Shown piece by piece: positions 1-64,000 of a DNA stretch of 64,000 nt. The stretch is from an uncultured Caulobacterales bacterium (GTDB lineage Bacteria > Pseudomonadota > Alphaproteobacteria > Caulobacterales > Caulobacteraceae). The stretch's first letter is position 1. Each line of letters starts with the position of its first letter. The position numbers and the translations under genes are program-made. The notes below the pieces were generated by a model. The model searched no databases. It was not told the origin of the DNA and saw only the letters and a list, made by a program, of their open reading frames with translations. The stretch lies in NCBI GenBank assembly GCA_903837135.1, contig CAILTK010000089.1:124001-188000 (forward strand), in the 5' to 3' direction.

Positions 1-216
1 GCGGCCCACCGCCTCGGCGATCTCGGGCCGGCCGTGACCGGCGTTGACGCACCAGAGGCCGGACACCCCGTCCATCACCGGCTGGCCCTCGGGCGTGCGG
101 TAGAACATGCCGCTGGCGGAGGCCAGCATGCGCGGGGCGGCTTTGAACTGGCGATTGGCGGTGAACGGCATCCACCAGGCGTCGAGGTCGAGCGTGTTGC
201 GCAGGATGGCGTTCAC
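1..216 (-). CDS. Omega-amino acid--pyruvate aminotransferase, class III (partial, N-terminus only; GTG start)
   Basis: Reverse-strand reading gives MNAILRNTLDLDAWWMPFTANRQFKAAPRMLASASGMFYRTPEGQPVMDGVSGLWCVNAGHGRPEIAEAVGR, typical N-terminus of beta-alanine/omega-amino acid:pyruvate transaminases; runs off window edge. Confidence 0.8.
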   Translation of the reverse strand, partial: MNAILRNTLDLDAWWMPFTANRQFKAAPRMLASASGMFYRTPEGQPVMDGVSGLWCVNAGHGRPEIAEAVGR

Positions 217-283
217 GGCGGGCTCCTTCAGAGATGGGGAATAGGGTGCACGCGGCGGACAGGCGTCGCAAGCACCGGAGGCG

Positions 284-1621
284 TCACGGGCGCGGAAACC
301 CGGCGACTGCGTTCAGCCGCGCCCAGGAAAGCGCCATCGACCGGCTCGGACGCCGGGCCGCGACGCGGTTGGTGGAAAGGGCGGCGCGCCAGCGGGCTTC
401 GGCGGCCTCCGCCTCGGCCCAGCAGGCCGCGACGGCGCCGGCGAGCGCCGCCTCGTCCGCGATCCAGGCGGCGTCCATGCGGGCGCGGAAGCCGGCCTCG
501 AGGGCGTCGCGCTCGTCGGCGATGAGGCGCAGGGCGGCGGGCATGTCGTCGAGCGCCGCGCGATGCAGGCGTTCGTGGCGCCACCACAGGCTTTCCACAT
601 CGGCGTGGTCGGTGGGCGCCGGGCCGAACCCGGGCGATGGAAGCCCGATCACGACGGGCTTGAACAGGCTGAGGCAGGGCGCGGACGTGCCGGTAACCCA
701 ATGGGTGATCCGCCCCGGCGTGAGGTCCGAAGCCATGGAGGCGACGCTCTGGCTCCGCCGCGCGCCGGGGCCCGCGTGCATGCAGATCGAGCGCTGCAGG
801 GTCTTCGACGGCGACCAGTCCGGATCGCCGTCGGCCTCCGGCCCGTGGTCGCGCAGCACGCCCAGGAGGTCGGCCAGCCCGATCCGGCCGGCCCTGGGCG
901 AGAGCAGGGCGGTCGCCCGCGCGCAGCGGCCGCGCCCGAAGCTCACGGCGTCGCGGACCGGATCGATCAGCCGTTCGGCGAGATCGAACCGTCCCTCCGC
1001 ATCGGTCCAGCCTTCGCGCGTCGCGTGGGACCGCAGGTCCGCGCTCATGGCCGTCGGGGCCCTGCCGATGCTGAGGGCGTTGGACAGGGCGCGCACCCCT
1101 TCGATCCGCTCCACCGCCCACCAGCGGCCCACCGTCTCGAGCACGAAGGCCTCGCGCGGGTCGGCGATGACGAAGCCGTTGTGATAATAGAACCGGCCGA
1201 GATGGCCGCAGTCCCCGCCCTGGCCGTGGCGTTCGAGCAGGCCGGTGATCACCCCTACCGCCTCGGCCGCGCTCGCCGCCCGCTCGAGGCCGAGCCGGAC
1301 CAGGTCCATGCCGGTCAGGGCGCGGCGGCGGGCGGCCGGGACGTGCGCATGCATGGCCTCGTTGCCGATCGTCACGCCGTGTTCGTTGACGCCCATCTCC
1401 GCGCCCCACATCCAGAACGGCCGGCTGACCAGGCAGGCGTGGGTCTCGGCCGCCTGGTCGATCTCGATGTAGGTGGCGCGCAGCCGCGATCCCGGCGCGC
1501 GCCGCCGGCGCGGGATGATCTCCAGCGCCTGGGCCTCGTTGCGCTCCCGGTCGCTGTTCTTGGCGAACAGCAGGGCGCCCGACGCGGTGACGGCCGGCGT
1601 CGCGGCCAGGGTGTCGCACAT
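284..1621 (-). CDS. Secernin-like / C69 family dipeptidase (Ntn hydrolase)
   Basis: MCDTLAA...GALLFAKNSDRERNEAQ...: N-terminal nucleophile Cys and secernin/C69 motif. Confidence 0.75.
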   Translation of the reverse strand: MCDTLAATPAVTASGALLFAKNSDRERNEAQALEIIPRRRRAPGSRLRATYIEIDQAAETHACLVSRPFWMWGAEMGVNEHGVTIGNEAMHAHVPAARRRALTGMDLVRLGLERAASAAEAVGVITGLLERHGQGGDCGHLGRFYYHNGFVIADPREAFVLETVGRWWAVERIEGVRALSNALSIGRAPTAMSADLRSHATREGWTDAEGRFDLAERLIDPVRDAVSFGRGRCARATALLSPRAGRIGLADLLGVLRDHGPEADGDPDWSPSKTLQRSICMHAGPGARRSQSVASMASDLTPGRITHWVTGTSAPCLSLFKPVVIGLPSPGFGPAPTDHADVESLWWRHERLHRAALDDMPAALRLIADERDALEAGFRARMDAAWIADEAALAGAVAACWAEAEAAEARWRAALSTNRVAARRPSRSMALSWARLNAVAGFPRP

Positions 1622-1648
1622 GGCCGCAGAGTGCCCGCATCGACGGGG

Positions 1649-3259
1649 TCAGAGCAAGGCCGCCGCCTTCTGCAGGGCGATCCACAGGCCGAGGGCGAAG
1701 GGAATTCCCACCGCCAGCCAGGCAAGCCCGCCGATCAGGCCGAAACGGCCTCGCGCCGCCGTGTCCGCAGTCCCCGCGGCCGACGCGGACTGAACCGTGT
1801 CCGCCCGGGCCAGCTCCTCCGCCGACATCTGGCGTTTCGGGTCCACCGGCCGGATCAGCAGATCACAGATCAGGCCGACGAACAGCAGGCCCGCCATCAG
1901 GTAGAGGGTGCCGTCATAGACGAGGGCCTTGGCCACGCCGTGGTCGAGCTGGGTCTGGCGCGCGGCGGCGATCAGCATGGGGCCGGCGACGCCCGCCACC
2001 GACCAGGCGGTGAGGATCCGGCCATGGATGGCGCCGACGAACCGGGTTCCGAAGATGTCGGCGATATAGGCCGGGATGCTGGCGAAACCGCCGCCGTAGA
2101 GGGTCAGGATGATGCAGACGGCGGCGACGAACGGGGCGGCGAGGCCCAGGTGGCCGAAGCCCGGCAGGGCGCTGTAGAGAGCGATGCCGAGGATGAAGAA
2201 GACCGCGTAGGTGGTCTTGCGGCCAAGGACGTCCGAAACCGACGCCCAGAAGATCCGGCCGAGGCTGTTGAACAGGCTGATGAGGCCCACCAAGCCCGCG
2301 GCCGCGGCGACGAGGGCGGCCTTCTGGGCGGCGGACAGGGTCGCGTGCGCGTCCAGGCCGAGCAGCCGCCCGCCGAACACCTCCTGCAGCATGGGGCTGG
2401 CCATCGAGATCACCGCGATGCCGGCGGTGACGTTCAGGCACAGCACGCCCCAGATCAGCCAGAACTGCGGCGTCTTCCACGCCTGGTTCAGATGGACGTG
2501 GCCGTGGGCGATCAGCGAGCCCTTGGTCTCGCCGGGCGTCCAGCCCGCGGGCCGCCAGCCCTCCGGCGCGATGCGGAATCCGAACGCGCCCAGGCTCATC
2601 ACCAGGGCGTAGATCAGGCCGAGCGCCATCAGGGTCGGCGCGACGCCCTGGACCGGGCCGCGGGCCGTCCGCCCCATCAGCCAGACGGCCAGGGGGGAGC
2701 CGATCATGGCCCCGCCGCCATAGCCCATGATGGCGAAACCCGTCGCCATGCCGCGCCGGTCGGGAAACCATTTGATCAGGGTGGAGACCGGGGTGATGTA
2801 GCCGAGGCCCTGGCCGATCCCGCCGATCACGCCGCAGCCGAGGAACACCAGCCAGAGCTGATGGATCGACACGCCGTAGCCGCCGATCACGAGGCCGCCG
2901 CCCCAGCACAGGGCGGCGATCAGCCCGGACTGGCGCGGCCCGGCGCGCTCGACCCAGCCGCCCCAGATCGCCGCCGAGACCCCGAGCATGGCGATGAAGG
3001 TTTCGAACACGTGGGTGACGTCGGCGACGGTCCAGTTGCAACCGCCCGCGGTGAGTTCGTTCACGAAGCCCGCGTGGCAGGCCGGCGCGCCCGGCAGGAG
3101 CCTGGACATCGGCAGCCAGAACACGCTGAAGCCGTAGGCCATGCCGATGCACAGGTGGATCGCCAGGGCGGCCGGGGGCGCCAGCCAGCGGTTGAAGCCG
3201 GGGCCGGCGATGATGCGCTCGCGGCCGAGCAGGCGCGGGACATCCGGCCGATCCGTCAT
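1649..3259 (-). CDS. MFS transporter, oxalate:formate antiporter (OxlT)-like
   Basis: ORF with multiple TM segments, 'GIAMAYGFSVFWLPMSRLLPG' and 'GLGYITPVSTLIKWFPDRRGMATGFAIMGYGGGAMIGSPLA'; start placed at internal Met MTDRPDVPR. Confidence 0.8.
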   Translation of the reverse strand: MTDRPDVPRLLGRERIIAGPGFNRWLAPPAALAIHLCIGMAYGFSVFWLPMSRLLPGAPACHAGFVNELTAGGCNWTVADVTHVFETFIAMLGVSAAIWGGWVERAGPRQSGLIAALCWGGGLVIGGYGVSIHQLWLVFLGCGVIGGIGQGLGYITPVSTLIKWFPDRRGMATGFAIMGYGGGAMIGSPLAVWLMGRTARGPVQGVAPTLMALGLIYALVMSLGAFGFRIAPEGWRPAGWTPGETKGSLIAHGHVHLNQAWKTPQFWLIWGVLCLNVTAGIAVISMASPMLQEVFGGRLLGLDAHATLSAAQKAALVAAAAGLVGLISLFNSLGRIFWASVSDVLGRKTTYAVFFILGIALYSALPGFGHLGLAAPFVAAVCIILTLYGGGFASIPAYIADIFGTRFVGAIHGRILTAWSVAGVAGPMLIAAARQTQLDHGVAKALVYDGTLYLMAGLLFVGLICDLLIRPVDPKRQMSAEELARADTVQSASAAGTADTAARGRFGLIGGLAWLAVGIPFALGLWIALQKAAALL

Positions 3260-3456
3260 GGAAGAGAGGCTCCTCGCTGTGAATTCGCCATGGGCCGTCC
3301 GGCCGACGCGCCGTCCGGGCAAGCCGGCGTTGCGAAACGTCAGCGCCGGGAGAGGACGGACTGGAGACTCATGGGAGGTCGAACCTAGACCAGGGCGGCC
3401 ATCGGGTTCAAAGCCTAAAGCGGCGCCGACGGGCGAACGGGCGGCGGGAGAGCCAG

Positions 3457-3981
3457 ATGGTCCAGGGGTGGAAGCAGGTCGGTCCGCAGCGCTATCGCGA
3501 GAGCTTCGGCCGCTATCTCGAGGAGTTCACCGTCGGCGACGTCTATGAGCACCGGCCCGGCAAGACGGTGACCGAGTACGACAACCACCTGTTCACCCTG
3601 CTGACCCTCAACACCCACCCCCTGCACTTCGACGCCGAGTACGGCAAGCTGACCGAGTGGGGCCGCAATCTGGTGGTCAGCCCCTACACCCTGTCGCTCT
3701 TGATCGGCATGAGCGTCTCGGACCTGTCGCAGAAGACCATCGCCAACCTCGGCATGGACGAGGTGAGGTTCACCGCCCCGGTGTTCGCCGGAGACACCCT
3801 TTACGCCGAGAGCGAGGTGCTGGAGGTCCGCCCCAGCCGGTCGCGGCCGGGGCAGGGGATCGTCACCGTGCGCACCACCGGCAGGAACCAGGCCGACGTC
3901 GTGGTCTGCACCTTCAAACGCAGCATGCTGATCCCCGCCAAGGGCCACGCGGTGGAGGACCAGCCGGGCAGCCGGTACTAG
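3457..3981 (+). CDS. MaoC family dehydratase
   Basis: Hot-dog/MaoC features: YLEEFTVGDVYEHRPGKTVTEYDNHLFTLLTLNTHPLHFDAEYGK. Confidence 0.85.
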   Translation: MVQGWKQVGPQRYRESFGRYLEEFTVGDVYEHRPGKTVTEYDNHLFTLLTLNTHPLHFDAEYGKLTEWGRNLVVSPYTLSLLIGMSVSDLSQKTIANLGMDEVRFTAPVFAGDTLYAESEVLEVRPSRSRPGQGIVTVRTTGRNQADVVVCTFKRSMLIPAKGHAVEDQPGSRY

Positions 3982-4267
3982 GGCGAACGCCATCCGCCTG
4001 AAACGCACGACGACTTAAGGATCTTCACCGGCCGCATCTCCGCGCGCCCGGCGTGCCTTTCGCGGCGTGGCGGCCCGATTGGGCCCCGTAAATGGAGCCT
4101 GGCGAAGCAGATCAAGTGTGAAGTGCTGGCGAAGGGACCCTCGCGCTTCGCAGGAACTCAGGCTCGCCGCGGACGCCCCGCCAAGGGCGCGGCGGCGGTG
4201 AATATTGTATTTGCATCTCGATCAAATTCATGTTCCCTATTCGTTCTCGGCGGGATCGGAGGCGGGC

Positions 4268-5236
4268 ATGTCTGACAGAGACTCGGGGTTTGTCGAAGAA
4301 GTGACGTCCGCCGCAGGTTTCGTCCCGATTGCAGGGGCGAGGCCTGTCGAGCGGTCCGGGGCGGCGGGACCTAATCTCGCCTGGGCGAGATTCTGGGCCA
4401 AGTCCGTCGACGTGATGCTCTACACCTTCCTGATGATTGGACCGGCGTCGTTGATCCCCGGGATCGCCGGTGTGGCCCCGACATTCTTTGGGCTCGTCTC
4501 GTTTCCGCTGGCTCTCCTCATAGATGCGGTCGTCCTCAGCGTCTTTGGTACGTCCATCGGCAAGATGTTGGCGGGCGTCAGAGTTGTGGGGGAGACTGGA
4601 AGACCCCCGGGCCTCGCCAGGAGTTTCGAGAGAAACCTCAGGATATACCTGATTTCGGCGTTCGGACTTGCGCCGTTGGCGGCGCCCTTTTATCTACTGC
4701 AATACCTTACGCTTCGGCGCACGGGGTCGACCTGGTGGGATCGAAACGCCGGCACGCGGGTGGAGTCGGTGGGATCCGGTCCTGTCAGGACCTTCATCCT
4801 GGGGTGCGGCTATCTGGTCCTTGTGGCCGGCCTCTACGTTCTCATCGTGGTGCTGAAGGTGAGTCGTGAGCCGCCGAGCGAGGACGCGTCGATGCGCGCC
4901 GCCGTGGCGACCCCGGAAAGGCCCGCCCAGGGACTGCAGGCCGCCATCGACGCCCTCAGATCCAAGCTGCCGATGCGGATCGACGACACGACGTCTCTCC
5001 AAGGCCTGCAGGTCGGCGACGGCGTGCTGACCTACTATTACGATGTAAAGGCGGAACCGTCGCAGTGGAGCGCCGGAAAGGACGAGCGGCGATCGAGCCT
5101 GTTTGCGGCCTACTGCGCGTCCTCGTCGCTGGCCGCCGCCGGCGTCACCGCTCGATACGACTATTACGCCGGCGAGACCCATCTCGGCAGCTTCACCTTC
5201 CAACCGTCCGAGTGCGGCGCCAAGTCAGCAACCTAG
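4268..5236 (+). CDS. RDD family membrane protein with C-terminal extracytoplasmic domain
   Basis: ARFWAKSVDVMLYTFLMIG...TSIGKMLAGVRVV...WWDRNAGTRV RDD-type core followed by TM and about 110-aa domain containing Cys pair; start at internal Met MSDRDSGF. Confidence 0.75.
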   Translation: MSDRDSGFVEEVTSAAGFVPIAGARPVERSGAAGPNLAWARFWAKSVDVMLYTFLMIGPASLIPGIAGVAPTFFGLVSFPLALLIDAVVLSVFGTSIGKMLAGVRVVGETGRPPGLARSFERNLRIYLISAFGLAPLAAPFYLLQYLTLRRTGSTWWDRNAGTRVESVGSGPVRTFILGCGYLVLVAGLYVLIVVLKVSREPPSEDASMRAAVATPERPAQGLQAAIDALRSKLPMRIDDTTSLQGLQVGDGVLTYYYDVKAEPSQWSAGKDERRSSLFAAYCASSSLAAAGVTARYDYYAGETHLGSFTFQPSECGAKSAT

Positions 5237-5394
5237 GGTGAATCCACCGCTGCCCCATGGTCGTCATAGATGATCGGATTGATGGCGATCTCGTCATGGT
5301 CCGCGGCATCGGCCAGGGCCTCCTCCGGCCGGACCTTCCAGACGCCGTCCTCAGAGAGGACGTCGATGATCACATGGGAGTCGATGGGGATCAT
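5233..5394 (-). pseudogene. Truncated PIN-domain (VapC-like) toxin, 53 codons
   Basis: Reverse-strand reading MIPIDSHVIIDVLSEDGVWKVRPEEALADAADHDEIAINPIIYDDHGAAVDSP*; begins with ATGA overlap with antitoxin stop; PIN-like N-terminus but ends about 53 aa, under half a normal PIN domain. Confidence 0.7.
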
Positions 5395-5657
5395 TCGCCG
5401 GGCGGTGTGTCCGCGTTCGCCGCCGCCCCGCGCATTAATGCGATAACCTGGTCCGCGGTCATCTTGAACGCGCCCTTTCCCCTCAGTCGCTCGACCAGCG
5501 CGCGCCCGCGGCTCTTGCGGGCCGTCCCAGGCTTGGCCTTGACCAGGCGCACCCCGCCGGCCTCGAGCCTGAACTCCACCTCCGTGCCCGGCACGAGGCC
5601 CGCCTGCTCACGCAGAGCGTGTGGGATGGTCACCTGCCCCTTGGACGTGATCCGCAT
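5391..5657 (-). CDS. AbrB/MazE/SpoVT-type antitoxin (VapB-like)
   Basis: MRITSKGQVTIPHALREQAGLVPGTEVEFRLEAGGVRLVKAK, canonical swapped-hairpin AbrB N-terminus. Confidence 0.85.
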   Translation of the reverse strand: MRITSKGQVTIPHALREQAGLVPGTEVEFRLEAGGVRLVKAKPGTARKSRGRALVERLRGKGAFKMTADQVIALMRGAAANADTPPGE

Positions 5658-5672
5658 CGGAGCGTCTTTCTT

Positions 5673-5688
5673 ACTTATGAGACTAAGT
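5673..5688. promoter_or_regulatory. Perfect inverted repeat ACTTA-N6-TAAGT upstream of antitoxin (candidate autoregulatory operator)
   Basis: acttatgagactaagt, 15 nt upstream of antitoxin ATG. Confidence 0.4.
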
Positions 5689-5795
5689 GACGAAGACGGC
5701 GACAGCGTTCAAGCCGACATGGGCGTGGAAAATTGCTCCGCCCCGCGTATGGTTATATCCCGGTCCGACGCTTCCACCGTCCCCGAGAGTCCCCC

Positions 5796-7004
5796 ATGCG
5801 CCGCGCCGCCATCGTCTCCCCCCTACGCACCGCCGTCGGCAAGTTCCAGGGCGGGCTGGCGAGCCTGCAGGCGGGCGAGCTCGGGGCGGTGATCCTGCGC
5901 GCGCTGATGGCGCGCACCGGGATCGATCCCGAGCGGATCGACGACGTGATCTTCGCCCAGGGCTACGCCAATGGCGAGGCGCCCTGCATCGCCCGCTGGT
6001 CGGCGCTGGCCGCGGATCTGCCGATTTCGGTGCCGGGCTATCAGCTCGACCGGCGCTGCGGCTCGGGCCTGCAGGCGGTGATCGATGCGGCGATGATGGT
6101 GCAGACCGGCGCCGCCGACGTGGTGGTGGCGGGCGGCGTCGAGAGCATGAGCAATGTGGAGTATTACTCCACCGACATGCGCAACGGCGCCCGCGCCGGT
6201 TCGGTGACCATGCACGACCGGTTGAGCCGCGGCCGGGTGATGAGCCAGCCGATCAGCCGCTTCGGCGTCATCTCCGGCATGATCGAGACGGCGGAGAACC
6301 TGGCCCGCGACTACCAGATCACGCGCGAGCAGGCCGACGCCTACGCCGCGCGCAGCCACCGACGGGCCGCCGCCGCCTGGGCCGAGGGCAGGTTCGACGA
6401 CGAGCTGGTCCCCGTGTCCGTGCCCCAGCGCAAGGGCGATCCGATCGAGTTCAGGAAGGACGAGGGCGTGCGCGCCGACGCCACGCCCGAGAGCCTGGGT
6501 CAGCTCAAGCCGATCGAGAAGGGCGGGGTGGTCACCGCCGGGAACGCAAGCCAGCAGAACGACGCCGCCGCCGCCTGCCTGGTGGTGGCCGAGGACCTTC
6601 TGGAGACGCTGAACCTCGAGCCGATGGGCTGGTTCGTCGGCTGGGCGGCGGCCGGGTGCGATCCCTCGCGCATGGGCATCGGCCCAGTGCCGGCGGTGGA
6701 GCGCCTGTTCGGCCGCACCGGCATCGGCTGGGACGACATCGACGTGGTCGAGCTCAACGAGGCCTTCGCCCCGCAGGTGCTGGCGGTGCTGAAGGGCTGG
6801 GGCTGGTCGGAGGACGACAGCCGCAACGACATCCTCAACGTCAACGGCTCGGGCATCTCGCTCGGCCATCCGATCGGGGCCACCGGCGGGCGGATCCTGG
6901 CCAATCTGCTGCGCGAGCTGCAGCGCCGCGACGGCCGTTACGGGCTCGAGACCATGTGCATCGGCGGCGGCCAGGGCCTGGCGGCGATCTTCGAACGGGC
7001 GTGA
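5796..7004 (+). CDS. Thiolase family protein (acetyl-CoA C-acyltransferase)
   Basis: MRRAAIVSPLRTAVGKFQGG...LDRRCGSGLQAV...GGVESMS...NVNGSGISLGHPIGATGGRI...CIGGGQGLA. Confidence 0.93.
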   Translation: MRRAAIVSPLRTAVGKFQGGLASLQAGELGAVILRALMARTGIDPERIDDVIFAQGYANGEAPCIARWSALAADLPISVPGYQLDRRCGSGLQAVIDAAMMVQTGAADVVVAGGVESMSNVEYYSTDMRNGARAGSVTMHDRLSRGRVMSQPISRFGVISGMIETAENLARDYQITREQADAYAARSHRRAAAAWAEGRFDDELVPVSVPQRKGDPIEFRKDEGVRADATPESLGQLKPIEKGGVVTAGNASQQNDAAAACLVVAEDLLETLNLEPMGWFVGWAAAGCDPSRMGIGPVPAVERLFGRTGIGWDDIDVVELNEAFAPQVLAVLKGWGWSEDDSRNDILNVNGSGISLGHPIGATGGRILANLLRELQRRDGRYGLETMCIGGGQGLAAIFERA

Positions 7005-8239
7005 TCCCGCCCCGCATCCGGCCCGAGGCGATCCTCGACCATTTCCGTCCGGGGGCGACGATCTACATCCCGGGCGGCGTCGCCGAACTCGGCGTCCTGC
7101 GCGAGCTCCTGATCGCTGAGCCCGACCGCCTCGACGGCGTCACCCTGGTCAGCGGCCTGATCCCCGGGATCAACAGCTTCGACTATGCCGGCCTGCATCC
7201 GGGAGCGCGGCTACGCGTGTTCATGATGTCCGACGCCCTGCGGGCCTCGTTCGCGGCGGGGCGGGTGGAGGTTTTGCCGCTCGCCTACACCGGCACGGCC
7301 GCCTATCTGGCGGCGCTGCAGGCCGACCTCGCTCTCCTGCACCTGACGCCGCCCGAGGACGGCGTCTGCCGCTTCGGCGCGGCCGCCGACTTCGGGCCCA
7401 TCGCAGCCCGTTCGGCCAGGGCGCGGATCGGGATGCTCAACACCGGCATGCCCCGGCCGGCGGTCTCACCGGGCGTCGCCCTGTCGGACCTCGACGCCGT
7501 GGTCGAGATCGATGCGCCCCTGCCGACCTTCGCCGATCCGGCCCCGTCGCCGGCGCTGGAGGCCCTGGCCAGGGGGGTGGCCGACCTCGTGCCGGATGGC
7601 GCGGTGGTGGAGACGGGGGTCGGCGCCGCGCCCGCCGCCGTCTGGCGGGCGCTGCACGGTCACCGGAACCTGCGGCTCCGCTCCGGCCTCGTCACCGACG
7701 GCGTGCTGCAGGCCTGGAGGGCCGGGGCGATGGCCGGGCGCGGCCATCTGGCCGGCATCGCCTATGGAAGCGCCGACCTGCACGCCTGGCTCGATCGCCA
7801 GGACCGGGTGGCCTTCGCCGACGTCTTCACCACCCACCTGCCGGACCCGACGGACCCCGCGCCGTTCATGGCCATCAATTCGGCGCTCGAGGTCGACCTC
7901 TACGGCCAGGTGAACCTCGAATGGCGCGCCGGGCGCTGGGTCAGCGGCGTCGGCGGGGCGCCGGACTTCACCCGCATCGCCCGGGCCAGCCCCGGCGGCC
8001 GTTCGATCGTCGCCCTGCCGTCCACCGCCGGCGCCATCTCGCGCATCGTCGCCCGCCTGGAGACGCCAACGGTGTCTCTGCCGCGCACCGAGGTCGACAC
8101 CATCGCCACCGAGCACGGCGTCGCCGACCTCAAGCCGCTTGATCCCGACCGGCGCGCCGAGGCCCTCATCGCCATCGCCGCGCCCGCGCACCGGGCGGCG
8201 CTGGCCGACGCCTGGCGCCGGCTGCGCGGCGCGGGCTGA
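7001..8239 (+). CDS. Acetyl-CoA hydrolase/transferase (4-hydroxybutyrate CoA-transferase-like)
   Basis: GTG start overlaps thiolase stop (GTGA); IPGGVAELGVLRELL...INSALEVDLYGQVNLEW...GVGGAPDFTR...VSLPRTEVDTIATEHGVADL. Confidence 0.85.
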   Translation: MIPPRIRPEAILDHFRPGATIYIPGGVAELGVLRELLIAEPDRLDGVTLVSGLIPGINSFDYAGLHPGARLRVFMMSDALRASFAAGRVEVLPLAYTGTAAYLAALQADLALLHLTPPEDGVCRFGAAADFGPIAARSARARIGMLNTGMPRPAVSPGVALSDLDAVVEIDAPLPTFADPAPSPALEALARGVADLVPDGAVVETGVGAAPAAVWRALHGHRNLRLRSGLVTDGVLQAWRAGAMAGRGHLAGIAYGSADLHAWLDRQDRVAFADVFTTHLPDPTDPAPFMAINSALEVDLYGQVNLEWRAGRWVSGVGGAPDFTRIARASPGGRSIVALPSTAGAISRIVARLETPTVSLPRTEVDTIATEHGVADLKPLDPDRRAEALIAIAAPAHRAALADAWRRLRGAG

Positions 8240-8342
8240 CGCCGACGGCGTGCGCTGCGCCGCGGTGAACGGATCCGGGGACAAGCGCCACGCGCCTTCC
8301 GGGATGGCGACCACTTTTCCGGACCGGAGGACGGCTTCGGGT

Positions 8343-9236
8343 TCACCGCCTGATGAAGTCCACGAAGGCCCGCAGCGGGGCGGGGACGTGGCGGCGGCCG
8401 GGGTAGTAGAGGAAGGGGCCGGAGAAGCTCTGCCGCCAGGGCTCGAGGACGGGGACCAGCAGGCCGGCGTCGAAGGCGGGGCGCAGCCAGTCCTCGAACA
8501 GCTGAATGACGCCAAGGCCGGCGATGGCGGCGTCAACGGCGAGGTCGACCCCGGCGCCGAGCCGCACGAGCAGGGGACCCGTAGGGTCGACCCGCACCAC
8601 CTCGCCGTCGCGCTCGAACTCCCACACCGGCGTCGCCCCGCTGGCGAACTGGCCGCGCAGGCAGGCGTGGCCCAGAAGGTCGCGGGGATGGTCGGGAACG
8701 CCGCGCGCGGCCAGATAGGCCGGCGACGCGGCCGTGGCCAGGCATTGAACCCGAGGCCCGATCGGCACGGCGATCATGTCCTGCTCGAGGCGTTCGTCGT
8801 AGCGGATGCCCGCATCGCAGCCCTCGGCCAGGATGTCGACGAAGCCGTCCTCGACGATCACTTCCAGGCGGATGTCCGGATAGGCCTTGAGGAAGGGGGG
8901 GACGACCCCGGGGAGCACCAGTCGAGCGACGGCGGACGGCACGTTCAGCTTCAGGGTTCCCGCCGGCCGGTCGCGAAAGGCGTTGACGACATCCATCGCC
9001 GCCTCGATCTCGCCGAGGGCGGGGGTGAGCCGTTCGAGCAGGCGCGCGCCGGCCTCGGTGGGCGAGATACTCCGCGTGGTGCGGTTGAGCAGTCGGACAC
9101 CGAGCCGGGTCTCCAGCCGCCGCACCGCCGCGCTGAGGCTCGAAGCAGAGACGCCGCTGACCCGGGCGCCATCGCGAAATCCCCCCGCGCGCGTTACGGT
9201 GACGAAGGCGCCCAGATCGTTGAGTTCGAGCGCCAT
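8343..9236 (-). CDS. LysR family transcriptional regulator
   Basis: MALELNDLGAFVTVTRAGGFRDGARVSGVSASSLSAAVRRLETRLGVRLLNRTTRSISPTEAG. Confidence 0.93.
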   Translation of the reverse strand: MALELNDLGAFVTVTRAGGFRDGARVSGVSASSLSAAVRRLETRLGVRLLNRTTRSISPTEAGARLLERLTPALGEIEAAMDVVNAFRDRPAGTLKLNVPSAVARLVLPGVVPPFLKAYPDIRLEVIVEDGFVDILAEGCDAGIRYDERLEQDMIAVPIGPRVQCLATAASPAYLAARGVPDHPRDLLGHACLRGQFASGATPVWEFERDGEVVRVDPTGPLLVRLGAGVDLAVDAAIAGLGVIQLFEDWLRPAFDAGLLVPVLEPWRQSFSGPFLYYPGRRHVPAPLRAFVDFIRR

Positions 9237-9261
9237 TGTCCATTCTGCCGTACAGCCCGTG

Positions 9262-9274
9262 CCGATTATATCGG
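9262..9274. promoter_or_regulatory. Inverted repeat CCGAT-TAT-ATCGG in LysR/AKR divergent intergenic region (candidate operator)
   Basis: ccgattatatcgg between divergent LysR and aldo/keto reductase genes. Confidence 0.3.
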
Positions 9275-9333
9275 ATTATCGAGCAGCGCGCCTATCGCCA
9301 TATCGGGCTCATCACAGACTCAGGACATACGCC

Positions 9334-10221
9334 ATGACCGACATCGACATCAGCGCCGCCGGAACCTTCAAATTCGGCGACCGCACGGTGAAGCGCATGG
9401 GCTACGGCGCCATGCAACTCGCGGGACCGGGGGTGTTCGGCCCGCCCAAGGACCCGGACGCGGCCAGGGCCGTTCTGCGCGAGGCCATCGCCAGCGGGGT
9501 CGACCACATCGACACCAGCGATTTCTACGGCCCGCACGTGACCAACCGGCTGATCCGCGAGGCGCTTCATCCGTACCCGGATGACCTTGTGATCGTCAGC
9601 AAATTGGGCGCGGTGCGCGGCGCGGACGCTTCGTGGAATCCCGCCCAGAGCCCGGAGGCGCTGGCCCAGGGGCTGCGCGACAACCTCGAAAACCTAGGCC
9701 TCAAGGCCATGGAGGTGGTCAACCTGCGCGTCATGAGCGACGTGCATGGGCCAAGCGAGGGCTCGATCGCGCCGCAGTTCACCGCCCTGGCCGAGCTGCA
9801 GCAGCAGGGACTGATCCGCCACCTCGGGCTCAGCAATGTGACGTCGGCTCAGGTCGCCGAGGCGCGCACCATCGCCCCGGTGGTCTGCGTGCAGAACCTC
9901 TACAACCTCGCCCATCGCGACGACGACGCCCTGATCGACGAACTGAACGAGCTCGGGATCGCCTATACGCCGTTCTTCCCGCTCGGCGGCTTCAGCCCGC
10001 TGCAGTCCTCGACCCTCAGCGCGGTGGCCGACCGGCTCGGCAGGACGTCGATGCAGGTGGCCCTGGCCTGGCTGCTGCACCGGTCGCCCAACATCCTGCT
10101 GATTCCCGGGACCTCGTCGGTGGCGCACCTGCACGAAAACCTGCAGGCGGCCGAGCTCGTCCTTTCGCCCGAGGTGATCGCCGAACTCGACGCCATCGGC
10201 GCCAAAACCGTGCACGCCTGA
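9334..10221 (+). CDS. Aldo/keto reductase
   Basis: MTDIDISAAGTFKFGDRTVKRMGYGAMQLAGPGVFGPP...GVDHIDTSDFYGPHVTNRLI...LGLSNV; NADP-binding C-term IPGTSSVAHLHENLQA. Confidence 0.9.
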   Translation: MTDIDISAAGTFKFGDRTVKRMGYGAMQLAGPGVFGPPKDPDAARAVLREAIASGVDHIDTSDFYGPHVTNRLIREALHPYPDDLVIVSKLGAVRGADASWNPAQSPEALAQGLRDNLENLGLKAMEVVNLRVMSDVHGPSEGSIAPQFTALAELQQQGLIRHLGLSNVTSAQVAEARTIAPVVCVQNLYNLAHRDDDALIDELNELGIAYTPFFPLGGFSPLQSSTLSAVADRLGRTSMQVALAWLLHRSPNILLIPGTSSVAHLHENLQAAELVLSPEVIAELDAIGAKTVHA

Positions 10222-10280
10222 CGAACGGCGAACTGCGAGGAGGGGGCTGGCGAAGCGGCGCTCGCCGCGCATAAAGGGTC

Positions 10281-10937
10281 ATGCCTTCGCCTCCCGCGAC
10301 CCTGCGCCGGCCACCCGTGTTCGACCCGGCGTTTCGGGCGAAGCTCGCGGACCTGTTCGCCTGGCGGCGCGACGTCCGGCGCTTTCGGACCGAGCCGGTG
10401 CCCGCGGAGCGGCTCGAGGCCCTGTTCGAGGCGGCGGCCTTGGCGCCGTCGGTGGGGCTCAGTCAGCCCTGGCGGTTCGTGCTGGTCGACGACCCCGAGC
10501 GTCGCGCCGCCGTGCACCGCCACTTCGAGCGCACCAACCGCCGCGCGATCGCGACGCAGGACGCTGGCCGGGCCGCACGCTATGCGGCGCTGAAGCTCGA
10601 GGGCCTCGACACCGCGCCGGTGCAGTTCGCGGTCTACTGCGAACCGGAGCCCGAGCAAGGCCATGGGCTCGGGCGCATGACCATGCCGGAGACCACGCTC
10701 TATTCGGCGGTGATGGCCGTCCACACCCTGTGGCTGGCGGCCCGCGCCGAGGGCCTCGGCCTCGGCTGGGTGTCCATCGTCGAGCCGGCGGCCATGGCCG
10801 AAATCCTCGACGTGGCCGATGACTGGGCGCTGATCGGCTATTTCTGCCTCGGATATCCGGCGGCCGAGGGAGAGGTTCCGGAACTCGAGCGTCTGGGATG
10901 GGAGACCCGGCGGACCGTGCAGGTTCTGCGGCGGTGA
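10281..10937 (+). CDS. bluB: 5,6-dimethylbenzimidazole synthase BluB
   Basis: FAWRRDVRRFRTEPVPAERLEALFEAAALAPSVGLSQPWRFVLV...GHGLGRMTMPETTLYSAVMAVHTLWLAARAEGLGLGWVSI; next to cobalamin genes. Confidence 0.9.
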   Translation: MPSPPATLRRPPVFDPAFRAKLADLFAWRRDVRRFRTEPVPAERLEALFEAAALAPSVGLSQPWRFVLVDDPERRAAVHRHFERTNRRAIATQDAGRAARYAALKLEGLDTAPVQFAVYCEPEPEQGHGLGRMTMPETTLYSAVMAVHTLWLAARAEGLGLGWVSIVEPAAMAEILDVADDWALIGYFCLGYPAAEGEVPELERLGWETRRTVQVLRR

Positions 10938-10997
10938 CGCTGCAATCTTCCTTCCATAGGGTGGGATGACGATAATCTTGAACCGGGATCGCTCGAG

Positions 10998-11501
10998 CTA
11001 GCCCCGCACCGCCAACCGGAACGCCCCGCCCGTGCTCGCGTCCGCGCCCCGCCCGATCGCGGCCGCGGCGGCGACGAGTCGTCCCTGCCTCCCCAACAGG
11101 TCGTCGGCCAGGGCGATCATCAGGGGGTTGGGCGTCGCGGTCGGAGAGGCGGCGCGCAGGGCCTCCGCGGCGTCCATCTCGCTGCGCTCCGGCCGTAACG
11201 CGCAGGCCAGGATCAGGGCGGCGGCGGGGGAGCGGCTGATCCCCATCCAGCAGTGGATCAGCATGGGCCCGGGCTCGCGCCAGTCGGCGGCGAACTCCAG
11301 CAGGGCTTCCACCATGACGCGGTCCGGCGGCGTAAGCCCGCGCCTGGGCGCATCTATGTCGTGGAAGGCGAGTGCGAGGCGGGGAACCGGCGGGAGCTTC
11401 GGCGGGGTCTGTCCCGGGGCGAGCAGGGAGACGATGCGGGCCGGCGGCGCGCGGTACATCTGTCCCTTCAGCTGCTCCAGCGGGGAGACGATCAGGGTCA
11501 T
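10998..11501 (-). CDS. Tyrosine/dual-specificity phosphatase-like protein at end of cobalamin operon
   Basis: HCX5R signature in MLIHCWMGISRSPAAALILACAL; begins about 16 nt after cobS stop. Confidence 0.75.
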   Translation of the reverse strand: MTLIVSPLEQLKGQMYRAPPARIVSLLAPGQTPPKLPPVPRLALAFHDIDAPRRGLTPPDRVMVEALLEFAADWREPGPMLIHCWMGISRSPAAALILACALRPERSEMDAAEALRAASPTATPNPLMIALADDLLGRQGRLVAAAAAIGRGADASTGGAFRLAVRG

Positions 11502-11517
11502 CAGGCGAGCAGGATCA

Positions 11518-12264
11518 TTAGGCGAGGCCGGCGCCGACGCCGAGCAGCAGCCCGACCTCGGCGACCTGTTCGACGGCGCCGAGCACATCCCCGGTCCAGC
11601 CGCCGATCAGCCGCCGGGCGGTATGAGCGATCAGGCCGGCGGCGAGGGCGGCGAGCGCCAGGCCCAGGGCCGCCCGCGGCCAGGGCAGCAGGGTCAGGGC
11701 GACGAAGCCCAACAGGGCGGCTAGAGCCGCGGCGACAGGGGACGCCCGCGCGGCGCCCAGTTTCGCCCGGCCCGGATCGCCGGCGTAGGGCAGGGTCATC
11801 GCCAGGGCGGCGAAGGCGCGCGCGGCGCCGTGGCAGAGCACCAGGGCGAGGGCGGCCTGCGGCGGCGGCAGGGCGGCGATCGCCAGGGTCTTGAGCGTCA
11901 GCATGGACCCCAGGGCCAGCACGCCATAGGCCCCGATCCGGCTGTCCTTCATGATCTCGCGGCGGCGCTCGGGCGTGCGGCCGCCGCCCAAACCGTCCGC
12001 GGTGTCGGCGAGGCCGTCCTCGTGCAGGCCGCCGGTGACCAGGATGCCCATGACGGTCGAGAGGGCGGCGCCGATCAGCGGCGGCCAGATCCGGTCGGCG
12101 ATGAGCAGGACGAGCGCGCAGAGCCCGCCGACGATCCAGCCGACCACCGGGTAGTACGGCGCGCTGCGGGCGACTCCGTTCTCCGGCCAGGTCTTCAGCG
12201 CGGGTGTGGGCAGGCGCGTCAGGAATTGCAGCGCGCAAAGGAACAGGCGCGCCTGGAGCCTCAC
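11518..12264 (-). CDS. cobS: Adenosylcobinamide-GDP ribazoletransferase
   Basis: LCALQFLTRLPTPAL...GGLHEDGLADTADGLGGGRTPERRREIMKDSRIGAYG. Confidence 0.93.
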   Translation of the reverse strand: MRLQARLFLCALQFLTRLPTPALKTWPENGVARSAPYYPVVGWIVGGLCALVLLIADRIWPPLIGAALSTVMGILVTGGLHEDGLADTADGLGGGRTPERRREIMKDSRIGAYGVLALGSMLTLKTLAIAALPPPQAALALVLCHGAARAFAALAMTLPYAGDPGRAKLGAARASPVAAALAALLGFVALTLLPWPRAALGLALAALAAGLIAHTARRLIGGWTGDVLGAVEQVAEVGLLLGVGAGLA

Positions 12265-13295
12265 GAGAGGAGGGATCCGGACAATACCGCGTCGAGAGAG
12301 GCGGTCTCGCGCATCAGCCGCGCCGCCGCCCGCACCACCGGCGCCGCCAGCACCCCGCCGCTGCCTTCGCCGAGCCGCATGCCGAGGTCGAGCAGGGGCT
12401 CCGCGCCGATCGCCTGAAGCATCAGGCGGTGGCCGCGCTCAGCCGAGACGTGGGCGAACACCAGCCGGTCCCCCACGCCCGGCGCCAGCCGGATCGCCGC
12501 CAGCGCCGCGGCGGTCGAGATGAAACCATCGATGATCACCACCTTCCCGGCGGCTGCGCCGCCGAGGCAGGCGCCGGTCATCATGGCGATCTCCAGCCCG
12601 CCGAATTCGCGCAGCACGTCGAGGGGCGTGTCCGCGGCCGATCGCGCCGCGGCGCGCGCCAGCACCGCACGCTTGCGGGCGAGGCCTTCGGCGTCGTGCC
12701 CGGCTCCGGCGCCGATGCAGTCGCCAAGCGCGGCCGTGGCGAGGCGGTGCATGATCAGGGCGGCCGAGGCGGTGTTGCCGATGCCCATCTCGCCGAGCAC
12801 CAGGGCGTCGGCCGCCGAGCCCCGGGCGATCTCGGCGCCCTTGGCCAGGGCCGCGTCGAGCTCTTCGTCAGTCATCGCCGGCTCGACGGCGGCGTTGCGG
12901 GTCCCGCGCCGGATCTTGGCGCCGATCAGCGCCGGGTGGGGCGCCAGGTCGGCGTCGACGCCGGCGTCGACCACCCGCACGCTCACGTCGCAGGCGGCGG
13001 CGAAGGCGTTGACGCTGGCCCGCCCGGCCAGGAAGGTGGCCACCATGGCGGTGGTGACGGCGGACGGGTAGGCCGAAACGCCGTCGGCGTTCATGCCGTG
13101 GTCGCCGGCGAAGACATAGGCCTCCACCGCGTCCACGCGCGGCGTCTCCGTCCCCTGGATCAGGCTGATCTGAACGGCCAGGGCCTCGATCCGGCCGAGC
13201 GAGCCCGGCGGCTTGGCCTTGCCGGCGATCCTCGCCTGCAGCCGCGCGGCCAGGTCGGGGTCGAAGGATGGGAAAGGGGGGACGACAAAGCTCAC
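12261..13295 (-). CDS. cobT: Nicotinate-nucleotide--dimethylbenzimidazole phosphoribosyltransferase
   Basis: KPPGSLGRIEALAVQI...VFAGDHGMNADGVSAYPSAVT...GEMGIGNTASAALI. Confidence 0.94.
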   Translation of the reverse strand: MSFVVPPFPSFDPDLAARLQARIAGKAKPPGSLGRIEALAVQISLIQGTETPRVDAVEAYVFAGDHGMNADGVSAYPSAVTTAMVATFLAGRASVNAFAAACDVSVRVVDAGVDADLAPHPALIGAKIRRGTRNAAVEPAMTDEELDAALAKGAEIARGSAADALVLGEMGIGNTASAALIMHRLATAALGDCIGAGAGHDAEGLARKRAVLARAAARSAADTPLDVLREFGGLEIAMMTGACLGGAAAGKVVIIDGFISTAAALAAIRLAPGVGDRLVFAHVSAERGHRLMLQAIGAEPLLDLGMRLGEGSGGVLAAPVVRAAARLMRETASLDAVLSGSLLS

Positions 13296-14746
13296 AGACC
13301 GGCGATCCTTTCGAGGGCGGCGATATCCAGCGACTGTTCCAGGCCGGCGGCAAGGGCGTCGAGCATCCTGTCCACGTGATCGGCCTGATCGCCGCCCTCC
13401 GAGCGCAGGCCGAACGGCCGCAACAGGGCGGCGCGCGCGCCGGCGCGGTCGAACAGGCCGTGCACATAGGCGCCGGCGACGCGGCCGTCCGCGGAGATCG
13501 CCCCGCCCGGCGATCCGTCGGCATGGCGCAGCAGGGGACGGCCGAGCCCAGGGCCGGTGGTGACGCCGACGTGGATCTCATAGCCGGCGAAGGCGCCGCC
13601 GCCGACCAGGTCTCCGTCGACCGGTCGAAGGGTTTTCGAACCCGTCATCGCAGTCTCGATGTCGAGCAGGCCAAGCCCGGCCGCCGCGCCCGGCGCGCCG
13701 TCGATTCCGTCCGGATCGGCGATACGGCGGCCCAGCATCTGCAGGCCGCCGCAGATCCCGAGCACCCGGCCGCCGCGGCGGACGTGGGCGAGGATGTCGA
13801 TGTCCCAGCCCTGGTCGCGCAGGAAGGCGAGATCGGCGAGGGTCGACTTGGTCCCGGGCAGGACGATCAGGTCCGCGTCGCCGGGAACGGCCTCGCCCGG
13901 CGGCAGAAAGCGGAGGTCGACGCCCGGTTCGCGGCGCAGGGGATCGAAGTCGTCGAAGTTGGCGATCCGCGACAGCATGGGCACGATCACCGTCACCCGG
14001 CCGCTCGTCGCGGCGCCGCCGCGCTCCAGCACCACCGCGTCCTCCGCCGGGAGGTGTCGGGCGGCGGCCAGCCAGGGCGCCATGCCGAGGTCGCGCCAGC
14101 CCGTGCGGGCGGCGATCTCGCGCCGGCCCGCGTCGAACAGGGTCGGATCGCCGCGGAACTTGTTGATCAGGAAGCCCTGGATGCGGTCGCGATCGGCGGG
14201 GGCCAGCACCGTGTGCGCGCCGACCAGGGCGGCGATCACGTGCCCGCGGTCGATGTCGCCGACCAGGGCGACCGGCAGGTCGGCGGCGTGGGCGAAGCCC
14301 ATGTTGGCGATGTCGCCGGCGCGAAGGTTGGTCTCCGCCGGACTGCCGGCGCCCTCGACCAGCAAGAGATCGGCCTCCCGCTGCAGGCTCCGGTAGCTCT
14401 CCACCGCGAGGCCGAGCAGGCCGGCCTTGCGACCCTGGAAGTCGCGCGCGCTCATCGTTCGATCGACCACCCCGCGCACCACGACCTGGGCGCCGACATC
14501 GCTCTGCGGCTTCAGCAGCACCGGGTTCATGTGCACCGTCGCCGGCGTGCGGCAGGCCAGGGCCTGCAGGGCCTGGGCGCGGCCGATCTCGCCGCCGTCG
14601 AGGGTGACGGCCGCGTTGTTGCTCATGTTCTGCGGCTTGAACGGGCGGACCCTGAGGCCCCGGTTGGCGAACAGGCGGCAGAGGCCGGCCACCAGGGTCG
14701 ACTTGCCCACGTCCGAACCGCAGCCCTGGATCATCAGCGCCGCCAT
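13292..14746 (-). CDS. cobQ: Cobyric acid synthase
   Basis: MIQGCGSDVGKSTLVAGLCRLFANRGLRVRPFKPQNMSNNAAVTLDGGEIGRAQALQALA; upstream alternative Met at 14770. Confidence 0.94.
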   Translation of the reverse strand: MAALMIQGCGSDVGKSTLVAGLCRLFANRGLRVRPFKPQNMSNNAAVTLDGGEIGRAQALQALACRTPATVHMNPVLLKPQSDVGAQVVVRGVVDRTMSARDFQGRKAGLLGLAVESYRSLQREADLLLVEGAGSPAETNLRAGDIANMGFAHAADLPVALVGDIDRGHVIAALVGAHTVLAPADRDRIQGFLINKFRGDPTLFDAGRREIAARTGWRDLGMAPWLAAARHLPAEDAVVLERGGAATSGRVTVIVPMLSRIANFDDFDPLRREPGVDLRFLPPGEAVPGDADLIVLPGTKSTLADLAFLRDQGWDIDILAHVRRGGRVLGICGGLQMLGRRIADPDGIDGAPGAAAGLGLLDIETAMTGSKTLRPVDGDLVGGGAFAGYEIHVGVTTGPGLGRPLLRHADGSPGGAISADGRVAGAYVHGLFDRAGARAALLRPFGLRSEGGDQADHVDRMLDALAAGLEQSLDIAALERIAGL

Positions 14747-15660
14747 GCCGCGGCTCCGATCAGGAGCCACAGCAGGCTGCAGGCGCGCCGGTAGAGATCG
14801 AGGCCGCGGCGCAGGTCGGCGGCGCCTGGCGGCGGCCCGTCGCCGAAGCTCGGCCGCTCGGTGACCACGCCGTCATAGGCGGCCGGGCCGCCGAGCCGGA
14901 CGCCGAGGGCGCCGGCCATGGCGGCCTCGGTCCAGCCGGCGTTCGGCGAGGCATGGTTGCCGGCGTCGCGGCCCATCACCGCCCATCCGCCGCCGCCCGC
15001 CGCGCACAGCAGGACACCGGCCAGCCGCGCCGGCGCCAGGTTCATGACGTCGTCGGCGCGGGCCGCGGCCCAGCCGAACCGTCTCCAGCGCGGCTCGCGG
15101 TGGCCGATCAGGCTGTCGGCGGTGTTGACCGCCTTGTAGGCGGCGAGCCCCGGCAGGCCGGCGGCGGCCAGCCAGAAGGCGGGCGCGACCACGCCGTCGT
15201 TGAAGCTCTCGGCCAGGCTCTCCAGGGCGGCGCCGGCCACGCCGGCCGCATCGAGGGCGTCGGTGTCGCGGCCGACGATATGGCCGACCGCCGTCCGCGC
15301 GGCGGCCAGGTCGCCCTGGTCGAGCGCCTTTCGCACGGCCTCGACGTGCTGATGCAGGCTGCGCTGGGCGAGACCGGTGGTCGCCAGCAAGGTCAGGGCC
15401 GCAGCGCCCGGCCGGCCTCGGGACCGGAGCCAGCGGGCGGCGATCAGGCCGGCCAGGGCCGCGCCGCCGCCGACCAGCGCCAAGGCGGCGACGCCCAGCC
15501 TTTGGCGCTCGCCCTCGCCGCGCTCCGGCCGGTTCCAGCGGCGCTCGAGGCGGTTGATGACCGCGGCGAAGCCGTCGACCGGGTGGGGCGTGCGTCGCGG
15601 ATATCCCAGCGCCGCCTCCAGGACGAGGGCGGCCAGGGCGGTGCGCGCCCGCTCAGACAC
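14734..15660 (-). CDS. cbiB: Adenosylcobinamide-phosphate synthase (CbiB/CobD family)
   Basis: HPVDGFAAVINRLERR...VGRDTDALDAAGVAGAALESLAESFNDGVVAPAFW...YKAVNTADSLIGHREPR. Confidence 0.92.
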   Translation of the reverse strand: MSERARTALAALVLEAALGYPRRTPHPVDGFAAVINRLERRWNRPERGEGERQRLGVAALALVGGGAALAGLIAARWLRSRGRPGAAALTLLATTGLAQRSLHQHVEAVRKALDQGDLAAARTAVGHIVGRDTDALDAAGVAGAALESLAESFNDGVVAPAFWLAAAGLPGLAAYKAVNTADSLIGHREPRWRRFGWAAARADDVMNLAPARLAGVLLCAAGGGGWAVMGRDAGNHASPNAGWTEAAMAGALGVRLGGPAAYDGVVTERPSFGDGPPPGAADLRRGLDLYRRACSLLWLLIGAAAWRR

Positions 15661-16438
15661 GTCGGCCGATCAGGTCGATGGTCAATCCGCCCTGGTGCGC
15701 GATCACGCCCGCGTCGATGCCGTAGACCTGGGCCAGGAGGTCAGGCGTGAGCACGCTCTGCGGCGCGCCGGCGGCGACGACCCGGCCCTCCGCCATCACC
15801 ACGAGCCGGTCGGCGAGGCGCGCGGCGAGGGTCAGGTCGTGCAGAGTCACGATCACGCCCGCGCCCTCGGCGGCCAGACGGCGGAACAGGGTCAAGGTGT
15901 CGAGCTGATGGCCGATGTCGAGGCCGGTCAGCGGCTCGTCGGCCAGGAGCCACGCCGGCCGTCCGGCCAGGGCGCGGGCGATCAGCACGCGCGCCCGCTC
16001 GCCGCCGGACAGGGTGGTGACGATCCGCTCGGCGAAATCCGCGACGCCGGTCCGCGCCATGGCCTCGGCGACGGCGGCCTCGTCCTCGGCGCCCGGGCCG
16101 CGCGCGCCGGTGAACGGGGTGCGGCCGAGGCCGACCAGGGTGCGCACCGTCACCGGCCAGGCCACCTCGGGGGTCTGCTCCATGAAGGCGAGGCGTCGCG
16201 CGCGCAGGCGGGGGTTCAGCGCCAGCACCGGTTCGCCACCCAGCGCCGCCTCGCCGCGATCCGGTCGTCTGAGCCCCGCCAGACAGGCCAGGAGGGTGGA
16301 CTTGCCCGCGCCGTTGGGGCCGATCACGGCGGTGACCGCGCCGCTTGGGATGTCGAGGTCGATGCGGTCGAGGATGGTCCTGCCCGACAGGGACAGGCTG
16401 AGCTCTTTCACGCAGAGCATGTCAGGGGCGCTGAGCAT
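15653..16438 (-). CDS. btuD: ABC transporter ATP-binding protein (cobalamin/iron-chelate type, BtuD-like)
   Basis: Walker A GPNGAGKSTLL, signature LSGGERARV, Walker B LLADEP; within cobalamin operon. Confidence 0.88.
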   Translation of the reverse strand: MLSAPDMLCVKELSLSLSGRTILDRIDLDIPSGAVTAVIGPNGAGKSTLLACLAGLRRPDRGEAALGGEPVLALNPRLRARRLAFMEQTPEVAWPVTVRTLVGLGRTPFTGARGPGAEDEAAVAEAMARTGVADFAERIVTTLSGGERARVLIARALAGRPAWLLADEPLTGLDIGHQLDTLTLFRRLAAEGAGVIVTLHDLTLAARLADRLVVMAEGRVVAAGAPQSVLTPDLLAQVYGIDAGVIAHQGGLTIDLIGRRV

Positions 16439-16439
16439 G

Positions 16440-17417
16440 TCAGACCAGCCTGCGGCGAAGCGTGACGAGGAGGGCGAAAAAGAACGGGGCGCCGAGCGCG
16501 GCCATGGCCACGCCGAGCTTCACCTCGTGCGCCGCCGGCGTTAGCCGGACCAGGATGTCGGCGGCCAGCACCAGCGCCGCGCCGGCGAGCGCGCTCGGCA
16601 AGAGCAGGGCGCCCGGCCGTCCGCCGACCAGGGGGCGCACCAGATGCGGAACGATCAGGCCGACGAAGCTGATCACGCCGGTCACGGCCACGCTGGCGCC
16701 GGTGGTCAGGGCCAGGCCGAGCGCGAGCAGGAGCTGGGTGACGCGCAGGTCCACCCCGAGGGAGCGGGCGGTGGTCTCGCCCAGGGTCAGGGCGTCGAGC
16801 GACCGCGCGGTGAGAAGGATCAGCGCCGCGCCCACCGCCATGAAGGGCGCGGCGAAGCGCACCTCGTCCATGCTGCGGTCGGCGAGCGACCCCATCAGCC
16901 AGTTGATGATCTCGTTCACCGCCCAGGGGTTGGGCGCCAGCGACAGGGCCAGCGCCACGCCGGCGGCGGCCAGGGTCTGCAGGATCACGCCCGACAGCAC
17001 GAAGGTGACCAGACCCGAACCGACGCCCGCGAACAGCAGGAGCAGGATCACCGCCAGGAAGGCCATGCCCATGGCGGCGGCGGAGATCACCCAGGGCGCC
17101 GCGGCGCCCGCGCCGAAGTAGAGCGTCATGACCGCGCCCAGCGCCGCCATCGACGACACGCCGAGCGCGCCGGGATCGGCCAGCGGGTTGCGCGTATACC
17201 CCTGCAGGGCGGCGCCCGCGAGGCCCAGGACGGCGCCCACCATCAGGGCCAGGACGGTGCGCGGCAGGCGCAGGTCGAAGATGATGGCCCAGCGCGGGTC
17301 CGACCGGTCGGTCCACGCTGACCATGGCGCCCACACCCGGCCGACCATCAGGCTCAGCCCCGACAGGGCGACGAGGGCGGCGGCGAAGGCGATGAAGATC
17401 AGGATCCGGCGACGCAT
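16440..17417 (-). CDS. btuC: FecCD/BtuC family ABC transporter permease
   Basis: LRLPRTVLALMVGAVLGLAGAALQGYTRNPLADPGALGVSSMAALGAV; GVISFVGLIVPHLVRPL. Confidence 0.9.
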   Translation of the reverse strand: MRRRILIFIAFAAALVALSGLSLMVGRVWAPWSAWTDRSDPRWAIIFDLRLPRTVLALMVGAVLGLAGAALQGYTRNPLADPGALGVSSMAALGAVMTLYFGAGAAAPWVISAAAMGMAFLAVILLLLFAGVGSGLVTFVLSGVILQTLAAAGVALALSLAPNPWAVNEIINWLMGSLADRSMDEVRFAAPFMAVGAALILLTARSLDALTLGETTARSLGVDLRVTQLLLALGLALTTGASVAVTGVISFVGLIVPHLVRPLVGGRPGALLLPSALAGAALVLAADILVRLTPAAHEVKLGVAMAALGAPFFFALLVTLRRRLV

Positions 17418-18268
17418 TACAGGCGAGCCTCGATCGCCCGGCGGCGGATGTCGGCCAGGGTCCGCGCCGCCTCGATCAGGGTGGGGCCGCCGCAGTAGGT
17501 GAGATGCTGGGGGAAACCGGCGCGGAACATGCGCGGTCCCACCCGCGCCAGCGCCGGATGCGTCACGATGCGGTCGGCCCAGGTCGGCGCCCCGGGCTCG
17601 GCCTGACCGGCCAGCAGCACCTCCGGCGGGTCGGCCACCACCCGTTCGAGCGGTACGTCGGCGGTACGCGTCACGCCGTAGCGCAGGGCGGCGTTGACGA
17701 AGCCGCAGCGGGTCAAAAGCTCGTCCACCAGGGTGTGGGGCGCCGACACCAGGCCGCCGGCCTCGAACACCAGGGCGCTCAGCGGCTTGGCGCCCGGCCC
17801 CGGCGCGGCCTTGGCCAGGGCGTCGTCGATGGCGGCGATCAGGGCCGCGCCCTTCTCAGGGCGATGGACCAGGGCGGAGATCCGGCTCACCTGGGCGAGG
17901 CTCTGGGCCACGCTGTTGGGCACGCCAAAGGTCTCCACCCGGATGTCGAGCTGTCTCAGCGCCGCGCGGGTGGCGGGGCCGGAATGACCAGCGGCCAGCA
18001 CCAGGTCGGGACGCAGGGCCACGATTTCCTCGGCGCTCTCGTAGGTGATGGGAAAGCTCAGGCCGAGCGCGCCAAGGCTGGTCGCGCCCGCCTCGTGCGA
18101 ATAATGGCTGAGCGCCGCGATCTGGGCCCGGTCGGCCACACGCGCCAGGATCGCGTCGAGGCAGGGGTTCAACGAGACGATGCGGCGCGGCGCGGGGCCC
18201 GGCGGCGCGGCGGCGCCCGTCGCCAGCCCGGCCAGGGCGCCGCGACGCGTAAGGCCGGCCGCGGCCAT
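17417..18268 (-). CDS. btuF: ABC transporter substrate-binding protein (BtuF-like)
   Basis: RRIVSLNPCLDAILARVADRAQIAALSHYSHEAG...ESAEEIVALRPDLVLAAG; start MAAAGLTRRGALAG at ATGA overlap with cobO stop. Confidence 0.85.
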   Translation of the reverse strand: MAAAGLTRRGALAGLATGAAAPPGPAPRRIVSLNPCLDAILARVADRAQIAALSHYSHEAGATSLGALGLSFPITYESAEEIVALRPDLVLAAGHSGPATRAALRQLDIRVETFGVPNSVAQSLAQVSRISALVHRPEKGAALIAAIDDALAKAAPGPGAKPLSALVFEAGGLVSAPHTLVDELLTRCGFVNAALRYGVTRTADVPLERVVADPPEVLLAGQAEPGAPTWADRIVTHPALARVGPRMFRAGFPQHLTYCGGPTLIEAARTLADIRRRAIEARL

Positions 18269-18888
18269 CAGAAGTCTATCCCCCGCTGCGCCTTGATCCC
18301 CTGCTCGAACGGATGCTTGACCAGCGTCATCTCGGTGACGAGATCGGCGGCGGCGATCAGGTCTGGATGGGCGCTGCGGCCGGTGACGCAGACGTGCAGG
18401 TCGGGCCGACGGGCGCGCAGGTCGGCCAGCACCGCGGCGATATCCAGGTAGTCGTAGCGCAGGGCGATGTTGAGCTCGTCGAGCACCAGAAGGTGGATGT
18501 CCGGGTCGGCCAGCAGGGTGCGCACGGTGGTCCACGCGGCCTCGGCGGCGGCGATGTCGCGGTTGCGGTCCTGGGTCTCCCAGGTGAAGCCCTCGCCCAT
18601 GACGTGAAAGCGAACCTGGTCGTCGAAGCGGCGGAAGAACTGCCGCTCGCCGGTGATCCACTTGCCCTTGATGAACTGGACCACGGCGACCGTGTGGCCC
18701 CAGCCCAGGGCGCGGGCGAGCATGCCGAAGGCGGCGGTGCTCTTGCCCTTGCCGTCGCCGGTGTGGACCATCAAGAGGCCAGACCCCTCGCGCATCCCCG
18801 CCATCATGGCGTCGCGTTCGGCCTTCAACGCCTTCATCGCCTGGGTGTGGGCCGCGTTGCGCGCGGCGTCGTCGGGGCTGTCGGTCAT
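18268..18888 (-). CDS. cobO: Cob(I)yrinic acid a,c-diamide adenosyltransferase
   Basis: GLLMVHTGDGKGKSTAAFGMLARALGWGHTVAVVQFIKGKWITGE...VLDELNIALRY. Confidence 0.94.
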   Translation of the reverse strand: MTDSPDDAARNAAHTQAMKALKAERDAMMAGMREGSGLLMVHTGDGKGKSTAAFGMLARALGWGHTVAVVQFIKGKWITGERQFFRRFDDQVRFHVMGEGFTWETQDRNRDIAAAEAAWTTVRTLLADPDIHLLVLDELNIALRYDYLDIAAVLADLRARRPDLHVCVTGRSAHPDLIAAADLVTEMTLVKHPFEQGIKAQRGIDF

Positions 18889-19862
18889 CGCGGGCTCCCG
18901 AGCGCCGCGGCGAGGCGGCGGTAAACGTTGGTCGTCGGCAGGCCGAAGCGCAACCACTGTGGGTGATCCGCGAAAGGGCGGGTAAGCAGACCGGCCGCGC
19001 CGAGGGCCGCGAACCGCTCGGCGGCGTCGGCCGCCCGCGCAAGACGGAACAGGCTGGTCCCGCCGATCACCTCGAATCCGGTTTGCGCCAGCGCCGCGTC
19101 GAGCCGCTGGGCGTGGCGGGACAGCCGGACCCGGGTGCGCTCCGCCCAGCCATGATCGGCGTAGGCCGCAAGCCCGGCGGCGATGGCGTCGACGGACACG
19201 GGCCAGTCGCCCTGAATATGGCGCAGGCGGCGGATCAAATCCGGATCGCCGACCAGGAACCCCAGGCGCAGGCCGGCCAGGCCATAGAACTTGCCGAAGG
19301 AACGCAACACGACGATCCGAGGGTGGGCCAGAGCCGCGACGCTCTCCGCGCCCACGGTCTCGACGAAGCTTTCGTCCACGACGAGCCAACCTCCGCGGGA
19401 CGACACGGCGTCGGCGCGCGCGGCCAGAGCCTCCTCCGACTCCAGCGCCCCGTCGGGGTTGTTGGGATTGACCACCACCTGGATCAGCGCGCCCTCCGGC
19501 CCCGGCAGCAGCCGGCGACCCGCCCCGGCCCAGGCGGCGGCATGGCTGGCGTAGGTGGGCGACTTCACCCACGCGGTCTCGCCGCCGAGGACGCGGGGCA
19601 GCAGCCGCAGGCCGCTCTCGGCGCCGGCGGTGGCCAGCACCCGGTCGGGATCCTCTAGTCCGAAGGCTCGCGCGGCGACGGCTTCCAGGGCGGCGATCCG
19701 CTCGGGCTCCGGCAGCCGGTTGCGCGCGCCCACCGAGGCCCGGGGCGCGGGATAGGGCCAGGGGTTGATCCCGGTGGAGAGGTCCACCCACGGCCGCGGC
19801 GCTTGGGGCCAGGCCCGCATCGCCGCCCCCCGTCGGCCGCCGTGGGCGACGAAGGCCTGCAT
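18885..19862 (-). CDS. cobC: Threonine-phosphate decarboxylase-like PLP enzyme (alphaproteobacterial CobC)
   Basis: MQAFVAHGGRRGAAMRAWPQAPRPWVDLSTGINPWPYP...VVNPNNPDGAL...VVDESFVETVG...VLRSFGKFYGLAGLRLGF. Confidence 0.9.
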   Translation of the reverse strand: MQAFVAHGGRRGAAMRAWPQAPRPWVDLSTGINPWPYPAPRASVGARNRLPEPERIAALEAVAARAFGLEDPDRVLATAGAESGLRLLPRVLGGETAWVKSPTYASHAAAWAGAGRRLLPGPEGALIQVVVNPNNPDGALESEEALAARADAVSSRGGWLVVDESFVETVGAESVAALAHPRIVVLRSFGKFYGLAGLRLGFLVGDPDLIRRLRHIQGDWPVSVDAIAAGLAAYADHGWAERTRVRLSRHAQRLDAALAQTGFEVIGGTSLFRLARAADAAERFAALGAAGLLTRPFADHPQWLRFGLPTTNVYRRLAAALGSPR

Positions 19863-21964
19863 CAGAAGCTCACCCTCAGCCCGCCGTAATAGCCGCGCCG
19901 CAGCGCGCCGTACCGGTAGGTGGTCTCGTAGGCCTTGTTGAACAGATTCTCGACCCGCCCGTAGGCCTCGAGGCCATGGCCGAGCGGATAGGACGCGCGC
20001 AGGTCGACCACGGCGTAGCTCTTCAGCAGGAGGGTGTCGCCGGCGTCGTCGTAGCTCTTGCCGGCGTAGCGCACGGCGACGGCGGTGGCGAGCTTCACCG
20101 GCCAGACATAGCTCACCGTCAGGTTGGCGGTGTCGGCGGGCCGCCGGGCCAAAAGCTTGTCGAAGTCGGCGCCCGGCGAGCGGTTGCGGTCGTCGAGGTA
20201 GGTGTAGTTGGCGGCGACCTCGAGCCCGTGCAGCGGCCGGATCGCGCCCGACAGCTCCACGCCCTGCGCCTTCGCCTTTTCCACATTGTCGTAGTAGCCG
20301 AAGCGGCCGCTGGCGCACTGGGGCGCGGTGAGGCTGAAGCAGTCGGAAAACTCGATCAGGTCGGTGGTGGTGCGGTTGAAGTAGGTCAGCTGCAGGTCGG
20401 CGCGGCCGCTCCAGAATTTCTGCGCGGCGCCGAGGTCCCAGCCGTTGGCCTGCTCGGGCTTGAGGCCGGTGTTCCCGTAGGCGGAGTAGAGCTCGTAGAC
20501 GCTCGGCGCCTTGAAGCCCTGGCCCCAGCTGGCGCGGACAATGGTCCGTCCGTCGTTGGGCGACCAGGCGGCGCTGGCCTGGCCGACCGCGTGGCCGCCG
20601 AAGGTGGAGTGATCGTCGTAGCGGACGCCGGCGGTCAGGTTCAGCCCGCGGATCGGCTCGGCCTGGATCTGGCCATAGCCGGAGTTCAGCGTGTCGTGGG
20701 CCTTGGTCGGCGGCGTTCCCGGAAAGTCGAAGGCGGGCGAGGATGCGGTGATCGATTCCCGCGTGCTCTCGGCCCCGAACACCCCGGTCCAGCCCTGCGC
20801 GATCGCATAGGTCCCCTGGTATTCCACGCGGGCGTCGATCCCGCGCCCGTCGAAGGTCTTGGTCACCGGTGCGTCGGCCGGGTCGTACTGGTCGCGCTGG
20901 GTCAGGGTGTACTGGGCGGCGATCCGGTTCTTCAGCCGGTCCTCGAACAGGCCGAAGGTCAGGCCGGCGTAGGCGATGCTCTCGCGCGTCGCGCCCCACT
21001 CGCCGTCGTCGCCGAAGCTGAACGTCGGGGTGGAGAAGCCGTCGAACTTGCTGTGCGCCTGCACATAGACGCCGCGCAGGTCGAGCGAGACGCCGGGCGC
21101 GAAATCGTAGCCGAGGCGGGCGGTGAGGCCGAGGTTGCGATAGCCGTCCGGCTCCTTGCCGCCGAGCCGCTGGTCGAAGGCCGAGACCCCGGTCGTGGCG
21201 TAGGTGCTGGCGGCCGCCTGCCAGGTCCAGGCGCCGTCCTTCCCGCCGACCGCGGCCTTGCCGTAGAGAGTGTCGTAGCTCCCGCCCTCGATCTGGGCGT
21301 CGCCTTGCAGCGGGCGGGTGGGATCGGCGGTGACGATGTTGACCACCCCGCCGATCGCCTGGCTGCCGTAGAGGGTCGACTGCGGTCCGCGCAGCACCTC
21401 TATGCGAGCGATGTCGCCGACCAGGAGGTTGGCGAAATCGAATCCGCCGCCGGGCGAGGAGGGATCGTCGAGCCTGACACCGTCGATCATCACCAGGGTC
21501 TGGTCGGATTCGGCCCCGCGGATGAAGATGGAGGTGGGCTCGCCCACCCCGCCGTTACGGTCGAAGGACACGCCGGGCTGGCGCGCGAGGATATCAGAGA
21601 CCACCAGCGCCTGGTCGGCCCGGATCTGCGGCAGGGTGAGCACGGTGGTGGACACGCCGACCTTGTCGAGCGAGATCGCCGACCGGTTGGCGACGACGAC
21701 GATGTCCGTCCCCGCGTTGGCCGCGATCGACCCGGCGATGTCCGGGGTCGGAGCGGGGGCGGTCGGCGGGCTTTCCGCCCAGGCTAGGGCGGGGAGGGCG
21801 GCCGCGAACAGACAGGCGGAGAAGGTGTTGTTTCGGGTGTGTGAGAAGGGGCGGGGTTTTCCCTCGATCCGCTCATCCTGGCGACCCGTAAGCGTCGCCG
21901 GGATGAGCGGAGTTTTGATCTTGCCGCTCAGCTTGTTCGAAGTTTTGAAAATGGGACTCTGCAT
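19862..21964 (-). CDS. btuB: TonB-dependent outer-membrane cobalamin receptor BtuB
   Basis: TTVLTLPQIRADQALVVSDILARQPGVSFDRNGG...IFIRGAESDQTLVMIDGVRLDDPS...IEVLRGPQSTLYGSQAIGGVVNIVT; C-terminal YYGGLRVSF; downstream of B12 riboswitch; N-terminus uncertain. Confidence 0.9.
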   Translation of the reverse strand: MQSPIFKTSNKLSGKIKTPLIPATLTGRQDERIEGKPRPFSHTRNNTFSACLFAAALPALAWAESPPTAPAPTPDIAGSIAANAGTDIVVVANRSAISLDKVGVSTTVLTLPQIRADQALVVSDILARQPGVSFDRNGGVGEPTSIFIRGAESDQTLVMIDGVRLDDPSSPGGGFDFANLLVGDIARIEVLRGPQSTLYGSQAIGGVVNIVTADPTRPLQGDAQIEGGSYDTLYGKAAVGGKDGAWTWQAAASTYATTGVSAFDQRLGGKEPDGYRNLGLTARLGYDFAPGVSLDLRGVYVQAHSKFDGFSTPTFSFGDDGEWGATRESIAYAGLTFGLFEDRLKNRIAAQYTLTQRDQYDPADAPVTKTFDGRGIDARVEYQGTYAIAQGWTGVFGAESTRESITASSPAFDFPGTPPTKAHDTLNSGYGQIQAEPIRGLNLTAGVRYDDHSTFGGHAVGQASAAWSPNDGRTIVRASWGQGFKAPSVYELYSAYGNTGLKPEQANGWDLGAAQKFWSGRADLQLTYFNRTTTDLIEFSDCFSLTAPQCASGRFGYYDNVEKAKAQGVELSGAIRPLHGLEVAANYTYLDDRNRSPGADFDKLLARRPADTANLTVSYVWPVKLATAVAVRYAGKSYDDAGDTLLLKSYAVVDLRASYPLGHGLEAYGRVENLFNKAYETTYRYGALRRGYYGGLRVSF
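21869..21910. repeat. Short palindromic repeat (CCGCTCATCC...GGATGAGCGG) inside btuB 5' coding region
   Basis: ccgctcatcctggcgacccgtaagcgtcgccgggatgagcgg; same arms as perfect copy at 34249-34280. Confidence 0.75.
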
Positions 21965-22110
21965 CAGGGCTCCTCGTGGACGACGAGCCGCTGTCCCGTG
22001 GAGCGTCCGGACGCTGTCGCGGCCGTCCACCCCGCGAAACCGCGGCGGACTTGCCGTCATCGGGAGATCACCCGTCCGCTCGGCGCACCCCGGCCGGTCG
22101 GAAGACAGCT

Positions 22111-22285
22111 GCGGCAGGCAGGTCTCCTGGCTCACGGGTCATAGCCGGGGTCCGTCGCCTTCCCAGGCCTCCCGAAAGAGGCCCAGTGGCATGTGACGGA
22201 CAGGCTCGCCGCTTACAGTTGCGGGGGCAGCCCGGGTTTCACACCCGAGTTCCCTTTTCATCCCCTTCCGGGGAACCTATCGCGG
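22111..22285 (-). ncRNA. Cobalamin (B12, AdoCbl) riboswitch
   Basis: Reverse strand contains GGGAACTCGGGTGTGAAACCCGGGCTGCCCCCGCAACTGTAAGCGG, the GCCACTGG element and GACCCGTGAGCCAGGAGACCTGCCTG, the hallmark conserved blocks; directly upstream of btuB. Confidence 0.95.
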
Positions 22286-22330
22286 GGCTAGGCTTAGCTG
22301 CGCCTCCATGGCGCGTCAACGCGGGGCGAC

Positions 22331-22834
22331 ATGGCCACCACCCTGATCCTCGGCGGCGCCCGGTCCGGCAAGACCCGTCTGGCGTTGCAGCGCGCCGAAG
22401 CCGCTCCGGGCCGTCCGGTGATGATCGCCACGGCCGAAGCGCTCGATCCGGAGATGGCCGAGCGGATCGCCCGGCACCGGGCCGAGCGCGGCCCGGCCTG
22501 GCGCACGGTCGAGGCCCCGCTGGCGCTGGCCGAGGCGCTGGAGGCGCTGGCGACGGACGAGGTCGCCGTGGTCGATTGCCTGACCCTGTGGCTGTCCAAC
22601 CTCATGCATGCGGAGCGCGATCCGGAGGCGGAGACGGTCCGGCTGATCGCGGCCCTGCCGGGGCGTGCGGTGATCCTGGTCGCCAACGAGGTGGGCCTCG
22701 GCATCGTCCCGCAAACCCCCCTCGGCCGCCGCTTTCGCGACGCCGCCGGCCGCATGAACCAGGCTGTCGCCGCCGCCGCCGAACAGGTGCTGTTCGTGGC
22801 CGCCGGCCTGCCGCTGGTGTTGAAGGGCGCCTGA
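22331..22834 (+). CDS. cobU: Adenosylcobinamide kinase / adenosylcobinamide-phosphate guanylyltransferase
   Basis: LILGGARSGKTRLALQRAEA...VVDCLTLWLSNLM...ILVANEVGLGIVPQTPLGRRFRDAAGRMNQAVA. Confidence 0.94.
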   Translation: MATTLILGGARSGKTRLALQRAEAAPGRPVMIATAEALDPEMAERIARHRAERGPAWRTVEAPLALAEALEALATDEVAVVDCLTLWLSNLMHAERDPEAETVRLIAALPGRAVILVANEVGLGIVPQTPLGRRFRDAAGRMNQAVAAAAEQVLFVAAGLPLVLKGA

Positions 22835-22945
22835 TCGCTCCGGCGCGCTCAGGCAAGATCCAGCGGGCCAGAGTCAGGGCTTTCCCCTAGGTCCTTCGCG
22901 CTTGCTAGCGGCGCGCAAATCACGCTACTCCGCTGGTCAGGTTGT

Positions 22946-23905
22946 GTGTTTGCTGTGGCCAATGAGGCTCTAATGCTGTCGTCCACCTGGTGGTACTACA
23001 CCGTTGAACGTGAAGACGGCCAATATTACCAGGGCGTTTACCCGGACGACATGGTCCTGCTGCCGCGGGTCAATCTTGCGTCGATAGATCTGCGCGGGAT
23101 GAAGACTCTCGATATCTGTACGATGGAGGGGCTGATGCCCACCCTGATGTGCAAGGGCGGCGCGGCTGAAGTCGTCGCCACGGATAACGAGCGTCCGTCG
23201 GCCTATCCCCGCGACGGCAACGACACCATGTTGCAGATGGCCCCCAAGGTCAACGAAGTGCGGCGTCTGTCCAAGACCAACTGGCAGTACGAGGTGGTGC
23301 CGGAGTTCACACCGGTCAGCCATCACTTGCTGAAGCACGGTTACGGCCAGTTCGACCTGATCAACCTGTCGGGTCTACTCTATCATGTCTACTCGCCCAT
23401 GCACTGGCTGGGCGCGGTGCGACCGCTGGTGCGCGATGGCGGCCTGGCCATCATCTCGACCAACGTCTCCTACCACGACTCCCCGGTGATGGTGTTCAAC
23501 GAGAAGGGCTTCCTGCAGCCCAACCTGACCACCTACTGGTATCCGACGGTGTCCCTGTTCGATTATCTGCTGCGATACTTCCGGCTGGCGCCGATCCGCG
23601 CCATCTATTCGCGCTCCGCGCCGCCGCATAACGGCTATATGAGCGTGATCTGCCGGGCGATGCCGGACGTGGTCGCCGACGCCGACGACACCTGGATGCA
23701 GCCCTCCGCCTGGCACTCCTGGGATTCCATGTGGTACGGCGGGCTGGAGATGGCCAAGCGCAGCGAGCGGTCGTCCATCGGCTTCAAGCAGCCGTTCGAA
23801 GAGCGCCGGATCAGCCTGTTCGACACCACGCTGAACACGCCGGAAATCCCCCATCTGGGCGCGACCGCGCACACCGCGATTCTGCGACTGGGCGACACGG
23901 AGTAA
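22946..23905 (+). CDS. Class I SAM-dependent methyltransferase-like protein (CmoB/DUF1698-like fold)
   Basis: WWYYTVEREDGQYYQGVYPDDMVLLPRVNLASIDLRGMKTLDICTMEGLMPTLMCKGGAAEVVATDN...FDLINLSGLLYHVYSPMHWLGAVRPLVRDGGLAIIST. Confidence 0.65.
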   Translation: MFAVANEALMLSSTWWYYTVEREDGQYYQGVYPDDMVLLPRVNLASIDLRGMKTLDICTMEGLMPTLMCKGGAAEVVATDNERPSAYPRDGNDTMLQMAPKVNEVRRLSKTNWQYEVVPEFTPVSHHLLKHGYGQFDLINLSGLLYHVYSPMHWLGAVRPLVRDGGLAIISTNVSYHDSPVMVFNEKGFLQPNLTTYWYPTVSLFDYLLRYFRLAPIRAIYSRSAPPHNGYMSVICRAMPDVVADADDTWMQPSAWHSWDSMWYGGLEMAKRSERSSIGFKQPFEERRISLFDTTLNTPEIPHLGATAHTAILRLGDTE

Positions 23906-23908
23906 GCG

Positions 23909-25228
23909 GTGAGCGACCTTCTTCCGGCGCGGCGCGACGCCGACCTCGACGCCTTCCTGGCGTCCGAGGACGACGGGCTGATCTACATCGGTCACGCCTC
24001 GATCCTGGTGCGCCTGAACCGCAAAACCTTCCTGTTCGACCCGGTCGGCTATTCGTCGCCCTACTTCAACTGCTGGGTGTTCTTCCCGCCGCAGATCCTT
24101 GATCGCCGCCTGCTGAAGGTCGATGCGGTGATCGTTTCGCACTGCCACCAGGACCATTTCGACGTGGAGCTGCTGCGGCTGTTCCCGAAGACCACGCCGG
24201 TGTTCATCGTCGGCGGCCGTCCGGCGTTCGAGCAGGCCTTCATCGATGCGGGCCTGGCGTTCCGGGTCATTCCGCCCGAGGTCGCGGTGTCGATCGCCGA
24301 GGGGGTGGAGGTCTACGCCGTCCTGCACGAGTCCAACGGGATCGACGCCTCGCTGATCATCAAGAACGACAACTTCAGCGCCTATCACGGCAACGACAAC
24401 TACGCCTCGCCGGAGGCGCTGCGCCGCCTGCGGGCCCGGGTCGACCACGTCGATGTCGCCTGTGTGCCGTTCGCCTATATCCACTGGTACCCGTTCCTGC
24501 TCGACGGCGTGGACGACGCCTGGCGGGCGGACGAAGCGCGCCGGCTGACCCACCTCTACCTCGACATCGGCCTGGAGCAGGCGGAGATCCTCGACGCGAC
24601 CATCGTCATGCCGTTCGGCGCCAATCTGGTCTATTACGACGACGTCAATTCGGTGATGAACCGGGCGGTGCTCTCGCCGCTCGATTTCGTCGCCTATGCG
24701 CACAGTAAGCCCGCGCCGCATCCCGAACGTTTCCTGCCGATGTTCGCCGGCGACCGGGTGACCAAGCCGCGCGCGGCGGGCGGCGACCTGGTGGTCGACG
24801 TCAAACCCCGCACCGATGCCGCCTTCAAGGCGCAGATGCAGGCCCATCTCGAGGCCAACCCGGCCCGCCCGCCCGACCTCGACGCGCGAAGCGTTCGCGC
24901 CGACGTGCCGACGGATTTCACCTGGCTGCAGGAGCGACTGCGGCGATACCCGGGCGGACGCTTCGCGCACAGCATCCGGCTCGAGGGTCCCGGCCCCGAC
25001 CCGGTGAAGGTCGAGGTGGACCTGAGCACCTTCGATGTCGCCGTGGTCGACGACTGGCGCGGCGTCGAGCCCTATCATCATTTCCGGCTCGAGGCGGAGC
25101 CCATGGCCCACTGGCTGCAACAGCGGGTGACGCTCGAGGGCGTGATCGGCATGCGGCGGTTTCGCCTCGAGCGCGTCCCCGACCGATACGATCCGCAGAT
25201 CCTGGCGCTGATCAACAACGCCTTGTGA
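23909..25228 (+). CDS. MBL-fold metal-dependent hydrolase
   Basis: LIYIGHASILVRLNRKTFLFDPV...VIVSHCHQDHFDVELLRLF; metallo-beta-lactamase metal-binding motif; 3 nt after methyltransferase stop, GTG start. Confidence 0.8.
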   Translation: MSDLLPARRDADLDAFLASEDDGLIYIGHASILVRLNRKTFLFDPVGYSSPYFNCWVFFPPQILDRRLLKVDAVIVSHCHQDHFDVELLRLFPKTTPVFIVGGRPAFEQAFIDAGLAFRVIPPEVAVSIAEGVEVYAVLHESNGIDASLIIKNDNFSAYHGNDNYASPEALRRLRARVDHVDVACVPFAYIHWYPFLLDGVDDAWRADEARRLTHLYLDIGLEQAEILDATIVMPFGANLVYYDDVNSVMNRAVLSPLDFVAYAHSKPAPHPERFLPMFAGDRVTKPRAAGGDLVVDVKPRTDAAFKAQMQAHLEANPARPPDLDARSVRADVPTDFTWLQERLRRYPGGRFAHSIRLEGPGPDPVKVEVDLSTFDVAVVDDWRGVEPYHHFRLEAEPMAHWLQQRVTLEGVIGMRRFRLERVPDRYDPQILALINNAL

Positions 25229-25298
25229 GGATGCGCGCAGCGGTTAACCTGCCCCGCTAGCGGGGCGGCAGGCGCGGACCGCCGAGGACCTTACGCCC

Positions 25299-25829
25299 GT
25301 GGCCGATCCGCACGACTTCCACACCCCGAAATCGACCTACACCAAGGCGGATCTGATCCTGTCCGGCCGGGGCGGCTATTTCGGCCCCGGCAACGCCCAG
25401 CTCCCCGCGCCGCCCATGCTGATGATGGACCGGATCACCGAGATCAGCCTTGAGGGCGGCGAGTTCGGCAAGGGCCACATCGTCGCCGAGCTCGATATCA
25501 CGCCGGAGCTCTGGTTCTTCGACTGCCACTTCCCGGGCGATCCGGTCATGCCCGGGTGCCTCGGCCTCGACGCCATGTGGCAGGTGGTCGGCTACTGGCT
25601 CGGCTGGTCGGGCTCGCCGGGCAAGGGACGGGCGCTCGGCGTCGGCGAGGTCAGGTTCCGCGGCGACATCACCCCAGTGGTCCGCAGGGTCCGCTATGAG
25701 GTGAGCCTGCGCCAGGTGCGCCGCGGCAAGCTGGCGCTGGGCGTCGCCAACGGCAAGCTGTTCGCCGACGACGCCTGCGTCTACACCGCCACCGATCTCC
25801 GCGTCGGCATGATCAGCCCGCCGGCCTGA
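25299..25829 (+). CDS. fabA: 3-hydroxydecanoyl-ACP dehydratase (FabA)
   Basis: [36 protein letters not shown]...[39 protein letters not shown]...[16 protein letters not shown] start. Confidence 0.93.
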
Positions 25830-25883
25830 GGGGACTACCGCGGCGCGGATGAAACGCTCCTACCGCCCCTGCCAATAATTCGG

Positions 25884-25928
25884 CCTCATCCTGAGGTGCG
25901 AGCCGAAGGCGAGCCTCGAAGGACGAGG
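25884..25928. repeat. Alphaproteobacterial REP/BIME-like palindromic repeat
   Basis: cctcatcctgaggtgcgagccgaaggcgagcctcgaaggacgagg, nested inverted arms in intergenic space. Confidence 0.65.
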
Positions 25929-26026
25929 CCGCGGCGCAACGCCGGCGGCGGCGAGGCGAAGAGCAGGACGGCGCGCCAGCCCAAGCCTTCACGGCTCCAC
26001 GAGCGCGAAGGAACCTTACCGTCCAA

Positions 26027-27094
26027 TCACGCGCGCGTGGAGACGACGCCGCGGCGGATCTGGTCGAGCTCGATCGACTCGAACAGGGCCTGGAAGTTGC
26101 CGTTGCCGAAGCCGTCGTTGCCCTTGCGCTGGATGATCTCGAAGAAGATCGGGCCGAACACCGGCTCGGTGAAGATCTGCAGCAGGAGACCCTCGCCGTG
26201 GGCGTCGCCGTCGAGCAGGATGCGGTTCTTCTTCAGCCGCTCCACATCCTCGCCGTGGCCGGGCACGCGCGCATCGATCAACTCGTAGTAGGTGTCGATG
26301 GTGTCCTGCAGGACGACGCCGCGGGCGCGCAGTTTTTCGATGGTGTCGTAGATGTCGGGCGTGGTCAGGGCCAGGTGCTGGATGCCCTCGCCCTTGTACT
26401 GGCGCAGGAACTCCTCGATCTGGCTGTCGTCGTCCTGGCTCTCGTTGAGCGGGATGCGGATGGCGCGGTCCGGAGCGATCATCGCCTGGCTGAACAGGCC
26501 GGTGGCCTGGCCCTTGATGTCGAAGAACTTCTGCTCTTCGAAGCCGAAGATGTCGCGATAGAAGCTCGACCACGTCCGCATCTGGCCGCGGTGGACGTTG
26601 TGGGTCAGGTGGTCCAGCAGGTCGAGGCCGACCGAGTTTTTCGCTTCCGCCTCGGCCGCCCCGGGGACCGGCGTCCAGTCGGCGAAGGCGTCGTCCGGGC
26701 CCGACACCAGATAGAGCAGGCTGCCGCCGATGCCCTGCAGCACCCGCCCGCCGGGGCCCAGCAGCGAGCTCGCCGCGTCGGCCTTGGCCGCGCCCCGGGT
26801 GCGCGCCTCCTCGTACGCGGCCTCGACGTCGCCGACGACGAAGGCCATCCCGTTGGCGGAGGGACCGTGCGCGGTGCGGAACGCCAGCGCCTGACCGCTT
26901 GCCGCCTCGTTGACGACGAAGTTGATCCGGCCCTGCTTGAAGCGGGTGGCCGTCCCGTCCGGATGGACGCTGGCGGCGACGAAGCCCAGCTGTTCGAACT
27001 GAGCCTTCATCGCCAGCGGGTCCGGGCTGGTGAATTCCACGAAGGCGAAGCCGTCGAGGCCGAGGGGATTGGCGGTGTCGATCATGCGAGACAT
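26027..27094 (-). CDS. hppD: 4-hydroxyphenylpyruvate dioxygenase
   Basis: GLDGFAFVEFTSPDPLAMKAQFEQLGFVAASVHPDGTATRFKQGRINFVVN...LLQIFTEPVFGPIFFEIIQRKGNDGFGNGNFQALFESIELDQIRRG. Confidence 0.94.
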   Translation of the reverse strand: MSRMIDTANPLGLDGFAFVEFTSPDPLAMKAQFEQLGFVAASVHPDGTATRFKQGRINFVVNEAASGQALAFRTAHGPSANGMAFVVGDVEAAYEEARTRGAAKADAASSLLGPGGRVLQGIGGSLLYLVSGPDDAFADWTPVPGAAEAEAKNSVGLDLLDHLTHNVHRGQMRTWSSFYRDIFGFEEQKFFDIKGQATGLFSQAMIAPDRAIRIPLNESQDDDSQIEEFLRQYKGEGIQHLALTTPDIYDTIEKLRARGVVLQDTIDTYYELIDARVPGHGEDVERLKKNRILLDGDAHGEGLLLQIFTEPVFGPIFFEIIQRKGNDGFGNGNFQALFESIELDQIRRGVVSTRA

Positions 27095-27179
27095 CTACGC
27101 GGCTCTGGGCGAAATAGGCTTTCAGACTTATCGTCGATACCGCTTATCCTGAGGGACGAATTCGGCATGGAGGCTGAAC

Positions 27180-27650
27180 ATGAAAGACATCGCTCAGCTT
27201 GACGGTATCGATCGTCGGATTCTGCGCGCGCTTCAGCAGGACGCCAGTCTCAGCCACGCCGCACTGGGCGAGCTGGTCGGCGCCTCGCAGGCCTCCTGCT
27301 GGCGGCGTATCCGGGCGCTCGAGGAGGCGGGTGTGCTCAAGCCTCCGGTCCGGCTGGTGTCGCCGGCCCACGTGGGGCGCGGCGTCAGCGTGATGCTGCA
27401 GGTGCGGCTGAAGTCGCACGCTCCGAGCGAGGTCGAAGCTTTCGAGGCCTTTCTGCGCGGACGGCCGGAGATCATGGAGTGCCACTCCATGTCCGGCGAC
27501 TGGGACTATCTGATGCGGATCGTGGTCGCCGACGTCAGCGACTACCAGCGATTCCTGATGGAGGAGATGCTGCGCTTGCCGAACGTGGCGGCCTCGACCT
27601 CCCACTTCGCCCTGAGCGAGGTGAAATACACCACCGCCCTGCCGGTGTGA
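27180..27650 (+). CDS. Lrp/AsnC family transcriptional regulator
   Basis: LDGIDRRILRALQQDASLSHAALGELVGASQASCWRRIRALEEAGVL. Confidence 0.93.
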   Translation: MKDIAQLDGIDRRILRALQQDASLSHAALGELVGASQASCWRRIRALEEAGVLKPPVRLVSPAHVGRGVSVMLQVRLKSHAPSEVEAFEAFLRGRPEIMECHSMSGDWDYLMRIVVADVSDYQRFLMEEMLRLPNVAASTSHFALSEVKYTTALPV

Positions 27651-27696
27651 GGACGCGCGGGTTACTGTTGTGGACGAGACTGTTAAAGGGGATGGA

Positions 27697-28638
27697 ATGC
27701 GGATCATCGACGGGGCCGAGGTCAGGCGAAAGCTCACCTATGAACGCTGCATCCCTCTGGTGCGCGAGGCGATGATCGCCTTCTCCGCCGGACGCACCCA
27801 GCAGCTGCTGCGCTCGATCCTGCAGCTTGGCGAGGGACGGATGTTCGGCGTCATGCCGGGCGGCCTTGGCCCCGACCAGCCGTTCGGGGCCAAGCTGCTC
27901 GGCGTCTATCCCGACAGCCTCTCCACCGGTCGTCCCTCGCACCAGGGAGTGGTGGTGCTGTTCGACCCCGCAACCGGCGCGCCGGCCTGTGTCGCCGACG
28001 CCACCGAGGTCACGGCCATCCGCACCGCCGCCGCCAGCGCCGTGGCCACCGACGTGCTCGCCCGCGCCGACGCGCACCGGCTGGCCCTGCTCGGCTATGG
28101 CGAGCAGGCGGTCACCCACGCCCGGGCGATGACGCGCGTGCGCACCCTGTCGTCGATCACGGTGTGGGGGCGCTCGCCCGAACGCGCCGCGGCCTTCGCC
28201 GCCAGGATGTCGGCGGAGCTGGGCCTGCCGGTCGTCGCGGCGCCGAGCGCGGAGGCGGCCGTCGCGGAGGCGGACATCGTCTGCACCCTCACCGCTTCCG
28301 CCGAGCCGATCCTGGAGGGCCGCTCGGTGCGGCCGGGGACGCATGTGAACCTGGTCGGCTCGAGCTTCGCGGGGCCGGTGGAGGCTGACAACGACCTCGT
28401 GGTCCACAGCCGCTTCATCGCCGACAGCCGCGAAGGCGTGCTCGCCCAGGGCGCGGAGTTCCTGCGCGCCAAGGCGGCGGGGCTGATCGACGACAGCCAT
28501 CTGGTCGCCGAGATCGGCGAGGTGCTGGCCGGCACGGTCGAGGGCCGCCAGTCGCCTGAACAGGTCACCGTCTACAAATCCCTCGGCCACATCGTCCAGG
28601 ACCTCGCCGCCGTCGCCGCCCTGTGGCGGGAGGAGTAG
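27697..28638 (+). CDS. Ornithine cyclodeaminase / mu-crystallin family protein
   Basis: FGAKLLGVYPDSLSTGRPSHQGVVVLFDPATGAPACVADATEVTAIRTAAASAVATDVLAR...LLGYGEQAVTHARAM. Confidence 0.88.
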   Translation: MRIIDGAEVRRKLTYERCIPLVREAMIAFSAGRTQQLLRSILQLGEGRMFGVMPGGLGPDQPFGAKLLGVYPDSLSTGRPSHQGVVVLFDPATGAPACVADATEVTAIRTAAASAVATDVLARADAHRLALLGYGEQAVTHARAMTRVRTLSSITVWGRSPERAAAFAARMSAELGLPVVAAPSAEAAVAEADIVCTLTASAEPILEGRSVRPGTHVNLVGSSFAGPVEADNDLVVHSRFIADSREGVLAQGAEFLRAKAAGLIDDSHLVAEIGEVLAGTVEGRQSPEQVTVYKSLGHIVQDLAAVAALWREE

Positions 28639-28740
28639 GCGGCGAGGTGGCTGCGTCGCCATCTTTACCGCTTTGCTCCCCGACACCACGTCGCGCGTTC
28701 AGCGGGGCGCCCCTGAACCCGCGGCACGAGGAACGCCCCT

Positions 28741-30183
28741 TTGCCCAAGGATGACGCCCCGCCGCAGAACGATCCGTCGGTCGCGGTCAAGCGGATGCTG
28801 CCCTGGCTGGTGGCGGTGGCCTTCTTCATGGAGTCGCTCGACACCACCATCCTGAACACGGCGACGCCGGTGATGTCGCACGCCCTCGGCGTCAGCGTGC
28901 TCAGCATGAAGTCGGTGCTGGCCAGCTACACCTTGAGCCTGGCGGTGTTCATCCCGATCAGCGGCTGGATGGCCGACCGGTTCGGCACCCGCCGGGTGTT
29001 CGCCGCGGCGATCGGCGTGTTCACCCTGGGATCGCTCTTGTGCGGCCTCGCCCCCGACATCCACCTGATGGTCGCCTGCCGTATCCTGCAGGGCCTTGGC
29101 GGCGCGATGATGGTGCCGGTGGGCCGGCTGACCCTGGTGCGCACCTTCCCGAAGTCCGAGCTCGTTCGGGCGATGAGCTTCGTCGCCATCCCCGGGCTGA
29201 TCGGGCCGATGCTGGGCCCGCTCGCGGGCGGCCTGATCGTCGGCTACCTGCACTGGCGGATGATCTTCTTCCTCAACATCCCGATCGGCGCCGCCGGCCT
29301 CGTCCTCGTCTACCTGCACCTGCCCGACTATCGCGGCGCGGCCAGCAAGCCGCTCGACCTGCTGGGCCTGATCCTGTTCGGCTCGGGGATCGCCCTGCTG
29401 TCCTATGTGCTGGAGATCTTCGGCGAGCACACCCTGCGCCCGGCCGAGGTGCTCGGCCTTCTGGCCCTCTCGCTGGTGCTGATCTTCGGCTACGGCCTGC
29501 ATGCGCTGAAGGCGCCCTATCCGCTGCTGCAGCTCGGCCTGTTCCGGATCCGCACCTTCGCGGCGGCGGTCAGCGGCAGCTTCGTCACCCGGCTCGGCAT
29601 CGGCGGGGCGCCGTTCCTGTTGCCGCTGCTCTACCAGGTCGGTCTCGGTCTCAGTCCGATCCAGTCTGGGCTCCTGATCATGCCGCAGGCGGCCGCGGCG
29701 ATGAGCACCAAGTTCCTGATGCCGACGCTGCTGGCGCGGCTCGGCTATCGCACCGTGCTGGTCTCCAACACCGTGATCCTCGGGCTGTTGCTGATGCTGT
29801 TCGCCACGATAGGGCCGGGGACGCCGATCTGGCTGATCGTGCTGCAGGCCCTCGCCTACGGCGCCCTGACCTCGACCCAGTACACCAGCATGAACACCCT
29901 GGTGTACGCCGACGTCCCTCAGCCCGACGCCAGCAGCGCCAGCTCCATCGCCAGCACCCTGCAGCAGCTGTCGATCAGCTTCGGCGTGGCCGCGGCGGGG
30001 CTGACCACGGTGTTCTTCGTGCCGCAGTCCGGGCGGCCCAGCACCGGCGCCATCACCGGCGGCCTGCACGAGGCCTTCCTGGTGCTCGGCGCCTTCACCA
30101 TGCTGTCGACCCTGGTGTTCGTCCGGCTGAAGCGAGACGACGGCGCCGACGAGACCCGGCAGAAGGACATCCACCTGGGTTAG
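28741..30183 (+). CDS. MFS transporter, DHA2 (EmrB/QacA-like) family; TTG start
   Basis: LVAVAFFMESLDTTILNTATPVMSHALGVSV...YTLSLAVFIPISGWMADRFGTRRVF. Confidence 0.9.
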   Translation: MPKDDAPPQNDPSVAVKRMLPWLVAVAFFMESLDTTILNTATPVMSHALGVSVLSMKSVLASYTLSLAVFIPISGWMADRFGTRRVFAAAIGVFTLGSLLCGLAPDIHLMVACRILQGLGGAMMVPVGRLTLVRTFPKSELVRAMSFVAIPGLIGPMLGPLAGGLIVGYLHWRMIFFLNIPIGAAGLVLVYLHLPDYRGAASKPLDLLGLILFGSGIALLSYVLEIFGEHTLRPAEVLGLLALSLVLIFGYGLHALKAPYPLLQLGLFRIRTFAAAVSGSFVTRLGIGGAPFLLPLLYQVGLGLSPIQSGLLIMPQAAAAMSTKFLMPTLLARLGYRTVLVSNTVILGLLLMLFATIGPGTPIWLIVLQALAYGALTSTQYTSMNTLVYADVPQPDASSASSIASTLQQLSISFGVAAAGLTTVFFVPQSGRPSTGAITGGLHEAFLVLGAFTMLSTLVFVRLKRDDGADETRQKDIHLG

Positions 30184-30262
30184 GCGAGGCCGGCCGCTTG
30201 ATAGAAATGCTGGGCCTTGGACCGGTATATCTCGATTGCCGTGACAACCGCACTTCGATTTC

Positions 30263-30283
30263 GTCCCCAGAATTGCTGGGGAC
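30263..30283. promoter_or_regulatory. Perfect 8-bp inverted repeat GTCCCCAG-N5-CTGGGGAC immediately upstream of porin start
   Basis: gtccccagaattgctggggac ends 6 nt before ATG of porin gene. Confidence 0.4.
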
Positions 30284-30289
30284 ACTCCG

Positions 30290-31915
30290 ATGCCTGTTTC
30301 ATCTCGACGCCTGCTCGCCTTCGCCGCGACTTCGGCATTGGCCGGCCTGGGCGGCGCGCCGGCCTTCGCACAGGCGGCTGCGCCGCCGGCGGATCTGCAG
30401 GCGCAGGTGCGGCAGCTGACCGCCCTGGTGCAGTCCCTGGCCGAGAGGGACCAGGCGCAGATCCAGGCCCTGCAGGCTCAGGTCAAGCTGCTGCAGGCGC
30501 AGGTCGACGCCCAGAGCGCGGTCCAGACCACCGCTGTCCAGACGTCGGCGGCCCAGTCCGCCGCGCCGCGCGTGGCGCAGAACGCCGCCGGGCCGTTCAC
30601 GGTCGCCGGCGCCGGGCGGACCGCGGCAGACCCGCAGATCGCCACCCCGCGCGTCGAGCAGAACGCCACCCACCATTTCGTCCTGCGCAGCGATGACGGC
30701 CAGTACTCGATCGGCTTCGCCGGCGTGGTGCAGTTCGACGCCGGCGAATACCTCGGCTTCCGTCCCGCGTCCAAGGTGGTGGGGCCGCAGGCCTTGTCGG
30801 ACGGGATCAACGCCCGTCGCGCCCGCTTCGGCATTTCGGGGACCGCGGCCGGTGGGTGGAGCTACGCCTTCATCTACGACGGCGGCAACTCGCAGGACAC
30901 GGCGGCCAAGGGGATCGAGACGGCGCAGATCGTCTATGGCGGCATCAAGGGCGTCGCGCTCGAAGTCGGCTATTCCAACACCTTCTTCACCCTCGACCAG
31001 TCCACCAGCTCCAACGACACCCTGTTCCTCGAACGCGCCACGCCGTCCAACATCGCCACCAACTTCAACGCCGGCGACGCCCGCTCCAACGCCGGAGTGC
31101 GCTTCTTCGGCGATCGATACTGGGTCGGCGGCTATCTGACCGGGCCGGCCAGCGGCGACTCCCACACCACCACCGGCGAGCGGTTCGGCGCCTTCGAGCG
31201 TGCGGCCTTCCAGGTGCTGAAGGGCAAGGACTATTCGCTGCACCTCGGCGTCGGCTACGACCAGCTGATCCGGGCGCCGAACGCCGGCAATGGCACGCCC
31301 AACACCCTGTCGCTCAGCGACCAGCCCGAACTCAGGATCGACCCGACCACCTTCGCCAACACCGGCGCGCTCGGCACGGCCAAGAACCCCGTCACCGGGG
31401 GATCGGTGATCGACCTCGAAACCGCCGCCACCTGGAAGGGATGGATCTGGCAGGGCGAATATTATCACTACGAGGTCGATCGGCAGGGTCTTCGCCACAA
31501 CAGCTTCGACGGCGAATACGGCCAGATCGCCTACACCCTCACCGGCGAGACCCACCGCTACAATCCGCAGGCGGGCTCCTATTTCCGCATCTACCCGACC
31601 CACCCGTTCTCGTGGCGCGACGGCCAGTGGGGCGCCTGGGAGCTCGCCGCGCGCGTCAGCTACATCGACCTCAACAGCAACTTCCTGTCCGGCGCCTCGA
31701 TCGCCGCCCAGCCGGCGGCGATCGACGGCGGCAAGCAGCGCGCCTACACCCTGGGCCTGAACTGGTATCCCAACGACCTGATCCGGCTCGAGCTCGATTA
31801 CAACCACCTGGACTACGCCAAGTCGAACGGCGCGGCGGTGACCGGCGCCGCGCTCGGCGTCCCGGTGGGCGCGCGCTTCAACGCGGTATCCCTGCGCAGC
31901 CAGGTGGTGTTCTAG
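30290..31915 (+). CDS. OprO/OprP-type (phosphate-selective porin family) outer membrane porin
   Basis: Signal peptide, N-terminal coiled coil DLQAQVRQLTALVQSLAERDQAQIQALQAQVKLLQAQVDAQ, then beta-barrel with R..RFGISGTAAGGWSYAFIYDGGN; C-terminal ...LRSQVVF. Confidence 0.85.
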   Translation: MPVSSRRLLAFAATSALAGLGGAPAFAQAAAPPADLQAQVRQLTALVQSLAERDQAQIQALQAQVKLLQAQVDAQSAVQTTAVQTSAAQSAAPRVAQNAAGPFTVAGAGRTAADPQIATPRVEQNATHHFVLRSDDGQYSIGFAGVVQFDAGEYLGFRPASKVVGPQALSDGINARRARFGISGTAAGGWSYAFIYDGGNSQDTAAKGIETAQIVYGGIKGVALEVGYSNTFFTLDQSTSSNDTLFLERATPSNIATNFNAGDARSNAGVRFFGDRYWVGGYLTGPASGDSHTTTGERFGAFERAAFQVLKGKDYSLHLGVGYDQLIRAPNAGNGTPNTLSLSDQPELRIDPTTFANTGALGTAKNPVTGGSVIDLETAATWKGWIWQGEYYHYEVDRQGLRHNSFDGEYGQIAYTLTGETHRYNPQAGSYFRIYPTHPFSWRDGQWGAWELAARVSYIDLNSNFLSGASIAAQPAAIDGGKQRAYTLGLNWYPNDLIRLELDYNHLDYAKSNGAAVTGAALGVPVGARFNAVSLRSQVVF

Positions 31916-31949
31916 AACCGCCCTTAAACGGAATCGTTCAGGGGCGGTT
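31916..31949 (+). terminator. Stem-loop after porin (AACCGCCC...GGGCGGTT), possible terminator or part of an intergenic repeat
   Basis: aaccgcccttaaacggaatcgttcaggggcggtttgct directly after porin stop. Confidence 0.5.
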
Positions 31950-31981
31950 TGCTCTAAAGTCTGAAGTTTGGAGCGCCGCTG

Positions 31982-32010
31982 GCGCGAAAACCGGTTCCCA
32001 CTTTTCGCGC
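31982..32010. repeat. Alphaproteobacterial intergenic repeat (GCGCGAAAACCGGTTCCCACTTTTCGCGC)
   Basis: Imperfect palindrome gcgcgaaaaccggttcccacttttcgcgc, a form recurrent in alphaproteobacterial intergenic regions. Confidence 0.7.
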
Positions 32011-32043
32011 GGTCTCTGGGGGCGCGGCCCTACGCTGGGCCGG

Positions 32044-34116
32044 TCATAGAGGCCGGTCTCCGCGCCCGGCGTCCTCGTCGCCGACGCGCTCCAGCCAGGC
32101 CTCGCGCCAGAACAGCGGATTGGCGCGCGGGCAGTTGCGCGTGCAGCGGCCCTGGCAGTCGACGCCGTCGAGCGTCACGGTGGAGGTGAGCCGCACCATC
32201 CGGCCGGTCTCCTCGTGGATCATCCGATCGACCCGTCGCGCGACCGTGTGGATACGCCCCGCGTGCCCGGTCATCTCCGGTTCGAAGGTCATGCCGCGGT
32301 TGCGGCCATGGGCGTTCAGCGTGGCGGCGATACGCCGGGGGGGCTTGACCCGAACGATTTCGCCGGGCTCGAGGTCGAGCCGGTCGATGACCTTGCCGTT
32401 CCGGCCCTTGAGGCTGCCGATCTCGCCGCGGCCGATCAGCGCCAGCGCCTTGCGGGCGACGGTGCGGCCGACGATTTCGACCAGGCGCGGCGGCTCGAGT
32501 TCGCCCCGCCGCAGGTCGTCGGCCAGGGCGCGCAATCCCGGCGCCGGGCCGGTGACCTTGGCCAGGGCGGTGGATTGGCACAGATAAAGGTCGCCGTCGC
32601 GAACCGCAAAGCCGGCCAGCCGCCGCAGCGCCTCGGCCTCGGCTGCGGGATCCGGCGCGGGCCCGTCCTCGTCCTCGGGAGCCAGCCAGGCTTCGTTCCA
32701 GAACAGGGCGCAGCCGCGCTGACAGCCGTCGTGGGCGGTCCCGTCGCAGCGCGCGTCGTCGAGGAAGACGGTCAGGGGCAGGGCGCGCAGGCCCAGGCCC
32801 TCGACGCAGGTCTGGTCGGCGCGCCGGCGGACGGTCAGGATCTGGCCGATGAAGGGGATCATCTCCGGCATGAACGGCATGCCGCCGAGCCGGCCCGCCG
32901 GGTCGAGGGTCGAGAGGATCTCGACCGCACTCTTCACCCGCACGGCGTCGTGGCGCAGCGGTCCGGGCGGGGAGGCGGATGCGGGCCGGCTGCGGAGCAG
33001 GCGCCTGGCGTGGCGGGCCTGGCGGTACAGCCGCCAGGGCAGGGACGTCTCGACGGACGTTCGACGGATCCGTTCGGCGGCGGCGAGCGCCCGGCGGTCG
33101 ACCTCGGCCTTGGCGGCGTCGGTGTAGAAGCCGGCGATCACCGACGCCTCGATGTTCGGACGCTCGAGCCAGGCGGGAAGGCGAACCAGGAGCTGGCGAA
33201 TGTCGGTGAGCAGCCGGGTCACGCCGAAGGCGGTCGACGGGCAGGAGGTCTGGAAGGCGTCGCCGATCACCACCAGGCCGGGACGCTCTGGCCGCACCAG
33301 CCGGTGCAGATGGGTGACGCGGATGTCGGCGGGCCCCACCTCGCGGGCGCCCGCCAGGTGGCGCTTCAGGCCCGGCGCGATCTCCAGCAGCGCCTGCAGC
33401 GGCGCGCGTCGCGCGTGCCGGACCCAGGGATCGGAGGGATCGTGATAGGTGAACAGATTGACCCGCGTGGCCCCGTCCATCGGGAAGAAGCTGGCGTAGC
33501 CGACCCGGTCGCCGGCCCGCTCGCCGAAGTGGACCCGGTCGTTGAACGGCAGCGGGGCGCCGGCCGCGGTCACCAGGCTGAAGCCGACGCAGATCGAGTG
33601 CCCTTCGCGCAGGACCTGGCGCTCGAGCCCGAGGCGCGAGATCAGCGCCGGACTGGAGCCCGAGGCGATCACCGCCAGGCGCGCCCGGGCCAGCTCGCCG
33701 TCCGGTCCGATCAGCCGCTGCAGCCCGCCGTCCCCCGACACGTCGAGCACGCGATCCGCCACGAAGCGGACGCCGGGCGGCCAGGCGGCGCGCACGGCGT
33801 TGACCATCGCCTCATAGCGGAAGCCGTTCTTGTGCAGGCCGCCGTCCCCGGGAAAGGCGGCGTTGAGCACGTCGGCGACGCCGAGCGCCTCCAGGAGCGC
33901 GATCTGCGCGGGGCTGACCTTCTCGCAACGGAAATCGGTCCGGTGCTCTGGATGCAGGTCGACGATGACGACGCTCACGCCGCGCCGCGCCAGAATCAGC
34001 GCCAGAAGCGAACCGCACAGGCCGGCGCCGACGATGCCCACGTCGGCCACGGGCGGCCGCGCCGCCACGCCTTGGCGATGCGCCGCATTCCCATCGATGA
34101 CCGCCGTGTTCGCCAT
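32044..34116 (-). CDS. FAD-dependent oxidoreductase (aromatic-monooxygenase fold) fused to a Cys-containing uncharacterised C-terminal region with two related domains
   Basis: N-term VADVGIVGAGLCGSLLALILARRGVSVVIVD (Rossmann GxGxxG) and RPGLVVIGDAFQTSCPSTAFGVTRLLTD (second FAD motif); C-term repeats GGMPFMPEM...RCDGTAHDGCQRGCALFWNEAWL and RGMTFEPEM...DCQGRCTRNCPRANPLFWREAWL; start at internal Met MANTAVID. Confidence 0.8.
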   Translation of the reverse strand: MANTAVIDGNAAHRQGVAARPPVADVGIVGAGLCGSLLALILARRGVSVVIVDLHPEHRTDFRCEKVSPAQIALLEALGVADVLNAAFPGDGGLHKNGFRYEAMVNAVRAAWPPGVRFVADRVLDVSGDGGLQRLIGPDGELARARLAVIASGSSPALISRLGLERQVLREGHSICVGFSLVTAAGAPLPFNDRVHFGERAGDRVGYASFFPMDGATRVNLFTYHDPSDPWVRHARRAPLQALLEIAPGLKRHLAGAREVGPADIRVTHLHRLVRPERPGLVVIGDAFQTSCPSTAFGVTRLLTDIRQLLVRLPAWLERPNIEASVIAGFYTDAAKAEVDRRALAAAERIRRTSVETSLPWRLYRQARHARRLLRSRPASASPPGPLRHDAVRVKSAVEILSTLDPAGRLGGMPFMPEMIPFIGQILTVRRRADQTCVEGLGLRALPLTVFLDDARCDGTAHDGCQRGCALFWNEAWLAPEDEDGPAPDPAAEAEALRRLAGFAVRDGDLYLCQSTALAKVTGPAPGLRALADDLRRGELEPPRLVEIVGRTVARKALALIGRGEIGSLKGRNGKVIDRLDLEPGEIVRVKPPRRIAATLNAHGRNRGMTFEPEMTGHAGRIHTVARRVDRMIHEETGRMVRLTSTVTLDGVDCQGRCTRNCPRANPLFWREAWLERVGDEDAGRGDRPL

Positions 34117-34248
34117 GGACTCCTCCGGATCGCGCCAGTTCGGGACGCGAAGCTGCCGTGGGGGTCGCAATCGCAAGCGCCGGGCCAAGCCACCGGCCCG
34201 GCGAGGGGCCTGGGCCAGACATCACGGAGAAGGGCGCGTCGCTATGAA

Positions 34249-34280
34249 CCGCTCATCCCGGCGAATGCCGGGATGAGCGG
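34249..34280. repeat. Perfect short palindromic repeat CCGCTCATCCCGGC-GAAT-GCCGGGATGAGCGG
   Basis: 14-bp perfect inverted arms, 4-nt loop; related imperfect copy at 21869-21910. Confidence 0.85.
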
Positions 34281-34312
34281 AAGAAGAGAGTCACATCCAG
34301 GAGCGATCGGTC

Positions 34313-36418
34313 TCAGTTGGCGTCGACCGAGTCGGCCGCCGCGCTGGCGGTCTTCTCGGAATCCACGACCGCTCCAGCGGGTGTGCGGCTCCAGCGCTTG
34401 AACCAGCTCATCATGTAGAGCTGGGTCCGCATCCAGTTGGAGGGCTTGGAGCCGGTGCCGTGGTACTCGCCCTCGAACTGCAGGACCCGCGAGGGCACGC
34501 CGCGCACCTTCAGGGCCGAGAAATACTCCTCGGTCTGCGGCATGGGCGTGCGCCGGTCGAGCACGCCGGTCATCAGGAGCGTCGGGGTCGTCACCTGGCC
34601 GACGTACATCAGCGAGGAATGCTCGAGCCAGGGCTTGGGATCTTCCCAGAACGGTTTTTCGAAGAAGCTGTAGGTGAACAGCGGCAGGTCGGTATGGCCC
34701 GCCATGCTCATCCAGTCGATCACCGGGCAGCGCACCGCCGCGGCGGCGAAGCGGTTGGTGTGGCCGATCACCCAGCTCGACAGCACGCCGCCGCCGCTGC
34801 AGCCCGAGACGTAGAGGTGGGTCTGGTCGACGAAGCCCTTCGACACCAGGGTGTCGACCCCGCTCATCAGGTCGTCGTAGTCGGGACCCGGATAGTTATG
34901 GTCGATGCCGTCGACGAAGGCCTGCCCGTAGCTCGTGCTGCCGCGCGGGTTCAGATAGAGCACGACGTAGCCGTTGGCGGCGAAGTTCTGCCACATGTAG
35001 TTGAAGTCGGCGTTGTAGCTGGCGTACGGCCCGCCGTGAATCTCCAGGATCATCGGGTATTTCTTCGACGCGTCGAAGTCGGGCGGGGTGATGTACCAGC
35101 CCTCCACATGGGCCCCGCCGGACGAGGTCCAGGACAAGGGCTGGGTGTGGCCGAGGGTCTTGCCGTTCAGCCATGAGGCGTTGATGTGGGTGAGGGTGGT
35201 CACCGCGTCCGGCTTGCCGAGGTCATAGCGCGCGACCTCGGCCGGATGGTCGGGGTCCGAAAGGGCGCCCGCCGCGACGCCGCTCTTCGACAGGGAATCC
35301 AGCGACAGCACGTGGGCGCCGTGGGTGAGGGTCTTCACCCCGCCCTTCAGCGAGGCGAAGTCCACATTGCGCGATCCGTGATCGTCGGCGTCGAAGTAGA
35401 GGCCCGAGCCGTCCGGCGCCCAGCGCACGTTGATGGGATCGTGATCGAAGCCGTCCGACAGCTTGCGGATCTCGCCGCCGCCGATCGGAACCACATAGAG
35501 ATCGGAGTCCGTGTGGGTCCGCTTGCCTTCCGGATAGCCGGTGAAAGCCACGGTCCTTCCGTCCGGCGACACCGACGGCTGGGTCCAGGCGCCCTTGGTC
35601 GCCACCAGCTCACGCAGGGCGCCCGAGGTCACGTCCACCGCCAGAATCTGGCCCCGCTGATAACTCACGTCGTTGTCGAAGTCGCGCGCGCCCTGGAAGA
35701 CGATGGTCCGGGAATCCGGGGTCCAGTCGAAGGTCACCGGGCCGCGCAGTTCGCCGGCCCCGACGCTCCAGGTCCCGTGCGTGAGCTGGCGCGCGGCGCC
35801 GCCGTCGGCGGGGACCACGAACAGGTGGGTGCGGCCGTCGCCGAGGAAGCCGACCTGGTCCTGCCGATAGTGCAGGCTCTGGACGATGCGCGGGGCGGCG
35901 GTCCACTTGGCGTCCTTGGGCGCGGCGGGAAGCGAGATGCTCCACTTCGGCGCCTCGGGCGTGAACATGGAGAAGGCGATTTGCTTGCCGTCCGGCGACC
36001 AGCGCGCGTCGGCGATCTTGTCCACCGCCCGCGTCACCTGCGTGGCCGGGCCGTCGATGTCGATCCAGCGCACGAACACCTGCGGCTTGCCCTCGGCCTC
36101 GGCCACATAGAGGATCCGCTGGCCGTCGGCGGCCCAGCGCGCGCCGCCGCCGCGCACGAGGAAACGGTTCTGCGAGCCGTCGGCGTTCATGATCCACAGG
36201 GACGGCTCCCACTTGTCCTCGAGCCGGTTCACCTGCTGGCGGGTGTAGATGATGCGCTTGCCGTCGGGCGAGATCTGCGCGTCGCCGATCCGCTCGAGAT
36301 CGAGGTAGTGTTCGGTGGTCAGCTTTGTCTGCGACGGCTTTTCCTGCGCATACACCCCGCCCACCGCCGCCACGCCGACCATCAGCGCCGCCGCGAACCC
36401 AAGTCCGGATCTGTTCAT
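34313..36418 (-). CDS. S9 family peptidase (acylaminoacyl/dipeptidyl peptidase)
   Basis: Signal peptide MNRSGLGFAAALMVGVAAVGGVYAQ; WD40-like SPDGKRIIYTRQ repeats; catalytic region LYVSGCSGGGVLSSWVIGHTNRFAAAAVRCPVIDW; LEIHGGPYASY. Confidence 0.9.
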   Translation of the reverse strand: MNRSGLGFAAALMVGVAAVGGVYAQEKPSQTKLTTEHYLDLERIGDAQISPDGKRIIYTRQQVNRLEDKWEPSLWIMNADGSQNRFLVRGGGARWAADGQRILYVAEAEGKPQVFVRWIDIDGPATQVTRAVDKIADARWSPDGKQIAFSMFTPEAPKWSISLPAAPKDAKWTAAPRIVQSLHYRQDQVGFLGDGRTHLFVVPADGGAARQLTHGTWSVGAGELRGPVTFDWTPDSRTIVFQGARDFDNDVSYQRGQILAVDVTSGALRELVATKGAWTQPSVSPDGRTVAFTGYPEGKRTHTDSDLYVVPIGGGEIRKLSDGFDHDPINVRWAPDGSGLYFDADDHGSRNVDFASLKGGVKTLTHGAHVLSLDSLSKSGVAAGALSDPDHPAEVARYDLGKPDAVTTLTHINASWLNGKTLGHTQPLSWTSSGGAHVEGWYITPPDFDASKKYPMILEIHGGPYASYNADFNYMWQNFAANGYVVLYLNPRGSTSYGQAFVDGIDHNYPGPDYDDLMSGVDTLVSKGFVDQTHLYVSGCSGGGVLSSWVIGHTNRFAAAAVRCPVIDWMSMAGHTDLPLFTYSFFEKPFWEDPKPWLEHSSLMYVGQVTTPTLLMTGVLDRRTPMPQTEEYFSALKVRGVPSRVLQFEGEYHGTGSKPSNWMRTQLYMMSWFKRWSRTPAGAVVDSEKTASAAADSVDAN

Positions 36419-36626
36419 CAAAGCCCCGCCCCCTGCGACTTCGAGCAGCCCTGGCTTTTTTGCGCCGCTACCCGCGGCCGCCATCCTGCCCAAAGAGGTT
36501 TATGGGTCGAATTTCCGCCCGGCGATACCACCCGATCGGCGGGGGGCGCCCCTCGCCGCCGCCAGTGCATCTGCTTCCAGATAACCGCTCATCCCCGCGG
36601 AAGGCGGAGCGGAGATCAGCTCGACC

Positions 36627-37694
36627 CTAACCCGCCCCGGCGGCGCGGCGGGCTCTGGGCTTGGGCGGGGCGGTGGAGTCGCGGACGATCAGTTCGGAGG
36701 TGAAGGCGGGGGCCGCCACCGGGTCGGCGCCCGGCTTCTGGATCAGACGGCGCACCGCCTCGCTGGCCATTTCGATCAGCGGCTGGCGCACAGTGGTCAG
36801 CTGCGGGCGGCTGAAGCGGGCGCCGGCGCTGTCGTCGAAGCCGACCACCGACACGTCCTCGGGCGCGCGCAGGCCGGCCTGGCTCAGCGCCGAAAGGCTG
36901 CCGAGCGCCATCTCGTCGCTGCTGGCGAAGATCGCCGTCGGCGGCCGGGCGCCCGCGAGCAGGCGCTCGGTGGCCGTCACGCCGGACTGGAAGGTGAAGT
37001 CGCCGCTGAGGACCAGGCTCTCGTCGGCCGCGAGCCCGGCTTCGGCCAGGGCCTCGTGGTAACCGGCGAGGCGGGCCTCGCTGGAGCCATAGCGCGGATC
37101 GCCGAGGATGCAGGCGATACGGGTGTGGCCGAGCTCCACCAGGTGGCGCACCGCGGTGGCGGCCCCGCCGCGGTCGTCGAGGGTCAGCTGGATGCCGCCT
37201 TCGACCTCGGATTCCGAGCCCAGGCGCACGAACGGCGTGCGCGAGGCGATCAGAAGCTCGAGCATGTCGGGGTCGTCGCAGCTCGGCGGGGTGAGCAGCA
37301 CCCCGTCGGGGCTGAGGGCGGACAGCACGTCGCGCGCCTCGCGCTTCAGGCTGGCGCGGTCGTGGTCGATCAGCTCGAGCAGGAAGTGATAGCCGGCCTT
37401 GCGGCACTCGAGCGTGGCGCCGAGCTGGACCCGCGCCAGATAGTCGGTGGCGCGCCCGCTGCGCCAGTGGTCGATGGTCAGCTGGGCGTCCACGAAGGCG
37501 GCCACGACGAAGGACCGGGAGCCGGCGAGGCTGCGGGCCGACAGGCTCGGCCGATAGTTCAGGCGATCGACCGCGGCCAGCACCCGCTCGCGGTTGGCGG
37601 CCTTCACCGTCATGTCGTGGTTGAGGATCCGCGACACCGTCTTGATCGAGACGCCTGCCTCGCGCGCCACATCGTAGATGGTTGCGCTTTTCAT
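36627..37694 (-). CDS. LacI family transcriptional regulator
   Basis: MKSATIYDVAREAGVSIKTVSRILNHDMTVKAANRERVLAAVDRLNYRPSLSARSLAGSRS. Confidence 0.95.
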   Translation of the reverse strand: MKSATIYDVAREAGVSIKTVSRILNHDMTVKAANRERVLAAVDRLNYRPSLSARSLAGSRSFVVAAFVDAQLTIDHWRSGRATDYLARVQLGATLECRKAGYHFLLELIDHDRASLKREARDVLSALSPDGVLLTPPSCDDPDMLELLIASRTPFVRLGSESEVEGGIQLTLDDRGGAATAVRHLVELGHTRIACILGDPRYGSSEARLAGYHEALAEAGLAADESLVLSGDFTFQSGVTATERLLAGARPPTAIFASSDEMALGSLSALSQAGLRAPEDVSVVGFDDSAGARFSRPQLTTVRQPLIEMASEAVRRLIQKPGADPVAAPAFTSELIVRDSTAPPKPRARRAAGAG

Positions 37695-37760
37695 GGCTTC
37701 GAAATCCCAGTTAGCGCAGCATGCGTCAACAGTCGGGCGGGGCGACGAGCGGAAAACGGC

Positions 37761-39029
37761 ATGGCGGGGGGGCCGGACGCGGAGCGAAAGATCATCGACG
37801 CCTCGTCTCGGGCGTCGCGCGGCGATCGACCGGTCGGGCGCGGCTTCCTCGCCGGCTATGTGATCGCCCAGGTCGGCGCCTTTCTGAGCTTTCTGCCGCT
37901 GTTGCAGATTCTGCTGCCGCTGAAGGCCGAACAGGTGGCCGGGGGCGGACGGGTGCAGCTCCTGGGCTCGGTCGCGGCCCTGGGCGCGCTCGCCGGAGGC
38001 CTGTCCAATCTGGTCGCCGGCCACTTCAGCGACCGCAGCCGGTCGCGCTTCGGCCGCCGCAGACCCTGGCTGCTCGCCGGCTGCGCCGCCACGGTGGTCA
38101 GCTATGGGCTGATCTGGCAGGCCCACGGCGCGGTCGCGCTGGCGGTCTCGGTGGTCCTGTTCCAGGTCGCCTTCAACGTCATGTTCGCCCCGCTCGTGGC
38201 GCTGACGCCCGATCGGGCGCCGCCGGAGCGCCGAGGCTTCGTCGCCGGACTGCTCGCCCTCGGCCATCCGCTCGGCCTGATCATCGGCGGGGTGGTGATC
38301 GGGTCGCTGATCACCGACGAGGCGCTGCGCTATGCGGCCCTGGCGCTGATGGTGACCGCGGCGATCGCGCCCTTCGCGCTGGTGCTGAACGACCCGCAGC
38401 GGTCGCCGCCGCCGGACGCCGGCGACCATCCGGCCGGGCCGTCGCCGCATCGGCGCAACTTCTGGCTCGGGTGGATCGCCCGCGCGCTGGCGGTGGCCGC
38501 GCTCAGCATCGCCCAGACCTACCTTCTGTTCTTCCTGCAGGACGCGCTGCACTACGCCGGTCGCGGGCTCGGGCGTCCCGAACAGGGGGTTTCGCGCCTC
38601 GGGGTGGTGTTTGGCGTCCTCAACGTCGCCGCCGCCCTGGCGGCGGGCCGGTTCTCCGACCGGCTGAAGCGGCGGCGCCTGCTGGTGGTCGGCGGGGCGC
38701 TGGCCATGGCCGTGGGCCTGGCCGGCGTCGCGCTGGCGACGACCTGGCCGATGATGCTCGGCGCCTATGCGGTGTTCGGGCTCGGCGCCGGCTGCCATAC
38801 GGCGGTCGATTTCGCCCTGATGACCGAGCTTCTGCCCTCGCGCGACCGGCCGGCGCGGGATCTGGCCGTCCTCAACCTGTCGAACATCGCCCCGCAGGTG
38901 CTCGCGCCCATGCTGGGCGGCCTGCTGATCGGTTTGCCGGGCGCGGACATCCGCTGGATCTTCGCGGCGGGGGCGGTGTGCGCGGCGCTGGCGGCGGCGA
39001 CGGTCGGACTGATGCGCGGCGTCCGTTGA
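37761..39029 (+). CDS. MFS transporter (sugar/GPH-like)
   Basis: HFSDRSRSRFGRRRPWLLAGCAATVVSYGLIW...NVMFAPLVALTPDRAPPERRGFVAGLLALG; about 12 hydrophobic segments. Confidence 0.85.
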   Translation: MAGGPDAERKIIDASSRASRGDRPVGRGFLAGYVIAQVGAFLSFLPLLQILLPLKAEQVAGGGRVQLLGSVAALGALAGGLSNLVAGHFSDRSRSRFGRRRPWLLAGCAATVVSYGLIWQAHGAVALAVSVVLFQVAFNVMFAPLVALTPDRAPPERRGFVAGLLALGHPLGLIIGGVVIGSLITDEALRYAALALMVTAAIAPFALVLNDPQRSPPPDAGDHPAGPSPHRRNFWLGWIARALAVAALSIAQTYLLFFLQDALHYAGRGLGRPEQGVSRLGVVFGVLNVAAALAAGRFSDRLKRRRLLVVGGALAMAVGLAGVALATTWPMMLGAYAVFGLGAGCHTAVDFALMTELLPSRDRPARDLAVLNLSNIAPQVLAPMLGGLLIGLPGADIRWIFAAGAVCAALAAATVGLMRGVR

Positions 39030-39132
39030 TGGTCGGCGAGGCGCTGTGGATTTCGAAGACAACGCGTGTCCCAAACAAAGGGCGCGGCAAGCCTGAGCCT
39101 GCCGCGCCAAGTCAGGGGAGACTATGGCTGGA

Positions 39133-42100
39133 TCAGCCCTTGAACTTGATCCCGAAGAAGAACCGCCGGCCCGACTGATCGTAGCTGAAGGGATTGTTGC
39201 GCCACTGCAGATAGGTGTGCTGGGCCTCGTTGGTGATGTTCTGCACCGAGAACACCAGGCCCACGTGCGGATTGAAGTCGTAGCCGATCTGCGCGTCGAG
39301 CTGGCCGTAGGGCGCGGAGTAGACCTGGTAGACGTGGTTGACGCCGTTCTGGTCGGGGAAGGGGAAGGTGGATCCCACCGCCGAGTCGTTCACCGCCGTG
39401 TCGCGCCAGGAGTAGGAGCCGCGGGCCGAGAAGCCGTAACGCTCGTAGTAGAGCGTGCCGGTGAAGGCGTTCTTCGACACGCCGGGGATGGTCGACTTTT
39501 TCGAGAACGAGGTCACCGAGTCGGTCTGCGAGTCCGAGTAGGTATAGTTGGCGGCGACGCCGAAGCCTTTCAGCCAGGGAAAATACTGGTCGCCGAAGGC
39601 GTATTGTCCGCCGAGTTCGATGCCGTAGACCTTGCCGCTGCCGGCGTTCTCCGGGGTCTTCACGATACTCGTGGTGCCGCCGAAGTCGTCGGCCACCAGG
39701 GTCGGGACGTTTTCCAGCTCCACGAAGTTGTCGATCGCCTTGTAGAAGCCGGCCACGCTGATCAGCGCCCCCTTGGCGAAATAGTTCTCCCAGGAGATCA
39801 GGCCCTGGGTGGCGCGATAGGGGTCGAGCTTGGGATTGCCCGAAGTGCCGCCGTCGAAGGCGAAGCCGTCCTTCACACCGGTATGGACGTTGGTGCGGCT
39901 GCCGACCTGGCGGGTGAAGTTGTAGCTGTCGCCGAGGCCCAGCTGGAACAGGTCCTGCGGCGAGACCACCTTGGCGGCGCTCGCCCGAAGGATCTGCTTG
40001 TCGGTGAGGTTGTAGGTCATGTTGATCGAGGGCAGGACGTCGGTGTAGCTGCGTGAGGTGGTCACCGGCACGACATTGCTGTCGACGCCGTTCCACGAAG
40101 CGGTGCCGTAATAGGTCGGGACCGTGGCTGCGGCGCCGTTGTTGATGGTCAGGTCGGTCTGCACGAACCGGACGCCGAGGTTCACGTGAAAGCGCGAGCT
40201 GCGGTTGCCGAGGTCGGCCATGAGGTAGCCGGCGGTGGTCGTCTCGTGGACCCTGAACGAGCTCAGCCCGTCCACATAGAAGGCCTCGGTATTGTTGGGA
40301 TAGGCGCCGACCCCGGCCTGCGACCAGACCTTATTGAGGAAGGTGGAGGGGTCGGTCATCGTCGCCGGATTCTTGACGATGATGTTGCCGACGGCGAAGT
40401 TGTTGACCGTCTTGGCCAGGCTCGGACTGCTCACCGCCGTGGAGTAGGGGATGCCGATGTAGCCGGGGTCGAGATAGTAGAGCAGGCTTCCGCCGTTCGG
40501 GTCCTGGCAGCAGTTGGCCAGGGGCTGGCCGGAGGCGCTCACCCCCTGGATCAGATAGCGGCCGAAGGTCTGGTCGACCTTGCGGTCGCCGTAGCGGATG
40601 CCGGCCGAAAGCGTGAAGCCCAGGGATTGAAGCACCGGCGGATCGTACTGGGCGTCGGCGCGGATCGAATACTGCTCCTGTTTCGACAGGTTGGCCCAGG
40701 CCCAGTTGGACTTGAAGGTGGTGTAGTTGGGGTTGGACAGGACGTCGGCGTAGGGCGCCAGATAGCTGACGCTCGGCAGGCCCGAGGTCCCGCCGTTGCT
40801 GTAGCTGAAGTTATAGCCGTGATTGCCGGGTCCCGGCGGGTTCGGGCAGGTCACCGCCCCGTTGTTGCAGCCCGGCGCGGCCGGCGAGGTCGGGACGCCG
40901 GCGAAGGTGTTGTAGAGGCCGTGCTCGACGTCGGCCTGGGCCGCCTGCAGGTTGGAGGTGGCGCGGGCGTAGGCCAGGTTCACGTCGGCGCGGAACGGCC
41001 CGCCGTCGTCGTACTTGGTTCCCCACTGCAGATTGTTCGCTTCGGAGATATCGTGCTGGTAGAGGGTCGCGGTCTCGGCCCCGTTGGCGGCGAACACCCC
41101 GTTCTGCACCACGCCGTTGCCGTCGATGGCGTAGGGCTGGGTCGGATCGATGCCCGGCAGCAGCGTTCCCGGCGAGGTGCCCGCCCCGTTGAACCAGGTC
41201 TTGTCCGAATAGGTGAGGGTGGTGTCGTCCTCCCGCGAATAGAACCAGTTCAGACGGGTGGTGAGGGCCTCGGTGAGCTTGACCGCCACGCCGATCGAGG
41301 CCCCGAGGGTCTTGCGGTTGTCGTTGATGTCGCTGAAATAGCCGAGCTGCGGATCGATATAGGTCTTGCCGCCGGGCAGGGTGGTCAGGTTCGCGGCCGT
41401 CGGCGCTCCGGTGTAGGGCGGGCTGGCCGAATTGGTGATCAACCACTGGCTGCGGTTGGCGTCCTGGTATTCCTTGGTGTGGGTGTCTTCCTCGTCATAC
41501 GAGACGCTGCCGGTGAAGGCGATCCGCGGGCTCGGTTTCCACGACACCACCAGCGTGCCGTTCGGGGTGGTGGAGTTGGTGTCATCGGCCTCGACGCCCC
41601 GCAGATTGCCGCCGAAATGGAATCCCATCGGCTGGGCCAGGGGGTCGCGGCTCTTGAGGTCGATGGTGCCGCCGAGGCCGCCTTCGGTCATCGACGCCTT
41701 GGGGTTCTTGTAGACGTCTATGCCCCCGATCTCCTCGCTGGGGACGCCCTCCAGGGAATTGTACTGGGCGTTGGCGCCGGCGCCGTTCCCCGACCCTTCG
41801 CCCGACACGTAGAACTCCTTGCCGGTGAGGAAGATGTCGCCGTTGAGAGTGGTCAGGTTCTGCCTGAGGCCATCGATCAGCACCGAGGTGCCGACCCCCT
41901 GCGAGCGGTCGATCTGCACGCCCGGAAGGCGCTGAAGCGATTCCGCCACGTCCTGGTCGGGGAATTTGCCGATGTCCTCGGGGGTGATCGATTCGATCGG
42001 CAGGATCGAGTCGCGTTTCTGCGTCAGGGCGTTCAACAGCGAGGCGCGGAAGCCGGTGACGACCACTTCGTTGACGGTCGAGGGTTGGGCCTCCGAGGGG

Positions 42101-42234
42101 GCGGGCGCGGCCGGGGAGGGCGGCTGGGCCTGCCCACCCACCTGGGCGAAGCCGGGGGCGGCGACGGCCAGGACCCCCAGCGAGGCGGCGGCCAGCAAGG
42201 CGGCGCGAAGCCGCTCGCGACGGATGGTCGTCAT
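39133..42234 (-). CDS. TonB-dependent receptor (carbohydrate-associated type)
   Basis: NEVVVTGFRASLLNALTQKRDSILPIESITPEDIGKFPDQDVAESLQRLPGVQIDRSQGVGTSVLIDGLRQNLTTLNG; C-terminal RRFFFGIKFKG. Confidence 0.93.
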   Translation of the reverse strand: MTTIRRERLRAALLAAASLGVLAVAAPGFAQVGGQAQPPSPAAPAPSEAQPSTVNEVVVTGFRASLLNALTQKRDSILPIESITPEDIGKFPDQDVAESLQRLPGVQIDRSQGVGTSVLIDGLRQNLTTLNGDIFLTGKEFYVSGEGSGNGAGANAQYNSLEGVPSEEIGGIDVYKNPKASMTEGGLGGTIDLKSRDPLAQPMGFHFGGNLRGVEADDTNSTTPNGTLVVSWKPSPRIAFTGSVSYDEEDTHTKEYQDANRSQWLITNSASPPYTGAPTAANLTTLPGGKTYIDPQLGYFSDINDNRKTLGASIGVAVKLTEALTTRLNWFYSREDDTTLTYSDKTWFNGAGTSPGTLLPGIDPTQPYAIDGNGVVQNGVFAANGAETATLYQHDISEANNLQWGTKYDDGGPFRADVNLAYARATSNLQAAQADVEHGLYNTFAGVPTSPAAPGCNNGAVTCPNPPGPGNHGYNFSYSNGGTSGLPSVSYLAPYADVLSNPNYTTFKSNWAWANLSKQEQYSIRADAQYDPPVLQSLGFTLSAGIRYGDRKVDQTFGRYLIQGVSASGQPLANCCQDPNGGSLLYYLDPGYIGIPYSTAVSSPSLAKTVNNFAVGNIIVKNPATMTDPSTFLNKVWSQAGVGAYPNNTEAFYVDGLSSFRVHETTTAGYLMADLGNRSSRFHVNLGVRFVQTDLTINNGAAATVPTYYGTASWNGVDSNVVPVTTSRSYTDVLPSINMTYNLTDKQILRASAAKVVSPQDLFQLGLGDSYNFTRQVGSRTNVHTGVKDGFAFDGGTSGNPKLDPYRATQGLISWENYFAKGALISVAGFYKAIDNFVELENVPTLVADDFGGTTSIVKTPENAGSGKVYGIELGGQYAFGDQYFPWLKGFGVAANYTYSDSQTDSVTSFSKKSTIPGVSKNAFTGTLYYERYGFSARGSYSWRDTAVNDSAVGSTFPFPDQNGVNHVYQVYSAPYGQLDAQIGYDFNPHVGLVFSVQNITNEAQHTYLQWRNNPFSYDQSGRRFFFGIKFKG

Positions 42235-42374
42235 CGTTCGTTCCTCTCCAACGGTCACCCACGCCGGAGCAAGCCAGCACTCGCTTGGTAAGCCCCAGGT
42301 GGCCGGTGTTCTTCACCGGACGTTCTTGTTCTCGAAGCGCCTCGAACGACGCCCTGGGGTCACGGAACGCCGAA

Positions 42375-42390
42375 AAAACAGCGCTGTCAA
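42375..42390. promoter_or_regulatory. Candidate LacI-family operator 1 (AAAACAGCGCTGTCAA)
   Basis: aaaacagcgctgtcaa in TBDR/beta-glucosidase divergent intergenic region. Confidence 0.7.
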
Positions 42391-42422
42391 TATCGTCTTC
42401 CGCATTTCCGTCAAAAACCTAA

Positions 42423-44021
<1,599 letters not shown>

Positions 44022-44025
44022 CCCC

Positions 44026-45336
44026 ATGCTGGCCGATGCACGCCTCGCCACCTCCACCGATCCCGCCGTAGATGTCCCCGCGCCCGACGCCGGTGGGGTG
44101 AACGCGCCCGACCTGCAGGTCTTCGTGTTCGGCCTGTTCTTCATCTTCGGCGGCGTCACCAGTCTCAACGACGTCCTGATCCCCAAGCTCAAGGCGCTGT
44201 TCACCCTCAGCTACTTCCAGGCCATGCTGGTGCAGTCGGCCTTTTTCGCCGCCTATTTCCTGATCTCGATCCCCGGCGTCGCCATCGTGCAGCGGATCGG
44301 CTTCATGCGCACCGCCGCGGTCGGGCTCGTGACCATGACGGCGGGCTGCCTGCTGTTCGCGCCCGCGTCCTATTTGGCGGCCTTCCCCATGTTCCTCCTG
44401 GCCCTGTTCGTGCTGGCGGCGGGGATCACCATCGTGCAGGTGGTGGCCAATCCCCTGATCGCCATGCTGGGGCCGCCGCGGACGGCGCACAGCCGGCTGA
44501 CCTTCGCCCAGGCGTTCAACTCCCTCGGCACCACGATCTTCCCCTACCTCGGATCGATGCTGATCCTGGGCTCCCTGGCCCGCACCGCCGTGAGCCGGCT
44601 GGCCGGGGCGGCGCTCGACGCCTTCCGCGCCCAGGAGACCGCGGTGGTGGTGCGGGCCTATTTCGGCCTCGCCGTCGCGATCGCCATCGTCGCGGCGGTG
44701 GTCTGGACCCGCCGCAATCGCCTGACCGAAACCCCCGCCGCGACGGTCAATCCCCTGTCCGCCTTCACCCTGCTGCGCCGGCCGCGCTTCGCCTTCGGCG
44801 CCCTGTGCATCTTTCTCTACGTCGGGGCCGAGGTCGCGATCGGCTCGCTGATCGTCAACTATCTGGTCCAGGCCGACGTGTTCGGCATCGGCGCCGAGGC
44901 CGCAGGCAAGCACGTGCCGTTCTACTGGGGCGGGGCCATGGTCGGCCGGTTCGTCGGCGCCGGACTGCTCCGGATGGTTTCGCCCGGCAAGGTGCTGGCC
45001 GGCGCCGGGGCGATGGTGCTCCTGCTGCTGCTGACCGCCGCCGGATCCCACGGCGCGGTCTCGGGCTGGGCCCTGCTGGCGGTCGGCCTGTTCAACTCGA
45101 TCATGTTTCCGACCATCTTCACCCTGGCCAGCGAGGGGCTCGGGGCGCGCGCGGCGCAAGGGTCCGGGGTGATCTGCGTGGCCATCGTCGGCGGGGCCGT
45201 GATCCCGCCGCTGACCGGTCACCTCGCCGACCTGACCAGCCTGCGCATCGCCCTGGCCGCGCCGGCGATCTGCTATCTGGCGATCCTCGCCTTCGGCCTC
45301 TATACCGGACGCGCGCATCCGGCCGAGGCGGCCTGA
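44026..45336 (+). CDS. Sugar MFS transporter (FucP/GluP family)
   Basis: FVFGLFFIFGGVTSLNDVLIPKLKALFTLSYFQAMLVQSAFFAAYFLISIP...VVANPLIAMLGPPRTAHSRLTFAQAFNSLGTTIFPYLG. Confidence 0.93.
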   Translation: MLADARLATSTDPAVDVPAPDAGGVNAPDLQVFVFGLFFIFGGVTSLNDVLIPKLKALFTLSYFQAMLVQSAFFAAYFLISIPGVAIVQRIGFMRTAAVGLVTMTAGCLLFAPASYLAAFPMFLLALFVLAAGITIVQVVANPLIAMLGPPRTAHSRLTFAQAFNSLGTTIFPYLGSMLILGSLARTAVSRLAGAALDAFRAQETAVVVRAYFGLAVAIAIVAAVVWTRRNRLTETPAATVNPLSAFTLLRRPRFAFGALCIFLYVGAEVAIGSLIVNYLVQADVFGIGAEAAGKHVPFYWGGAMVGRFVGAGLLRMVSPGKVLAGAGAMVLLLLLTAAGSHGAVSGWALLAVGLFNSIMFPTIFTLASEGLGARAAQGSGVICVAIVGGAVIPPLTGHLADLTSLRIALAAPAICYLAILAFGLYTGRAHPAEAA

Positions 45337-45361
45337 GTCGCGCCTCCGGAACGCCATCCTC

Positions 45362-46282
45362 ATGAGCCTGCTCCAGCTCGGCCTCAGCCTCGACCGCAGC
45401 GGTATCACCGCCGCCGTGCTGGATGCGGAGGGGCGCCAGCATCGGCTCGAGCGGGCGCCGGTCCCCACCGGCTACGCGGCGCTGCTCGCCGCCGTCGCCG
45501 AACTGGCCGACCGGGCCGACCCCACGCGCACCCTGTCGTTCGGGCTGGCCATCCCAGGCTCGATCGCGCCGCTGAGCCGCAGGGTGCGCAACTGCAATCT
45601 CGTTCACCTGAACGGCCATGACCTGCACCCCGATCTCGAGGCGGCGACCGGACGGAAGGTCCGGCTGGGCAACGACGCCGACTGCCTAGCCCTGTCGGAG
45701 GCGCGCGACGGGGCCGGCCGCTTCGGGCGGGTGGTGTTCGGCGTCATCCTGGGCGCCGGCGTCGGCGGCGGGGTGATGATCGACGGGCTGCCGCTGACCG
45801 GCGCGGGCGGATCGGGCGGGGAATGGGGGCACTCGCCGCTGCCCTGGCCCAGGCCCGAGGAGGTCCCCGGACCGCGCTGCTGGTGCGGCCTCGAGGGCTG
45901 CATGGAGCAGTGGGTGTCGATCCCGGCGCTCGAACGGGATCACCACCGTCTGGCCCGGCCGGCGCGCCCCGTGCGGTTGCCGGAGATCGTGCGCCAGGCC
46001 AACGACGGGGCCGCCGCGGCCCGGTCGGCCCTCGAGAACTACGTCAACCGGCTCGGGCGCGGCCTGGCCGCCCTGTGCAACCTGATCGATCCCGAAGTGA
46101 TCGTGCTCGGCGGCGAGGGGGCCGACCTCGGCCTGCTCTACGACCAGCTGCCGGACGCCATCGCCCCCTACGTCATCAGCGACGGCTCGTCCGCGGTCCT
46201 CGTCAAGGCCGCCCACGGGACCGCCTCGATCGCCCGCGGCGCCGCCTGGCTATGGCCGGGCGCGGCGATGGCGCAGGCGTAG
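45362..46282 (+). CDS. ROK family sugar kinase
   Basis: FGVILGAGVGGGVMIDGLPLTGAGGSGGEWGHSPL; zinc-type motif CWCGLEGCMEQW. Confidence 0.9.
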   Translation: MSLLQLGLSLDRSGITAAVLDAEGRQHRLERAPVPTGYAALLAAVAELADRADPTRTLSFGLAIPGSIAPLSRRVRNCNLVHLNGHDLHPDLEAATGRKVRLGNDADCLALSEARDGAGRFGRVVFGVILGAGVGGGVMIDGLPLTGAGGSGGEWGHSPLPWPRPEEVPGPRCWCGLEGCMEQWVSIPALERDHHRLARPARPVRLPEIVRQANDGAAAARSALENYVNRLGRGLAALCNLIDPEVIVLGGEGADLGLLYDQLPDAIAPYVISDGSSAVLVKAAHGTASIARGAAWLWPGAAMAQA

Positions 46283-46319
46283 CAGGCCGGATTCCCCCAC
46301 CCGGCGGCCGTTCGGATCC

Positions 46320-47318
46320 TTACGATCCCGCCAGCACGAAGGCCGCGTGCGCGCCGCCGACCAGGGCGGCGTAGGGGTGGGTGATGACGAAGGTGGGGAT
46401 CTCCGCCACATAATCGGAGAAGCGACCCTTGGCTTCGAACGCCTGGCGAAAGCCGCCGCCCTGCAGCCGGTCCAGCAGGGTGGGGGCGATGCCGCCGGAG
46501 ATCTGCACGCCGCCGCGGGCGCCGAAGGTGAGGGCGAAATCACCGGCCGCAGCCCCGAGGATGCGGCAGAACCGGTCGACCGCCGCGCCGGCGAGGGCGT
46601 CGCCGGCACGGGCGCGCTCGGCCACCTCGGGGGGCGTCCGGCACAGGGCCGGGGCGCCGGCGATCTCGGCCAGGGCCTCGTAGAGGTTCAGCATGCCGGG
46701 TCCGGACGCCAGCCGCTCGAGCGAGACATGGCCGAACCGCGCCGTCAGCCGGCGCCAGATCTCGAGTTCGGTCTCGTCCGACGGGGCGAAGTTGGTGTGT
46801 CCGCATTCGCCGACCCAGACCAGCGGCCGGCCGGCCCCGTTGGCGGTGAAGGCGGCGGCGTTGCAGCCGGTGCCGGCGTTGAACACCAGCAGAGGTTCGC
46901 CGACGGCGGCCCGGCGAGCCGGCGAGGGGCCGATCTCCACGAGGTCCGCCGCCGTGAGCAGGGGCGCGGCCCAGGCCAGGGCGGCGAGATCGTTGAGCAG
47001 CAGTACGTGCGGCAGGCCGAGCGCCCTGGCGAAGCGGTCGGCGTTGATGCGCCAGGCGAGGTTGGTCATCTCCACCTCGCCGTCGATCACCGGTCCGGCG
47101 CAGGCGGCGGCGGCGAAATCGAGCTTGCGTCGACCGGCGCGGCCGAGAAACACCTCGGCCGCCGCCTCGATCCCCGGGTAGTCGTGCGCCCTCAGGCCGG
47201 TCGGCTCCTCGAGCCGGACGTCGCCCTCGGCGCCGACCTCCACATAGGCGAAGCGCGCGTTGGTGCCGCCGATGTCGGCGACGAGCCCGACCGTCGGGCC
47301 CGCGCCCTTGCGGGCCAT
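46320..47318 (-). CDS. glk: Glucokinase
   Basis: GLVADIGGTNARFAYVE...LLNDLAALAWA...NAGTGCNAAAF...GECGHTNFAPSDETELEIWRRL...SGPGMLNLYEAL. Confidence 0.92.
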   Translation of the reverse strand: MARKGAGPTVGLVADIGGTNARFAYVEVGAEGDVRLEEPTGLRAHDYPGIEAAAEVFLGRAGRRKLDFAAAACAGPVIDGEVEMTNLAWRINADRFARALGLPHVLLLNDLAALAWAAPLLTAADLVEIGPSPARRAAVGEPLLVFNAGTGCNAAAFTANGAGRPLVWVGECGHTNFAPSDETELEIWRRLTARFGHVSLERLASGPGMLNLYEALAEIAGAPALCRTPPEVAERARAGDALAGAAVDRFCRILGAAAGDFALTFGARGGVQISGGIAPTLLDRLQGGGFRQAFEAKGRFSDYVAEIPTFVITHPYAALVGGAHAAFVLAGS

Positions 47319-47326
47319 CGACGCGT

Positions 47327-49144
47327 TCAGAACAGCACGCTGGCGCCGGCGTCGGCGCGGCTGACCGCGGCGCGCATGTGGCCGAACAGCTCGCGGCCGA
47401 AGCCTTCCTGGCTCTGCACGAACACCGCCGGCGGGCGCGCCATCAGCACGGAGGGGTCGACCCTGACGTCGAGCGCGCCGGCGTCGGCGTCGAAACGGAT
47501 GACGTCGCCGGTGCGCAGCCGCGCCAGCATGCCGCCGTCGGCGGCCTCGGGCGTCACGTGCAGGGCCGCCGGGACCTTGCCCGACGCACCCGACATCCGT
47601 CCGTCGGTGACCAGCGCCACCTTGTAGCCGCGGTCCATCAGCACCCCGAGCGAGGGGCTGAGGTTGTGCAGTTCGGGCATGCCGTTGGCGCGCGGCCCCT
47701 GGAAGCGGACCACGGCGACGAGGTCGCGGTCGAGCTCGCCGCGCTGGAAGGCGTCGGCCAGCGTCTCCTGGTCGTCGAACACCACCGCCGGCGCTTCGAT
47801 CACCCGGTGGCCCGGCTTGACGGCGGAGATCTTCGAGACCGCCCGCCCGAGGTTGCCGGTCATCAGCCGGATGCCGCCCTGGGAGTCGAACGGGTCCTCC
47901 ACCGGGCGCAGGATGTCCCGCGACAGCGGGGCCGCCGCGCCCTTGCGCCAGGCCAGGACGCCGTCCTGCAGGCAAGGCTCCTCGGTATAACGGTGGAGGC
48001 CGGGCCCGGCGACGGTGGCCACGTCCTGGTGCGCGAGGCCCGCCCGGAGCAGTTCGCCGATGACGAAGGCCATGCCGCCGGCGGCCTGGAAGGCGTTCAC
48101 GTCCTCGCTCCCGTTGGGATAGACCCGGGCGATCAGCGGCGTGACCGACGACAACCGGTCGAAATCGTCCCAGGTGAAGATCACCCCGGCCGCCCGCGCC
48201 ATGGCCAAAAGGTGCAGGGTGTGGTTGGTCGAGCCGCCGGTGGCCAGCAGGCCTGCCGCGGCGTTGATGATCGCCCGTTCGTCGACCACCCGCGCCATCG
48301 GCGTGGCGTGCTGCTTGCCTGCGGTCAGCGTGATCAGCTGGGTCGCCGCCGCCCGGGTCAGGGCGTCGCGCAGCGGCGTGTACGGATGGACGAAGGCCGC
48401 GCCCGGCAGGTGCAGGCCCATCATCTCCATCATCATCTGGTTGGAGTTGGCGGTGCCGTAGAAGGTGCAGGTGCCCGGCCCGTGGTAGGAGGCCATCTCG
48501 CTCTGCAAGAGTTCGTCGCGCCCGACCTTGCCCTCGGCGTAGAGGGCGCGCACGCGGGCCTTGTCGGCGTTGGAGGCGCCCGAGATCATCGGTCCGGCGG
48601 GCACGAAGATGGTCGGCAGATGGCCGAAGCTCAGCGCGCCGATCACGAGGCCCGGCACGATCTTGTCGCACACGCCGAGCATCAGGGCGCCGTCGAAGGC
48701 GTCGTGGGTCAGAGCGATCGCCGTCGCCATGGCGATCACGTCGCGCGAGAACAGCGACAGCTCCATGCCCGGGCGTCCCTGGGTGACGCCGTCGCACATG
48801 GCGGGCACGCCGCCGGCCACCTGGGCGGTGGCGCCGGCCTCGCGCGCCGCGTCCTTGATCAGGGTCGGGAAGCCCTCGAACGGCTGATGCGCCGACAGCA
48901 TGTCGTTGTAGGCGGTGACGATGCCGAGGTTGACGGTGGCCGGATCGAGGGCGCGCAGCTTGTCGGCCGCCGGGGCCCCGGCGAAGGCGTGGGCGAAGTT
49001 GGCGCACGACAGCTTGCCGCGCGGGCGCCCGCCCCGGGACGCGGCCTCGCACCGCTCGAGATAGGCCGCGCGGCTGTCGCGCGATCGTTCGACGACGGCG
49101 GCGGTGACCTCGGCCACCACGGGATGAACGCTGGCGTTCGCCAT
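47327..49144 (-). CDS. edd: Phosphogluconate dehydratase
   Basis: [47 protein letters not shown]...[56 protein letters not shown]. Confidence 0.96.
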
Positions 49145-49262
49145 CAGGATCGCGCCTCCGGCGCCGGAACAGGATCTTCAGCCGCTCGCGTCTGGCCGCT
49201 GGCCGACGCTTTGGCAAGCCCGCCGCGCAAGCGAGCCCGGCGCCGCACCGTCCCATCATGAA

Positions 49263-49278
49263 CTGACAGCGCTGTCAA
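49263..49278. promoter_or_regulatory. Candidate LacI-family operator 3 (CTGACAGCGCTGTCAA) upstream of edd
   Basis: ctgacagcgctgtcaa, near-perfect palindrome, 119 nt upstream of edd start. Confidence 0.75.
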
Positions 49279-49326
49279 TAATGCCGCGTCGCGAGATGGC
49301 GCAAACCTTGTGCGCGACGTTTCTCT

Positions 49327-49456
49327 CCTTCCCCGCCCGGGCGGGGAAGGTGGCCGCGAAGCGGACGGAAGGGGTAGGGGAGACTCTGCGATGTCAGCAA
49401 TGGTTGCCCCCTCCCGCGCGCTTCGCGCTGCGACCTCCCCCGGTTCCCGGGGGAGG
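49327..49456. repeat. Composite intergenic palindromic repeat block
   Basis: Perfect palindrome ccttccccgcccgggcggggaagg (49327-49350) and hairpin cctcccccgg-ttc-ccgggggagg (49434-49456). Confidence 0.75.
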
Positions 49457-49553
49457 AGTTCAGGTCTCCTCTATCCACGCTTCCGGCGCCGCCGGTTCGA
49501 GGTCTATGCTGGCGCCAAAGCCGGCGCCAAAGCCCGGCGACCCGGAGGACGGC

Positions 49554-50402
49554 ATGGCCCAGGCGACGAACGGATCGGTGCAGATCGAATACGAGAGCTT
49601 TGGCGACGACCAGCCGCAGACCGTGCTGCTGGTCAACGGCCTGGGGTCGCAGATGACCCGCTGGCCGATTCCGTTTTGCGAGTTGCTGGTCGCCCGCGGC
49701 TACCGCGCCCTGCGCTATGACAATCGCGACGTCGGCCTTTCAAGCTGGCTCGATGGCCAAGCCTACACCGTGTCGGACATGGCGCGGGACGGGATCGCCG
49801 TGCTCGACGCCGCGGGGGTGAGCAAGGCCCACGTCGCCGGCGTCTCGATGGGCGGGATGATCGTGCAGAAGCTGGCGATCGAACATCCGGACCGCGTGTT
49901 GTCGATGACCTCGATCATGTCGGCGACGGGCGCGCCCGGAAGCCTCGACTCCACGCCCGAGGCGGCGGCGGTGCTGAACGTCGCGCCGCCCGACCCCCGG
50001 GACGATTTCGAGGCCTTCGTGGCGCACGGGATCCGGAACGCCCGGACCATCGGCAGCCCCGGCTATCCGTGGAGCGAGGACGCCTTGCGCGAGCGGACGA
50101 TCGCCGAGTACGCACGCGCCTTCAACCCGGCCGGCGTGGCCCGCCAGCGCGCGGCCCTCATGGCCGACGGCGACCGCACCGCCGAGCTCGCAAAGCTGAC
50201 CATCCCGGTCGTCGTCCTGCACGGAGCCCAGGATCCGCTGATCAAGCCCAAGGGCGGGGAGATGACCGCCGCCGCCATCCCCGGCGCGGAGCTGCGCATG
50301 ATCGAGGGCATGGGCCACGACCTGCCGCCCGCCCTCTATGCGGTGTTCATCGACGCCATCGTCGCCGCGGCCGAGCGGGCGAAGGCGAGGGCGGACGGAT
50401 AG
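49554..50402 (+). CDS. Alpha/beta hydrolase
   Basis: TVLLVNGLGSQMTRWP...RYDNRDVGLSSW...AHVAGVSMGGMIVQKLAIEHPDRV nucleophile elbow GVSMGG. Confidence 0.9.
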   Translation: MAQATNGSVQIEYESFGDDQPQTVLLVNGLGSQMTRWPIPFCELLVARGYRALRYDNRDVGLSSWLDGQAYTVSDMARDGIAVLDAAGVSKAHVAGVSMGGMIVQKLAIEHPDRVLSMTSIMSATGAPGSLDSTPEAAAVLNVAPPDPRDDFEAFVAHGIRNARTIGSPGYPWSEDALRERTIAEYARAFNPAGVARQRAALMADGDRTAELAKLTIPVVVLHGAQDPLIKPKGGEMTAAAIPGAELRMIEGMGHDLPPALYAVFIDAIVAAAERAKARADG

Positions 50403-50564
50403 GAAGGAGCGTCGTGCGTCGCCGGGGACATCGTCGACCGAGGTCGCCCGCGAGGAAGCCGGGCTTTCGGCTATTACGCTAGTGAGCTAACCTTCCGCCC
50501 TGTCGCCGTCCGATCCATCTCCGCAGGGCGTCACCACCGGGCAGGCCGGCCCCGACCGCATCGC

Positions 50565-51170
50565 TCAGGCCGCGGCCTTGTACAGGGTCATGCGCACGAG
50601 GGCGGACAGGCTTTCCGCCTCCATCTTCGCCATCACGTTGGCGCGGTAGATCTCCACGGTCCGGAAGCTGATCTCGAGCTTGTTGGCGATCTCCTTGTTG
50701 GAGAAGCCGTCGACGATGAAGCCCAACACCTGGCTTTCCCGTTGCGTAAGGGTTTCGCGGCGGCGTTCGACGGCCGCCAGCCGGCTGGCGGCGGCGTGCC
50801 GCGTCTGTTCGGTCGCCAACGCCTGGCCCACCGCCCGCAGAATGGTTTCGCTGTCGAACGGCTTTTCGATGAAGTCGACCACGCCGGCCTTCATCGCCTG
50901 CAGGGCCAGGGGCACGTCGGCATGCCCCGTGGTGAGGATCATCGGCATGATGCAGCCCGCCTCGTTCAGCGACTCCACCAGCGCCATCCCGTTCATCATC
51001 GGCATCTGGGCGTCGAGGACGATGCAGCCGCGCTGCTCCTTGTGCAGCTGATCCAGGAAGCTGCGCGCGGAATCGAACGCCCGGCTGGTCAGGCCTTCGG
51101 TCCGCATCAGAAAGGTCAGCGAGTCGCGCGCCGCGTAGTCGTCATCGACGACAAAAACTGTCTGCTGCAT
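50565..51170 (-). CDS. FixJ-like two-component response regulator (REC + LuxR HTH)
   Basis: VFVVDDDYAARDSLTFLM...CIVLDAQMPMMNGMALVE...ILTTGHADVPLALQAMKAGVVDFIEKPFD...LTQRESQVLGFIVDGFSNKEIANKLEISFRTVEIYRANVMAKM. Confidence 0.93.
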   Translation of the reverse strand: MQQTVFVVDDDYAARDSLTFLMRTEGLTSRAFDSARSFLDQLHKEQRGCIVLDAQMPMMNGMALVESLNEAGCIMPMILTTGHADVPLALQAMKAGVVDFIEKPFDSETILRAVGQALATEQTRHAAASRLAAVERRRETLTQRESQVLGFIVDGFSNKEIANKLEISFRTVEIYRANVMAKMEAESLSALVRMTLYKAAA

Positions 51171-51826
51171 TCGAATATCTCAGCCTCGCCCATAGCCATT
51201 GGTTGAGCGAGGGTTTCACTGCTCGTCTGAATTGTCTGTCGTCCGTCCGACAAAGAGGCGAGATGTCGCAGTATAGCTAACGCGCTTTCCAGACCGATTT
51301 GCGAGCGGAATAAGGGTTTGTGCGTATTGGCAATTTTTTATTCCGATAAGCATTGTGAACACTCTGTCGCCGTGCCCTGATTCAAGACCTGAATACGTAT
51401 CAGCTCGGATCGCTATGTTAAGCACTTGGGCATGGCAGTTGTGAAATATAGACCGTGTCGGCCGTGGGGCGCCGTGAGGTCTCGGCGGCATTCGCGGCGG
51501 TGACGCCGAGGCGGGGACGCTATCGAGGCGATTGAAGATATCGACGTTACTGCCACGGTCGGTGAGATCGCGTTGATTTGCCGGCGGTGAGAACTGTGCG
51601 AAGGGGCCCGGAGTCGGAGGCGACTTGCGGACCACGCTGACACTACCGGTCCGGGTGACGATCTTGTTCCTCCGGCGGCCCGGTCGAGGATTGCGTCGGG
51701 ATGTCGGCGGACGTGACGTCGCGGCATTTGGACGCTGACGACGCGGATGGCGGCGATCGCCGCCGCTCAGGGTGACAAACGGCGGACCGATTGCGATCGG
51801 GTCTCAAGCGAGCCCCGGTCTCCGCC

Positions 51827-53134
51827 ATGTTCGGGTTCAATCTGGCCGACGGAGATCACGCCCTGCACCCTGCGCCCGATTTTCAGGCCCTGTTCATGGC
51901 GATGCCTGGACCCGCCATGGTGTTGGGGCGGGACCTGACCATCCTCAGCGCCAATGACGCTTATATCGGCGTCACCGGACTGCGCCGGGACCAGCTCGAG
52001 GGTCGCTTTGTCTTCGACGTCTTCCAGGACGATCCGAACGACCCCGACGCCCGGGCCGTCGAGGTCTCCACCGCTTCGCTGCGTCGGGTCATCCAGCAGG
52101 GACGTGCGGACACGATGGCGGTGCAACGCCATGACGTCATGATCGTCGTCGATGCGGACGGCGAGCGGCGCGCGGGCCAGGTCGAAGAACGCTACTGGCG
52201 CCCGGTGAATATCCCCATCTTCGATTCCGGCGGCGAGGTCGGCTGGATTCTCCACACCGTGGAGGACGTCACCGACCTGCATCGCATGCGACGAAGGATA
52301 AGCGTCAAGACTACCTTCACGCCGCGTCGTCGCCACATCATCCGTCAGTTGCGCGACGCGAGTCCCGTGTTGCGCGGGTTGGACGACCCGGTGTTCGAGC
52401 TGATCGCCGAACACTTGACGCCCCTGGCGCTGCGGGAGGGCCAGGTGCTGATCGGGGCGTTCGAGCCGGTCGAGGCGGTGTACTTCCTGCTCCGGGGCGT
52501 GGTCTCCGTCAGCCGCGAGTTGGAGGACGGGACCTCGACCGGCGTGGCGGTGATGGGGCCGAACGGCATGGCCGGGGAATCCGTGCTGGTGGGGCCCGAG
52601 TCGCCGGCCACCGAAACCAGGGTGCAGGTCGCCGGATTCGCGCTGAGGCTGGACGCCGACATTCTCAACATCCTGATGGCGGGAAGCCCATCCCTCAGGG
52701 CGGCGCTGTCGCGCCAGGCTCTTCCGGCGCTGCTGGCCACCTCCCTCATCACCGCGGCCTGCAACGCGCGCCACACCATGGATCAGCGCCTCGCCCGCCT
52801 GCTGCTCTCCGCCCATGCGTGGGCGGCGTCGATGGAGTTGCCGATCCGGCAGGATTCGATCGCGATGATGATCGGCGTGCGGCGAACCGGGGTGTCGGAA
52901 GCCCTGGCGCGGATGAGTGGCGCGGGCGTGCTGAGAACCGGGCGTAACCGCATTCGGATCGACAATCTGCCCCGGCTCGAACAGCTGTCGTGTGATTGCT
53001 ATCGCGACCTGAATGTCGAATTCGCCAGGATCGGCGTGACCGCGCCGCGGGCGCGGGAGGTCGACGCGGCGGAGCTCGATGTCCTTTGCACCGAATTCCT
53101 CAAGGAGCTCGGCGCAGCGCCCCGACGAGCCTGA
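51827..53134 (+). CDS. PAS domain fused to Crp/Fnr-type cyclic-nucleotide-binding + HTH regulator
   Basis: PAS: FQALFMAMPGPAMVLGRDLTILSANDAYIGVTGLRRDQLEGRFVFDVFQDDP; CRP: LTPLALREGQVLIGAFEPVEAVYFLLRGVVSVSR; HTH: RQDSIAMMIGVRRTGVSEALARMSGAGVLRTGRNRIRI. Confidence 0.85.
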   Translation: MFGFNLADGDHALHPAPDFQALFMAMPGPAMVLGRDLTILSANDAYIGVTGLRRDQLEGRFVFDVFQDDPNDPDARAVEVSTASLRRVIQQGRADTMAVQRHDVMIVVDADGERRAGQVEERYWRPVNIPIFDSGGEVGWILHTVEDVTDLHRMRRRISVKTTFTPRRRHIIRQLRDASPVLRGLDDPVFELIAEHLTPLALREGQVLIGAFEPVEAVYFLLRGVVSVSRELEDGTSTGVAVMGPNGMAGESVLVGPESPATETRVQVAGFALRLDADILNILMAGSPSLRAALSRQALPALLATSLITAACNARHTMDQRLARLLLSAHAWAASMELPIRQDSIAMMIGVRRTGVSEALARMSGAGVLRTGRNRIRIDNLPRLEQLSCDCYRDLNVEFARIGVTAPRAREVDAAELDVLCTEFLKELGAAPRRA

Positions 53135-53327
53135 CCGAGCGCCGGCCCAACGGGCGACGGCGCGAGGTGTTTTTCACACCGCGGCCGCCGCAAGTTCCGA
53201 CATCGGAATGACGAACACCCGTTTTGAGCGCCATGTCCAAGCGTCGCCGCGAGGCCCTCTTCCGTTGAAGGATTGATATGGATCAGCGATCCATCTCTGC
53301 GCAGACCCCCGGCCGCCTCATGCGGCT

Positions 53328-53642
53328 GTGCGCGTCGGCGCGGGGATCCGGCGTGGCTCCCTGCGCGCCGGGCGTGACGCCGTGACGCCCACAAGCCCCG
53401 AAGACGCCCTGGCGGGCGGCCGCGGACGATCGCGTAATCGCCTCCCTGTTGAGAGCCCGTCGAACGACGTCGCGCCGCGGGGAATTCTGGACCTGCTCAC
53501 GGGCGAACGGCTCGCCACCCAGAAGGCGCTGTCGGCCCTCGTCGTCGCCGCCCATGCTCCCGACAGTCTCAACCGGATCCGCGGCCTCCGTACCCGCCTG
53601 ACCGATCTGGACCGCACGATCGAACTGGTTGGACGCCGTTGA
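53328..53642 (+). CDS. Small hypothetical protein (possible start at 53382)
   Basis: ORF ending LDLLTGERLATQKALSALVVAAHAPDSLNRIRGLRTRLTDLDRTIELVGRR; plausible helical protein, no family recognised. Confidence 0.35.
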   Translation: MRVGAGIRRGSLRAGRDAVTPTSPEDALAGGRGRSRNRLPVESPSNDVAPRGILDLLTGERLATQKALSALVVAAHAPDSLNRIRGLRTRLTDLDRTIELVGRR

Positions 53643-53770
53643 GACGGGCCGCGTGAGGCGCGACCGGTAAGCGGGGCCATCGCCGGGCTTTCACCGCCCG
53701 CGGTGAATTTGTTCAGGATCAAGGTCCGCCGGTCGCCGTCCGCTAGGGTGAACGTGCCGGAGGACGAGCC

Positions 53771-53974
53771 ATGACGACCTACCGAATCCGACTGGAGACC
53801 GCCGACGGGCGGCCTTGCAAAGAGCGGCTGATCGAGTGCGAGAATGACGACCAGGCCATCGATTGCGTCGGTGAATGGGACGATCCCCTCGCCATGACGA
53901 TCTGGCAGGCGGATCGATGTGTGGCGCGCGTGCCGGCGGTCGTCGCCGATCCCTTGGAGCAGACGCGGACGTGA
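53771..53974 (+). CDS. Small hypothetical protein (67 aa)
   Basis: MTTYRIRLETADGRPCKERLIECENDDQAIDCVGEWDDPLAMTIWQADRCVARVPA; RBS-like agga upstream; plausible beta/alpha pattern. Confidence 0.5.
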   Translation: MTTYRIRLETADGRPCKERLIECENDDQAIDCVGEWDDPLAMTIWQADRCVARVPAVVADPLEQTRT

Positions 53975-54016
53975 GCGGGGTAAACCGCCCCTCAGGGCCA
54001 TCTCGCAGGACGGCGA

Positions 54017-54067
54017 GCGCGGCCGCCCGCAGGCTCCGTCGGGCGCGGCCGCCCGCAGGCTCCGTCG
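54017..54067. repeat. Two-copy tandem direct repeat, 26-bp unit
   Basis: gcgcggccgcccgcaggctccgtcg repeated at 54017-54041 and 54043-54067. Confidence 0.85.
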
Positions 54068-54158
54068 TCGCATAAATTGAGGTCGAGCGCCCATCAGGAC
54101 GGCCAGGGCGACCCGGACCCGTCGTCCGCTCCGCCGTCGGCGCGGCCGTGGCGAGGCT

Positions 54159-55586
54159 TCAGGCCGCGCCCGGCGCCGGCGGCTGCTGCAGGTCGAGAGC
54201 GGGCCCCTGCGGCGTCAGGGGCAGCGTCAGCGTGCACGCGAGGCCGGCGGGCGCGAAATCGAACGTCGCCCCGCCGCGCTCCGCGCGCAGGATCTGTTCG
54301 ATGAGGCGCGACCCGAATCCGGTCGCCGCCGGCGGACGCACCACGGGGCCGCCGCGCTCGACCCAATGGAGGACTAACCGGCGTTCCCGATCGGGTTGCG
54401 CCAACGACCAGGTCAGGGCGACCGCGCCGCCATCGTCCGACAGGCCGCCGTACCGCGTCGCGTTCACGCCCAGTTCGTGGATCACGAGCGACAGCGCGAG
54501 CGCCGTCGCCGGACAGAGCCAGACCTCCGGCCCGTCAAGCGCGACCCGGCCGTCCCGCATGCGGGCGAACGGCTCGGTCGTCGCCAGGAGGAGGGTGCGC
54601 AGGTCCGCGCCCTCCCACGCCCCGTTGCTCAGCACATTGTGCGCGGCGGACAGGGCCATCAGCCGGCCCTCGAAGGCCCGGTAGCCTGAGTCGACGTCCG
54701 CCGCCCTGCGCAAGCTGTTCGACGCGATGGACTGGATGGTGGCCAAGGTATTTTTGACCCGGTGGTTGAGCTCATCGACCATGGACTGCAGGCGTTGCTG
54801 CTGACGGACCTGGGCGGCGATCTCGGTGCTCGAGCCGAACCAGCGGGTGACCGAACCCGTGTCATCCCGGATCGGCACGATCCGCGACAGGAACGGCCGG
54901 AAGCCGCCGTCCCGGCCCTTCAACGGGTGAACCATCTCGAAAGGGCGGCCGTCGCGCAGCGACGCCTCCCACCGCTCCGTCACGAGGGGGAGGACGGCCG
55001 GGTCGTGCGCGGTCTCCCTGCCGCGATCGAGCGGGGCGTCCAGGGCCATCCCCGTGTATTCATACCACCGGCTGTTGTACCAATAGATGCGGCCGTCGGC
55101 GTACGCCATCCAGCACAAAGCCGGCATGTTGTCGGCCAGCGCCCTGAACTCCTCGGCCTGACGACGTTCCCGCTGTTGCGCGGCGCGCTGTTCGGTGATG
55201 TCCGCGAACATGAAGGCGAGCCCCCCGGTCGCCTTCTTGGTGATGTGCAGGTTCACGAACCGCCCGGGCCGGGTGGTGGACTCGCTTTCGAAGCTGATGC
55301 GCCCTTCGCCGTCCATGGCGGCGCGCATGCGCCGCTCGATCTCGGTTCCGAGGACTTCGGGGAACACCTCCCACATCACCCTGCCCACGAGCTCGGCGCG
55401 GTCGCGTTGGAAAAAGGCCGCCGCGGGCCGGTTCATCAGGGTGATGCGCCAATCCTGGTCGACGGCGTACAGCGGATCGGGCACGGTCTCGAGCAGGGCG
55501 TCGATCTGCGCCTCGCGACGGGCCAGAGCCTCATCCTTCAACCGCCGCCCGGCCTGGCTTACGCTGTCTTCGTCTCCCTCGAACAT
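54159..55586 (-). CDS. PAS domain HWE-type sensor histidine kinase
   Basis: Two PAS segments (LLETVPDPLYAVDQDWRITLMNRPAAAFF; ALADNMPALCWMAYADGRIYWYNSRWYEYTGM), HWE motif DELNHRVKNTLATIQSIA, VIHELGVNATRYG, WVERGGP. Confidence 0.92.
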   Translation of the reverse strand: MFEGDEDSVSQAGRRLKDEALARREAQIDALLETVPDPLYAVDQDWRITLMNRPAAAFFQRDRAELVGRVMWEVFPEVLGTEIERRMRAAMDGEGRISFESESTTRPGRFVNLHITKKATGGLAFMFADITEQRAAQQRERRQAEEFRALADNMPALCWMAYADGRIYWYNSRWYEYTGMALDAPLDRGRETAHDPAVLPLVTERWEASLRDGRPFEMVHPLKGRDGGFRPFLSRIVPIRDDTGSVTRWFGSSTEIAAQVRQQQRLQSMVDELNHRVKNTLATIQSIASNSLRRAADVDSGYRAFEGRLMALSAAHNVLSNGAWEGADLRTLLLATTEPFARMRDGRVALDGPEVWLCPATALALSLVIHELGVNATRYGGLSDDGGAVALTWSLAQPDRERRLVLHWVERGGPVVRPPAATGFGSRLIEQILRAERGGATFDFAPAGLACTLTLPLTPQGPALDLQQPPAPGAA

Positions 55587-55787
55587 CGGGGTTCCAAGCC
55601 GCCACAGGCAAAACTCTGCAAGATGCGCGGATACGGTACACAGTTGTTCGACGCCGCGGAGTCGGGCGGTCGACATAGGCGACGTTTTCGGCGCACGGGC
55701 TGGCGACCGAGGTCACGGATGCGCTAGACCTGGGGCGGACGCTGGCCGCGATCCGCACGACGCGGCCTCGGGAAAGGAGCTTTCGCC

Positions 55788-56753
55788 ATGGCCCAGCGCA
55801 GCAGCCGTCACCTGGTCGATCCCCAGTTGCTGCCCTTCCTCGAACTGTTGCCGCCGACCGACCTGTCGGACGCCACCATCGCGGAGGCGAGGGCGCGCGC
55901 TTGGCCGATTGCACCGGACCCCGATCTGGACGCCCGGGTTTTGGTGCAGGCGTTCAAGGCGCCGGGCCCGGCCGGCGCGCCCGAGGTCGGCGTCGTCTGC
56001 TATCGTCCGCGGGCCGCGAGCGGGGCGCTGCCCTGCATCTTCCACATCCACGGTGGCGGCTATGTCTCCGGAACCGTCGAAGGCCAGGCTCCGGTGCACA
56101 AGGCTATGGTGCTGGAGCTGGATTGCGCCCTCGTCACCGTCGATTACCGCCTGGCGCCGGAGACCCCGTTCCCGGGCCCGGTGGAGGACTGTTACGCGGC
56201 TCTGGCCTGGCTGAACGCCCACGCGGACCTGCCCGGGGTCGACCGGTCGCGGATCGGCGTGATGGGCGAAAGCGCCGGCGGGGGGCTGGCGGCGGCGCTG
56301 GCCCTGATGGTGCGTGACCGCGGCGAATTCCGCTTCGCCTTCCAGCACCTGATCTATCCCATGCTCGACGATCGCACCTCGGCCGCCGCCGAGGACTCCC
56401 TGCATCCCTACGCTGGCGAATATGTCTGGACCCACGCCAACAACCGCTACGGCTGGGCCTCGCTGCTCGGCCACCCGCCCGGGCGGGAGGGCGTGTCGCC
56501 CTACGCGGCCCCGGCGCGCGCGGAGTCGCTGGCGGACCTGCCGCCCACCTTCATCTCCACGGGCTCTCTGGATCTGTTTCTCGAGGAGGATCTCGAATAC
56601 GCCCGCCGGCTGCTGCGGGAGGGGGTTCCGACCGAGCTGCACGTCTATCCGGGCGGCTTCCACGCCTTCGACTTCTTCCCGGGCGTCGACCTGTCGTCGC
56701 GCGCCGTCCGCGACAGCCGCGCGGCGTTGAAGAGGGCGCTTCGGCCGGACTGA
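55788..56753 (+). CDS. Alpha/beta hydrolase (HSL/acetyl esterase family)
   Basis: IFHIHGGGYVSGT oxyanion motif; GVMGESAGGGLAAAL nucleophile. Confidence 0.93.
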   Translation: MAQRSSRHLVDPQLLPFLELLPPTDLSDATIAEARARAWPIAPDPDLDARVLVQAFKAPGPAGAPEVGVVCYRPRAASGALPCIFHIHGGGYVSGTVEGQAPVHKAMVLELDCALVTVDYRLAPETPFPGPVEDCYAALAWLNAHADLPGVDRSRIGVMGESAGGGLAAALALMVRDRGEFRFAFQHLIYPMLDDRTSAAAEDSLHPYAGEYVWTHANNRYGWASLLGHPPGREGVSPYAAPARAESLADLPPTFISTGSLDLFLEEDLEYARRLLREGVPTELHVYPGGFHAFDFFPGVDLSSRAVRDSRAALKRALRPD

Positions 56754-56784
56754 CCGCGGCCCGCGGGCGGGGCGCGCGCCGGGT

Positions 56785-58452
56785 CTACGACGCGTTCATC
56801 ACCAGGCAGCGCTCGCCATGGCTGGAGAGCTTGTGGCACGCGGCCTTGGCCTCCGAGGCGCTGAGGCCGGTGAAGCGGGCGCGATAGCCGCCGCCGCCGC
56901 TCTGCACCTCGCCGGCGCCGCCGATGCGGGTCGACAGCTTGGCGATCTGCGCCTTCGCGTCCGAGCGGGTCTTGTAGGCGCCGACCTGGACGAGGTAGCC
57001 GCCGCCGCCCGTCTTGCCGGCGGCGGCCTTGGCCACGACCGCCTTGGCGGCGATGGGAGCCGCCTCGGTGGCGTCGTTGACGGCGACGTCGTGCCGGTGA
57101 TGCGCCGCGGTCCGCTCGCACGTGCGCTTGGCGCGGCCGCGCTTGTGGGTGCAGGGATCCGAGGTGGGCGCCGTGGTGGCGACGCGGGTTTCGCGCGCCT
57201 CTTCGCGCTGGCAGGCGCGCCGCTTGGCCCCGCGCAGGCGATGGCAATCGACATCGGCCTTCGCCACGGTGGTTGCGGCGGCGGCACGGGCCCGGCAGGT
57301 GTTGGTGACGACGCGCACACGGTGTGCGTGGCGGCCACGGCCCTTCTTCACATAGCTGACCCGCGCGCCGCAGTCGCGGTCCGGCAGCCCGTCGCTGACG
57401 ACACGCTGTACCGAGCCGTTGGTGCGGGCGTGGGCCAGGTCGCCGGGCAGGCCCTGGGGCCCACGCAGGGAGTCGGCCAGTTCGACCTGCACGCCTTCCT
57501 GATCGCCGTCGCCCTCCTCCGTCGCCGGCCGCTGGATCGGGCCGTTGTCCTCAGGCTCGGCGATCGAGGCCAGGGTGATCCTCTGGCCGAGCGCGCGCTT
57601 GTGCATGACCTCGAAGCCGGCGTTGAGCAGACTTTCGACGTTCTCGTCGCGAGAGGCGGTCGACGAGCCCCCGAGCACCACGGCGATCAGCCGGTGACCA
57701 TCGCGCATGGCGGAGGCGGCGAGGTTGAAGCCCGAGGCGCCGATGTAGCCGGTCTTCAGGCCGTCGACGCCAGCCATCTTCTGAAGCAGGTGGTTGTGGT
57801 TCTGCTCGGTCCGACCGCGGAAGCTGAACGCCCGTTCGCCGAAATAGCCGTAGTACTGCGGATAGTCGCGCATCACCGCGCGGCTGAGGATGGCGATGTC
57901 GCGCGCCGAGGAGACGTTACGCGGATTGGGCAGGCCGGACGCGTTGGCGAAATGGGTGTTGGTCATGCCGAGCTCCTGGGCCCGGAGCGTCATCAATTGG
58001 GCGAACCGGTCTTCCGATCCGCCGATCCGCTCGGCGACGGCGACGGCCACGTCGTTGGCCGACTTCACCGCGATGGCCTGCAGGGCCATGTCGAGGGTGA
58101 CGCCCTCGCCGGGACGCAGGCCGAGCTTCGACGGCGCCTGACTGGCCGCGTGCGGCGACATGATCACCGTATCGCTCGCCGCCAGGCGTCCCGTGGCCAT
58201 GGCCTCGAACGCCAGATAGAGGGTCATGACCTTGGTGATGGAGGCCGGAAACCGCTGCGCGTCCGCCCGCTTGGCGTAGAGCACCTCGCCGGTCGCGGCG
58301 TCGACGACGATGGCGGCGTAGCGCGGCTGGCCGAACAGCCCCTGCGCCGCGGCCGGAGCCGCCGGACCGATCGCCAGCACGAAGACGGCGACGAGGGCGA
58401 CCAGGCGTTCAAGAACGCGGTGCGGAAAAGCGCGGCGATCGGGCTCGACCAT
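56785..58452 (-). CDS. D-alanyl-D-alanine carboxypeptidase (PBP5/6-like) with basic Cys-rich linker and C-terminal SPOR domain
   Basis: FPASITKVMTLYLAFEAM (SxxK), SANDVAV (SxN), DGLKTGYIGASG (KTG); C-term YLVQVGAYKTRSDAKAQIAKLSTRIGG SPOR-like. Confidence 0.92.
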   Translation of the reverse strand: MVEPDRRAFPHRVLERLVALVAVFVLAIGPAAPAAAQGLFGQPRYAAIVVDAATGEVLYAKRADAQRFPASITKVMTLYLAFEAMATGRLAASDTVIMSPHAASQAPSKLGLRPGEGVTLDMALQAIAVKSANDVAVAVAERIGGSEDRFAQLMTLRAQELGMTNTHFANASGLPNPRNVSSARDIAILSRAVMRDYPQYYGYFGERAFSFRGRTEQNHNHLLQKMAGVDGLKTGYIGASGFNLAASAMRDGHRLIAVVLGGSSTASRDENVESLLNAGFEVMHKRALGQRITLASIAEPEDNGPIQRPATEEGDGDQEGVQVELADSLRGPQGLPGDLAHARTNGSVQRVVSDGLPDRDCGARVSYVKKGRGRHAHRVRVVTNTCRARAAAATTVAKADVDCHRLRGAKRRACQREEARETRVATTAPTSDPCTHKRGRAKRTCERTAAHHRHDVAVNDATEAAPIAAKAVVAKAAAGKTGGGGYLVQVGAYKTRSDAKAQIAKLSTRIGGAGEVQSGGGGYRARFTGLSASEAKAACHKLSSHGERCLVMNAS

Positions 58453-58635
58453 GAAAAGCGTCCGTCGATTGAGAGGCGCGGCCGGCGCAGCCGCCAAAAA
58501 CATTACAAGACCGTCAGGAGAGTCGCTTATCGACTCTTTCGCCAAGGTAAACAATCGATGGGGGAAAGCTAATCATCGCACCTAACGTCGCAGCGCGAGC
58601 TTGACCATAACGCCTGAAAATCAGGCGCTTGACAG

Positions 58636-58654
58636 TTTTGTGCAGTGCACAAAA
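58636..58654. promoter_or_regulatory. Perfect inverted repeat TTTTGTGCA-G-TGCACAAAA upstream of phasin (candidate PhaR-type operator)
   Basis: ttttgtgcagtgcacaaaa, 9-bp perfect arms, 111 nt upstream of phasin ATG. Confidence 0.5.
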
Positions 58655-58765
58655 TTCCCCTTGACGTTGATGCTGCGCCGCGGCATATTCGCGGCGTCGC
58701 GTTAACCCCGTCCGCGATCCGCCCCGCTACGCCGCCGCCCTCGGGCCGCAAACTGGAGACTTCCC

Positions 58766-59221
58766 ATGGCCGCCGCCGAAACCGTCAAGATCGCGTCCGA
58801 CAAGATGAAGGCTACCGCCGAGCAATACACCGCCGCCGGCGCGCAGGCCTTCAAGGACAATGTCGAAAAGTCGCTCGCCAACCTCAACGAGCTGAACGCC
58901 CATTCCAAGAAGAACCTCGAAGCCATGGTCGCCAGCGCGACCGCCGCCACCAAGGGCGCCGAATCCCTCGGCGCGCAGGCGATGGCCTTCTCCAAGTCCG
59001 CCATCGAGCGCCAGGTGGAAGCCGCCAAGGCGCTGACCGGCGCCCGCTCGGTGCAGGAAGCCGTCGAACTGCAGACCGCCTACGCCAAGTCGGCGATCGA
59101 GACCTACATGGCCGAACTGAACCGCGCCACCGAGATCGTTTCGGCCACCGTGAAGGACAGCCTGCGCCCGATCAACGAACGCGCCACGGCGATGATGGAG
59201 ACCTTCCAGGCCGCGCGCTGA
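58766..59221 (+). CDS. Phasin family protein
   Basis: MAAAETVKIASDKMKATAEQYTAAGAQAFKDNVEKSLANLNELNAHSKKNLEAMVASATAATKGAESLGAQAMAFSKSAIERQVEAAKALTGARSVQEAVELQTAYAKSAIETYMAELNRATE. Confidence 0.92.
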   Translation: MAAAETVKIASDKMKATAEQYTAAGAQAFKDNVEKSLANLNELNAHSKKNLEAMVASATAATKGAESLGAQAMAFSKSAIERQVEAAKALTGARSVQEAVELQTAYAKSAIETYMAELNRATEIVSATVKDSLRPINERATAMMETFQAAR

Positions 59222-59263
59222 GCACTCCTCCCCGCTCAGCCCCAATCGGGCTTGGATAGGACT

Positions 59264-59296
59264 GGCCCGGCGCCGCAAGCGCCGGGCCTTTTCTTT
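59264..59296 (+). terminator. Rho-independent terminator after phasin
   Basis: ggcccggcgc-cgcaa-gcgccgggcc followed by ttttcttt. Confidence 0.9.
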
Positions 59297-59419
59297 GCCC
59301 GCCGCCCGGCCCTTCCCCGCCTGCGGACCGCCGGGAACGCCTTTGCAGGCGAGGGCGCGCACAAGTTGACCAAAACGCTCAAGCTATTCTCGCCGGCGCG
59401 GCGGGCGTAGATCGCGCCT

Positions 59420-60484
59420 ATGACCCGCTATGCTTCGCTTCGAGAGTCGCTCCTTCGACAGGCGGCGTTCTGCCGCGGGAGCGGATCGCCGTTTTCCGCC
59501 GTGGTGCTCGAGCGGGTGCTCGAGGGGCTGGGGGAGGGCGGGCCCTACGACGGCGTATTCGAGCCGTGGGCGGAGGCGCCGGTCAGGCGAATCTTCGCCG
59601 ACGCGGTTCCGCTGCGCCTGCTCGGCGCCTTTCACTATCTGGTGCTGAGCGATCGGGCGCCGGCGCTGGCGGCGCTCTACCCGCCGAGGACGGCCGATCC
59701 CGATCCGGCCGACCTCGGCGCGGCCATGGCGCAGGCCGCGGCGGCTCACCCCGGCGTCGTCGACGGTTATATGGCCTCGCCGCCGCAGACCAACGAGGTC
59801 GGCCGTTCGCTCTGCCTGGTCGGCGGCTTTTTGACCGTGGCGACCGAAACCGGATTGCCGTTGCGCTGCCTCGAACTCGGGGCGTCGGCCGGTCTGAACA
59901 TGAACTGGGACCGCTTCGGTTATCGCTTCGGAGGCGGAGAGAGCTGGGGGGATCTCGCCTCGCCGGAGCAGCTTCGCGGCGACTGGAGCGGCGGCGTCCC
60001 GCCGCGACCGCCGGTGGAGGTGATCGAGCGGCTCGGCTGCGATCGGAACCCGATCGACGTGCGCGATCCCGACCGGGCCCTGCGCCTGCAGAGCTATGTC
60101 TGGGCCGACCAGGCCGACCGGCTGGCCCGCCTGCGCGGGGCCATCGCCCTGAAGCGGCGGGCCGGCGACACGCCCGTCCGCGCCGACGCCGCCGACTGGG
60201 CCGAAGCGCACGCCCATCCCGCCGCGGGGCTAGCCACCATCGTCTACCATTCGGTCTTCCTGCAGTACCCGCCCGAGGCCATTCAGACACGGATCCGGGC
60301 GGCCATCGCCGCTGGCGGCGCCGCCGCGTCGCCCGCGGCCCCGCTGGCCTGGCTCAGCATGGAGCCCGATCCCGCCAACCCGGCCGGCCCGATGGAGGTG
60401 CGGCTCACCCTCTGGCCCGGCGGCGAGTCCCGTCTCCTGGCGCGCGTCCATCCCCACGGCGCCGCGGTCGACTGGCTGGGGTGA
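59420..60484 (+). CDS. DUF2332 family protein
   Basis: QAAFCRGSGSPFSAVVLERVLEGL...LGAFHYLVLSDRAPALAALYP...LGASAGLNMNWDRFGY...TIVYHSVFLQYPP. Confidence 0.8.
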   Translation: MTRYASLRESLLRQAAFCRGSGSPFSAVVLERVLEGLGEGGPYDGVFEPWAEAPVRRIFADAVPLRLLGAFHYLVLSDRAPALAALYPPRTADPDPADLGAAMAQAAAAHPGVVDGYMASPPQTNEVGRSLCLVGGFLTVATETGLPLRCLELGASAGLNMNWDRFGYRFGGGESWGDLASPEQLRGDWSGGVPPRPPVEVIERLGCDRNPIDVRDPDRALRLQSYVWADQADRLARLRGAIALKRRAGDTPVRADAADWAEAHAHPAAGLATIVYHSVFLQYPPEAIQTRIRAAIAAGGAAASPAAPLAWLSMEPDPANPAGPMEVRLTLWPGGESRLLARVHPHGAAVDWLG

Positions 60485-60643
60485 GTTCGCCCGGGGTGAA
60501 CGCGCAGGCGGCGCCGGGCGCCTCACGCGTGACCATCCACACCCAAACGTCGCGGCGTAACCGGTGGGGCTAGCCAAATCCGCCGTCCGGCCTATCTAAT
60601 CGGTCTGCGTCGCGTGTCGGTCGGCGCTCCAGGGATTTGGTAG

Positions 60644-60973
60644 ATGGCCGAGCGGAAGCCGGGCAATCAAGGAAACGGCGTCGGCTCGGCTGTCATTACG
60701 CAAGTAAAGCCGAAGACTCAGAAGCCATCGCTGTATCGCGTTTTGCTTCTGAATGATGACTACACGCCGATGGAGTTCGTTGTTTACGTGTTGGAGCGGT
60801 TCTTCAACAAGTCGCGTGAAGACGCCACGCGAATCATGTTGCATGTTCACCAACATGGCGTCGGGGTCTGCGGCGTTTTTACCTTCGAGGTGGCCGAAAC
60901 CAAGGTTGCGCAGGTCATCGACGCGGCGCGACGCAACCAGCACCCGCTTCAGTGCACTATGGAAAAAGATTGA
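60644..60973 (+). CDS. clpS: ATP-dependent Clp protease adaptor ClpS
   Basis: [65 protein letters not shown]. Confidence 0.97.
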
Positions 60974-60983
60974 GAGGTCTCAC

Positions 60984-63344
<2,361 letters not shown>

Positions 63345-63591
63345 GCGCTAAACGATGGGGCCGGCGGGGGAGGTCGTGGCGTGTCGTCCCGCGCCGAACC
63401 CGCCGCCTTTTCCAATTATCCTTCGATTTCAACAGGTCTTGGGGTAAGACGGCCTTGCTCGTCGACTATGTCGCATCGGGATCGATTGGTCTCGAGGCCG
63501 CGCGTCAATCGTTGCGGGCGACCAATGCTGTTGATCGATCTCCCGGAGCCGACCTTATCGGGCGGCCGGCGTCGATACGGGAGAGAACGTC

Positions 63592-63861
63592 ATGGCCAAA
63601 CTCGCACCGCCGCCGGAGATCACGCCGCCCGAACTCGCGACCCGGCTGGCGGCCGATCCGGTCTTCGCCGCCGTCTGGGGCGACGCCGCCGCCAGCCTGC
63701 GCCGCGACCTGTCGCGCTTCGTCGCCGAAGCCAAGAAGTCCGAGACCCGCGAGCGCCGCGCCGACCAGGTGGTCGAGCAGGTGCAACTGAAGGCCGCGGC
63801 TGCGGCCGAGGCTGCGGCGCAGGCGGCCGCGGAACCAAGCGAGGCCGCCGCCGCTCTCTAG
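63592..63861 (+). CDS. Small Ala-rich hypothetical protein
   Basis: MAKLAPPPEITPPELATRLAADPVFAAVWGDAAASLRRDLSRFVAEAKKSETRERRADQVVEQVQLKAAAAAEAA. Confidence 0.5.
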   Translation: MAKLAPPPEITPPELATRLAADPVFAAVWGDAAASLRRDLSRFVAEAKKSETRERRADQVVEQVQLKAAAAAEAAAQAAAEPSEAAAAL

Positions 63862-63864
63862 GGC

Positions 63865-64000
63865 ATGAACCGCATCGGACTGCTCGCCTCCTCCCTGTTC
63901 CTTGTCTCCTGCGGACCATCCACTCCACCGCCGAAACCTAACGGTCCTGCGCCGGCGGCCGCCCCGCCGGCGGCTCCGATCGCGCCCGCGCCGTCCCCTT
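63865..64000 (+). CDS. Putative lipoprotein (partial, N-terminus)
   Basis: MNRIGLLASSLFLVSCGPSTPPPKPNGPAPAAAPPAAP: signal peptide with Cys lipobox; runs off window. Confidence 0.6.
   Translation, partial: MNRIGLLASSLFLVSCGPSTPPPKPNGPAPAAAPPAAPIAPAPSP

Follow-up and report, generated by a model that had tools for sequence, protein, structure and literature searches.

Fusion of a predicted flavin-dependent oxidoreductase with a widespread protein family without a Pfam or NCBIfam model in Caulobacteraceae

A single gene of the Caulobacteraceae encodes a predicted flavin-dependent oxidoreductase of the PF01494/UbiH/QhpG type and, as its C-terminal half, a member of a widespread protein family for which neither Pfam nor NCBIfam contains a model. 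The gene is located in the window, the stretch of 64,000 nt that was analyzed, and the fusion is almost certainly genuine. The genomic neighborhoods of standalone relatives of the two halves tentatively suggest, with a probability of about 0.42, that the fusion protein performs an oxidation step in the synthesis or modification of surface glycans, with the C-terminal part acting as a binding or scaffold module.

The fusion gene and its flavin half

The initial annotation had described a protein of 690 aa in which a flavin oxidoreductase is fused to an orphan family. The open reading frame, including its ATG start, is exactly as described (Table 1), and the match to PF01494, together with a C-terminal part that matches no curated family, agrees with this description.

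Table 1. Features of the fusion gene in the window (aa, residues of the encoded protein)
Feature	Position	Strand	Basis
Complete fusion gene, 690 aa + stop	32044..34116	-	ATG start; ORF call
FAD-dependent oxidoreductase half (predicted), N-terminal, aa 1-385	32962..34116	-	PF01494 match and homology to standalone enzymes
Junction, linker ~aa 376-392	32941..32991	-	alignment and sequence
Repeat 1 of the C-terminal part, aa 393-487, predicted SH3-like	32656..32940	-	invariant C437, C457, C465, C469, W473, W477
Helical connector between repeats, aa 488-584	32365..32655	-	invariant C513-Q514
Repeat 2 of the C-terminal part, aa 585-680, predicted SH3-like	32077..32364	-	invariant C654, C662, R671, E672, W674

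Both flavin motifs that had been quoted were found in the N-terminal half, which carries a GxGxxG motif near aa 30-35 and a GDA...CP...G motif at aa 285-298. PF01494 (FAD_binding_3) matches aa 24-86 with 45.9 bits (5.8e-12), above the Pfam gathering cut-off of 22 bits, and standalone enzymes are homologous to the flavin half over nearly its entire length. The scores are far below the cut-offs of all named NCBIfam subfamilies: the window protein reaches 29.8 bits with TIGR01988 (UbiH/UbiF/COQ6; cut-off 224.65 bits) and 27 bits with QhpG (NF049967; cut-off 240 bits), and its standalone relatives reach at most 71 and 62 bits, respectively. The N-terminal half resembles PF01494, TIGR01988 and QhpG in the GxGxxG dinucleotide fold, the GD motif, the length and the domain order, whereas these families lack the C-terminal module, and the alignment of the window protein with them lies mainly within the N-terminal 60 aa. 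QhpG is the best NCBIfam match of three standalone flavin homologs (57-62 bits), but because its cut-off is missed, the comparison can serve only as a lead.

The two halves are joined by a poorly conserved linker rich in Pro, Ala and Arg, at which the standalone flavin homologs end. Codon-position GC contents of 0.75/0.53/0.91 and 0.77/0.52/0.91 in the two halves are equal, as would be expected of one native coding sequence.

The C-terminal family and its predicted fold

The C-terminal 298 aa of the window protein have no match in Pfam even at E = 10, and none of 85 family members reaches the cut-off of a curated family in Pfam or NCBIfam, the NCBIfam matches being at chance level; thus, no characterized family was found to which the C-terminal part could be assigned. 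A two-motif scan of genome contigs revealed at least 249 related places, and the best 80 of these 249, which were retrieved, belong to Alpha-, Beta- and Gammaproteobacteria, Acidobacteriota, Nitrospirota, Verrucomicrobiota, Planctomycetota, Myxococcota, Fibrobacterota and others. An actinobacterial relative (Nonomuraea) was present in a plasmid collection. A literature search on the sequence motif, on the PIG-L/RfbF/C-methyltransferase cluster and on a flavin enzyme in Wzx clusters retrieved nothing about either family.

The two segments that had been noted as related are true homologous repeats, as repeat 2 alone aligns with repeat 1 of the relatives at ~38-42% identity, with E values down to 9e-14. 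Their Cys patterns are also as originally given, namely C457-x7-C465-x3-C469-ALFWNEAWL in repeat 1 and C654-x3-C658-x3-C662-PRANPLFWREAWL in repeat 2. Seven Cys residues are invariant in the 85 aligned sequences (C437, C457, C465, C469, C513, C654 and C662, numbered according to the window protein), four of them in repeat 1, and C658 varies; further invariant residues are D405, R456, W473, W477, E614, E635, R671, E672 and W674. By spacing, C654 and C662 of repeat 2 are the counterparts of C457 and C465, and C437 and C469 have none. The window protein belongs to this undescribed family, as its C-terminal part is homologous to the other members from end to end and has the two repeats as well as all seven invariant Cys residues. 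Standalone proteins encoded in glycan clusters, for example LRP29_RS32035 of Mesorhizobium ciceri (annotated as "hypothetical protein"), are homologous across the whole C-terminal half with 31-55% identity and share both repeats and the invariant Cys residues, but they lack a fused flavin enzyme, their middle region is longer and their glycan neighbors have been retained.

An AlphaFold (AF2) model of the C-terminal part, calculated from the family alignment, had a pLDDT of 94 and a pTM of 0.88; the single-sequence model of the full protein reached a pLDDT of only 35. The top Foldseek matches of the former were SH3-like proteins, i.e., the nitrile hydratase beta subunit and the Mind bomb repeats, although no solved structure matched over the whole length or at E < 0.001 (best E 1.3e-3, TM ~0.2 on the query). 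Fifteen of the 85 members have weak Pfam matches to the Mind bomb SH3 repeat (PF18346; 2e-4 at best), but the window protein has none. The model therefore points to tandem SH3-like barrels, a character shared with PF18346 and the nitrile hydratase beta subunit; the structural match to these is only partial, and the Cys cluster is a feature of the C-terminal family. Candidates from a PDB profile search (double-psi barrel designs and a dynein regulatory protein) matched at chance level only and were discarded.

Recurrence of the fusion and gene neighborhoods

The search for further fusions and for adjoining flavin partners covered 299 genomes of the Caulobacteraceae, the window's own taxonomic family, and yielded both. 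A genome of another genus (G722) contains a second full-length fusion with 48% identity over aa 24-679 and zero stops. In a third genus (G630), the flavin and C-part genes are separate and adjacent on the same strand; the C-part gene may start at a GTG that overlaps the TGA of the flavin gene or at an ATG 8 bp downstream of this TGA, and the two genes are probably coupled. Seven genomes of the family contain a C-part, and a flavin enzyme is present in four of these, fused in two, adjacent in one and on a different short contig in one (G650). No flavin homolog was detected in the remaining three (G574, G750 and G861), and no C-part was detected in five genomes with a flavin homolog (G564, G569, G590, G620 and G662). 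Apparent extra fusions at four further loci (L041, L043, L059 and L060) were dismissed, as their N-terminal stretches look like GC-rich overrun of an open frame and have no flavin match.

The fragmented assembly (120 contigs) and the existence of both halves as standalone proteins might raise the suspicion that the fusion is an artefact of assembly or sequencing. This is extremely improbable: the independent fusion in G722 recurs without stops, which rules out a sequencing error, and the reading-frame composition is equal on either side of the junction. In the C-part tree, the two fused members form a sister pair (SH-aLRT 90). A single fusion event would account for this grouping, but with few members in the tree it is not certain. 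In the flavin tree, the four C-part-associated enzymes also cluster, with a support of only 76.

The neighborhoods of 82 standalone C-part loci were compared with those of 29 control loci of flavin homologs in Alphaproteobacteria. Homologs of PIG-L deacetylase were found at 57 and an RfbF-like nucleotidyltransferase at 55 of the 82 C-part loci (both together at 54), and neither was found at any of the 29 control loci. Further frequent neighbors were RmlC (41/82), NAD-epimerase (36/82), C-methyltransferase (33/82), glycosyltransferase 2 (32/82), DUF4910 (25/82) and DRL oxidoreductase (21/82), and at least one marker of the glycan-cluster set was present at 75 of the 82 loci. It should be noted that the C-part loci are mutually related and the control loci somewhat shorter, so that the counts are not independent, but the contrast is still large. 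Of the two kinds of neighborhood named in the initial annotation, natural-product and glycan, the 82 loci thus bear out the second; no natural-product cluster was noticed.

A nucleotidyltransferase - PIG-L - C-part gene order is found repeatedly, namely in Bradyrhizobium, Nitrospira, Acidobacteriota, Gammaproteobacteria and Myxococcota. This order, often with glycosyltransferase 2 as the next gene, is shared by clusters of several phyla (L033, L046, L055, L062, L069, L098 and others) that contain either a C-methyltransferase or a DRL oxidoreductase; the two types may be variants of one unusual-sugar pathway. In annotated records, the C-part gene of Mesorhizobium ciceri lies amid rfbC, DUF4910, methyltransferase, LPS biosynthesis and glycosyltransferase genes, and that of Bosea adjoins an LPS gene. 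One Bradyrhizobium locus contains two C-part genes on opposite strands (L025:3808-4965 and 7201-8313). This gene context suggests that the C-part family acts in O-antigen or exopolysaccharide biosynthesis.

None of the glycan-cluster C-part loci examined encodes a flavin homolog. No glycan cluster was recognized around the fusion gene in the window, and most other C-part genes of the window's family lie at unrelated chromosomal places without an adjoining glycan cluster. A location in such a cluster is usual among the members of the C-part family, though not universal. Read by eye, the window also contains a methyltransferase-like gene closely followed by a gene of the metallo-beta-lactamase-fold type (22946-25228).

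The flavin relatives form at least three groups in the tree. Members of group one (G662, G620, G217, G334, G504, G1407, G1453, G1398 and G1459) mostly lie in clusters with Wzx, Wzy, Wzc/Wzz, glycosyltransferases or a GH5 (cellulase-family) enzyme, and a relative from Aureimonas likewise lies in a polysaccharide cluster of the Wzx/Wzy/Wzc type. The second, large clade often adjoins the ribosomal genes rpsL-rpsG-fusA; its standalone enzymes in the G217 family (L157-L161, L163 and L167) lie outside glycan clusters, often near a GNAT gene (PF13480). The third group comprises the fused and C-part-associated enzymes as well as those of G564, G569 and G590, the clade nearest to the fused one, and is without glycan genes. 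PF13480 genes neighbor several flavin homologs, including some in polysaccharide clusters, and in G861 a PF13480 gene begins within a standalone C-part gene of the same orientation (L118:6220-8473); however, PF13480 is common, with 4-9 copies per genome in the genomes counted here, and thus its link between flavin and C-part loci is weak. In the window (26027-27094) and at one G662 locus (L121:733-1839), a 4-hydroxyphenylpyruvate dioxygenase-like gene lies within ~5-6 kb of the flavin gene, possibly by chance.

Possible functions of the fusion protein

As relatives of both halves occur independently in surface-polysaccharide clusters, and as three genera have the halves either fused or side by side, an enzyme that oxidizes a sugar, a glycan or a related substrate is the simplest account. 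The C-terminal module would fold as two SH3-like barrels, and a Cys-bound metal ion, most likely zinc, would probably stiffen repeat 1. The module may bind a sugar nucleotide, a lipid-linked glycan or one of the assembly proteins and present the bound ligand to the FAD center, which would oxidize or hydroxylate the sugar or a substituent, so that both halves would act on one substrate. The probability assigned to this reading is limited because the fused genes lie outside glycan clusters and the C-parts in glycan clusters have no flavin partners; in addition, no flavin enzyme was detected in three of the seven C-part genomes, the flavin clade nearest to the fused one has neither glycan context nor a detected C-part, and another large flavin clade often adjoins ribosomal genes.

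The module might alternatively have left glycan synthesis in the window's family. The fusion would then act on its own as a redox enzyme or redox sensor, the Cys module would only bind a partner or stabilize the flavin domain, and the glycan history of the C-part family would be incidental. This is rather unlikely. In its favor, the seven C-parts of the window's family form a separate, long-branched clade (support 100), retain little of the helical stretch in the middle and are encoded at unrelated chromosomal places, but all seven core Cys residues and the Trp residues are still invariant, so that the chemistry of the module seems to have been kept. Furthermore, the GNAT gene that the C-part gene overlaps in G861 is of the kind that adjoins flavin homologs in polysaccharide clusters.

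An iron-sulphur or dithiol center formed by the Cys cluster could feed electrons to the FAD and make the protein a self-sufficient oxygenase. Some class A-like flavin relatives require a separate reductant, and this need, the four invariant Cys residues in repeat 1 with three elsewhere and the fusion or adjacency to the flavin enzyme are consistent with an electron-transfer role. It is nevertheless improbable, as most C-part members have no homolog of the flavin enzyme nearby, the spacing C-x19-C-x7-C-x3-C differs from the standard ferredoxin motif and none of the 85 members scores above the cut-off of a redox-protein family. Still more improbable is that the module itself is the substrate, with a conserved Trp close to a Cys as the site hydroxylated by the flavin half, by analogy with the action of QhpG on QhpC (cysteine tryptophylquinone): most C-part genes have no flavin partner and yet keep the same Cys and Trp residues, the QhpG scores are far too low and neither a radical SAM nor a quinoprotein partner was noticed in the neighborhoods examined. 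The analogy draws on the rank of QhpG among the NCBIfam matches of the three standalone homologs, on the proximity of invariant Cys and Trp residues in the module and on the hydroxylation (dihydroxylation) of peptidyl Trp in a crosslinked protein by QhpG (PMC7876137).

If the glycan-oxidation reading is true, the fusion would give the first indication of what a widespread, uncharacterized family of surface-glycan biosynthesis does biochemically. It is possible, albeit doubtful, that in at least one lineage the C-part family and a flavin enzyme cooperate directly to oxidize a sugar or glycan in an undescribed step of O-antigen or exopolysaccharide assembly. The family may also bear on unusual-sugar clusters in Bradyrhizobium, a genus in which an 11-gene operon for the sugar bradyrhizose has been assigned only by mutation (PMC4743980). 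The fusion gives a first testable hint to the biochemistry of this family, for which at least 249 related places in many phyla were counted, and offers a single polypeptide for its study.
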